Positions 1-64,000 of a DNA stretch of 64,000 bases are shown piece after piece. The DNA is taken from the NCBI GenBank assembly GCA_023078555.1, contig CM041197.1:12431967-12495966 (forward strand). Direction: 5' to 3'. The position numbers and the translations under genes are program-made. Position 1 is the first letter of the stretch. Each line of letters starts with the position of its first letter. Origin of the DNA: Ulva prolifera. Lineage: Eukaryota; Chlorophyta; Ulvophyceae; Ulvales; Ulvaceae. The notes beneath the pieces were generated by a model. That model did no database searches, was not told the DNA's origin, and saw nothing but the letters and a program-made list of their open reading frames with translations.

Positions 1-201
1 GTATGAGGCTACGGAGCATGCGTGTGCTGCTGAGGTGCACCTGTGGGCACTGTAATTTGGATGCGGAAAACGATCGAGTCATCAAATCTGAGCATGCGGT
101 GCTGTTCGGAACATGCATAAATGCTAGAATACACCATTTCCGTCGTTTCTGTGACAGATGTATGAGGCTACGGAGCATGCGTGTGCTGCTGAGGTGCACC
201 T

Positions 202-1199
202 GTGGGCACTGTAAGTTGGATGCGGAAAACGATCGAATCATCAAAATCTGAGGATGCAGTGCTGTTCGGAACATGCAGTAATGCTAGAATACTCCAGCTC
301 CGTCGTTTCCATGACAGATGTAAGAGGCTAAGGTGCGTGCGCGTCCTGATGAGGTGCACTAGTGCTGCTGAGGTGCACCTGTGGGCACTGTAATCTGGAT
401 GCGGAAAACGATCGAATCATCAAAATCTGAGCATGCAGTGCTGTTCGGAACATGTATAAATGCTAGAAGAGACCAGCTCCTTCGTTTCCATGACAGATGT
501 ATGAGGCTACGGAGCATGCGTGTGCTGCTGAGGTGCACCTGTGGGCACTGTAATTTGGATGCGGAAAACGATCGAGTCATCAAAATCTGAGCATGCGGTG
601 CTGTTCGGAACATGCATAAATGCTAGAATACACCATTTCCGTCGTTTCTGTGACAGATGTATGAGGCTACGGAGCATGCGTGTGCTGCTGAGGTGCACCT
701 GTGGGCACTGTAAGTTGGATGCGGAAAACGATCGAATCATCAAAATCTGAGGATGCAGTGCTGTTCGGAACATGCAGTAATGCTAGAATACTCCAGCTCC
801 GTCGTTTCCATGACAGATGTAAGAGGCTAAGGTGCGTGCGCGTCCTGATGAGGTGCACTAGTGCTGCTGAGGTGCACCTGTGGGCACTGTAATCTGGATG
901 CGGAAAACGATCGAATCATCAAAATCTGAGCATGCAGTGCTGTTCGGAACATGTATAAATGCTAGAAGAGACCAGCTCCTTCGTTTCCATGACAGATGTA
1001 TGAGGCTACGGAGCATGCGTGTGCTGCTGAGGTGCACCTGTGGGCACTGTAATTTGGATGCGGAAAACGATCGAGTCATCAAAATCTGAGCATGCGGTGC
1101 TGTTCGGAACATGCATAAATGCTAGAATACACCATTTCCGTCGTTTCTGTGACAGATGTATGAGGCTACGGAGCATGCGTGTGCTGCTGAGGTGCACCT
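202..1199 (+). repeat. 499-bp higher-order repeat C-B-A, two tandem copies
   Basis: Monomer starts 202 (C, 179 bp), 381 (B), 541 (A), then 701 (C), 880 (B), 1040 (A), next 1200. Each trimer is 179+160+160 = 499 bp. Corresponding monomers in the two copies match better than neighbouring monomers do, including ACTAGTGC in C and GTAATCTGG in B. This is the definition of a higher-order repeat. The same trimer recurs, for instance at 31866, 32365, 38880 and 39379. Confidence 0.9.
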
Positions 1200-1877
1200 G
1201 TGGGCACTGTAATTTGGATGCGGAAAACGATCGAATCATCAAAATCTGAGGATGCAGTGCTGTTCGGAACATGCATTAATGTTAGAATACTCCAGCTCCG
1301 TCGTTTCCATGACAGATGTAAGAGGCTAAGGTGCGTGTGCGTCCTGATGAGGTGCACTTGTGCTGCTGTGGTGCACCTGTGGGCACTGTAATTTGGGTGC
1401 GGAAAACGATCGAGTCATTAAAATCTGAGCATGCAGTGCTGTTCGGAACATGCAGAAATGCTAGAATACACCATTTCCGTCGTTTCTGTGACAGATGTAT
1501 GAGGCTACGGAGCATGCGTGTGCTGCTGAGGTGCACCTGTGGGCACTGTAATTTGGATGCGGAAAACGATCGAATCATCAAAATCTGAGGATGCAGTGCT
1601 GTTCGGAACATGCATTAATGTTAGAATACTCCAGCTCCGTCGTTTCCATGACAGATGTAAGAGGCTAAGGTGCGTGTGCGTCCTGATGAGGTGCACTTGT
1701 GCTGCTGTGGTGCACCTGTGGGCACTGTAATTTGGGTGCGGAAAACGATCGAGTCATTAAAATCTGAGCATGCAGTGCTGTTCGGAACATGCAGAAATGC
1801 TAGAATACACCATTTCCGTCGTTTCTGTGACAGATGTATGAGGCTACGGAGCATGCGTGTGCTGCTGAGGTGCACCT
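1200..1877 (+). repeat. 339-bp higher-order repeat C-A', two tandem copies
   Basis: Units 1200-1538 and 1539-1877 each hold one C and one A' monomer (179+160). A linked set of variants marks them: GTTAGAATAC and GCTGCTGTGG in C, then TTTGGGTGC, GAGTCATTAAAATC and CAGAAATGC in A'. The same linked set recurs at 4335-5012 and, in part, near 8.15, 9.65, 11.14, 13.16 and 53.74 kb. Although 339 is divisible by three, a TGA still interrupts the frame, so I do not read this as coding. Confidence 0.88.
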
Positions 1878-2216
1878 GTGGGCACTGTAATTTGGATAAG
1901 GAAAACGATCGAATCATCAAAATCTGAGGATGCAGTGCTGTTCGGAACATGCATTAATGCTAGAATACTCCAGCTCCGTCGTTTCCATGACAGATGTAAG
2001 AGGCTAAGGTGCGTGCGCGTCCTGCTGAGGTGCACTTGTGCTGCTGAGGTGCACCTGTGGGCACTGTAATTTGGGTGCGGAAAACGATCGAATCATCAAA
2101 ATCTGAGCATGCAGTGCTGTTCGGAACATGCATAAATGCTAGAATACACCATTTCCGTCGTTTCTGTGACAGATGTATGAGGCTACGGAGCATGCGTGTG
2201 CTGCTGAGGTGCACCT

Positions 2217-2376
2217 GTGGGCACTGTAATTTGGGTGCGGAAAACGATCGAATCATCAAATTCTGAGCATGCAGTGCTGTTCGGAACATGCATAAATGCT
2301 AGAATACACCATTTCCGTCGTTTCTGTGACAGATGTATGAGGCTACGGAGCATGCGTGTGCTGCTGAGGTGCACCT
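2217..2376 (+). repeat. Representative A-type monomer (160 bp)
   Basis: Class A is recognised by CATAAATGCTAGAATACACC followed by TTTCCGTCGTTTCTGTGAC and then TATGAGGCTACGGAGC. It contains short palindromes: CGATCG, two GCATGC, and AGGTGCACCT just before the next unit. A sub-repeat of the form GAGCATGC(1-2 nt)GTGCTG occurs twice, at about monomer positions 49 and 132, roughly half a monomer apart. A variant with CTAAAATACACC and another with GATGGAATC are frequent neighbours of each other from about 20 kb onward. An A' variant carries CAGAAATGC with ATTAAAATC. Confidence 0.95.
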
Positions 2377-2696
2377 GTGGGCACTGTAATTTGGATGCGG
2401 AAAACGATCGAGTCATCAAAATCTGAGCATGCGGTGCTGTTCGGAACATGCATAAATGCTAGAATACACCATTTCCGTCGTTTCTGTGACAGATGTATGA
2501 GGCTACGGAGCATGCGTGTGCTGCTGAGGTGCACCTGTGGGCACTGTAATTTGGATGCGGAAAACGATCGAATCATCAAAATCTGAGCATGCGGTGCTGT
2601 TCGGAACATGCATAAATGCTAGAATACACCATTTCCGTCGTTTCTGTGACAGATGTATGAGGCTACGGAGCATGCGTGTGCTGCTGAGGTGCACCT

Positions 2697-2875
2697 GTGG
2701 GCACTGTAATTTGGATGCGGAAAACGATCGAATCATCAAAATCTGAGGATGCAGTGCTGTTCGGAACATGCAGTAATGCTAGAATACTCCAGCTCCGTCG
2801 TTTCCATGACAGATGTAAGAGGCTAAGGTGCGTGCGCGTCCTGCTGAGGTGCACTTGTGCTGCTGAGGTGCACCT
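2697..2875 (+). repeat. Representative C-type monomer (179 bp)
   Basis: Class C carries CAGTAATGC or CATTAATGC, then ATACTCCAGCTCCGTCG, then GTAAGAGGCTAAGGTGCG. Its extra 19 bp over A and B come from an internal tandem duplication: 2841-2859 reads CTGCTGAGGTGCACTTGTG and 2860-2878 reads CTGCTGAGGTGCACCTGTG, differing at one base. Other C copies have CTGATGAGG in the first unit and ACTAGTGC or ACTTGTGC at the junction. The duplication doubles the palindromic AGGTGCAC(C/T)T segment. Confidence 0.95.
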
Positions 2876-3196
2876 GTGGGCACTGTAATTTGGGTGCGGA
2901 AAACGATCAAATCATCAAAATCTGAGCATGCAGTGCTGTTCGGAACATGCATAAATGCTAGAATACACCATTTCCGTCGTTTTCTGTGACAGATGTATGA
3001 GGCTACGGAGCATGCGTGTGCTGCTGAGGTGCACCTGTGGGCACTGTAATTTGGGTGCGGAAAACGATCGAATCATCAAAATCTGAGCATGCAGTGCTGT
3101 TCGGAACATGCATAAATGCTAGAATACACCATTTCCGTCGTTTCTGTGACAGATGTATGAGGCTACGGAGCATGCGTGTGCTGCTGAGGTGCACCT

Positions 3197-3356
3197 GTGG
3201 GCACTGTAATTTGGATGCGGAAAACGATCGAATCATCAAAATCTGAGCATGCAGTGCTGTTCGGAACATGTATAAATGCTAGAAGAGACCAGCTCCTTCG
3301 TTTCCATGACAGATGTATGAGGCTACGGAGCATGCGTGTGCTGCTGAGGTGCACCT
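3197..3356 (+). repeat. Representative B-type monomer (160 bp)
   Basis: Class B differs from A in one block of about 40 bases: TATAAATGCTAGAAGAGACC, then AGCTCCTTCGTTTCCATGAC. The rest, from GATGTATGAGGCTACGG to the next unit, matches A. In the C-B-A trimer the B unit starts with GTAATCTGG rather than GTAATTTGG, because it follows a C unit. B therefore shares the CCAGCTCC...TTTCCATGAC segment with C and the TATGAGGCTACGGAGC segment with A, as if it arose by exchange between the two. Confidence 0.93.
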
Positions 3357-3869
3357 GTGGGCACTGTAATTTGGATGCGGAAAACGATCGAATCATCAAA
3401 ATCTGAGCATGCGGTGCTGTTCGGAACATGCATAAATGCTAGAATACACCATTTCCGTCGTTTCTGTGACAGATGTATGAGGCTACGGAGCATGCGTGTG
3501 CTGCTGAGGTGCACCTGTGGGCACTGTAATTTGGATGCGGAAAACGATCGAATCATCAGAATCTGAGGATGCAGTGCTGTTCGGAACATGCAGTAATGCT
3601 AGAATACTCCAGCTCCGTCGTTTCCATGACAGATGTAAGAGGCTAAGGTGCGTGCGCGTCCTGCTGAGGTGCACTTGTGCTGCTGAGGTGCACCTGTGGG
3701 CACTGTAATTTGGGTGCGGAAAACGATCAAATCATCAAAATCTGAGCATGCAGTGCTGTTCGGAACATGCATAAATGCTAGAATACACCATTTCCGTCGT
3801 TTCTGTGACAGATGTATGAGGCTACGGAGCATGCGTGTGCTGCTGAGGTGCACCTGTGGGCACTGTAAT

Positions 3870-4260
3870 TTGGGTGCGGAAACGATCGAATCATCAAATC
3901 TGAGCATGCAGTGCTGTTCGGAACATGCATAATTGCTAGAATACACCATTTCCGTCGTTTCTGTGACAGATGTATGAGGCTACGGAGCATGCGTGTGCTG
4001 CTGAGGGTGCACCTGTGGGCACTGTAATTTGGATGCGGAAAACGATCGAATCATCAAATCTGAGCATGGCAGTGCTGTTCGGAACATGTATAAATGCTAG
4101 AAGAGACCAGCTCTTCGTTTTCCATGACAGATGTATGAGGCTACGGAGCATGCGTGTGCTGCTGAGGTGCACCTGTGGGCACTGTAATTGGGATGCGGAA
4201 AACGATCGAGTCATCAAAATCTGAGCATGCGGGCTGTTCGGAACATGCATAAGATGCTAG
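3870..4260. other. Indel-rich satellite patch, probable low-quality assembly
   Basis: Within about 390 bp there are many one-base gains and losses relative to every other copy: GCGGAAACG, ATCAAATCT, GAGGGTGC, CATGGCAG, CTCTTCGTTTTCC, AATTGGGATG, GCGGGCTG and CATAAGATGC. Most lie in homopolymers or simple contexts. Surrounding repeats are clean. Such clustering is typical of unpolished long-read consensus and not of satellite evolution. Confidence 0.75.
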
Positions 4261-4334
4261 AATACACCATTTCCGTCGTTTCTGTGACAGATGTATGAGG
4301 CTACGGAGCATGCGTGTGCTGCTGAGGTGCACCT

Positions 4335-7300
4335 GTGGGCACTGTAATTTGGATGCGGAAAACGATCGAATCATCAAAATCTGAGGATGCAGTGCTGTTC
4401 GGAACATGCATTAATGTTAGAATACTCCAGCTCCGTCGTTTCCATGACAGATGTAAGAGGCTAAGGTGCGTGTGCGTCCTGATGAGGTGCACTTGTGCTG
4501 CTGTGGTGCACCTGTGGGCACTGTAATTTGGGTGCGGAAAACGATCGAGTCATTAAAATCTGAGCATGCAGTGCTGTTCGGAACATGCAGAAATGCTAGA
4601 ATACACCATTTCCGTCGTTTCTGTGACAGATGTATGAGGCTACGGAGCATGCGTGTGCTGCTGAGGTGCACCTGTGGGCACTGTAATTTGGATGCGGAAA
4701 ACGATCGAATCATCAAAATCTGAGGATGCAGTGCTGTTCGGAACATGCATTAATGTTAGAATACTCCAGCTCCGTCGTTTCCATGACAGATGTAAGAGGC
4801 TAAGGTGCGTGTGCGTCCTGATGAGGTGCACTTGTGCTGCTGTGGTGCACCTGTGGGCACTGTAATTTGGGTGCGGAAAACGATCGAGTCATTAAAATCT
4901 GAGCATGCAGTGCTGTTCGGAACATGCAGAAATGCTAGAATACACCATTTCCGTCGTTTCTGTGACAGATGTATGAGGCTACGGAGCATGCGTGTGCTGC
5001 TGAGGTGCACCTGTGGGCACTGTAATTTGGATAAGGAAAACGATCGAATCATCAAAATCTGAGGATGCAGTGCTGTTCGGAACATGCATTAATGCTAGAA
5101 TACTCCAGCTCCGTCGTTTCCATGACAGATGTAAGAGGCTAAGGTGCGTGCGCGTCCTGCTGAGGTGCACTTGTGCTGGTGAGGTGCACCTGTGGGCACT
5201 GTAATTTGGGTGCGGAAAACGATCGAATCATCAAAATCTGAGCATGCAGTGCTGTTCGGAACATGCATAAATGCTAGAATACACCATTTCCGTCGTTTCT
5301 GTGACAGATGTATGAGGCTACGGAGCATGCGTGTGCTGCTGAGGTGCACCTGTGGGCACTGTAATTTGGGTGCGGAAAACGATCGAATCATCAAATTCTG
5401 AGCATGCAGTGCTGTTCGGAACATGCATAAATGCTAGAATACACCATTTCCGTCGTTTCTGTGACAGATGTATGAGGCTACGGAGCATGCGTGTGCTGCT
5501 GAGGTGCACCTGTGGGCACTGTAATTTGGATGCGGAAAACGATCGAGTCATCAAAATCTGAGCATGCGGTGCTGTTCGGAACATGCATAAATGCTAGAAT
5601 ACACCATTTCCGTCGTTTCTGTGACAGATGTATGAGGCTACGGAGCATGCGTGTGCTGCTGAGGTGCACCTGTGGGCACTGTAATTTGGATGCGGAAAAC
5701 GATCGAATCATCAAAATCTGAGCATGCGGTGCTGTTCGGAACATGCATAAATGCTAGAATACACCATTTCCGTCGTTTCTGTGACAGATGTATGAGGCTA
5801 CGGAGCATGCGTGTGCTGCTGAGGTGCACCTGTGGGCACTGTAATTTGGATGCGGAAAACGATCGAATCATCAAAATCTGAGGATGCAGTGCTGTTCGGA
5901 ACATGCAGTAATGCTAGAATACTCCAGCTCCGTCGTTTCCATGACAGATGTAAGAGGCTAAGGTGCGTGCGCGTCCTGCTGAGGTGCACTTGTGCTGCTG
6001 AGGTGCACCTGTGGGCACTGTAATTTGGGTGCGGAAAACGATCAAATCATCAAAATCTGAGCATGCAGTGCTGTTCGGAACATGCATAAATGCTAGAATA
6101 CACCATTTCCGTCGTTTCTGTGACAGATGTATGAGGCTACGGAGCATGCGTGTGCTGCTGAGGTGCACCTGTGGGCACTGTAATTTGGGTGCGGAAAACG
6201 ATCGAATCATCAAAATCTGAGCATGCAGTGCTGTTCGGAACATGCATAAATGCTAGAATACACCATTTCCGTCGTTTCTGTGACAGATGTATGAGGCTAC
6301 GGAGCATGCGTGTGCTGCTGAGGTGCACCTGTGGGCACTGTAATTTGGATGCGGAAAACGATCGAATCATCAAAATCTGAGCATGCAGTGCTGTTCGGAA
6401 CATGTATAAATGCTAGAAGAGACCAGCTCCTTCGTTTCCATGACAGATGTATGAGGCTACGGAGCATGCGTGTGCTGCTGAGGTGCACCTGTGGGCACTG
6501 TAATTTGGATGCGGAAAACGATCGAATCATCAAAATCTGAGCATGCGGTGCTGTTCGGAACATGCATAAATGCTAGAATACACCATTTCCGTCGTTTCTG
6601 TGACAGATGTATGAGGCTACGGAGCATGCGTGTGCTGCTGAGGTGCACCTGTGGGCACTGTAATTTGGATGCGGAAAACGATCGAATCATCAGAATCTGA
6701 GGATGCAGTGCTGTTCGGAACATGCAGTAATGCTAGAATACTCCAGCTCCGTCGTTTCCATGACAGATGTAAGAGGCTAAGGTGCGTGCGCGTCCTGCTG
6801 AGGTGCACTTGTGCTGCTGAGGTGCACCTGTGGGCACTGTAATTTGGGTGCGGAAAACGATCAAATCATCAAAATCTGAGCATGCAGTGCTGTTCGGAAC
6901 ATGCATAAATGCTAGAATACACCATTTCCGTCGTTTCTGTGACAGATGTATGAGGCTACGGAGCATGCGTGTGCTGCTGAGGTGCACCTGTGGGCACTGT
7001 AATTTGGGTGCGGAAAACGATCGAATCATCAAAATCTGAGCATGCAGTGCTGTTCGGAACATGCATAAATGCTAGAATACACCATTTCCGTCGTTTCTGT
7101 GACAGATGTATGAGGCTACGGAGCATGCGTGTGCTGCTGAGGTGCACCTGTGGGCACTGTAATTTGGATGCGGAAAACGATCGAATCATCAAAATCTGAG
7201 CATGCAGTGCTGTTCGGAACATGTATAAATGCTAGAAGAGACCAGCTCCTTCGTTTCCATGACAGATGTATGAGGCTACGGAGCATGCGTGTGCTGCTGA

Positions 7301-7469
7301 GGTGCACCTGTGGGCACTGTAATTTGGGTGCGGAAAACGATCGAATCATCAAAATCTGAGCATGCGGTGCTGTTCGGAACATGCATAAATGCTAGAATAC
7401 ACCATTTCCGTCGTTTCTGTGACAGATGTATGAGGCTACGGAGCATGCGTGTGCTGCTGAGGTGCACCT
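4335..7469 (+). repeat. 3135-bp nineteen-monomer block, copy 2
   Basis: Clean copy of the block at 1200-4334. Starts 4335, 4514, 4674, 4853, 5013, 5192, 5352, 5512, 5672, 5832, 6011, 6171, 6331, 6491, 6651, 6830, 6990, 7150 and 7310 sum exactly to 3135 bp. The near-identity may mean a recent tandem duplication or one locus entered twice during assembly, because the junction lies in an error-rich patch. Confidence 0.87.
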
Positions 7470-10400
7470 GTGGGCACTGTAATTTGGATGCGGAAAACGA
7501 TCGAATCATCAAAATCTGAGGATGCAGTGCTGTTCGGAACATGCATTAATGTTAGAATACTCCAGCTCCGTCGTTTCCATGACAGATGTAAGAGGCTAAG
7601 GTGCGTGCGCGTCCTGATGAGGTGCACTTGTGCTGCTGAGGTGCACCTGTGGGCACTGTAATTTGGGTGCGGAAAACGATCGAATCATCAAAATCTGAGC
7701 ATGCAGTGCTGTTCGGAACATGCAGTAATGCTAGAATACTCCAGCTCCGTCGTTTCCATGACAGATGTAAGAGGCTAAGGTGCGTGCGCGTCCTGATGAG
7801 GTGCACTAGTGCTGCTGAGGTGCACCTGTGGGCACTGTAATCTGGATGCGGAAAACGATCGAATCATCAAAATCTGAGCATGCAGTGCTGTTCGGAACAT
7901 GTATAAATGCTAGAAGAGACCAGCTCCTTCGTTTCCATGACAGATGTATGAGGCTACGGAGCATGCGTGTGCTGCTGAGGTGCACCTGTGGGCACTGTAA
8001 TTTGGATGCGGAAAACGATCGATTCATCAAAATCTGAGCATGCGGTGCTGTTCGGAACATGCATAAATGCTAGAATACACCATTTCCGTCGTTTCTGTGA
8101 CAGATGTATGAGGCTACGGAGCATGCGTGTGCTGCTGAGGTGCACCTGTGGGCACTGTAAGTTGGATGCGGAAAACGATCGAATCATCAAAATCTGAGGA
8201 TGCAGTGCTGTTCGGAACATGCAGTAATGCTAGAATACTCCAGCTCCGTCGTTTCCATGACAGATGTAAGAGGCTAAGGTGCGTGCGCGTCCTGATGAGG
8301 TGCACTTGTGCTGCTGTGGTGCACCTGTGGGCACTGTAATTTGGGTGCGGAAAACGATCGAATCATTAAAATCTGAGCATGCAGTGCTGTTCGGAACATG
8401 CAGAAATGCTAGAATACACCATTTCCGTCGTTTCTGTGACAGATGTATGAGGCTACGGAGCATGCGTGTGCTGCTGAGGTGCACCTGTGGGCACTGTAAT
8501 TTGGATGCGGAAAACGATCGAATCATCAAAATCTGAGGATGCAGTGCTGTTCGGAACATGCATTAATGCTAGAATACTCCAGCTCCGTCGTTTCCATGAC
8601 AGATGTAAGAGGCTAAGGTGCGTGCGCGTCCTGCTGAGGTGCACTTGTGCTGCTGAGGTGCACCTGTGGGCACTGTAATTTGGGTGCGGCAAAACGATCG
8701 AATCATCAAAATCTGAGCATGCAGTGCTGTTCGGAACATGCATAAATGCTAGAATACACCATTTCCGTCGTTTCTGTGACAGATGTATGAGGCTACGGAG
8801 CATGCGTGTGCTGCTGAGGTGCACCTGTGGGCACTGTAATTTGGGTGCGGAAAACGATCGAATCATCAAAATCTGAGCATGCAGTGCTGTTCGGAACATG
8901 TATAAATGCTAGAAGAGACCAGCTCCTTCGTTTCATGACAGATGTACGAGGCTACGGAGCATGCGTGTGCTGCTGAGGTGCACCTGTGGGCACTGTAATT
9001 TGGATGCGGAAAACGATCGAATCATCAAAATCTGAGCATGCGGTGCTGTTCGGAACATGCATAAATGCTAGAATACACCATTTCCGTCGTTTCTGTGACA
9101 GATGTATGAGGCTACGGAGCATGCGTGTGCTGCTGAGGTGCACCTGTGGGCACTGTAAGTTGGATGCGGAAAACGATCGAATCATCAAAATCTGAGGATG
9201 CAGTGCTGTTCGGAACATGCAGTAATGCTAGAATACTCCAGCTCCGTCGTTTCCATGACAGATGTAAGAGGCTAAGGTGCGTGCGCGTCATGATGAGGTG
9301 CACTAGTGCTGCTGAGGTGCACCTGTGGGCACTGTAATCTGGATGCGGAAAACGATCGAATCATCAAAATCTGAGCATGCAGTGCTGTGCGGAACATGTA
9401 TAAATGCTAGAAGAGACCAGCTCCTTCGTTTCCATGACAGATGTATGAGGCTACGGAGCATGCGTGTGCTGCTGAGGTGCACCTGTGGGCACTGTAATTT
9501 GGATGCGGAAAACGATCGAGTCATCAAAATCTGAGCATGCGGTGCTGTTCGGAACATGCATAAATGCTAGAATACACCATTTCCGTCGTTTCTGTGACAG
9601 ATGTATGAGGCTACGGAGCATGCGTGTGCTGCTGAGGTGCACCTGTGGGCACTGTAATTTGGATGCGGAAAACGATCGAATCATCAAAATCTGAGGATGC
9701 AGTGCTGTTCGGAACATGCATTAATGCTAGAATACTCCAGCTCCGTCGTTTCCATGACAGATGTAAGAGGCTAAGGTGCGTGCGCGTCCTGATGAGGTGC
9801 ACTTGTGCTGCTGTGGTGCACCTGTGGGCACTGTAATTTGGGTGCGGAAAACGATCGAATCATTAAAATCTGAGCATGCAGTGCTGTTCGGAACATGCAG
9901 AAATGCTAGAATACACCATTTCCGTCGTTTCTGTGACAGATGTATGAGGCTACGGAGCATGCGTGTGCTGCTGAGGTGCACCTGTGGGCACTGTAATTTG
10001 GATGCGGAAAACGATCGAATCATCAAAATCTGAGGATGCAGTGCTGTTCGGAACATGCATTAATGCTAGAATACTCCAGCTCCGTCGTTTCCATGACAGA
10101 TGTAAGAGGCTAAGGTGCGTGCGCGTCCTGCTGAGGTGCACTTGTGCTGCTGAGGTGCACCTGTGGGCACTGTAATTTGGGTGCGGAAAACGATCGAATC
10201 ATCAAAATCTGAGCATGCAGTGCTGTTCGGAACATGCATAAATGCTAGAATACACCATTTCCGTCGTTTCTGTGACAGATGTATGAGGCTACGGAGCATG
10301 CGTGTGCTGCTGAGGTGCACCTGTGGGCACTGTAATTTGGGTGCGGAAAACGATCGAATCATCAAAATCTGAGCATGCAGTGCTGTTCGGAACATGTATA

Positions 10401-13400
10401 AATGCTAGAAGAGACCAGCTCCTTCGTTTCCATGACAGATGTATGAGGCTACGGAGCATGCGTGTGCTGCTGAGGTGCACCTGTGGGCACTGTAATTTGG
10501 ATGCGGAAAACGATCGAATCATCAAAATCTGAGCATGCGGTGCTGTTCGGAACATGCATAAATGCTAGAATACACCATTTCCGTCGTTTCTGTGACAGAT
10601 GTATGAGGCTACGGAGCATGCGTGTGCTGCTGAGGTGCACCTGTGGGCACTGTAAGTTGGATGCGGAAAACGATCGAATCATCAAAATCTGAGGATGCAG
10701 TGCTGTTCGGAACATGCAGTAATGCTAGAATACTCCAGCTCCGTCGTTTCCATGACAGATGTAAGAGGCTAAGGTGCGTGCGCGTCCTGATGAGGTGCAC
10801 TAGTGCTGCTGAGGTGCACCTGTGGGCACTGTAATCTGGATGCGGAAAACGATCGAATCATCAAAATCTGAGCATGCAGTGCTGTTCGGAACATGTATAA
10901 ATGCTAGAAGAGACCAGCTCCTTCGTTTCCATGACAGATGTATGAGGCTACGGAGCATGCGTGTGCTGCTGAGGTGCACCTGTGGGCACTGTAATTTGGA
11001 TGCGGAAAACGATCGAAGTCATCAAAATCTGAGCATGCGGTGCTGTTCGGAACATGCATAAATGCTAGAATACACCATTTCCGTCGTTTCTGTGACAGAT
11101 GTATGAGGCTACGGAGCATGCGTGTGCTGCTGAGGTGCACCTGTGGGCACTGTAATTTGGATGCGGAAAACGATCGAATCATCAAAATCTGAGGATGCAG
11201 TGCTGTTCGGAACATGCAGTAATGTTAGAATACTCCAGCTCCGTCGTTTCCATGACAGATGTAAGAGGCTAAGGTGCGTGCGCGTCCTGATGAGGTGCAC
11301 TTGTGCTGCTGTGGTGCACCTGTGGGCACTGTAATTTGGGTGCGGAAAACGATCGAGTCATTAAAATCTGAGCATGCAGTGCTGTTCGGAACATGCAGAA
11401 ATGCTAGAATACACCATTTCCGTCGTTTCTGTGACAGATGTATGAGGCTACGGAGCATGCGTGTGCTGCTGAGGTGCACCTGTGGGCACTGTAATTTGGA
11501 TGCGGAAAACGATCGAATCATCAAAATCTGAGGATGCAGTGCTGTTCGGAACATGCATTAATGCTAGAATACTCCAGCTCCGTCGTTTCCATGACAGATG
11601 TAAGAGGCTAAGGTGCGTGCGCGTCCTGCTGAGGTGCACTTGTGCTGCTGAGGTGCACCTGTGGGCACTGTAATTTGGGTGCGGAAAACGATCGAATCAT
11701 CAAAATCTGAGGATGCAGTGCTGTTCGGAACATGCAGTAAATGCTAGAATACTCCAGCTTCCGTCGTTTCCATGACAGATGTAAGAGGCTAAGGTGCGTG
11801 CGCGTCCTGATGAGGTGCACTAGTGCTGCTGAGGTGCACCTGTGGGCACTGTAATCTTGGATGCGGAAAACGATCGAATCATCAAAATCTGAGCATGCAG
11901 TGCTGTTCGGAACATGTATAAATGCTAGAAGAGACCAGCTCCTTCGTTTCCATGACAGATGTATGAGGCTACGGAGCATGCGTGTGCTGCTGAGGTGCAC
12001 CTGTGGGCACTGTAATTTGGATGCGGAAAACGATCGAAGTCATCAAAATCTGAGCATGCGGTGCTGTTCGGAACATGCATAAATGCTAGAATACACCATT
12101 TCCGTCGTTTCTGTGACAGATGTATGAGGCTACGGAGCATGCGTGTGCTGCTGAGGTGCACCTGTGGGCACTGTAAGTTGGATGCGGAAAACGATCGAAT
12201 CATCAAAATCTGAGGATGCAGTGCTGTTCGGAACATGCAGTAATGCTAGAATACTCCAGCTCCGTCGTTTCCATGACAGATGTAAGAGGCTAAGGTGCGT
12301 GCGCGTCCTGATGAGGTGCACTAGTGCTGCTGAGGTGCACCTGTGGGCACTGTAATCTGGATGCGGAAAACGATCGAATCATCAAAATCTGAGCATGCAG
12401 TGCTGTTCGGAACATGTATAAATGCTAGAAGAGACCAGCTCCTTCGTTTCCATGACAGATGTATGAGGCTACGGAGCATGCGTGTGCTGCTGAGGTGCAC
12501 CTGTGGGCACTGTAATTTGGATGCGGAAAACGATCGAGTCATCAAAATCTGAGCATGCGGTGCTGTTCGGAACATGCATAAATGCTAGAATACACCATTT
12601 CCGTCGTTTCTGTGACAGATGTATGAGGCTACGGAGCATGCGTGTGCTGCTGAGGTGCACCTGTGGGCACTGTAATTTGGATGCGGAAAACGATCGAATC
12701 ATCAAAATCTGAGGATGCAGTGCTGTTCGGAACATGCAGTAATGCTAGAATACTCCAGCTCCGTCGTTTCCATGACAGATGTAAGAGGCTAAGGTGCGTG
12801 CGCGTCCTGATGAGGTGCACTAGTGCTGCTGAGGTGCACCTGTGGGCACTGTAATCTGGATGCGGAAAACGATCGAATCATCAAAATCTGAGCATGCAGT
12901 GCTGTTCGGAACATGTATAAATGCTAGAAGAGACCAGCTCCTTCGTTTCCATGACAGATGTATGAGGCTACGGAGCATGCGTGTGCTGCTGAGGTGCACC
13001 TGTGGGCACTGTAATTTGGATGCGGAAAACGATCGATCATCAAAATCTGAGCATGCGGTGCTGTTCGGAACATGCATAAATGCTAGAATACACCATTTCC
13101 GTCGTTTCTGTGACAGATGTATGAGGCTACGGAGCATGCGTGTGCTGCTGAGGTGCACCTGTGGGCACTGTAATTTGGATGCGGAAAACGATCGAATCAT
13201 CAAAATCTGAGGATGCAGTGCTGTTCGGAACATGCATTAATGCTAGAATACTCCAGCTCCGTCGTTTCCATGACAGATGTAAGAGGCTAAGGTGCGTGTG
13301 CGTCCTGATGAGGTGCACTTGTGCTGCTGTGGTGCACCTGTGGGCACTGTAATTTGGGTGGGGAAAACGATCGAGTCATTAAAATCTGAGCATGCAGTGC

Positions 13401-13420
13401 TGTTCGGAACATGCAGAAAT
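7470..13420 (+). repeat. Mixed C-B-A and C-A' satellite zone
   Basis: Monomer spacing stays at 160/179 bp, with C-B-A trimers mixed with C-A' dimers. GTAAGTTGG variants occur near 8.16, 9.15, 10.65 and 12.17 kb. Scattered single-base indels are present (for example GCGGCAAAACG near 8690, TTTCATGAC near 8934, a cluster near 11.74-11.86 kb). The indel GATCGAAGTC near 11.01 kb recurs near 12.04 kb, which shows it was copied within the array or between reads. No unique sequence is seen. Confidence 0.85.
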
Positions 13421-16400
13421 GCTAGAATACACCTTTCCGTCGTTTCTGTGACAGATGTATGAGGCTACGGAGCATGCGTGTGCTGCTGAGGTGCACCTGT
13501 GGGCACTGTAATTTGGATGCGGAAAACGATCGAATCATCANACCATTTCCGTCGTTTCTGTGACAGATGTATGAGGCTACGGAGCATGCGTGGTGCTGCG
13601 GTGCAACCTGTGGGCACTGTAATTTGGATGCGGAAAACGTCGAATCAATCAAAATCTGGAGATGCAGTGCGTCGGAACATGCTAATGCTAGAATACTCCA
13701 GCTCCGTCGTTTCCATGACAGATGTAAGAGCTAAGGTGCGTGCGCGTCTGTGAGGTGCACTAGTGCTGCTGAGTGCACCTGTGGCACTGTAATCTGGATG
13801 CGGAAAACGATCGAATCATCAAAATCTGAGCATGCAGTGCTGTTCGGAACATGTATAAATGCTAGAATAGACCAGCTCCGTCGTTTCCATGACAGATGTA
13901 TGAGGCTACGGAGCATGCGTGTGCTGCTGAGGTGCACCTGTGGGCACTGTAATTTGGGTGCGGAAAACGATCGAATCATCAAAATCTGAGCATGCAGTGC
14001 TGTTCGGAACATGCATAAATGCTAGAATACACCATTTCCGTCGTTTCTGTGACAGATGTATGAGGCTACGGAGCATGCGTGTGCTGCTGAGGTGCACCTG
14101 TGGGCACTGTAATTTGGATGCGGAAAACGATCGAATCATCAAAATCTGAGCATGCAGTGCTGTTCGGAACATGCATAAATGCTAGAATAGACCAGCTCCG
14201 TCGTTTCCATGACAGATGTATGAGGCTACGGAGCATGCGTGTGCTGCTGAGGTGCACCTGTGGGCACTGTAATTTGGATGCGGAAAACGATCGAATCATC
14301 AAAATCTGAGCATGCGGTGCTGTTCGGAACATGCATAAATGCTAGAATACACCATTTCCGTCGTTTCTGTGACAGATGTATGAGGCTACGGAGCATGCGT
14401 GTGCTGCTGAGGTGCACCTGTGGGCACTGTAATTTGGATGCGGAAAACGATCGAATCATCAAAATCTGAGGATGCAGTGCTGTTCGGAACATGCAGTAAT
14501 GCTAGAATACTCCAGCTCCGTCGTTTCCATGACAGATGTAAGAGGCTAAGGTGCGTGCGCGTCCTGATGAGGTGCACTAGTGCTGCTGAGGTGCACCTGT
14601 GGGCACTGTAATCTGGATGCGGAAAACGATCGAATCATCAAAATCTGAGCATGCAGTGCTGTTCGGAACATGTATAAATGCTAGAAGAGACCAGCTCCTT
14701 CGTTTCCATGACAGATGTATGAGGCTACGGAGCATGCGTGTGCTGCTGAGGTGCACCTGTGGGCACTGTAATTTGGGTGCGGAAAACGATCGAATCATCA
14801 AAATCTGAGCATGCAGTGCTGTTCGGAACATGCATAAATGCTAGAATACACCATTTCCGTCGTTTCTGTGACAGATGTATGAGGCTACGGAGCATGCGTG
14901 GTGCTGCTGAGGTGCACCTGTGGGCACTGTAATTTGGATGCGGAAAACGATCGAATCATCAAAATCTGAGCATTGCAGTGCTGTTCGGAACATGCATAAA
15001 TGCTAGAATACACCATTTCCGTCGTTTCTGTGACAGATGTATGAGGCTACGGAGCATGCGTGTGCTGCTGAGGTGCACCTGTGGGCACTGTAATTTGGAT
15101 GCGGAAAACGATCGAATCATCAAATCTGAGCATGCAGTGCTGTTCGGAACATGCATTAATGCTAGAATACCAGCTTCCGTCGTTTCCATGACAGATGTAA
15201 GGAGGCTAGCGGAGCGTCCTGCTGATGTGCCTTGTGCTGAGGTGCACCTGTGGGCACTGTAATTTGGGTGCGGAAAACGATCGAATCATCAAATCTGAGC
15301 ATGCAGTGCTGTTCGGAACATGCATAAATGCTAGAATACACCATTTCCGTCGTTTCTGTGACAGATGTATGAGGCTACGGAGCATGCGTGTGCTGCTGAG
15401 GTGCACCTGTGGGCACTGTAATTTGGATGCGGAAAACGATCGAATCATCAAAATCTGAGGATGCAGTGCTGTTCGGAACATGCAGTAATGCTAGAATACT
15501 CCAGCTCCGTCGTTTCCATGACAGATGTATGAGGCTAAGGTGCGTGCGCGTCCTGATGAGGTGCACTGTGCTGCTGAGGTGCACCTGTGGGCACTGTAAT
15601 TTGGATGCGGAAAACGATCGAATCATCAAAATCTGAGCATGCAGTGCTGTTCGGAACATGCATAAATGCTAGAATACACCATTCCGTCGTTTCTGTGACA
15701 GATGTATGAGGCTACGGAGCATGCGTGTGCTGCTGAGGTGCACCTGTGGGCACTGTAATTTGGATGCGGAAAACGATCGAATCAATCAAAATCTGAGCAT
15801 GCAGTGCTGTTCGGAACATGCATAAATGCTAGAATACACCATTTCCGTCGTTTCCTGTGACAGATGTAATGAGGCTAAGGTGCGTGCCTGATGCAGTGCA
15901 CTTAGTGCTGCTGGGTGCACCTGTGGGCACTGTAATTTGGATGCGGAAAACGATCGAGTCATCAAAATCTGAGCATGCAGGTGCTGTTCGGAACATGCAT
16001 AAATGCTAGAATACAACCATTTCCGTCGTTTCTGTGACAGATGTATGAGGCTACGGAGCATGCGTGTGCTGCTGAGGTGCACCTGTGGGCACTGTAATTT
16101 GGATGCGGAAAACGATCGAATCATCAAAATCTGAGGATGCAGTGCTGTTCGGAACATGCAGTAATGCTAGAATACTCCAGCTCCGTCGTTTCCATGACAG
16201 ATGTAAGAGGCTAAGGTGCGTGCGCGTCCTGATGAGGTGCACTTGTGCTGCTGAGGGTGCACCTGTGGGCACTGTAATTTGGGATGCGGAAAACGATCGA
16301 ATCATCAAAATCTGAGCATGCAGTGCTGTTCGGAACATGCATAAATGCTAGAATACACCATTTCCGTCGTTTCAGTGACAGATGTAGAGGCTACGGAGCA

Positions 16401-17410
16401 TGCGTGTGCTGCTGAGGTGCACCTGTGGGCACTGTAATTTGGATGCGGAAAACGATCGAATCATCAAAATCTGAGCATGCAGTGCTGTTCGGAACATGCA
16501 TAAATGCTAGAATACACCATTTCCGTCGTTTCTGTGACAGATGTATGAGGCTACGGAGCATGCGTGTGCTGCTGAGGTGCACCTGTGGGCACTGTAATTT
16601 GGATGCGGAAAACGATCGAATCATCAAAATCTGAGCATGCAGTGCTGTTCGGAACATGCATTAATGCTAGAATACTCCAGCTCCGTCGTTTCCATGACAG
16701 ATGTAAGAGGCTAAGGTGCGTGCGCGTCCTGCTGAGGTGCACTAGTGCTGCTGAGGTGCACCTGTGGGCACTGTAATTGGGATGCGGAAAACGATCGAAT
16801 CATCAAAATCTGAGCATGCAGTGCTGTTCGGAACATGTATAAATGCTAGAATACACCATTCCGTCGTTTCCTGTGACAGATGTATGAGGCTACGGAGCAT
16901 GCGTGTGCTGCTGAGGTGCACCTGTGGGCACTGTAATTTGGGATGCGGAAAACGATCGAATCATCAAAATCTGAGGATGCAGTGCTGTTCGGAACATGCA
17001 TTAATGCTAGAAATACTACCAGCTCCGTCGTTTCCATGTGACAGATGTAGAGGCTAAGGTGCGTGCCGTCCTGCTTAGGTGCACTTGTGCTGGTGAGGTG
17101 CACCTGTGGGCACTGTAATTTGGGATGCGGAAAACGATCGAATCATCAAAATCTGAGCATGCAGTGCTGTTCGGAACATGTATAAATGCTAGAAGAGACC
17201 AGCTCCTTCGTTTCCATGACAGATGTATGAGGCTACGGAGCATGCGTGTGCTGCTGAGGGTGCACCTGTGGGCACTGTAATTTGGATGCGGAAAACGATC
17301 GAATCATCAAAATTCTGAGCATGCAGGTGCTGTTCGGAACATGCATAAATGCTAGAATACACCATTTCCGTCGTTTCTCGTGACAGATGTATGAGGCTAA
17401 CGGAGCATGC
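13421..17410. other. Degraded or poorly assembled satellite stretch, with N at 13541
   Basis: Frequent one- and two-base indels break the 160/179-bp spacing at 13421-13790 and 14900-17410, with a cleaner interval between. The only ambiguous base (13541) sits where about 50 bp of a monomer are missing: spacing from 13499 to 13610 is only 111 bp. The clean interval holds unusual B-like monomers reading AATAGACCAGCTCCGTCG (near 13.86 and 14.19 kb), a B/C mixture not noticed elsewhere. Error clustering around an N points to a gap-closed join. Confidence 0.75.
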
Positions 17411-20400
17411 GTGTGCTGCTGAGGTGCACCTGTGGGCACTGTAATTTGGATGCGGAAAACGATGGAATCATCAAAATCTGAGCATGCGGTGCTGTTCGGA
17501 ACATGCATAAATGCTAGAATACACCATTTCCGTCGTTTCTGTGACAGATGTATGAGGCTACGGAGCATGCGTGTGCTGCTGAGGTGCACCTGTGGGCACT
17601 GTAATTTGGATGCGGAAAACGATCGAATCATCAAAATCTGAGCATGCAGTGCTGTTCGGAACATGTATAAATGCTAGAAGAGACCAGCTCCTTCGTTTCC
17701 ATGACAGATGTATGAGGCTACGGAGCATGCGTGTGCTGCTGAGGTGCACCTGTGGGCACTGTAATTTGGATGCGGAAAACGATCGAATCATCAAAATCTG
17801 AGGATGCAGTGCTGTTCGGAACATGCAGTAATGCTAGAATACTCCAGCTCCGTCGTTTCCATGACAGATGTAAGAGGCTAAGGTGCGTGCGCGTCCTGAT
17901 GAGGTGCACTAGTGCTGCTGAGGTGCACCTGTGGCACTGTAATCTGGATGCGGAAAACGATCGAATCATCAAAATCTGAGCATGCAGTGCTGTTCGGAAC
18001 ATGTATAAATGCTAGAAGAGACCAGCTCCTTCGTTTCCATGACAGATGTATGAGGCTACGGAGCATGCGTGTGCTGCTGAGGTGCACCTGTGGGCACTGT
18101 AATTTGGATGCGGAAAACGATCGAATCATCAAAATCTGAGCATGCAGTGCTGTTCGGAACATGCATAAATGCTAGAATACTCCAGCTCCGTCGTTTCCAT
18201 GACAGATGTAAGAGGCTAAGGTGCGTGCGCGTCCTGCTGAGGTGCACTTGTGCTGCTGAGGTGCACCTGTGGGCACTGTAATTTGGGTGCGGAAAACGAT
18301 CGAATCATCAAAATCTGAGCATGCAGTGCTGTTCGGAACATGCATAAATGCTAGAATACACCATTTCCGTCGTTTCTGTGACAGATGTATGAGGCTACGG
18401 AGCATGCGTGTGCTGCTGAGGTGCACCTGTGGGCACTGTAATTTGGATGCGGAAAACGATCGAATCATCAAAATCTGAGCATGCAGTGCTGTTCGGAACA
18501 TGTATAAATGCTAGAAGAGACCAGCTCCTTCGTTTCCATGACAGATGTATGAGGCTACGGAGCATGCGTGTGCTGCTGAGGTGCACCTGTGGGCACTGTA
18601 ATTTGGATGCGGAAAACGATCGAATCATCAAAATCTGAGCATGCGGTGCTGTTCGGAACATGCATAAATGCTAGAATACACCATTTCCGTCGTTTCTGTG
18701 ACAGATGTATGAGGCTACGGAGCATGCGTGTGCTGCTGAGGTGCACCTGTGGGCACTGTAATTTGGATGCGGAAAACGATCGAATCATCAAAATCTGAGG
18801 ATGCAGTGCTGTTCGGAACATGCAGTAATGCTAGAATACTCCAGCTCCGTCGTTTCCATGACAGATGTAAGAGGCTAAGGTGCGTGCGCGTCCTGCTGAG
18901 GTGCACTTGTGCTGCTGAGGTGCACCTGTGGGCACTGTAATTTGGGTGCGGAAAACGATCGAATCATCAAAATCTGAGCATGCAGTGCTGTTCGGAACAT
19001 GCATAAATGCTAGAATACACCATTTCCGTCGTTTCTGTGACAGATGTATGAGGCTACGGAGCATGCGTGTGCTGCTGAGGTGCACCTGTGGGCACTGTAA
19101 TTTGGATGCGGAAAACGATCGAATCATCAAAATCTGAGCATGCAGTGCTGTTCGGAACATGCATAAATGCTAGAATACACCATTTCCGTCGTTTCTGTGA
19201 CAGATGTATGAGGCTACGGAGCATGCGTGTGCTGCTGAGGTGCACCTGTGGGCACTGTAATTTGGATGCGGAAAACGATCGAATCATCAAAATCTGAGCA
19301 TGCAGTGCTGTTCGGAACATGCATTAATGCTAGAATACTCCAGCTCCGTCGTTTCCATGACAGATGTAAGAGGCTAAGGTGCGTGCGCGTCCTGCTGAGG
19401 TGCACTTGTGCTGCTGAGGTGCACCTGTGGGCACTGTAATTTGGGTGCGGAAAACGATCGAATCATCAAAATCTGAGCATGCAGTGCTGTTCGGAACATG
19501 CATAAATGCTAGAATACACCATTTCCGTCGTTTCTGTGACAGATGTATGAGGCTACGGAGCATGCGTGTGCTGCTGAGGTGCACCTGTGGGCACTGTAAT
19601 TTGGATGCGGAAAACGATCGAATCATCAAAATCTGAGCATGCAGTGCTGTTCGGAACATGTATAAATGCTAGAAGAGACCAGCTCCTTCGTTTCCATGAC
19701 AGATGTATGAGGCTACGGAGCATGCGTGTGCTGCTGAGGTGCACCTGTGGGCACTGTAATTTGGATGCGGAAAACGATCGAATCATCAAATCTGAGCATG
19801 CGGTGCTGTTCGGAACATGCATAAATGCTAGAATACACCATTTCCGTCGTTTCTGTGACAGATGTATGAGGCTACGGAGCATGCGTGTGCTGCTGAGGTG
19901 CACCTGTGGGCACTGTAATTTGGATGCGGAAAACGATCGAATCATCAAAATCTGAGGATGCAGTGCTGTTCGGAACATGCAGTAATGCTAGAATACTCCA
20001 GCTCCGTCGTTTCCATGACAGATGTAAGAGGCTAAGGTGCGTGCGCGTCCTGATGAGGTGCACTAGTGCTGCTGAGGTGCACCTGTGGGCACTGTAATCT
20101 GGATGCGGAAAACGATCGAATCATCAAAATCTGAGCATGCAGTGCTGTTCGGAACATGTATAAATGCTAGAAGAGACCAGCTCCTTCGTTTCCATGACAG
20201 ATGTATGAGGCTACGGAGCATGCGTGTGCTGCTGAGGTGCACCTGTGGGCACTGTAATTTGGGTGCGGAAAACGATCGAATCATCAAAATCTGAGCATGC
20301 AGTGCTGTTCGGAACATGCATAAATGCTAAAATACACCATTTCCGTCGTTTCTGTGACAGATGTATGAGGCTACGGAGCATGCGTGTGCTGCTGAGGTGC

Positions 20401-23400
20401 ACCTGTGGGCACTGTAATTTGGATGCGGAAAACGATGGAATCATCAAAATCTGAGCATGCGGTGCTGTTCGGAACATGCATAAATGCTAGAATACACCAT
20501 TTCCGTCGTTTCTGTGACAGATGTATGAGGCTACGGAGCATGCGTGTGCTGCTGAGGTGCACCTGTGGGCACTGTAATTTGGATGCGGAAAACGATCGAA
20601 TCATCAAAATCTGAGGATGCAGTGCTGTTCGGAACATGCATTAATGCTAGAATACTCCAGCTCCGTCGTTTCCATGACAGATGTAAGAGGCTAAGGTGCG
20701 TGCGCGTCCTGCTGAGGTGCACTTGTGCTGCTGAGGTGCACCTGTGGGCACTGTAATTTGGGTGCGGAAAACGATCGAATCATCAAAATCTGAGCATGCA
20801 GTGCTGTTCGGAACATGCATAAATGCTAGAATACACCATTTCCGTCGTTTCTGTGACAGATGTATGAGGCTACGGAGCATGCGTGTGCTGCTGAGGTGCA
20901 CCTGTGGGCACTGTAATTTGGATGCGGAAAACGATCGAATCATCAAAATCTGAGCATGCAGTGCTGTTCGGAACATGTATAAATGCTAGAAGAGACCAGC
21001 TCCTTCGTTTCCATGACAGATGTATGAGGCTACGGAGCATGCGTGTGCTGCTGAGGTGCACCTGTGGGCACTGTAATTTGGGTGCGGAAAACGATCGAAT
21101 CATCAAAATCTGAGCATGCAGTGCTGTTCGGAACATGCATAATGCTAGAATACACCATTTCCGTCGTTTCTGTGACAGATGTATGAGGCTACGGAGCATG
21201 CGTGTGCTGCTGAGGTGCACCTGTGGGCACTGTAATTTGGATGCGGAAAACGATCGAATCATCAAAATCTGAGCATGCAGTGCTGTTCGGAACATGTATA
21301 AATGCTAGAAGAGACCAGCTCCTTCGTTTCCATGACAGATGTATGAGGCTACGGAGCATGCGTGTGCTGCTGAGGTGCACCTGTGGCACTGTAATTTGGA
21401 TGCGGAAAACGATCGAATCATCAAAATCTGAGCATGCGGTGCTGTTCGGAACATGCATAAATGCTAGAATACACCATTTCCGTCGTTTCTGTGACAGATG
21501 TATGAGGCTACGGAGCATGCGTGTGCTGCTGAGGTGCACCTGTGGGCACTGTAATTTGGATGCGGAAAACGATCGAATCATCAAAATCTGAGGATGCAGT
21601 GCTGTTCGGAACATGCAGTAATGCTAGAATACTCCAGCTCCGTCGTTTCCATGACAGATGTAAGAGGCTAAGGTGCGTGCGCGTCCTGATGAGGTGCACT
21701 AGTGCTGCTGAGGTGCACCTGTGGGCACTGTAATCTGGATGCGGAAAACGATCGAATCATCAAAATCTGAGCATGCAGTGCTGTTCGGAACATGTATAAA
21801 TGCTAGAAGAGACCAGCTCCTTCGTTTCCATGACAGATGTATGAGGCTACGGAGCATGCGTGTGCTGCTGAGGTGCACCTGTGGGCACTGTAATTTGGAT
21901 GCGGAAAAACGATCGAATCATCAAAATCTGAGCATGCGGTGCTGTTCGGAACATGCATAAATGCTAGAATACACCATTTCCGTCGTTTCTGTGACAGATG
22001 TATGAGGCTACGGAGCATGCGTGTGCTGCTGAGGTGCACCTGTGGGCACTGTAATTTGGATGCGGAAAACGATCGAATCATCAAAATCTGAGGATGCAGT
22101 GCTGTTCGGAACATGCAGTAATGCTAGAATACTCCAGCTCCGTCGTTTCCATGACAGATGTAAGAGGCTAAGGTGCGTGCGCGTCCTGATGAGGTGCACT
22201 AGTGCTGCTGAGGTGCACCTGTGGGCACTGTAATCTGGATGCGGAAAACGATCGAATCATCAAAATCTGAGCATGCAGTGCTGTTCGGAACATGTATAAA
22301 TGCTAGAAGAGACCAGCTCCTTCGTTTCCATGACAGATGTATGAGGCTACGGAGCATGCGTGTGCTGCTGAGGTGCACCTGTGGGCACTGTAATTTGGAT
22401 GCGGAAAACGATGGAATCATCAAAATCTGAGCATGCGGTGCTGTTCGGAACATGCATAAATGCTAGAATACACCATTTCCGTCGTTTCTGTGACAGATGT
22501 ATGAGGCTACGGAGCATGCGTGTGCTGCTGAGGTGCACCTGTGGGCACTGTAATTTGGATGCGGAAAACGATCGAATCATCAAATCTGAGCATGCAGTGC
22601 TGTTCGGAACATGTATAAATGCTAGAAGAGACCAGCTCCTTCGTTTCCATGACAGATGTATGAGGCTACGGAGCATGCGTGTGCTGCTGAGGTGCACCTG
22701 TGGGCACTGTAATTTGGATGCGGAAAACGATCGAATCATCAAAATCTGAGGATGCAGTGCTGTTCGGAACATGCAGTAATGCTAGAATACTCCAGCTCCG
22801 TCGTTTCCATGACAGATGTAAGAGGCTAAGGTGCGTGCGCGTCCTGATGAGGTGCACTAGTGCTGCTGAGGTGCACCTGTGGGCACTGTAATCTGGATGC
22901 GGAAAACGATCGAATCATCAAAATCTGAGCATGCAGTGCTGTTCGGAACATGTATAAATGCTAGAAGAGACCAGCTCCTTCGTTTCCATGACAGATGTAT
23001 GAGGCTACGGAGCATGCGTGTGCTGCTGAGGTGCACCTGTGGGCACTGTAATTTGGATGCGGAAAACGATGGAATCATCAAATCTGAGCATGCGGTGCTG
23101 TTCGGAACATGCATAAATGCTAGAATACACCATTTCCGTCGTTTCTGTGACAGATGTATGAGGCTACGGAGCATGCGTGTGCTGCTGAGGTGCACCTGTG
23201 GGCACTGTAATTTGGATGCGGAAAACGATCGAATCATCAAAATCTGAGCATGCAGTGCTGTTCGGAACATGTATAAATGCTAGAAGAGACCAGCTCCTTC
23301 GTTTCCATGACAGATGTATGAGGCTACGGAGCATGCGTGTGCTGCTGAGGTGCACCTGTGGGCACTGTAATTTGGGTGCGGAAAACGATCGAATCATCAA

Positions 23401-25334
23401 AATCTGAGCATGCAGTGCTGTTCGGAACATGCATAAATGCTAGAATACACCATTTCCGTCGTTTCTGTGACAGATGTATGAGGCTACGGAGCATGCGTGT
23501 GCTGCTGAGGTGCACCTGTGGGCACTGTAATTTGGATGCGGAAAACGATCGAATCATCAAAATCTGAGCATGCGGTGCTGTTCGGAACATGCATAAATGC
23601 TAGAATACACCATTTCCGTCGTTTCTGTGACAGATGTATGAGGCTACGGAGCATGCGTGTGCTGCTGAGGTGCACCTGTGGGCACTGTAAGTTGGATGCG
23701 GAAAACGATCGAATCATCAAAATCTGAGGATGCAGTGCTGTTCGGAACATGCAGTAATGCTAGAATACTCCAGCTCCGTCGTTTCCATGACAGATGTAAG
23801 AGGCTAAGGTGCGTGCGCGTCCTGATGAGGTGCACTAGTGCTGCTGAGGTGCACCTGTGGGCACTGTAATCTGGATGCGGAAAACGATCGAATCATCAAA
23901 ATCTGAGCATGCAGTGCTGTTCGGAACATGTATAAATGCTAGAAGAGACCAGCTCCTTCGTTTCCATGACAGATGTATGAGGCTACGGAGCATGCGTGTG
24001 CTGCTGAGGTGCACCTGTGGGCACTGTAATTTGGGTGCGGAAAACGATCGAATCATCAAAATCTGAGCATGCAGTGCTGTTCGGAACATGCATAAATGCT
24101 AAAATACACCATTTCCGTCGTTTCTGTGACAGATGTATGAGGCTACGGAGCATGCGTGTGCTGCTGAGGTGCACCTGTGGGCACTGTAATTTGGATGCGG
24201 AAAACGATGGAATCATCAAAATCTGAGCATGCGGTGCTGTTCGGAACATGCATAAATGCTAGAATACACCATTTCCGTCGTTTCTGTGACAGATGTATGA
24301 GGCTACGGAGCATGCGTGTGCTGCTGAGGTGCACCTGTGGGCACTGTAATTTGGATGCGGAAAACGATCGAATCATCAAAATCTGAGGATGCAGTGCTGT
24401 TCGGAACATGCATTAATGCTAGAATACTCCAGCTCCGTCGTTTCCATGACAGATGTAAGAGGCTAAGGTGCGTGCGCGTCCTGCTGAGGTGCACTTGTGC
24501 TGCTGAGGTGCACCTGTGGGCACTGTAATTTGGGTGCGGAAAACGATCGAATCATCAAAATCTGAGCATGCAGTGCTGTTCGGAACATGTATAAATGCTA
24601 GAAGAGACCAGCTCCTTCGTTTCCATGACAGATGTATGAGGCTACGGAGCATGCGTGTGCTGCTGAGGTGCACCTGTGGGCACTGTAATTTGGATGCGGA
24701 AAACGATCGAATCATCAAAATCTGAGCATGCGGTGCTGTTCGGAACATGCATAAATGCTAGAATACACCATTTCCGTCGTTTCTGTGACAGATGTATGAG
24801 GCTACGGAGCATGCGTGTGCTGCTGAGGTGCACCTGTGGGCACTGTAATTTGGATGCGGAAAACGATCGAATCATCAAAATCTGAGGATGCAGTGCTGTT
24901 CGGAACATGCAGTAATGCTAGAATACTCCAGCTCCGTCGTTTCCATGACAGATGTAAGAGGCTAAGGTGCGTGCGCGTCCTGCTGAGGTGCACTTGTGCT
25001 GCTGAGGTGCACCTGTGGGCACTGTAATTTGGGTGCGGAAAACGATCGAATCATCAAAATCTGAGCATGCAGTGCTGTTCGGAACATGCATAAATGCTAG
25101 AATACACCATTTCCGTCGTTTCTGTGACAGATGTATGAGGCTACGGAGCATGCGTGTGCTGCTGAGGTGCACCTGTGGGCACTGTAATTTGGATGCGGAA
25201 AACGATCGAATCATCAAAATCTGAGCATGCAGTGCTGTTCGGAACATGTATAAATGCTAGAAGAGACCAGCTCCTTCGTTTCCATGACAGATGTATGAGG
25301 CTACGGAGCATGCGTGTGCTGCTGAGGTGCACCT

Positions 25335-26650
25335 GTGGGCACTGTAATTTGGGTGCGGAAACGATCGAATCATCAAAATCTGAGCATGCAGTGCTGTTCG
25401 GAACATGCATAAATGCTAAAATACACCATTTCCGTCGTTTCTGTGACAGATGTATGAGGCTACGGAGCATGCGTGTGCTGCTGAGGTGCACCTGTGGGCA
25501 CTGTAATTTGGATGCGGAAAACGATGGAATCATCAAAATCTGAGCATGCGGTGCTGTTCGGAACATGCATAAATGCTAGAATACACCATTTCCGTCGTTT
25601 CTGTGACAGATGTATGAGGCTACGGAGCATGCGTGTGCTGCTGAGGTGCACCTGTGGGCACTGTAATTTGGATGCGGAAAACGATCGAATCATCAAAATC
25701 TGAGGATGCAGTGCTGTTCGGAACATGCATTAATGCTAGAATACTCCAGCTCCGTCGTTTCCATGACAGATGTAAGAGGCTAAGGTGCGTGCGCGTCCTG
25801 CTGAGGTGCACTTGTGCTGCTGAGGTGCACCTGTGGGCACTGTAATTGGGTGCGGAAAACGATCGAATCATCAAAATCTGAGCATGCGGTGCTGTTCGGA
25901 ACATGCATAAATGCTAGAATACACCATTTCCGTCGTTTCTGTGACAGATGTATGAGGCTACGGAGCATGCGTGTGCTGCTGAGGTGCACCTGTGGGCACT
26001 GTAATTTGGGTGCGGAAAACGATCGAATCATCAAAATCTGAGCATGCAGTGCTGTTCGGAACATGCATAAATGCTAAAATACACCATTTCCGTCGTTTCT
26101 GTGACAGATGTATGAGGCTACGGAGCATGCGTGTGCTGCTGAGGTGCACCTGTGGGCACTGTAATTTGGATGCGGAAAACGATGGAATCATCAAAATCTG
26201 AGCATGCGGTGCTGTTCGGAACATGCATAAATGCTAGAATACACCATTTCCGTCGTTTCTGTGACAGATGTATGAGGCTACGGAGCATGCGTGTGCTGCT
26301 GAGGTGCACCTGTGGGCACTGTAATTTGGATGCGGAAAACGATCGAATCATCAAAATCTGAGGATGCAGTGCTGTTCGGAACATGCATTAATGCTAGAAT
26401 ACTCCAGCTCCGTCGTTTCCATGACAGATGTAAGAGGCTAAGGTGCGTGCGCGTCCTGCTGAGGTGCACTTGTGCTGCTGAGGTGCACCTGTGGGCACTG
26501 TAATTTGGGTGCGGAAAACGATCGAATCATCAAAATCTGAGCATGCAGTGCTGTTCGGAACATGCATAAATGCTAGAATACACCATTTCCGTCGTTTCTG
26601 TGACAGATGTATGAGGCTACGGAGCATGCGTGTGCTGCTGAGGTGCACCT
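25335..26650 (+). repeat. 659-bp higher-order repeat A-A-C-A, two copies
   Basis: Starts near 25335, 25494, 25654 and 25833, then 25992, 26152, 26312 and 26491, with the next unit at 26651. Each copy holds an A with CTAAAATACACC, an A with GATGGAATC, a C with CATTAATGC and an A. Two one-base losses (near 25.36 and 25.85 kb) disturb the first copy. Confidence 0.85.
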
Positions 26651-29248
26651 GTGGGCACTGTAATTTGGATGCGGAAAACGATCGAATCATCAAAATCTGA
26701 GCATGCAGTGCTGTTCGGAACATGTATAAATGCTAGAAGAGACCAGCTCCTTCGTTTCCATGACAGATGTATGAGGCTACGGAGCATGCGTGTGCTGCTG
26801 AGGTGCACCTGTGGGCACTGTAATTTGGGTGCGGAAAACGATCGAATCATCAAAATCTGAGCATGCAGTGCTGTTCGGAACATGCATAAATGCTAGAAAA
26901 CACCATTTCCGTCGTTTCTGTGACAGATGTATGAGGCTACGGAGCATGCGTGTGCTGCTGAGGTGCACCTGTGGGCACTGTAATTTGGATGCGGAAAACG
27001 ATCGAATCATCAAAATCTGAGCATGCAGTGCTGTTCGGAACATGTATAAATGCTAGAAGAGACCAGCTCCTTCGTTTCCATGACAGATGTATGAGGCTAC
27101 GGAGCATGCGTGTGCTGCTGAGGTGCACCTGTGGGCACTGTAATTTGGATGCGGAAAACGATCGAATCATCAAAATCTGAGCATGCGGTGCTGTTCGGAA
27201 CATGCATAAATGCTAGAATACACCATTTCCGTCGTTTCTGTGACAGATGTATGAGGCTACGGAGCATGCGTGTGCTGCTGAGGTGCACCTGTGGGCACTG
27301 TAATTTGGATGCGGAAAACGATCGAATCATCAAAATCTGAGCATGCAGTGCTGTTCGGAACATGTATAAATGCTAGAAGAGACCAGCTCCTTCGTTTCCA
27401 TGACAGATGTATGAGGCTACGGAGCATGCGTGTGCTGCTGAGGTGCACCTGTGGGCACTGTAATTTGGATGCGGAAAACGATCGAATCATCAAAATCTGA
27501 GCATGCGGTGCTGTTCGGAACATGCATAAATGCTAGAATACACCATTTCCGTCGTTTCTGTGACAGATGTATGAGGCTACGGAGCATGCGTGTGCTGCTG
27601 AGGTGCACCTGTGGGCACTGTAATTTGGATGCGGAAAACGATCGAATCATCAAAATCTGAGGATGCAGTGCTGTTCGGAACATGTATAAATGCTAGAAGA
27701 GACCAGCTCCTTCGTTTCCATGACAGATGTATGAGGCTACGGAGCATGCGTGTGCTGCTGAGGTGCACCTGTGGGCACTGTAATTTGGGTGCGGAAAACG
27801 ATCGAATCATCAAAATCTGAGCATGCAGTGCTGTTCGGAACATGCATAAATGCTAAAATACACCATTTCCGTCGTTTCTGTGACAGATGTATGAGGCTAC
27901 GGAGCATGCGTGTGCTGCTGAGGTGCACCTGTGGGCACTGTAATTTGGATGCGGAAAACGATGGAATCATCAAAATCTGAGCATGCGGTGCTGTTCGGAA
28001 CATGCATAAATGCTAGAATACACCATTTCCGTCGTTTCTGTGACAGATGTATGAGGCTACGGAGCATGCGTGTGCTGCTGAGGTGCACCTGTGGGCACTG
28101 TAATTTGGATGCGGAAAACGATCGAATCATCAAAATCTGAGGATGCAGTGCTGTTCGGAACATGCATTAATGCTAGAATACTCCAGCTCCGTCGTTTCCA
28201 TGACAGATGTAAGAGGCTAAGGTGCGTGCGCGTCCTGCTGAGGTGCACTTGTGCTGCTGAGGTGCACCTGTGGGCACTGTAATTTGGGTGCGGAAAACGA
28301 TCGAATCATCAAAATCTGAGCATGCAGTGCTGTTCGGAACATGCATAAATGCTAGAATACACCATTTCCGTCGTTTCTGTGACAGATGTATGAGGCTACG
28401 GAGCATGCGTGTGCTGCTGAGGTGCACCTGTGGGCACTGTAATTTGGATGCGGAAAACGATCGAATCATCAAAATCTGAGCATGCAGTGCTGTTCGGAAC
28501 ATGTATAAATGCTAGAAGAGACCAGCTCCTTCGTTTCCATGACAGATGTATGAGGCTACGGAGCATGCGTGTGCTGCTGAGGTGCACCTGTGGGCACTGT
28601 AATTTGGATGCGGAAAACGATCGAATCATCAAAATCTGAGCATGCGGTGCTGTTCGGAACATGCATAAATGCTAGAATACACCATTTCCGTCGTTTCTGT
28701 GACAGATGTATGAGGCTACGGAGCATGCGTGTGCTGCTGAGGTGCACCTGTGGGCACTGTAATTTGGATGCGGAAAACGATCGAATCATCAAAATCTGAG
28801 GATGCAGTGCTGTTCGGAACATGCAGTAATGCTAGAATACTCCAGCTCCGTCGTTTCCATGACAGATGTAAGAGGCTAAGGTGCGTGCGCGTCCTGCTGA
28901 GGTGCACTTGTGCTGCTGAGGTGCACCTGTGGGCACTGTAATTTGGGTGCGGAAAACGATCGAATCATCAAAATCTGAGCATGCAGTGCTGTTCGGAACA
29001 TGCATAAATGCTAGAATACACCATTTCCGTCGTTTCTGTGACAGATGTATGAGGCTACGGAGCATGCGTGTGCTGCTGAGGTGCACCTGTGGGCACTGTG
29101 ATTTGGATGCGGAAAACGATCGAATCATCAAAATCTGAGCATGCAGTGCTGTTCGGAACATGTATAAATGCTAGAAGAGACCAGCTCCTTCGTTTCCATG
29201 ACAGATGTATGAGGCTACGGAGCATGCGTGTGCTGCTGAGGTGCACCT

Positions 29249-31225
29249 GTGGGCACTGTAATTTGGGTGCGGAAAACGATCGAATCATCAAAATCTGAGC
29301 ATGCAGTGCTGTTCGGAACATGCATAAATGCTAAAATACACCATTTCCGTCGTTTCTGTGACAGATGTATGAGGCTACGGAGCATGCGTGTGCTGCTGAG
29401 GTGCACCTGTGGGCACTGTAATTTGGATGCGGAAAACGATGGAATCATCAAAATCTGAGCATGCGGTGCTGTTCGGAACATGCATAAATGCTAGAATACA
29501 CCATTTCCGTCGTTTCTGTGACAGATGTATGAGGCTACGGAGCATGCGTGTGCTGCTGAGGTGCACCTGTGGGCACTGTAATTTGGATGCGGAAAACGAT
29601 CGAATCATCAAAATCTGAGGATGCAGTGCTGTTCGGAACATGCATTAATGCTAGAATACTCCAGCTCCGTCGTTTCCATGACAGATGTAAGAGGCTAAGG
29701 TGCGTGCGCGTCCTGCTGAGGTGCACTTGTGCTGCTGAGGTGCACCTGTGGGCACTGTAATTTGGGTGCGGAAAACGATCGAATCATCAAAATCTGAGCA
29801 TGCGGTGCTGTTCGGAACATGCATAAATGCTAGAATACACCATTTCCGTCGTTTTCTGTGACAGATGTATGAGGCTACGGAGCATGCGTGTGCTGCTGAG
29901 GTGCACCTGTGGGCACTGTAATTTGGGTGCGGAAAACGATCGAATCATCAAATCTGAGCATGCAGTGCTGTTCGGAACATGCATAAATGCTAAAATACAC
30001 CATTTCCGTCGTTTCTGTGACAGATGTATGAGGCTACGGAGCATGCGTGTGCTGCTGAGGTGCACCTGTGGGCACTGTAATTTGGATGCGGAAAACGATG
30101 GAATCATCAAAATCTGAGCATGCGGTGCTGTTCGGAACATGCATAAATGCTAGAATACACCATTTCCGTCGTTTCTGTGACAGATGTATGAGGCTACGGA
30201 GCATGCGTGTGCTGCTGAGGTGCACCTGTGGGCACTGTAATTTGGATGCGGAAAACGATCGAATCATCAAAATCTGAGGATGCAGTGCTGTTCGGAACAT
30301 GCATTAATGCTAGAATACTCCAGCTCCGTCGTTTCCATGACAGATGTAAGAGGCTAAGGTGCGTGCGCGTCCTGCTGAGGTGCACTTGTGCTGCTGAGGT
30401 GCACCTGTGGGCACTGTAATTTGGGTGCGGAAAACGATCGAATCATCAAAATCTGAGCATGCAGTGCTGTTCGGAACATGCATAAATGCTAGAATACACC
30501 ATTTCCGTCGTTTCTGTGACAGATGTATGAGGCTACGGAGCATGCGTGTGCTGCTGAGGTGCACCTGTGGGCACTGTAATTTGGGTGCGGAAAACGATCG
30601 AATCATCAAAATCTGAGCATGCAGTGCTGTTCGGAACATGCATAAATGCTAAAATACACCATTTCCGTCGTTTCTGTGACAGATGTATGAGGCTACGGAG
30701 CATGCGTGTGCTGCTGAGGTGCACCTGTGGGCACTGTAATTTGGATGCGGAAAACGATGGAATCATCAAAATCTGAGCATGCGGTGCTGTTCGGAACATG
30801 CATAAATGCTAGAATACACCATTTCCGTCGTTTCTGTGACAGATGTATGAGGCTACGGAGCATGCGTGTGCTGCTGAGGTGCACCTGTGGGCACTGTAAT
30901 TTGGATGCGGAAAACGATCGAATCATCAAAATCTGAGGATGCAGTGCTGTTCGGAACATGCATTAATGCTAGAATACTCCAGCTCCGTCGTTTCCATGAC
31001 AGATGTAAGAGGCTAAGGTGCGTGCGCGTCCTGCTGAGGTGCACTTGTGCTGCTGAGGTGCACCTGTGGGCACTGTAATTTGGGTGCGGAAAACGATCGA
31101 ATCATCAAAATCTGAGCATGCAGTGCTGTTCGGAACATGCATAAATGCTAGAATACACCATTTCCGTCGTTTCTGTGACAGATGTATGAGGCTACGGAGC
31201 ATGCGTGTGCTGCTGAGGTGCACCT
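29249..31225 (+). repeat. 659-bp higher-order repeat A-A-C-A, three tandem copies
   Basis: Units start at 29249, 29909 and 30567 and end at 31225. Each has the CTAAAATACACC monomer, the GATGGAATC monomer, a C monomer and a plain A monomer. One gained T (near 29855) and one lost A (near 29951) offset each other. This is the longest run of this tetramer that I found. It recurs twice at 48330-49647. Confidence 0.87.
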
Positions 31226-34200
31226 GTGGGCACTGTAATTTGGATGCGGAAAACGATCGAATCATCAAAATCTGAGCATGCAGTGCTGTTCGGAACATGT
31301 ATAAATGCTAGAAGAGACCAGCTCCTTCGTTTCCATGACAGATGTATGAGGCTACGGAGCATGCGTGTGCTGCTGAGGTGCACCTGTGGGCACTGTAATT
31401 TGGGTGCGGAAAACGATCGAATCATCAAAATCTGAGCATGCAGTGCTGTTCGGAACATGCATAAATGCTAGAAAACACCATTTCCGTCGTTTCTGTGACA
31501 GATGTATGAGGCTACGGAGCATGCGTGTGCTGCTGAGGTGCACCTGTGGGCACTGTAATTTGGATGCGGAAAACGATCGAATCATCAAAATCTGAGCATG
31601 CAGTGCTGTTCGGAACATGTATAAATGCTAGAAGAGACCAGCTCCTTCGTTTCCATGACAGATGTATGAGGCTACGGAGCATGCGTGTGCTGCTGAGGTG
31701 CACCTGTGGGCACTGTAATTTGGATGCGGAAAACGATCGAATCATCAAAATCTGAGCATGCGGTGCTGTTCGGAACATGCATAAATGCTAGAATACACCA
31801 TTTCCGTCATTTCTGTGACAGATGTATGAGGCTACGGAGCATGCGTGTGCTGCTGAGGTGCACCTGTGGGCACTGTAATTTGGATGCGGAAAACGATCGA
31901 ATCATCAAAATCTGAGGATGCAGTGCTGTTCGGAACATGCAGTAATGCTAGAATACTCCAGCTCCGTCGTTTCCATGACAGATGTAAGAGGCTAAGGTGC
32001 GTGCGCGTCCTGATGAGGTGCACTAGTGCTGCTGAGGTGCACCTGTGGGCACTGTAATCTGGATGCGGAAAACGATCGAATCATCAAAATCTGAGCATGC
32101 AGTGCTGTTCGGAACATGTATAAATGCTAGAAGAGACCAGCTCCTTCGTTTCCATGACAGATGTATGAGGCTACGGAGCATGCGTGTGCTGCTGAGGTGC
32201 ACCTGTGGGCACTGTAATTTGGATGCGGAAAACGATCGAATCATCAAAATCTGAGCATGCGGTGCTGTTCGGAACATGCATAAATGCTAGAATACACCAT
32301 TTCCGTCGTTTCTGTGACAGATGTATGAGGCTACGGAGCATGCGTGTGCTGCTGAGGTGCACCTGTGGGCACTGTAATTTGGATGCGGAAAACGATCGAA
32401 TCATCAAAATCTGAGGATGCAGTGCTGTTCGGAACATGCAGTAATGCTAGAATACTCCAGCTCCGTCGTTTCCATGACAGATGTAAGAGGCTAAGGTGCG
32501 TGCGCGTCCTGATGAGGTGCACTAGTGCTGCTGAGGTGCACCTGTGGGCACTGTAATCTGGATGCGGAAAACGATCGAATCATCAAAATCTGAGCATGCA
32601 GTGCTGTTCGGAACATGTATAAATGCTAGAAGAGACCAGCTCCTTCGTTTCCATGACAGATGTATGAGGCTACGGAGCATGCGTGTGCTGCTGAGGTGCA
32701 CCTGTGGGCACTGTAATTTGGATGCGGAAAACGATGGAATCATCAAAATCTGAGCATGCGGTGCTGTTCGGAACATGCATAAATGCTAGAATACACCATT
32801 TCCGTCGTTTCTGTGACAGATGTATGAGGCTACGGAGCATGCGTGTGCTGCTGAGGGTGCACCTGTGGGCACTGTAATTTGGATGCGGAAAACGATCGAA
32901 TCATCAAAATCTGAGCATGCAGTGCTGTTCGGAACATGTATAAATGCTAGAAGAGACCAGCTCCTTCGTTTCCATGACAGATGTATGAGGCTACGGAGCA
33001 TGCGTGTGCTGCTGAGGTGCACCTGTGGGCACTGTAATTTGGATGCGGAAAACGATCGAATCATCAAAATCTGAGGATGCAGTGCTGTTCGGAACATGCA
33101 GTAATGCTAGAATACTCCAGCTCCGTCGTTTCCATGACAGATGTAAGAGGCTAAGGTGCGTGCGCGTCCTGATGAGGTGCACTAGTGCTGCTGAGGTGCA
33201 CCTGTGGGCACTGTAATCTGGATGCGGAAAACGATCGAATCATCAAAATCTGAGCATGCAGTGCTGTTCGGAACATGTATAAATGCTAGAAGAGACCAGC
33301 TCCTTCGTTTCCATGACAGATGTATGAGGCTACGGAGCATGCGTGTGCTGCTGAGGTGCACCTGTGGGCACTGTAATTTGGATGCGGAAAACGATCGAAT
33401 CATCAAAATCTGAGGATGCAGTGCTGTTCGGAACATGCATTAATGCTAGAATACTCCAGCTCCGTCGTTTCCATGACAGATGTAAGAGGCTAAGGTGCGT
33501 GCGCGTCCTGCTGAGGTGCACTTGTGCTGCTGAGGTGCACCTGTGGGCACTGTAATTTGGGTGCGGAAAACGATCGAATCATCAAAATCTGAGCATGCAG
33601 TGCTGTTCGGAACATGCATAAATGCTAGAATACACCATTTCCGTCGTTTCTGTGACAGATGTATGAGGCTACGGAGCATGCGTGTGCTGCTGAGGTGCAC
33701 CTGTGGGCACTGTAATTTGGATGCGGAAAACGATCGAATCATCAAAATCTGAGCATGCAGTGCTGTTCGGAACATGTATAAATGCTAGAAGAGACCAGCT
33801 CCTTCGTTTCCATGACAGATGTATGAGGCTACGGAGCATGCGTGTGCTGCTGAGGTGCACCTGTGGGCACTGTAATTTGGGTGCGGAAAACGATCGAATC
33901 ATCAAAATCTGAGCATGCAGTGCTGTTCGGAACATGCATAAATGCTAGAATACACCATTTCCGTCGTTTCTGTGACAGATGTATGAGGCTACGGAGCATG
34001 CGTGTGCTGCTGAGGTGCACCTGTGGGCACTGTAATTTGGATGCGGAAAACGATCGAATCATCAAAATCTGAGCATGCAGTGCTGTTCAAAACATGTATA
34101 AATGCTAGAAGAGACCAGCTCCTTCGTTTCCATGACAGATGTATGAGGCTACGGAGCATGCGTGTGCTGCTGAGGTGCACCTGTGGGCACTGTAATTTGG

Positions 34201-35481
34201 ATGCGGAAAACGATCGAATCATCAAAATCTGAGCATGCAGTGCTGTTCGGAACATGTATAAATGCTAGAAGAGACCAGCTCCTTCGTTTCCATGACAGAT
34301 GTATGAGGCTACGGAGCATGCGTGTGCTGCTGAGGTGCACCTGTGGGCACTGTAATTTGGATGCGGAAAACGATCGAATCATCAAAATCTGAGCATGCGG
34401 TGCTGTTCGGAACATGCAGTAATGCTAGAATACTCCAGCTCCGTCGTTTCCATGACAGATGTAAGAGGCTAAGGTGCGTGCGCGTCCTGATGAGGTGCAC
34501 TAGTGCTGCTGAGGTGCACCTGTGGGCACTGTAATCTGGATGCGGAAAACGATCGAATCATCAAAATCTGAGCATGCAGTGCTGTTCGGAACATGTATAA
34601 ATGCTAGAAGAGACCAGCTCCTTCGTTTCCATGACAGATGTATGAGGCTACGGAGCATGCGTGTGCTGCTGAGGTGCACCTGTGGGCACTGTAATTTGGA
34701 TGCGGAAAACGATCGAATCATCAAAATCTGAGCATGCGGTGCTGTTCGGAACATGCATAAATGCTAGAATACACCATTTCCGTCGTTTCTGTGACAGATG
34801 TATGAGGCTACGGAGCATGCGTGTGCTGCTGAGGTGCACCTGTGGGCACTGTAATTTGGATGCGGAAAACGATCGAATCATCAAAATCTGAGGATGCAGT
34901 GCTGTTCGGAACATGTATAAATGCTAGAAGAGACCAGCTCCTTCGTTTCCATGACAGATGTATGAGGCTACGGAGCATGCGTGTGCTGCTGAGGTGCACC
35001 TGTGGGCACTGTAATTTGGATGCGGAAAACGATCGAATCATCAAAATCTGAGCATGCAGTGCTGTTCGGAACATGTATAAATGCTAGAAGAGACCAGCTC
35101 CTTCGTTTCCATGACAGATGTATGAGGCTACGGAGCATGCGTGTGCTGCTGAGGTGCACCTGTGGGCACTGTAATTTGGATGCGGAAAACGATCGAATCA
35201 TCAAAATCTGAGCATGCGGTGCTGTTCGGAACATGCATAAATGCTAGAATACACCATTTCCGTCGTTTCTGTGACAGATGTATGAGGCTACGGAGCATGC
35301 GTGTGCTGCTGAGGTGCACCTGTGGGCACTGTAATTTGGATGCGGAAAACGATCGAATCATCAAAATCTGAGGATGCAGTGCTGTTCGGAACATGCAGTA
35401 ATGCTAGAATACTCCAGCTCCGTCGTTTCTGTGACAGATGTATGAGGCTACGGAGCATGCGTGTGCTGCTGAGGTGCACCT

Positions 35482-38400
35482 GTGGGCACTGTAATTTGGA
35501 TGCGGAAAACGATCGAATCATCAAAATCTGAGGATGCAGTGCTGTTCGGAACATGTATAAATGCTAGAAGAGACCAGCTCCTTCGTTTCCATGACAGATG
35601 TATGAGGCTACGGAGCATGCGTGTGCTGCTGAGGTGCACCTGTGGGCACTGTAATTTGGATGCGGAAAACGATCGAATCATCAAAATCTGAGCATGCAGT
35701 GCTGTTCGGAACATGTATAAATGCTAGAAGAGACCAGCTCCTTCGTTTCCATGACAGATGTATGAGGCTACGGAGCATGCGTGTGCTGCTGAGGTGCACC
35801 TGTGGGCACTGTAATTTGGATGCGGAAAACGATCGAATCATCAAAATCTGAGCATGCAGTGCTGTTCGGAACATGTATAAATGCTAGAAGAGACCAGCTC
35901 CTTCGTTTCCATGACAGATGTATGAGGCTACGGAGCATGCGTGTGCTGCTGAGGTGCACCTGTGGGCACTGTAATTTGGGTGCGGAAAACGATCGAATCA
36001 TCAAAATCTGAGCATGCAGTGCTGTTCGGAACATGCATAAATGCTAAAATACACCATTTCCGTCGTTTCTGTGACAGATGTATGAGGCTACGGAGCATGC
36101 GTGTGCTGCTGAGGTGCACCTGTGGGCACTGTAATTTGGATGCGGAAAACGATGGAATCATCAAAATCTGAGCATGCGGTGCTGTTCGGAACATGCATAA
36201 ATGCTAGAATACACCATTTCCGTCGTTTCTGTGACAGATGTATGAGGCTACGGAGCATGCGTGTGCTGCTGAGGTGCACCTGTGGGCACTGTAATTTGGA
36301 TGCGGAAAACGATCGAATCATCAAAATCTGAGGATGCAGTGCTGTTCGGAACATGCATTAATGCTAGAATACTCCAGCTCCGTCGTTTCCATGACAGATG
36401 TAAGAGGCTAAGGTGCGTGCGCGTCCTGCTGAGGTGCACTTGTGCTGCTGAGGTGCACCTGTGGGCACTGTAATTTGGGTGCGGAAAACGATCGAATCAT
36501 CAAAATCTGAGCATGCAGTGCTGTTCGGAACATGCATAAATGCTAGAATACACCATTTCCGTCGTTTCTGTGACAGATGTATGAGGCTACGGAGCATGCG
36601 TGTGCTGCTGAGGTGCACCTGTGGGCACTGTAATTTGGATGCGGAAAACGATCGAATCATCAAAATCTGAGGATGCAGTGCTGTTCGGAACATGCAGTAA
36701 TGCTAGAATACTCCAGCTCCGTCGTTTCTGTGACAGATGTATGAGGCTACGGAGCATGCGTGTGCTGCTGAGGTGCACCTGTGGGCACTGTAATTTGGAT
36801 GCGGAAAACGATCGAATCATCAAAATCTGAGGATGCAGTGCTGTTCGGAACATGTATAAATGCTAGAAGAGACCAGCTCCTTCGTTTCCATGACAGATGT
36901 ATGAGGCTACGGAGCATGCGTGTGCTGCTGAGGTGCACCTGTGGGCACTGTAATTTGGATGCGGAAAACGATCGAATCATCAAAATCTGAGCATGCAGTG
37001 CTGTTCGGAACATGTATAAATGCTAGAAGAGACCAGCTCCTTCGTTTCCATGACAGATGTATGAGGCTACGGAGCATGCGTGTGCTGCTGAGGTGCACCT
37101 GTGGGCACTGTAATTTGGGTGCGGAAAACGATCGAATCATCAAAATCTGAGCATGCAGTGCTGTTCGGAACATGCATAAATGCTAGAATACACCATTTCC
37201 GTCGTTTCTGTGACAGATGTATGAGGCTACGGAGCATGCGTGTGCTGCTGAGGTGCACCTGTGGGCACTGTAATTTGGATGCGGAAAACGATCGAATCAT
37301 CAAAATCTGAGGATGCAGTGCTGTTCGGAACATGTATAAATGCTAGAAGAGACCAGCTCCTTCGTTTCCATGACAGATGTATGAGGCTACGGAGCATGCG
37401 TGTGCTGCTGAGGTGCACCTGTGGGCACTGTAATTTGGATGCGGAAAACGATCGAATCATCAAAATCTGAGCATGCAGTGCTGTTCGGAACATGTATAAA
37501 TGCTAGAAGAGACCAGCTCCTTCGTTTCCATGACAGATGTATGAGGCTACGGAGCATGCGTGTGCTGCTGAGGTGCACCTGTGGGCACTGTAATTTGGGT
37601 GCGGAAAACGATCGAATCATCAAAATCTGAGCATGCAGTGCTGTTCGGAACATGCATAAATGCTAAAATACACCATTTCCGTCGTTTCTGTGACAGATGT
37701 ATGAGGCTACGGAGCATGCGTGTGCTGCTGAGGTGCACCTGTGGGCACTGTAATTTGGATGCGGAAAACGATGGAATCATCAAAATCTGAGCATGCGGTG
37801 CTGTTCGGAACATGCATAAATGCTAGAATACACCATTTCCGTCGTTTCTGTGACAGATGTATGAGGCTACGGAGCATGCGTGTGCTGCTGAGGTGCACCT
37901 GTGGGCACTGTAATTTGGATGCGGAAAACGATCGAATCATCAAAATCTGAGGATGCAGTGCTGTTCGGAACATGCATTAATGCTAGAATACTCCAGCTCC
38001 GTCGTTTCCATGACAGATGTAAGAGGCTAAGGTGCGTGCGCGTCCTGCTGAGGTGCACTTGTGCTGCTGAGGTGCACCTGTGGGCACTGTAATTTGGGTG
38101 CGGAAAACGATCGAATCATCAAAATCTGAGCATGCAGTGCTGTTCGGAACATGCATAAATGCTAGAATACACCATTTCCGTCGTTTCTGTGACAGATGTA
38201 TGAGGCTACGGAGCATGCGTGTGCTGCTGAGGTGCACCTGTGGGCACTGTAATTTGGATGCGGAAAACGATCGAATCATCAAAATCTGAGCATGCAGTGC
38301 TGTTCGGAACATGTATAAATGCTAGAAGAGACCAGCTCCTTCGTTTCCATGACAGATGTATGAGGCTACGGAGCATGCGTGTGCTGCTGAGGTGCACCTG

Positions 38401-39378
38401 TGGGCACTGTAATTTGGGTGCGGAAAACGATCGAATCATCAAAATCTGAGCATGCAGTGCTGTTCGGAACATGCATAAATGCTAGAATACACCATTTCCG
38501 TCGTTTCTGTGACAGATGTATGAGGCTACGGAGCATGCGTGTGCTGCTGAGGTGCACCTGTGGGCACTGTAATTTGGATGCGGAAAACGATCGAATCATC
38601 AAAATCTGAGCATGCAGTGCTGTTCGGAACATGTATAAATGCTAGAAGAGACCAGCTCCTTCGTTTCCATGACAGATGTATGAGGCTACGGAGCATGCGT
38701 GTGCTGCTGAGGTGCACCTGTGGGCACTGTAATTTGGATGCGGAAAACGATCGAATCATCAAAATCTGAGCATGCGGTGCTGTTCGGAACATGCATAAAT
38801 GCTAGAATACACCATTTCCGTCGTTTCTGTGACAGATGTATGAGGCTACGGAGCATGCGTGTGCTGCTGAGGTGCACCTGTGGGCACTGTAATTTGGATG
38901 CGGAAAACGATCGAATCATCAAAATCTGAGGATGCAGTGCTGTTCGGAACATGCAGTAATGCTAGAATACTCCAGCTCCGTCGTTTCCATGACAGATGTA
39001 AGAGGCTAAGGTGCGTGCGCGTCCTGATGAGGTGCACTAGTGCTGCTGAGGTGCACCTGTGGGCACTGTAATCTGGATGCGGAAAACGATCGAATCATCA
39101 AAATCTGAGCATGCAGTGCTGTTCGGAACATGTATAAATGCTAGAAGAGACCAGCTCCTTCGTTTCCATGACAGATGTATGAGGCTACGGAGCATGCGTG
39201 TGCTGCTGAGGTGCACCTGTGGGCACTGTAATTTGGATGCGGAAAACGATCGAATCATCAAAATCTGAGCATGCGGTGCTGTTCGGAACATGCATAAATG
39301 CTAGAATACACCATTTCCGTCGTTTCTGTGACAGATGTATGAGGCTACGGAGCATGCGTGTGCTGCTGAGGTGCACCT
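35482..39378 (+). repeat. 3.9-kb block, copy 1 of the 7991-bp-offset duplication
   Basis: Twenty-odd successive monomers match 43473-47369 in class, order and private variants at a constant 7991-bp offset. I noticed two differences: CGATCG here versus TGATCG near 43981, and CATTAATGC here versus CAGTAATGC near 44347. The match ends at 39379, where this copy continues with a full C monomer and the other with a C/A hybrid. Confidence 0.87.
36621..36780 (+). repeat. C/A hybrid monomer (160 bp)
   Basis: Begins as C (CAGTAATGC, ATACTCCAGCTCCGTCGTTT) and switches to A at CTGTGACAGATGTATGAGG, so it lacks the 19-bp duplication. The same junction is seen at 35322, 44612 and 47370. These four share one origin, spread by block duplication. 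The switch lies in CGTCGTTT, which A and C have in common. Confidence 0.87.
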
Positions 39379-40856
39379 GTGGGCACTGTAATTTGGATGC
39401 GGAAAACGATCGAATCATCAAAATCTGAGGATGCAGTGCTGTTCGGAACATGCAGTAATGCTAGAATACTCCAGCTCCGTCGTTTCCATGACAGATGTAA
39501 GAGGCTAAGGTGCGTGCGCGTCCTGATGAGGTGCACTAGTGCTGCTGAGGTGCACCTGTGGGCACTGTAATATGGATGCGGAAAACGATCGAATCATCAA
39601 AATCTGAGCATGCAGTGCTGTTCGGAACATGTATAAATGCTAGAAGAGACCAGCTCCTTCGTTTCCATGACAGATGTATGAGGCTACGGAGCATGCGTGT
39701 GCTGCTGAGGTGCACCTGTGGGCACTGTAATTTGGGTGCGGAAAACGATCGAATCATCAAAATCTGAGCATGCAGTGCTGTTCGGAACATGCATAAATGC
39801 TAAAATACACCATTTCCGTCGTTTCTGTGACAGATGTATTAGGCTACGGAGCATGCGTGTGCTGCTGAGGTGCACCTGTGGGCACTGTAATTTGGATGCG
39901 GAAAACGATGGAATCATCAAAATCTGAGCATGCGGTGCTGTTCGGAACATGCATAAATGCTAGAATACACCATTTCCGTCGTTTCTGTGACAGATGTATG
40001 AGGCTACGGAGCATGCGTGTGCTGCTGAGGTGCACCTGTGGGCACTGTAATTTGGATGCGGAAAACGATCGAATCATCAAAATCTGAGCATGCAGTGCTG
40101 TTCGGAACATGTATAAATGCTAGAAGAGACCAGCTCCTTCGTTTCCATGACAGATGTATGAGGCTACGGAGCATGCGTGTGCTGCTGAGGTGCACCTGTG
40201 GGCACTGTAATTTGGATGCGGAAAACGATCGAATCATCAAAATCTGAGCATGCGGTGCTGTTCGGAACATGCATAAATGCTAGAATACACCATTTCCGTC
40301 GTTTCTGTGACAGATGTATGAGGCTACGGAGCATGCGTGTGCTGCTGAGGTGCACCTGTGGGCACTGTAATTTGGATGCGGAAAACGATCGAATCATCAA
40401 AATCTGAGGATGCAGTGCTGTTCGGAACATGCAGTAATGCTAGAATACTCCAGCTCCGTCGTTTCCATGACAGATGTAAGAGGCTAAGGTGCGTGCGCGT
40501 CCTGATGAGGTGCACTAGTGCTGCTGAGGTGCACCTGTGGGCACTGTAATCTGGATGCGGAAAACGATCGAATCATCAAAATCTGAGCATGCAGTGCTGT
40601 TCGGAACATGTATAAATGCTAGAAGAGACCAGCTCCTTCGTTTCCATGACAGATGTATGAGGCTACGGAGCATGCGTGTGCTGCTGAGGTGCACCTGTGG
40701 GCACTGTAATTTGGATGCGGAAAACGATCGAATCATCAAAATCTGAGCATGCGGTGCTGTTCGGAACATGCATAAATGCTAGAATACACCATTTCCGTCG
40801 TTTCTGTGACAGATGTATGAGGCTACGGAGCATGCGTGTGCTGCTGAGGTGCACCT
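37741..40856 (+). repeat. 3.1-kb block, copy 1 of the 11408-bp-offset duplication
   Basis: Matches 49149-52264 monomer for monomer at an 11408-bp offset. Two rare variants tie the copies together: GTAATATGG near 39570 (also near 50978 and 54432) and GATGTATTAGG near 39836 (also near 41315, 51244, 54700 and 56498). Shared private variants show common descent of the blocks, not parallel change. Confidence 0.86.
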
Positions 40857-42674
40857 GTGGGCACTGTAATTTGGATGCGGAAAACGATCGAATCATCAAA
40901 ATCTGAGGATGCAGTGCTGTTCGGAACATGCAGTAATGCTAGAATACTCCAGCTCCGTCGTTTCCATGACAGATGTAAGAGGCTAAGGTGCGTGCGCGTC
41001 CTGATGAGGTGCACTAGTGCTGCCTGAGGTGCACCTGTGGGCACTGTAATCTGGATGCGGAAAACGATCGAATCATCAAAATCTGAGCATGCAGTGCTGT
41101 TCGGAACATGTATAAATGCTAGAAGAGACCAGCTCCTTCGTTTCCATGACAGATGTATGAGGCTACGGAGCATGCGTGTGCTGCTGAGGTGCACCTGTGG
41201 GCACTGTAATTTGGGTGCGGAAAACGATCGAATCATCAAAATCTGAGCATGCAGTGCTGTTCGGAACATGCATAAATGCTAAAATACACCATTTCCGTCG
41301 TTTCTGTGACAGATGTATTAGGCTACGGAGCATGCGTGTGCTGCTGAGGTGCACCTGTGGGCACTGTAATTTGGATGCGGAAAACGATGGAATCATCAAA
41401 ATCTGAGCATGCGGTGCTGTTCGGAACATGCATAAATGCTAGAATACACCATTTCCGTCGTTTCTGTGACAGATGTATGAGGCTACGGAGCATGCGTGTG
41501 CTGCTGAGGTGCACCTGTGGGCACTGTAATTTGGATGCGGAAAACGATCGAATCATCAAAATCTGAGCATGCAGTGCTGTTCGGAACATGTATAAATGCT
41601 AGAAGAGACCAGCTCCTTCGTTTCCATGACAGATGTATGAGGCTACGGAGCATGCGTGTGCTGCTGAGGTGCACCTGTGGGCACTGTAATTTGGATGCGG
41701 AAAACGATCGAATCATCAAAATCTGAGCATGCGGTGCTGTTCGGAACATGCATAAATGCTAGAATACACCATTTCCGTCGTTTCTGTGACAGATGTATGA
41801 GGCTACGGAGCATGCGTGTGCTGCTGAGGTGCACCTGTGGGCACTGTAATTTGGATGCGGAAAACGATCGAATCATCAAAATCTGAGGATGCAGTGCTGT
41901 TCGGAACATGCAGTAATGCTAGAATACTCCAGCTCCGTCGTTTCCATGACAGATGTAAGAGGCTAAGGTGCGTGCGCGTCCTGATGAGGTGCACTAGTGC
42001 TGCTGAGGTGCACCTGTGGGCACTGTAATCTGGATGCGGAAAACGATCGAATCATCAAAATCTGAGCATGCAGTGCTGTTCGGAACATGTATAAATGCTA
42101 GAAGAGACCAGCTCCTTCGTTTCCATGACAGATGTATGAGGCTACGGAGCATGCGTGTGCTGCTGAGGTGCACCTGTGGGCACTGTAATTTGGATGCGGA
42201 AAACGATCGAATCATCAAAATCTGAGCATGCGGTGCTGTTCGGAACATGCATAAATGCTAGAATACACCATTTCCGTCGTTTCTGTGACAGATGTATGAG
42301 GCTACGGAGCATGCGTGTGCTGCTGAGGTGCACCTGTGGGCACTGTAATTTGGATGCGGAAAACGATCGAATCATCAAAATCTGAGGATGCAGTGCTGTT
42401 CGGAACATGCAGTTATGCTAGAATACTCCAGCTCCGTCGTTTCCATGACAGATGTAAGAGGCTAAGGTGCGTGCGCGTCCTGATGAGGTGCACTAGTGCT
42501 CCTGAGGTGCACCTGTGGGCACTGTAATCTGGATGCGGAAAACGATCGAATCATCAAAATCTGAGCATGCAGTGCTGTTCGGAACATGTATAAATGCTAG
42601 AAGAGACCAGCTCCTTCGTTTCCATGACAGATGTATGAGGCTACGGAGCATGCGTGTGCTGCTGAGGTGCACCT
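39718..42674 (+). repeat. 1478-bp nine-monomer higher-order repeat, two tandem copies
   Basis: Monomer order A A B A C B A C B (seven of 160 and two of 179 bp = 1478). Copy 1 is 39718-41196 (one extra base in GCTGCCTGAGG near 41023). Copy 2 is 41197-42674. Both begin with CTAAAATACACC and GATGTATTAGG, followed by a GATGGAATC monomer. Copy 2 carries CAGTTATGC (near 42411) and GTGCTCCTGAGG (near 42497), variants also found at 52.34/52.43 kb and 57.59/57.68 kb. Confidence 0.88.
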
Positions 42675-43312
42675 GTGGGCACTGTAATTTGGGTGCGGAA
42701 AACGATCGAATCATCAAAATCTGAGCATGCAGTGCTGTTCGGAACATGCATAATGCTAAATACACCATTTCCGTCGTTTCTGTGACAGATGTATGAGGCT
42801 ACGGAGCATGCGTGTGCTGCTGAGGTGCACCTGTGGGCACTGTAATTTGGATGCGGAAAACGATGGAATCATCAAAATCTGAGCATGCGGTGCTGTTCGG
42901 AACATGCATAAATGCTAGAATACACCATTTCCGTCGTTTCTGTGACAGATGTATGAGGCTACGGAGCATGCGTGTGCTGCTGAGGTGCACCTGTGGGCAC
43001 TGTAATTTGGATGCGGAAAACGATCGAATCATCAAAATCTGAGCATGCAGTGCTGTTCGGAACATGTATAAATGCTAGAAGAGACCAGCTCCTTCGTTTC
43101 CATGACAGATGTATGAGGCTACGGAGCATGCGTGTGCTGCTGAGGTGCACCTGTGGGCACTGTAATTTGGATGCGGAAAACGATCGAATCATCAAAATCT
43201 GAGCATGCGGTGCTGTTCGGAACATGCATAAATGCTAGAATACACCATTTCCGTCGTTTCTGTGACAGATGTATGAGGCTACGGAGCATGCGTGTGCTGC
43301 TGAGGTGCACCT

Positions 43313-43472
43313 GTGGGCACTGTAATTTGGATGCGGAAAACGATCGAATCATCAAAATCTGAGGATGCAGTGCTGTTCGGAACATGCAGTAATGCTAGAA
43401 TACTCCAGCTCCGTCGTTTCCATGACAGATGTAAGAGGCTACGGAGCATGCGTGTGCTGCTGAGGTGCACCT
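43313..43472 (+). repeat. C/A hybrid monomer with a different breakpoint (160 bp)
   Basis: Follows C through CCATGACAGATGTAAGAGGCTA, then changes to CGGAGCATGCGTGTG. The switch is about 35 bases downstream of that in the 36621 hybrid, so it is an independent exchange. It stands at the left edge of the 43473-47369 block. Confidence 0.85.
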
Positions 43473-46400
43473 GTGGGCACTGTAATTTGGATGCGGAAAA
43501 CGATCGAATCATCAAAATCTGAGGATGCAGTGCTGTTCGGAACATGTATAAATGCTAGAAGAGACCAGCTCCTTCGTTTCCATGACAGATGTATGAGGCT
43601 ACGGAGCATGCGTGTGCTGCTGAGGTGCACCTGTGGGCACTGTAATTTGGATGCGGAAAACGATCGAATCATCAAAATCTGAGCATGCAGTGCTGTTCGG
43701 AACATGTATAAATGCTAGAAGAGACCAGCTCCTTCGTTTCCATGACAGATGTATGAGGCTACGGAGCATGCGTGTGCTGCTGAGGTGCACCTGTGGGCAC
43801 TGTAATTTGGATGCGGAAAACGATCGAATCATCAAAATCTGAGCATGCAGTGCTGTTCGGAACATGTATAAATGCTAGAAGAGACCAGCTCCTTCGTTTC
43901 CATGACAGATGTATGAGGCTACGGAGCATGCGTGTGCTGCTGAGGTGCACCTGTGGGCACTGTAATTTGGGTGCGGAAAATGATCGAATCATCAAAATCT
44001 GAGCATGCAGTGCTGTTCGGAACATGCATAAATGCTAAAATACACCATTTCCGTCGTTTCTGTGACAGATGTATGAGGCTACGGAGCATGCGTGTGCTGC
44101 TGAGGTGCACCTGTGGGCACTGTAATTTGGATGCGGAAAACGATGGAATCATCAAAATCTGAGCATGCGGTGCTGTTCGGAACATGCATAAATGCTAGAA
44201 TACACCATTTCCGTCGTTTCTGTGACAGATGTATGAGGCTACGGAGCATGCGTGTGCTGCTGAGGTGCACCTGTGGGCACTGTAATTTGGATGCGGAAAA
44301 CGATCGAATCATCAAAATCTGAGGATGCAGTGCTGTTCGGAACATGCAGTAATGCTAGAATACTCCAGCTCCGTCGTTTCCATGACAGATGTAAGAGGCT
44401 AAGGTGCGTGCGCGTCCTGCTGAGGTGCACTTGTGCTGCTGAGGTGCACCTGTGGGCACTGTAATTTGGGTGCGGAAAACGATCGAATCATCAAAATCTG
44501 AGCATGCAGTGCTGTTCGGAACATGCATAAATGCTAGAATACACCATTTCCGTCGTTTCTGTGACAGATGTATGAGGCTACGGAGCATGCGTGTGCTGCT
44601 GAGGTGCACCTGTGGGCACTGTAATTTGGATGCGGAAAACGATCGAATCATCAAAATCTGAGGATGCAGTGCTGTTCGGAACATGCAGTAATGCTAGAAT
44701 ACTCCAGCTCCGTCGTTTCTGTGACAGATGTATGAGGCTACGGAGCATGCGTGTGCTGCTGAGGTGCACCTGTGGGCACTGTAATTTGGATGCGGAAAAC
44801 GATCGAATCATCAAAATCTGAGGATGCAGTGCTGTTCGGAACATGTATAAATGCTAGAAGAGACCAGCTCCTTCGTTTCCATGACAGATGTATGAGGCTA
44901 CGGAGCATGCGTGTGCTGCTGAGGTGCACCTGTGGGCACTGTAATTTGGATGCGGAAAACGATCGAATCATCAAAATCTGAGCATGCAGTGCTGTTCGGA
45001 ACATGTATAAATGCTAGAAGAGACCAGCTCCTTCGTTTCCATGACAGATGTATGAGGCTACGGAGCATGCGTGTGCTGCTGAGGTGCACCTGTGGGCACT
45101 GTAATTTGGGTGCGGAAAACGATCGAATCATCAAAATCTGAGCATGCAGTGCTGTTCGGAACATGCATAAATGCTAGAATACACCATTTCCGTCGTTTCT
45201 GTGACAGATGTATGAGGCTACGGAGCATGCGTGTGCTGCTGAGGTGCACCTGTGGGCACTGTAATTTGGATGCGGAAAACGATCGAATCATCAAAATCTG
45301 AGGATGCAGTGCTGTTCGGAACATGTATAAATGCTAGAAGAGACCAGCTCCTTCGTTTCCATGACAGATGTATGAGGCTACGGAGCATGCGTGTGCTGCT
45401 GAGGTGCACCTGTGGGCACTGTAATTTGGATGCGGAAAACGATCGAATCATCAAAATCTGAGCATGCAGTGCTGTTCGGAACATGTATAAATGCTAGAAG
45501 AGACCAGCTCCTTCGTTTCCATGACAGATGTATGAGGCTACGGAGCATGCGTGTGCTGCTGAGGTGCACCTGTGGGCACTGTAATTTGGGTGCGGAAAAC
45601 GATCGAATCATCAAAATCTGAGCATGCAGTGCTGTTCGGAACATGCATAAATGCTAAAATACACCATTTCCGTCGTTTCTGTGACAGATGTATGAGGCTA
45701 CGGAGCATGCGTGTGCTGCTGAGGTGCACCTGTGGGCACTGTAATTTGGATGCGGAAAACGATGGAATCATCAAAATCTGAGCATGCGGTGCTGTTCGGA
45801 ACATGCATAAATGCTAGAATACACCATTTCCGTCGTTTCTGTGACAGATGTATGAGGCTACGGAGCATGCGTGTGCTGCTGAGGTGCACCTGTGGGCACT
45901 GTAATTTGGATGCGGAAAACGATCGAATCATCAAAATCTGAGGATGCAGTGCTGTTCGGAACATGCATTAATGCTAGAATACTCCAGCTCCGTCGTTTCC
46001 ATGACAGATGTAAGAGGCTAAGGTGCGTGCGCGTCCTGCTGAGGTGCACTTGTGCTGCTGAGGTGCACCTGTGGGCACTGTAATTTGGGTGCGGAAAACG
46101 ATCGAATCATCAAAATCTGAGCATGCAGTGCTGTTCGGAACATGCATAAATGCTAGAATACACCATTTCCGTCGTTTCTGTGACAGATGTATGAGGCTAC
46201 GGAGCATGCGTGTGCTGCTGAGGTGCACCTGTGGGCACTGTAATTTGGATGCGGAAAACGATCGAATCATCAAAATCTGAGCATGCAGTGCTGTTCGGAA
46301 CATGTATAAATGCTAGAAGAGACCAGCTCCTTCGTTTCCATGACAGATGTATGAGGCTACGGAGCATGCGTGTGCTGCTGAGGTGCACCTGTGGGCACTG

Positions 46401-47369
46401 TAATTTGGGTGCGGAAAACGATCGAATCATCAAAATCTGAGCATGCAGTGCTGTTCGGAACATGCATAAATGCTAGAATACACCATTTCCGTCGTTTCTG
46501 TGACAGATGTATGAGGCTACGGAGCATGCGTGTGCTGCTGAGGTGCACCTGTGGGCACTGTAATTTGGATGCGGAAAACGATCGAATCATCAAAATCTGA
46601 GCATGCAGTGCTGTTCGGAACATGTATAAATGCTAGAAGAGACCAGCTCCTTCGTTTCCATGACAGATGTATGAGGCTACGGAGCATGCGTGTGCTGCTG
46701 AGGTGCACCTGTGGGCACTGTAATTTGGATGCGGAAAACGATCGAATCATCAAAATCTGAGCATGCGGTGCTGTTCGGAACATGCATAAATGCTAGAATA
46801 CACCATTTCCGTCGTTTCTGTGACAGATGTATGAGGCTACGGAGCATGCGTGTGCTGCTGAGGTGCACCTGTGGGCACTGTAATTTGGATGCGGAAAACG
46901 ATCGAATCATCAAAATCTGAGGATGCAGTGCTGTTCGGAACATGCAGTAATGCTAGAATACTCCAGCTCCGTCGTTTCCATGACAGATGTAAGAGGCTAA
47001 GGTGCGTGCGCGTCCTGATGAGGTGCACTAGTGCTGCTGAGGTGCACCTGTGGGCACTGTAATCTGGATGCGGAAAACGATCGAATCATCAAAATCTGAG
47101 CATGCAGTGCTGTTCGGAACATGTATAAATGCTAGAAGAGACCAGCTCCTTCGTTTCCATGACAGATGTATGAGGCTACGGAGCATGCGTGTGCTGCTGA
47201 GGTGCACCTGTGGGCACTGTAATTTGGATGCGGAAAACGATCGAATCATCAAAATCTGAGCATGCGGTGCTGTTCGGAACATGCATAAATGCTAGAATAC
47301 ACCATTTCCGTCGTTTCTGTGACAGATGTATGAGGCTACGGAGCATGCGTGTGCTGCTGAGGTGCACCT
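43473..47369 (+). repeat. 3.9-kb block, copy 2 of the 7991-bp-offset duplication
   Basis: Partner of 35482-39378. It is bounded at both ends by hybrid monomers (43313 and 47370), as expected if the block edges are recombination breakpoints. The following stretch, 47370-48988, instead matches 36621-38239 at an offset of 10749 bp. Confidence 0.87.
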
Positions 47370-49148
47370 GTGGGCACTGTAATTTGGATGCGGAAAACGA
47401 TCGAATCATCAAAATCTGAGGATGCAGTGCTGTTCGGAACATGCAGTAATGCTAGAATACTCCAGCTCCGTCGTTTCTGTGACAGATGTATGAGGCTACG
47501 GAGCATGCGTGTGCTGCTGAGGTGCACCTGTGGGCACTGTAATTTGGATGCGGAAAACGATCGAATCATCAAAATCTGAGGATGCAGTGCTGTTCGGAAC
47601 ATGTATAAATGCTAGAAGAGACCAGCTCCTTCGTTTCCATGACAGATGTATGAGGCTACGGAGCATGCGTGTGCTGCTGAGGTGCACCTGTGGGCACTGT
47701 AATTTGGATGCGGAAAACGATCGAATCATCAAAATCTGAGCATGCAGTGCTGTTCGGAACATGTATAAATGCTAGAAGAGACCAGCTCCTTCGTTTCCAT
47801 GACAGATGTATGAGGCTACGGAGCATGCGTGTGCTGCTGAGGTGCACCTGTGGGCACTGTAATTTGGGTGCGGAAAACGATCGAATCATCAAAATCTGAG
47901 CATGCAGTGCTGTTCGGAACATGCATAAATGCTAGAATACACCATTTCCGTCGTTTCTGTGACAGATGTATGAGGCTACGGAGCATGCGTGTGCTGCTGA
48001 GGTGCACCTGTGGGCACTGTAATTTGGATGCGGAAAACGATCGAATCATCAAAATCTGAGGATGCAGTGCTGTTCGGAACATGTATAAATGCTAGAAGAG
48101 ACCAGCTCCTTCGTTTCCATGACAGATGTATGAGGCTACGGAGCATGCGTGTGCTGCTGAGGTGCACCTGTGGGCACTGTAATTTGGATGCGGAAAACGA
48201 TCGAATCATCAAAATCTGAGCATGCAGTGCTGTTCGGAACATGTATAAATGCTAGAAGAGACCAGCTCCTTCGTTTCCATGACAGATGTATGAGGCTACG
48301 GAGCATGCGTGTGCTGCTGAGGTGCACCTGTGGGCACTGTAATTTGGGTGCGGAAAACGATCGAATCATCAAAATCTGAGCATGCAGTGCTGTTCGGAAC
48401 ATGCATAAATGCTAAAATACACCATTTCCGTCGTTTCTGTGACAGATGTATGAGGCTACGGAGCATGCGTGTGCTGCTGAGGTGCACCTGTGGGCACTGT
48501 AATTTGGATGCGGAAAACGATGGAATCATCAAAATCTGAGCATGCGGTGCTGTTCGGAACATGCATAAATGCTAGAATACACCATTTCCGTCGTTTCTGT
48601 GACAGATGTATGAGGCTACGGAGCATGCGTGTGCTGCTGAGGTGCACCTGTGGGCACTGTAATTTGGATGCGGAAAACGATCGAATCATCAAAATCTGAG
48701 GATGCAGTGCTGTTCGGAACATGCATTAATGCTAGAATACTCCAGCTCCGTCGTTTCCATGACAGATGTAAGAGGCTAAGGTGCGTGCGCGTCCTGCTGA
48801 GGTGCACTTGTGCTGCTGAGGTGCACCTGTGGGCACTGTAATTTGGGTGCGGAAAACGATCGAATCATCAAAATCTGAGCATGCAGTGCTGTTCGGAACA
48901 TGCATAAATGCTAGAATACACCATTTCCGTCGTTTCTGTGACAGATGTATGAGGCTACGGAGCATGCGTGTGCTGCTGAGGTGCACCTGTGGGCACTGTA
49001 ATTTGGATGCGGAAAACGATCGAATCATCAAAATCTGAGCATGCAGTGCTGTTCGGAACATGCATAAATGCTAAAATACACCATTTCCGTCGTTTCTGTG
49101 ACAGATGTATGAGGCTACGGAGCATGCGTGTGCTGCTGAGGTGCACCT

Positions 49149-52100
49149 GTGGGCACTGTAATTTGGATGCGGAAAACGATGGAATCATCAAAATCTGAGC
49201 ATGCGGTGCTGTTCGGAACATGCATAAATGCTAGAATACACCATTTCCGTCGTTTCTGTGACAGATGTATGAGGCTACGGAGCATGCGTGTGCTGCTGAG
49301 GTGCACCTGTGGGCACTGTAATTTGGATGCGGAAAACGATCGAATCATCAAAATCTGAGGATGCAGTGCTGTTCGGAACATGCATTAATGCTAGAATACT
49401 CCAGCTCCGTCGTTTCCATGACAGATGTAAGAGGCTAAGGTGCGTGCGCGTCCTGCTGAGGTGCACTTGTGCTGCTGAGGTGCACCTGTGGGCACTGTAA
49501 TTTGGGTGCGGAAAACGATCGAATCATCAAAATCTGAGCATGCAGTGCTGTTCGGAACATGCATAAATGCTAGAATACACCATTTCCGTCGTTTCTGTGA
49601 CAGATGTATGAGGCTACGGAGCATGCGTGTGCTGCTGAGGTGCACCTGTGGGCACTGTAATTTGGATGCGGAAAACGATCGAATCATCAAAATCTGAGCA
49701 TGCAGTGCTGTTCGGAACATGTATAAATGCTAGAAGAGACCAGCTCCTTCGTTTCCATGACAGATGTATGAGGCTACGGAGCATGCGTGTGCTGCTGAGG
49801 TGCACCTGTGGGCACTGTAATTTGGGTGCGGAAAACGATCGAATCATCAAAATCTGAGCATGCAGTGCTGTTCGGAACATGCATAAATGCTAGAATACAC
49901 CATTTCCGTCGTTTCTGTGACAGATGTATGAGGCTACGGAGCATGCGTGTGCTGCTGAGGTGCACCTGTGGGCACTGTAATTTGGATGCGGAAAACGATC
50001 GAATCATCAAAATCTGAGCATGCAGTGCTGTTCGGAACATGTATAAATGCTAGAAGAGACCAGCTCCTTCGTTTCCATGACAGATGTATGAGGCTACGGA
50101 GCATGCGTGTGCTGCTGAGGTGCACCTGTGGGCACTGTAATTTGGATGCGGAAAACGATCGAATCATCAAAATCTGAGCATGCGGTGCTGTTCGGAACAT
50201 GCATAAATGCTAGAATACACCATTTCCGTCGTTTCTGTGACAGATGTATGAGGCTACGGAGCATGCGTGTGCTGCTGAGGTGCACCTGTGGGCACTGTAA
50301 TTTGGATGCGGAAAACGATCGAATCATCAAAATCTGAGGATGCAGTGCTGTTCGGAACATGCAGTAATGCTAGAATACTCCAGCTCCGTCGTTTCCATGA
50401 CAGATGTAAGAGGCTAAGGTGCGTGCGCGTCCTGATGAGGTGCACTAGTGCTGCTGAGGTGCACCTGTGGGCACTGTAATCTGGATGCGGAAAACGATCG
50501 AATCATCAAAATCTGAGCATGCAGTGCTGTTCGGAACATGTATAAATGCTAGAAGAGACCAGCTCCTTCGTTTCCATGACAGATGTATGAGGCTACGGAG
50601 CATGCGTGTGCTGCTGAGGTGCACCTGTGGGCACTGTAATTTGGATGCGGAAAACGATCGAATCATCAAAATCTGAGCATGCGGTGCTGTTCGGAACATG
50701 CATAAATGCTAGAATACACCATTTCCGTCGTTTCTGTGACAGATGTATGAGGCTACGGAGCATGCGTGTGCTGCTGAGGTGCACCTGTGGGCACTGTAAT
50801 TTGGATGCGGAAAACGATCGAATCATCAAAATCTGAGGATGCAGTGCTGTTCGGAACATGCAGTAATGCTAGAATACTCCAGCTCCGTCGTTTCCATGAC
50901 AGATGTAAGAGGCTAAGGTGCGTGCGCGTCCTGATGAGGTGCACTAGTGCTGCTGAGGTGCACCTGTGGGCACTGTAATATGGATGCGGAAAACGATCGA
51001 ATCATCAAAATCTGAGCATGCAGTGCTGTTCGGAACATGTATAAATGCTAGAAGAGACCAGCTCCTTCGTTTCCATGACAGATGTATGAGGCTACGGAGC
51101 ATGCGTGTGCTGCTGAGGTGCACCTGTGGGCACTGTAATTTGGGTGCGGAAAACGATCGAATCATCAAAATCTGAGCATGCAGTGCTGTTCGGAACATGC
51201 ATAAATGCTAAAATACACCATTTCCGTCGTTTCTGTGACAGATGTATTAGGCTACGGAGCATGCGTGTGCTGCTGAGGTGCACCTGTGGGCACTGTAATT
51301 TGGATGCGGAAAACGATGGAATCATCAAAATCTGAGCATGCGGTGCTGTTCGGAACATGCATAAATGCTAGAATACACCATTTCCGTCGTTTCTGTGACA
51401 GATGTATGAGGCTACGGAGCATGCGTGTGCTGCTGAGGTGCACCTGTGGGCACTGTAATTTGGATGCGGAAAACGATCGAATCATCAAAATCTGAGCATG
51501 CAGTGCTGTTCGGAACATGTATAAATGCTAGAAGAGACCAGCTCCTTCGTTTCCATGACAGATGTATGAGGCTACGGAGCATGCGTGTGCTGCTGAGGTG
51601 CACCTGTGGGCACTGTAATTTGGATGCGGAAAACGATCGAATCATCAAAATCTGAGCATGCGGTGCTGTTCGGAACATGCATAAATGCTAGAATACACCA
51701 TTTCCGTCGTTTCTGTGACAGATGTATGAGGCTACGGAGCATGCGTGTGCTGCTGAGGTGCACCTGTGGGCACTGTAATTTGGATGCGGAAAACGATCGA
51801 ATCATCAAAATCTGAGGATGCAGTGCTGTTCGGAACATGCAGTAATGCTAGAATACTCCAGCTCCGTCGTTTCCATGACAGATGTAAGAGGCTAAGGTGC
51901 GTGCGCGTCCTGATGAGGTGCACTAGTGCTGCTGAGGTGCACCTGTGGGCACTGTAATCTGGATGCGGAAAACGATCGAATCATCAAAATCTGAGCATGC
52001 AGTGCTGTTCGGAACATGTATAAATGCTAGAAGAGACCAGCTCCTTCGTTTCCATGACAGATGTATGAGGCTACGGAGCATGCGTGTGCTGCTGAGGTGC

Positions 52101-52264
52101 ACCTGTGGGCACTGTAATTTGGATGCGGAAAACGATCGAATCATCAAAATCTGAGCATGCGGTGCTGTTCGGAACATGCATAAATGCTAGAATACACCAT
52201 TTCCGTCGTTTCTGTGACAGATGTATGAGGCTACGGAGCATGCGTGTGCTGCTGAGGTGCACCT
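49149..52264 (+). repeat. 3.1-kb block, copy 2 of the 11408-bp-offset duplication
   Basis: Partner of 37741-40856. Compared with the preceding 10749-bp offset, the change of 659 bp equals one extra A-A-C-A tetramer: 48330-48988 and 48989-49647 are successive tetramers. That places a gain or loss of exactly one higher-order unit here, as unequal exchange would give. Confidence 0.86.
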
Positions 52265-53921
52265 GTGGGCACTGTAATTTGGATGCGGAAAACGATCGAA
52301 TCATCAAAATCTGAGGATGCAGTGCTGTTCGGAACATGCAGTTATGCTAGAATACTCCAGCTCCGTCGTTTCCATGACAGATGTAAGAGGCTAAGGTGCG
52401 TGCGCGTCCTGATGAGGTGCACTAGTGCTCCTGAGGTGCACCTGTGGGCACTGTAATCTGGATGCGGAAAACGATCGAATCATCAAAATCTGAGCATGCA
52501 GTGCTGTTCGGAACATGTATAAATGCTAGAAGAGACCAGCTCCTTCGTTTCCATGACAGATGTATGAGGCTACGGAGCATGCGTGTGCTGCTGAGGTGCA
52601 CCTGTGGGCACTGTAATTTGGGTGCGGAAAACGATCGAATCATCAAAATCTGAGCATGCAGTGCTGTTCGGAACATGCATAAATGCTAAAATACACCATT
52701 TCCGTCGTTTCTGTGACAGATGTATGAGGCTACGGAGCATGCGTGTGCTGCTGAGGTGCACCTGTGGGCACTGTAATTTGGATGCGGAAAACGATGGAAT
52801 CATCAAAATCTGAGCATGCGGTGCTGTTCGGAACATGCATAAATGCTAGAATACACCATTTCCGTCGTTTCTGTGACAGATGTATGAGGCTACGGAGCAT
52901 GCGTGTGCTGCTGAGGTGCACCTGTGGGCACTGTAATTTGGATGCGGAAAACGATCGAATCATCAAAATCTGAGCATGCAGTGCTGTTCGGAACATGTAT
53001 AAATGCTAGAAGAGACCAGCTCCTTCGTTTCCATGACAGATGTATGAGGCTACGGAGCATGCGTGTGCTGCTGAGGTGCACCTGTGGGCACTGTAATTTG
53101 GATGCGGAAAACGATCGAATCATCAAAATCTGAGCATGCGGTGCTGTTCGGAACATGCATAAATGCTAGAATACACCATTTCCGTCGTTTCTGTGACAGA
53201 TGTATGAGGCTACGGAGCATGCGTGTGCTGCTGAGGTGCACCTGTGGGCACTGTAATTTGGATGCGGAAAACGATCGAATCATCAAAATCTGAGGATGCA
53301 GTGCTGTTCGGAACATGCAGTAATGCTAGAATACTCCAGCTCCGTCGTTTCCATGACAGATGTAAGAGGCTAAGGTGCGTGCGCGTCCTGATGAGGTGCA
53401 CTAGTGCTGCTGAGGTGCACCTGTGGGCACTGTAATCTGGATGCGGAAAACGATCGAATCATCAAAATCTGAGCATGCAGTGCTGTTCGGAACATGTATA
53501 AATGCTAGAAGAGACCAGCTCCTTCGTTTCCATGACAGATGTATGAGGCTACGGAGCATGCGTGTGCTGCTGAGGTGCACCTGTGGGCACTGTAATTTGG
53601 ATGCGGAAAACGATCGAATCATCAAAATCTGAGCATGCGGTGCTGTTCGGAACATGCATAAATGCTAGAATACACCATTTCCGTCGTTTCTGTGACAGAT
53701 GTATGAGGCTACGGAGCATGCGTGTGCTGCTGAGGTGCACCTGTGGGCACTGTAATTTGGATGCGGAAAACGATCGAATCATCAAAATCTGAGGATGCAG
53801 TGCTGTTCGGAACATGCAGTAATGCTAGAATACTCCAGCTCCGTCGTTTCCATGACAGATGTAAGAGGCTAAGGTGCGTGCGCGTCCTGATGAGGTGCAC
53901 TTGTGCTGCTGTGGTGCACCT
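51126..53921 (+). repeat. 1478-bp nine-monomer repeat, one full and one partial copy
   Basis: 51126-52603 is a full A A B A C B A C B unit. 52604-53921 repeats the first eight monomers and then switches to C-A' type sequence. The first copy carries CAGTTATGC and GTGCTCCTGAGG. The stretch 51126-53900 matches 56379-59150 at a 5253-bp offset. Confidence 0.86.
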
Positions 53922-54241
53922 GTGGGCACTGTAATTTGGGTGCGGAAAACGATCGAATCATTAAAATCTGAGCATGCAGTGCTGTTCGGAACATGCAGAA
54001 ATGCTAGAATACACCATTTCCGTCGTTTCTGTGACAGATGTATGAGGCTACGGAGCATGCGTGTGCTGCTGAGGTGCACCTGTGGGCACTGTAATTTGGA
54101 TGCGGAAAACGATCGAATCATCAAAATCTGAGGATGCAGTGCTGTTCGGAACATGCATTAATGCTAGAATACTCCAGCTCCGTCGTTTCCATGACAGATG
54201 TAAGAGGCTAAGGTGCGTGCGTGTGCTGCTGAGGTGCACCT
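53743..54241 (+). repeat. Isolated C-A'-hybrid island of left-zone satellite
   Basis: The linked variants GCTGCTGTGG, ATTAAAATC and CAGAAATGC occur together here, although their other copies all lie left of about 13.5 kb. The best counterpart by eye is 8148-8620, which also has GAATCATTAAAATC. The third monomer (54082-54241) starts as C and joins to A/B-type CGTGTGCTGCTGAGG after AAGGTGCGTG, giving 160 bp. The island is flanked by newer zone sequence on both sides. Confidence 0.82.
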
Positions 54242-56378
54242 GTGGGCACTGTAATTTGGATGCGGAAAACGATCGAATCATCAAAATCTGAGGATGCAGT
54301 GCTGTTCGGAACATGCAGTAATGCTAGAATACTCCAGCTCCGTCGTTTCCATGACAGATGTAAGAGGCTAAGGTGCGTGCGCGTCCTGATGAGGTGCACT
54401 AGTGCTGCTGAGGTGCACCTGTGGGCACTGTAATATGGATGCGGAAAACGATCGAATCATCAAAATCTGAGCATGCAGTGCTGTTCGGAACATGTATAAA
54501 TGCTAGAAGAGACCAGCTCCTTCGTTTCCATGACAGATGTATGAGGCTACGGAGCATGCGTGTGCTGCTGAGGTGCACCTGTGGGCACTGTAATTTGGGT
54601 GCGGAAAACGATCGAATCATCAAAATCTGAGCATGCAGTGCTGTTCGGAACATGCATAAATGCTAAAATACACCATTTCCGTCGTTTCTGTGACAGATGT
54701 ATTAGGCTACGGAGCATGCGTGTGCTGCTGAGGTGCACCTGTGGGCACTGTAATTTGGATGCGGAAAACGATGGAATCATCAAAATCTGAGCATGCGGTG
54801 CTGTTCGGAACATGCATAAATGCTAGAATACACCATTTCCGTCGTTTCTGTGACAGATGTATGAGGCTACGGAGCATGCGTGTGCTGCTGAGGTGCACCT
54901 GTGGGCACTGTAATTTGGATGCGGAAAACGATCGAATCATCAAAATCTGAGCATGCAGTGCTGTTCGGAACATGTATAAATGCTAGAAGAGACCAGCTCC
55001 TTCGTTTCCATGACAGATGTATGAGGCTACGGAGCATGCGTGTGCTGCTGAGGTGCACCTGTGGGCACTGTAATTTGGATGCGGAAAACGATCGAATCAT
55101 CAAAATCTGAGCATGCGGTGCTGTTCGGAACATGCATAAATGCTAGAATACACCATTTCCGTCGTTTCTGTGACAGATGTATGAGGCTACGGAGCATGCG
55201 TGTGCTGCTGAGGTGCACCTGTGGGCACTGTAATTTGGATGCGGAAAACGATCGAATCATCAAAATCTGAGGATGCAGTGCTGTTCGGAACATGCAGTAA
55301 TGCTAGAATACTCCAGCTCCGTCGTTTCCATGACAGATGTAAGAGGCTAAGGTGCGTGCGCGTCCTGATGAGGTGCACTAGTGCTGCTGAGGTGCACCTG
55401 TGGGCACTGTAATCTGGATGCGGAAAACGATCGAATCATCAAAATCTGAGCATGCAGTGCTGTTCGGAACATGTATAAATGCTAGAAGAGACCAGCTCCT
55501 TCGTTTCCATGACAGATGTATGAGGCTACGGAGCATGCGTGTGCTGCTGAGGTGCACCTGTGGGCACTGTAATTTGGATGCGGAAAACGATGGAATCATC
55601 AAAATCTGAGCATGCGGTGCTGTTCGGAACATGCATAAATGCTAGAATACACCATTTCCGTCGTTTCTGTGACAGATGTATGAGGCTACGGAGCATGCGT
55701 GTGCTGCTGAGGTGCACCTGTGGGCACTGTAATTTGGATGCGGAAAACGATCGAATCATCAAAATCTGAGCATGCAGTGCTGTTCGGAACATGTATAAAT
55801 GCTAGAAGAGACCAGCTCCTTCGTTTCCATGACAGATGTATGAGGCTACGGAGCATGCGTGTGCTGCTGAGGTGCACCTGTGGGCACTGTAATTTGGATG
55901 CGGAAAACGATCGAATCATCAAAATCTGAGCATGCGGTGCTGTTCGGAACATGCATAAATGCTAGAATACACCATTTCCGTCGTTTCTGTGACAGATGTA
56001 TGAGGCTACGGAGCATGCGTGTGCTGCTGAGGTGCACCTGTGGGCACTGTAATTTGGATGCGGAAAACGATCGAATCATCAAAATCTGAGGATGCAGTGC
56101 TGTTCGGAACATGCAGTAATGCTAGAATACTCCAGCTCCGTCGTTTCCATGACAGATGTAAGAGGCTAAGGTGCGTGCGCGTCCTGATGAGGTGCACTAG
56201 TGCTGCTGAGGTGCACCTGTGGGCACTGTAATCTGGATGCGGAAAACGATCGAATCATCAAAATCTGAGCATGCAGTGCTGTTCGGAACATGTATAAATG
56301 CTAGAAGAGACCAGCTCCTTCGTTTCCATGACAGATGTATGAGGCTACGGAGCATGCGTGTGCTGCTGAGGTGCACCT

Positions 56379-59334
56379 GTGGGCACTGTAATTTGGGTGC
56401 GGAAAACGATCGAATCATCAAAATCTGAGCATGCAGTGCTGTTCGGAACATGCATAAATGCTAAAATACACCATTTCCGTCGTTTCTGTGACAGATGTAT
56501 TAGGCTACGGAGCATGCGTGTGCTGCTGAGGTGCACCTGTGGGCACTGTAATTTGGATGCGGAAAACGATGGAATCATCAAAATCTGAGCATGCGGTGCT
56601 GTTCGGAACATGCATAAATGCTAGAATACACCATTTCCGTCGTTTCTGTGACAGATGTATGAGGCTACGGAGCATGCGTGTGCTGCTGAGGTGCACCTGT
56701 GGGCACTGTAATTTGGATGCGGAAAACGATCGAATCATCAAAATCTGAGCATGCAGTGCTGTTCGGAACATGTATAAATGCTAGAAGAGACCAGCTCCTT
56801 CGTTTCCATGACAGATGTATGAGGCTACGGAGCATGCGTGTGCTGCTGAGGTGCACCTGTGGGCACTGTAATTTGGATGCGGAAAACGATCGAATCATCA
56901 AAATCTGAGCATGCGGTGCTGTTCGGAACATGCATAAATGCTAGAATACACCATTTCCGTCGTTTCTGTGACAGATGTATGAGGCTACGGAGCATGCGTG
57001 TGCTGCTGAGGTGCACCTGTGGGCACTGTAATTTGGATGCGGAAAACGATCGAATCATCAAAATCTGAGGATGCAGTGCTGTTCGGAACATGCAGTAATG
57101 CTAGAATACTCCAGCTCCGTCGTTTCCATGACAGATGTAAGAGGCTAAGGTGCGTGCGCGTCCTGATGAGGTGCACTAGTGCTGCTGAGGTGCACCTGTG
57201 GGCACTGTAATCTGGATGCGGAAAACGATCGAATCATCAAAATCTGAGCATGCAGTGCTGTTCGGAACATGTATAAATGCTAGAAGAGACCAGCTCCTTC
57301 GTTTCCATGACAGATGTATGAGGCTACGGAGCATGCGTGTGCTGCTGAGGTGCACCTGTGGGCACTGTAATTTGGATGCGGAAAACGATCGAATCATCAA
57401 AATCTGAGCATGCGGTGCTGTTCGGAACATGCATAAATGCTAGAATACACCATTTCCGTCGTTTCTGTGACAGATGTATGAGGCTACGGAGCATGCGTGT
57501 GCTGCTGAGGTGCACCTGTGGGCACTGTAATTTGGATGCGGAAAACGATCGAATCATCAAAATCTGAGGATGCAGTGCTGTTCGGAACATGCAGTTATGC
57601 TAGAATACTCCAGCTCCGTCGTTTCCATGACAGATGTAAGAGGCTAAGGTGCGTGCGCGTCCTGATGAGGTGCACTAGTGCTCCTGAGGTGCACCTGTGG
57701 GCACTGTAATCTGGATGCGGAAAACGATCGAATCATCAAAATCTGAGCATGCAGTGCTGTTCGGAACATGTATAAATGCTAGAAGAGACCAGCTCCTTCG
57801 TTTCCATGACAGATGTATGAGGCTACGGAGCATGCGTGTGCTGCTGAGGTGCACCTGTGGGCACTGTAATTTGGGTGCGGAAAACGATCGAATCATCAAA
57901 ATCTGAGCATGCAGTGCTGTTCGGAACATGCATAAATGCTAAAATACACCATTTCCGTCGTTTCTGTGACAGATGTATGAGGCTACGGAGCATGCGTGTG
58001 CTGCTGAGGTGCACCTGTGGGCACTGTAATTTGGATGCGGAAAACGATGGAATCATCAAAATCTGAGCATGCGGTGCTGTTCGGAACATGCATAAATGCT
58101 AGAATACACCATTTCCGTCGTTTCTGTGACAGATGTATGAGGCTACGGAGCATGCGTGTGCTGCTGAGGTGCACCTGTGGGCACTGTAATTTGGATGCGG
58201 AAAACGATCGAATCATCAAAATCTGAGCATGCAGTGCTGTTCGGAACATGTATAAATGCTAGAAGAGACCAGCTCCTTCGTTTCCATGACAGATGTATGA
58301 GGCTACGGAGCATGCGTGTGCTGCTGAGGTGCACCTGTGGGCACTGTAATTTGGATGCGGAAAACGATCGAATCATCAAAATCTGAGCATGCGGTGCTGT
58401 TCGGAACATGCATAAATGCTAGAATACACCATTTCCGTCGTTTCTGTGACAGATGTATGAGGCTACGGAGCATGCGTGTGCTGCTGAGGTGCACCTGTGG
58501 GCACTGTAATTTGGATGCGGAAAACGATCGAATCATCAAAATCTGAGGATGCAGTGCTGTTCGGAACATGCAGTAATGCTAGAATACTCCAGCTCCGTCG
58601 TTTCCATGACAGATGTAAGAGGCTAAGGTGCGTGCGCGTCCTGATGAGGTGCACTAGTGCTGCTGAGGTGCACCTGTGGGCACTGTAATCTGGATGCGGA
58701 AAACGATCGAATCATCAAAATCTGAGCATGCAGTGCTGTTCGGAACATGTATAAATGCTAGAAGAGACCAGCTCCTTCGTTTCCATGACACATGTATGAG
58801 GCTACGGAGCATGCGTGTGCTGCTGAGGTGCACCTGTGGGCACTGTAATTTGGATGCGGAAAACGATCGAATCATCAAAATCTGAGCATGCGGTGCTGTT
58901 CGGAACATGCATAAATGCTAGAATACACCATTTCCGTCGTTTCTGTGACAGATGTATGAGGCTACGGAGCATGCGTGTGCTGCTGAGGTGCACCTGTGGG
59001 CACTGTAATTTGGATGCGGAAAACGATCGAATCATCAAAATCTGAGGATGCAGTGCTGTTCGGAACATGCAGTAATGCTAGAATACTCCAGCTCCGTCGT
59101 TTCCATGACAGATGTAAGAGGCTAAGGTGCGTGCGCGTCCTGATGAGGTGCACTAGTGCTGCTGAGGTGCACCTGTGGGCACTGTAATCTGGATGCGGAA
59201 AACGATCGAATCATCAAAATCTGAGCATGCAGTGCTGTTCGGAACATGTATAAATGCTAGAAGAGACCACCTCCTTCGTTTCCATGACAGATGTATGAGG
59301 CTACGGAGCATGCGTGTGCTGCTGAGGTGCACCT
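56379..59334 (+). repeat. 1478-bp nine-monomer repeat, two tandem copies
   Basis: Copies at 56379-57856 and 57857-59334, both exactly 1478 bp. The first carries GATGTATTAGG (near 56498), CAGTTATGC (near 57594) and GTGCTCCTGAGG, like the unit at 51126. The second has two private changes, ACACATG near 58790 and ACCACCTCC near 59267. Confidence 0.88.
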
Positions 59335-59494
59335 GTGGGCACTGTAATTTGGGTGCGGAAAACGATCGAATCATCAAAATCTGAGCATGCAGTGCTGTTC
59401 GGAACATGCATAAATGCTAAAATACACCATTTCCGTCGTTTCTGTGACAGATGTATGAGGCTACGGAGCATGCGTGTGCTGCTGAGGTGCACCT

Positions 59495-59673
59495 GTGGGC
59501 ACTGTAATTTGGATGCGGAAAACGATGGAATCATCAAAATCTGAGCATGCGGTGCTGTTCGGAACATGCATAAATGCTAGAATACACCATTTCCGTCGTT
59601 TCTGTGACAGATGTAAGAGGCTAAGGTGCGTGCGCGTCCTGCTGAGGTGCACTTGTGCTGCTGAGGTGCACCT
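59495..59673 (+). repeat. A/C hybrid monomer (179 bp)
   Basis: Starts as A (GATGGAATC, ATACACCATTTCC, TTTCTGTGACAGATGTA) and continues as C (AGAGGCTAAGGTGCG plus the 19-bp duplication). It is the reciprocal type of the C/A hybrids and shows exchange in both directions. Confidence 0.86.
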
Positions 59674-60154
59674 GTGGGCACTGTAATTTGGGTGCGGAAA
59701 ACGATCGAATCATCAAAATCTGAGCATGCGGTGCTGTTCGGAACATGCATAAATGCTAGAATACACCATTTCCGTCGTTTCTGTGACAGATGTATGAGGC
59801 TACGGAGCATGCGTGTGCTGCTGAGGTGCACCTGTGGGCACTGTAATTTAAATGCGGAAAACGATCGAATCATCAAAATCTGAGGATGCAGTGCTGTTCG
59901 GAACATGCAGTAATGCTAGAATACTCCAGCTCCGTCGTTTCCATGACAGATGTAAGAGGCTAAGGTGCGTGCGCGTCCTGATGAGGTGCACTAGTGCTGC
60001 TGAGGTGCACCTGTGGGCACTGTAATCTGGATGCGGAAAACGATCGAATCATCAAAATCTGAGGATGCAGTGCTGTTCAAAACATGCATTAATGCTAGAA
60101 TACTCCAGCTCCGTCGTTTCCATGACAGATGTAAGAGGCTAAGGTGCGTGCGCG

Positions 60155-60158
60155 TCCT
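60155..60158. repeat. Target site duplication, left copy (TCCT)
   Basis: The satellite reads GCGCGTCCT up to the element. The uninterrupted satellite reads GCGTCCTGATGAGG. TCCT therefore appears once on each side of the insertion. Confidence 0.93.
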
Positions 60159-60178
60159 CACTACAAGGATGGTAGGCA
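60159..60178 (+). repeat. Left terminal inverted repeat
   Basis: Reads CACTACAAGGATGGTAGGCA, the exact reverse complement of 62454-62473. It follows directly after the TCCT duplication. Confidence 0.95.
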
Positions 60179-60186
60179 GGTGATGC

Positions 60187-60618
60187 TGTACATTATCAGT
60201 GACCCATTGCCGGCTGAACAGTAGGCAAACAGTGTCCAGATGTGTATGAACTGTATGGCGATCGACGCAGGAGTGGCCGAGTGCTGTACAGCTAACGTGC
60301 TGTTTGACAGGGATGTGAACGGTGGTGTTGCACGGTCGACGCGCTGCGACTGTGGACAATGTACACTTCTGTGCGACGAGTGCGCGAGCTGCCCATTCAA
60401 TCCTGTGAAATGTTCACGAGTACCTGGATGATGTGCACGTGCAAGTACTTCGGCCTGCATCATGCAGTGCAAGTGGACCGGCAAGATGCGCTCGTCGTGT
60501 ACATTCCTCGCGTGGCGTGTTCACGTCCTTAAAAATCGGCACATTACTGACACTCTTTCATGAATAATGTGCTCGTCAGGCGTAGGCTACGAGTGCTGTT
60601 ATACCACAATGATGTACA
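60187..60618. promoter_or_regulatory. Left subterminal TGTACA cluster, candidate transposase-binding sites
   Basis: Five copies of the palindrome TGTACA at 60187, 60285, 60360, 60498 and 60613, often with a preceding GTGCTG or GATG. One hit would be expected by chance in about 4 kb. Several CMC and hAT transposons bind their transposase at repeated subterminal motifs; that role here is inference. Confidence 0.6.
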
Positions 60619-62055
60619 GTTGGTGCACACGAAATGCGATAGCAGATACCCGGTCATGCGGTCCGTGTGTAGGCTGCAGCTGCTTAACATGATCTTCTAT
60701 TGTACGGACAATAGTTAATGCCGATCATATCAGGCCACTCCAGATCTGGCACTAGTGTCCGTGCCGTCGCACTGGCATCCGCTGAGGTACCCGGCTCTCC
60801 GGAACATGGCGCAGTCAACATAGGTATACATTATGTGCACTTACTAACGCTAAACATGCGGAGCAGCTATGCAAAGTGTTTGGCACGCTGCACAGGCAGC
60901 TGCACTGCGCGTGCCAACACGGCATCAGAGTTGTTGACCACGGCACGACGAAACAGCAGCGACACCGACAACTAACCAGACAAATTGCTGCTGAATACAG
61001 ACTGTTGTGCTTGATGCTGTTCTTGAGCAGGGCTGAGCATGCGGATGTGTACACTGTGGACAAGACGGAACGTACAGCTGCAGACACAATGTCTGCATAT
61101 GCACGATATCGTGCATCCCCAGTCACAGTGCAGCAAAGTATTGTATTTGTCAGCTGCTACCAGTGCAGCACATATGTGCATTGTGCCTTCACAGGACAAC
61201 CGACGGCGTGTGGCCGTACGTAGCAGATCGACGCTGCACGATCACAAGCATTCGACATTATGCTATGCCTACCGCAAGAGGACTAGCTGTAGATGAGAGA
61301 AATGCAATCGACATAACAGTGCCTTGAGCGAATTTTCTCATGCCTGCCGACGTTCACCTGACACTTGTCGTCAGCGTTGACCGTCAAATCAATTACTATC
61401 GTTGATTAAAACACTGGCTCAATCTTTGATCTTTCCTTTGATGTATACTATGCGCAATAGTGACGAGCACAACCAGCAGGTCACACTTCCGCGATCAAAC
61501 CAGTATTGGCGTAACAAAACCACAATGGAGCGCAGTGAGCGCCTCGTTCAGCAAACAGTAATATGCAGGTAGCAATGTAACACGATTTTCACCTTCGTTG
61601 AGTATCATGCTTCTGTTATCGAGTTGACATTTCAGACGACGCCGCGACTCTGCTGCGCACTTGTCGTGCTTGTGCAGAGTGGTATGCAGCGAAAGCTGTA
61701 AGAGGCCTGATAGCATAGTACTCTACAACAATCAAAGACATATAGAGTTGTACATTGTCGTCGCGGATCAGGCGAAATGATTCTGGTTTCTGCAAACGTG
61801 AACGTCCTACCGCGCCATTTGTAACACGCTGACAGCATCACCTCAAGTACATCGTGTTCGCGGATCTTGGAATCGAACAACTGATAGATGCAGTATATTT
61901 GAAGAACGTGTTGATATCGCAATCTGTCCTAGCGTACAGCAACGGCTCTACGAATTGAGCTGCCAACAGCAGGCTACTGATAGCAGGCAACCCGAAACGA
62001 GCGAACTAAAACTGAAAACTGAAAAAGGAGCACATCAGCTGAAATGTGCTGTTCG

Positions 62056-62445
62056 TGTACATTTGCTAGCAGCTTGCGCGGTCGTGGCGTGGGTCAAACA
62101 TGTGCTCGACAAGTACACCAGCCACGGAACTGCACACTTCGGTGGAGCGTCGGAGCGCGTTCGTGGAATGTACATCATCAGAAGCTGCCGAGTGCTGGAC
62201 GTGTACATGACGAGCACACGCAGCCTATCAGCTGATGTGCTGTTCGCAGGAGCATGAAAGCGCGTTTGCGGCATCTGCATTCCACACGTTGAGATGCGCT
62301 GCAGGTGCGCACCGCGACACCACGTGGGCAACACATCCCATGTACACGTTTCGAACGCAGTTCACCCAGTCACGGAATGTGTCTAAAGAGTCCGTGAAAT
62401 GTGCGCGAATGTGCCGGCGAGCAAAACGAGTGTCGCTAATGTACA
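62056..62445. promoter_or_regulatory. Right subterminal TGTACA cluster, candidate transposase-binding sites
   Basis: Five copies of TGTACA at 62056, 62169, 62202, 62341 and 62440, plus a near match AGTACA at 62112. The outermost ends 28 bases from the right tip, the same distance as the left outermost copy from the left tip. The next is 127 bases away versus 126 on the left. Two further copies lie in the interior (61048 and 61749). Confidence 0.6.
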
Positions 62446-62453
62446 CGCTGGCG

Positions 62454-62473
62454 TGCCTACCATCCTTGTAGTG
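62454..62473 (-). repeat. Right terminal inverted repeat
   Basis: Reads TGCCTACCATCCTTGTAGTG on the given strand, the exact reverse complement of the left end over all 20 bases. Confidence 0.95.
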
Positions 62474-62477
62474 TCCT
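62474..62477. repeat. Target site duplication, right copy (TCCT)
   Basis: TCCT directly after the right end, then GATGAGGTGCACTTG, which is normal C-monomer sequence. Confidence 0.93.
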
Positions 62478-64000
62478 GATGAGGTGCACTTGTGCTGCTG
62501 AGGTGCACCTGTGGGCACTGTAATTTGGGTGCGGAAAACGATCGAATCATTAAAATCTGAGCATGCAGTGCTGTTCGGAACATGCATAAATGCTAGAATA
62601 CACCATTTCCGTCGTTTCTGTGACAGATGTATGAGGCTACGGAGCATGCGTGTGCTGCTGAGGTGCACCTGTGGGCACTGTAAGTTGGATGCGGAAAACG
62701 ATCGAATCATCAAAATCTGAGGATGCAGTGCTGTTCGGAACATGCATTAATGCTAGAATACTCCAGCTCCGTCGTTTCCATGACAGATGTAAGAGGCTAA
62801 GGTGCGTGCGCGTCCTGATGAGGTGCACTTGTGCTGCTGAGGTGCACCTGTGGGCACTGTAATTTGGGTGCGGAAAACGATCGAATCATTAAAATCTGAG
62901 GATGCAGTGCTGTTCGGAACATGCATTAATGCTAGAATACTCCAGCTCCGTCGTTTCCATGACAGATGTAAGAGGCTAAGGTGCGTGCGCGTCCTGCTGA
63001 GGTGCACTTGTGCTGCTGAGGTGCACCTGTGGGCACTGTAATTTGGGTGCGGAAAACGATCGAATCATCAAAATCTGAGCATGCAGTGCTGTTCGGAACA
63101 TGCATAAATGCTAGAATACACCATTTCCGTCGTTTCTGTGACAGATGTATGAGGCTACGGAGCATGCGTGTGCTGCTGAGGTGCACCTGTGGGCACTGTA
63201 AGTTGGATGCGGAAAACGATCGAATCATCAAAATCTGAGGATGCAGTGCTGTTCGGAACATGCATTAATGCTAGAATACTCCAGCTCCGTCGTTTCCATG
63301 ACAGATGTAAGAGGCTAAGGTGCGTGCGCGTCCTGCTGAGGTGCACTTGTGCTGCTGAGGTGCACCTGTGGGCACTGTAATTTGGGTGCGGAAAACGATC
63401 GAATCATCAAAATCTGAGCATGCAGTGCTGTTCGGAACATGCATAAATGCTAGAATACACCGTTTCCGTCGTTTCTGTGACAGATGTATGAGGCTACGGA
63501 GCATGCGTGTGCTGCTGAGGTGCACCTGTGGGCACTGTAATTTGGATGCGGAAAACGATCGAATCATCAAAATCTGAGCATGCAGTGCTGTTCGGAACAT
63601 GTATAAATGCTAGAAGAGACCAGCTCCTTCGTTTCCATGACAGATGTATGAGGCTACGGAGCATGCGTGTGCTGCTGAGGTGCACCTGTGGGCACTGTAA
63701 TTTGGATGCGGAAAACGATCGAATCATCAAAATCTGAGCATGAGGTGCTGTTCGGAACATGCATAAATGCTAGAATACACCATTTCCGTCGTTTCTGTGA
63801 CAGATGTATGAGGCTACGGAGCATGCGTGTGCTGCTGAGGTGCACCTGTGGGCACTGTAAGTTGGATGCGGAAAACGATCGAATCATCAAAATCTGAGGA
63901 TGCAGTGCTGTTCGGAACATGCAGTAATGCTAGAATACTCCAGCTCCGTCGTTTCCATGACAGATGTAAGAGGCTAAGGTGCGTGCGCGTCCTGATGAGG
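62474..64000. repeat. Satellite DNA array, right arm
   Basis: The same satellite resumes in the same orientation and phase directly after the transposon and runs off the window end. Monomer starts are at 62511 (A), 62671 (C), 62850 (C), 63029 (A), 63189 (C), 63368 (A), 63528 (B), 63688 (A) and 63848 (C, cut by the window edge). Two adjacent C monomers occur at 62671 and 62850. Three monomers (starting at 62671, 63189 and 63848) carry GTAAGTTGG in place of GTAATTTGG. That variant is otherwise confined to the left part of the window (about 0.2-12.2 kb and 23.7 kb). Confidence 0.97.

Follow-up and report, generated by a model that had tools for sequence, protein, structure and literature searches.

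Background

Cut-and-paste transposons of the CMC (Chapaev-Mirage-CACTA) group are the closest described counterparts of the element reported here. The hallmarks of Chapaev are CAC...GTG ends and duplications generally of 3-4 bp, while the Chapaev3 subgroup has a TWA duplication with insertion between A and T (PMC4079192). EnSpm elements likewise end in CAC...GTG, and the wider group, including Transib, mostly has CA..TG ends and duplications of 2-5 bp; the same source describes the CMC transposase as a DDE enzyme carrying C(2)C and H(3-4)H motifs and gives its fungal EnSpm families a duplication of 3 bp (PMC12730594). CACTA elements are characterised by CACTA ends and a 3-bp duplication, with subterminal repeats that extend across several hundred nucleotides (PMC8978399). 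The soybean element Tgmt is similarly reported to have a 3-bp duplication, imperfect 13-bp ends and subterminal repeats (PMC2613891).

The present analysis concerns a stretch of 64,000 bp from a contig of Ulva prolifera (hereafter referred to as the window), which is almost wholly composed of satellite DNA and is interrupted at 60159-62473 by an element of 2315 bp (50.9% GC; unstranded) with no recognisable protein. The element is very probably a non-autonomous cut-and-paste transposon served by a CMC-type transposase and present as one insertion in a 179-bp satellite monomer. The evidence for the insertion, the structure of the element and its probable affiliation within the described transposon lineages are discussed below.

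Results and discussion

Satellite context and the empty site

The satellite array was phased with one 22-bp anchor sequence, for which up to 3 mismatches were allowed. This gave 371 anchors and 370 spacings, of which 251 measure 160 bp and 80 measure 179 bp. The single anchor-to-anchor spacing across the element measures 2498 bp, that is 179 + 2315 + 4, and corresponds to an interrupted 179-bp monomer on the forward strand (60004-62501) with the element inside. Removal of the element together with one TCCT restores a monomer of 179 bp, which differs by 4 from the consensus of the remaining 80 monomers of that length; when it is compared with each of these 80 individually, the fewest differences are 4 and the median is 5. 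The target site reads TCCT in 79 of the 80 other monomers, all of them full-length and uninterrupted, and TCAT in one. A looser set of similar sites (120 bp, no more than 25 differences, not counting the region of the element itself) gives the same picture, with TCCT present, once, in 82/83 sites and TCAT in 1/83. The insertion point lies after base 155 of 179 in the phasing used here.

The satellite at 1-60152 and 62478-64000 is a mix of 160-bp and 179-bp monomers. The exact 160-bp monomers, pooled as one set, show a mean of 96.9% to their own consensus and the exact 179-bp monomers a mean of 98.8% to theirs; the lower figure for the former may result from the pooling of subtypes. The 179-bp monomer type has a 19-bp direct repeat that starts at the insertion site. 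Among the 80 monomers, TCCT at the empty site is followed by GAT in 46 cases and by GCT in 33, the 80th monomer reading TCATGAT, and the 179-bp monomer thus has two subtypes.

Ends of the element and the target-site duplication

The element is bounded by perfect inverted repeats, each exactly 20 bp long, with the sequence CACTACAAGGATGGTAGGCA, the first bases being CACTA. The left repeat occupies 60159-60178 on the forward strand and the right repeat 62454-62473 on the reverse strand, and both are continued into an extended inverted repeat of 37 nt per arm, in which the left arm (60159-60195, forward strand) is 84% complementary to the right arm (62437-62473, reverse strand). One forward-strand copy of the 4-bp duplication TCCT abuts each end, at 60155-60158 and 62474-62477, the length of the duplication and the exact ends being known from this single insertion. 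When both strands were scanned with up to 5 mismatches, the 20-mer was found at the two element ends only. A perfect inverted match of at least 20 bp was seen in 0/200 first-order simulated elements, where the longest was 18 bp and occurred in 2/200 (palindromes counted). When the window was scanned for CAC...GTG pairs, located 100 to 20,000 bp apart, whose inverted ends match perfectly over at least 12 bp, 2 pairs were returned, and equal 4-bp flanks were observed only in the pair belonging to the element.

The locus thus combines inverted ends, a flanking duplication and an empty site lacking both, by which cut-and-paste transposons are recognised. In view of the restored monomer, the single TCCT at the empty sites and the results of the simulations and the pair scan, the insertion is real and exact. 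A sequence-only reading of this DNA had described perfect 20-bp inverted ends, a TCCT duplication and a clean insertion into a pre-existing monomer with exact restoration of the empty site, and these descriptions are borne out by the 20-mer scan, the positions of the two TCCT copies, the TCCT counts and the restored monomer, respectively; the 146 + 33 = 179 bp of flanking monomer given there also holds, being an alternative phasing of the identical 179 bp.

That an assembly join put unrelated sequence into the array is extremely improbable. The window does contain an N, at 13541, that resembles an assembly gap, but it is about 46.6 kb away from the element, and at the element both junctions are in monomer register, with a 4-bp duplication and perfect inverted ends. 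The single N at 13541 joins two satellite pieces with a truncated monomer. Over the approximately 4 kb that follow it (about 13500-17740), many changes of one to a few bases in the monomer spacing are found, resembling unpolished sequence beside a gap.

Coding and RNA content

Searches with the six frames of the element gave no match in Pfam at E-values up to 1 and none in PHROGs and NCBIfam at E-values up to 0.1, and a comparison of a single one of these frames with the PDB sequences likewise yielded nothing at E-values up to 1. The longest stop-to-stop open reading frame spans 151 codons, a length equalled in 81/300 simulated sequences; the open reading frames of the element were rejected as coding, as this maximum is no longer than expected by chance. 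The view that the element carries no transposase, put forward earlier from the letters, is supported as far as the six-frame searches of Pfam, PHROGs and NCBIfam and the chance length of the open reading frame extend. With respect to the CMC transposase motifs, the six frames contain no recognisable protein, as is expected of a non-autonomous member. The length of 2.3 kb, which is long for a miniature element, speaks for an autonomous element with an unrecognised, intron-split or decayed transposase; both the frequency with which the simulations reach 151 codons and the lack of matches in the above protein searches argue against it, and such an origin appears highly improbable.

No RNA family was detected by Rfam at gathering scores in 60000-62700, and no tRNA by a search of the whole window. 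The observed/expected ratio of CpG is 1.06 in the element and 0.85 in the window at 1-60150; CpG is thus not strongly depleted, suggesting that CpG methylation in the host is not heavy.

Subterminal TGTACA clusters

The palindrome TGTACA, which did not figure in the sequence-only reading, has 12 copies in the element and none in the remaining 61,685 bp of the window. The expected number is 1.4 in 500 first-order simulations (maximum 7) and 2.7 in 2000 second-order simulations (maximum 10), and the 64 six-base palindromes have a mean of 0.8 occurrences in the element, the runner-up to TGTACA reaching 6. The distances of the 12 sites to the nearer end are 29, 29, 127, 128, 202, 267, 300, 340, 413, 455, 720 and 890 bp, so that 10/12 are no farther than 460 bp from an end (binomial p 0.003, for a cut-off picked post hoc). 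The pair at 29 sits in the extended inverted repeat and these two members are therefore not independent. The 10 sites nearest to the ends form a left subterminal cluster at 60187-60618 (unstranded; element positions 29, 127, 202, 340 and 455) and a right one at 62056-62445 (unstranded; element positions 1898, 2011, 2044, 2183 and 2282).

A motif search made without prior choice of a motif also returned TGTACAT-centred sites at widths of 10 and 14, and at a width of 18 a different, mixed set that includes both element ends. At each width the motif carried more information than any of the 12 controls, with 80 starts used for the element and 40 for the controls. The TGTACA sites are degenerate outside the 6-bp core and occur in both orientations. 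These clusters resemble the subterminal arrays of CACTA elements. Subterminal repeats of Spm/En are recognised by TNPA, according to the Tgmt report (PMC2613891), and by analogy it is plausible that the TGTACA clusters serve as binding sites for a transposase or a helper protein.

Part of the right subterminal region is bracketed by a 14-bp perfect inverted repeat (62029-62042 and 62228-62241; the bracketed feature, 62029-62241, is unstranded). Single-strand folding of 62020-62250 is weakly better than that of shuffled sequences (z -1.95, with 6/200 as good or better); given this z value and a region picked for its inverted repeat, a folded structure is not claimed.

Relationship to the described lineages

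The element has the CAC...GTG ends of Chapaev, and its TCCT duplication, known from one insertion, falls within the 3-4-bp range of that lineage; it departs from the Chapaev3 subgroup, which duplicates TWA. With EnSpm/CACTA it shares the CACTA ends, and the concentration of TGTACA near both ends, measured with the post hoc cut-off above, matches the repeated subterminal motifs of that lineage, whereas its duplication is of 4 bp and not of 3 bp. With the ends of maize En/Spm the identity is longer still, CACTACAAG. Transib has CA..TG ends and the wider transposase group in common with the element, but its duplication is of 5 bp and that of the element is of 4 bp. In comparison with the soybean Tgmt, the perfect 20-bp ends contrast with imperfect ends of 13 bp, and the Tgmt motifs displayed in the source differ from the TGTACA core (PMC2613891).

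Membership of the CMC group and the lineage inside it are both unproven, the group placement being predicted from the ends and the length of the duplication. A Chapaev-type transposase is somewhat preferred over one of EnSpm/CACTA type, on account of the CAC ends combined with a 4-bp duplication. A Chapaev-like CMC family, the assignment made in the earlier reading, is accordingly plausible on these two features and is likewise unproven, since EnSpm shares the CAC...GTG termini and the element also displays CACTA ends and a subterminal cluster.

Within the same CMC explanation, the element could instead be a deletion derivative of EnSpm/CACTA, comparable to dSpm, in which the 4-bp duplication arose by a habit of the family or by chance. 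Its ends read CACTA and its motif clusters near both ends have the layout described for CACTA elements; a 3-bp duplication is, however, stated for CACTA elements, Tgmt and fungal EnSpm alike, and here 4 bp are duplicated and present in a single copy at the empty site. This derivation is a tangible possibility, held tentatively. An undescribed CMC family standing between the lineages, which would join the CACTA ends and the TGTACA array of EnSpm/CACTA type to the 4-bp duplication of Chapaev, is rather unlikely. Duplications of about 4 bp are also found in the superfamilies Sola1, Academ and Ginger, and the element might belong to another superfamily of this kind and have acquired CACTA-like ends by chance. 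The length of a duplication is not diagnostic by itself and the element offers no protein by which to place it, but the combination of CAC...GTG ends and a 4-bp duplication matches the CMC description, and a position outside CMC is considered improbable.

For the favoured reading, a non-autonomous element served by a CMC-type transposase, the following course of events is proposed. The inverted ends would be recognised by a DDE transposase that the host encodes at another locus, and the transposase or a helper protein would be bound to the subterminal TGTACA sites. The transposase would then pair both ends and excise the element, which would be joined to a target opened by cuts staggered by 4 bp. 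As the host repairs the 4-base gap at either end, TCCT would be left on each side.

Copy number and age

The element had been described as occurring once in the window, and a blastn comparison with the rest of the window at an E-value of 0.01, which gave no match, confirms this. The empty block, reconstructed with 340 bp per side, has its best match at 62656-63335 (98.2% over 680 bp), where the insertion is absent. The interrupted monomer reads TTCAAAACATG where the consensus has TTCGGAACATG, and the 18-mer of this variant is present once in the window. The AA-for-GG variant, at 60071-60088, is a private mark of the interrupted monomer. Since the variant 18-mer is unique there, the interrupted monomer has not been copied within the window since the variant arose. 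Two alternatives had been proposed for the dating: that the block has not been copied fits the private variant, while an insertion younger than the last local amplification is unproven. The perfect 20-bp repeat and the perfect duplication, which cover only 48 bp in total, fit a young insertion.

The ends were also searched for in viral contigs, a non-eukaryotic collection, where 0 matches were obtained with the 20-mer, with an 18-mer and with a 14-mer that had TGTACA after it within 30 bases. The element has no match among phages and plasmids, which are poor places in which to find a eukaryotic element, and strings taken from the element ends and from the satellite have no match in the literature text that was searched.

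Conclusions

General ideas about transposons are unchanged by this element. The insertion is of textbook clarity, and the availability of 80 uninterrupted target monomers allows the ends and the duplication to be fixed to the base from one copy. The unique position of the element in the array could serve as a marker in assembly and in tracing array turnover, and the palindromic TGTACA near both ends offers a concrete starting point in the search for the autonomous partner.
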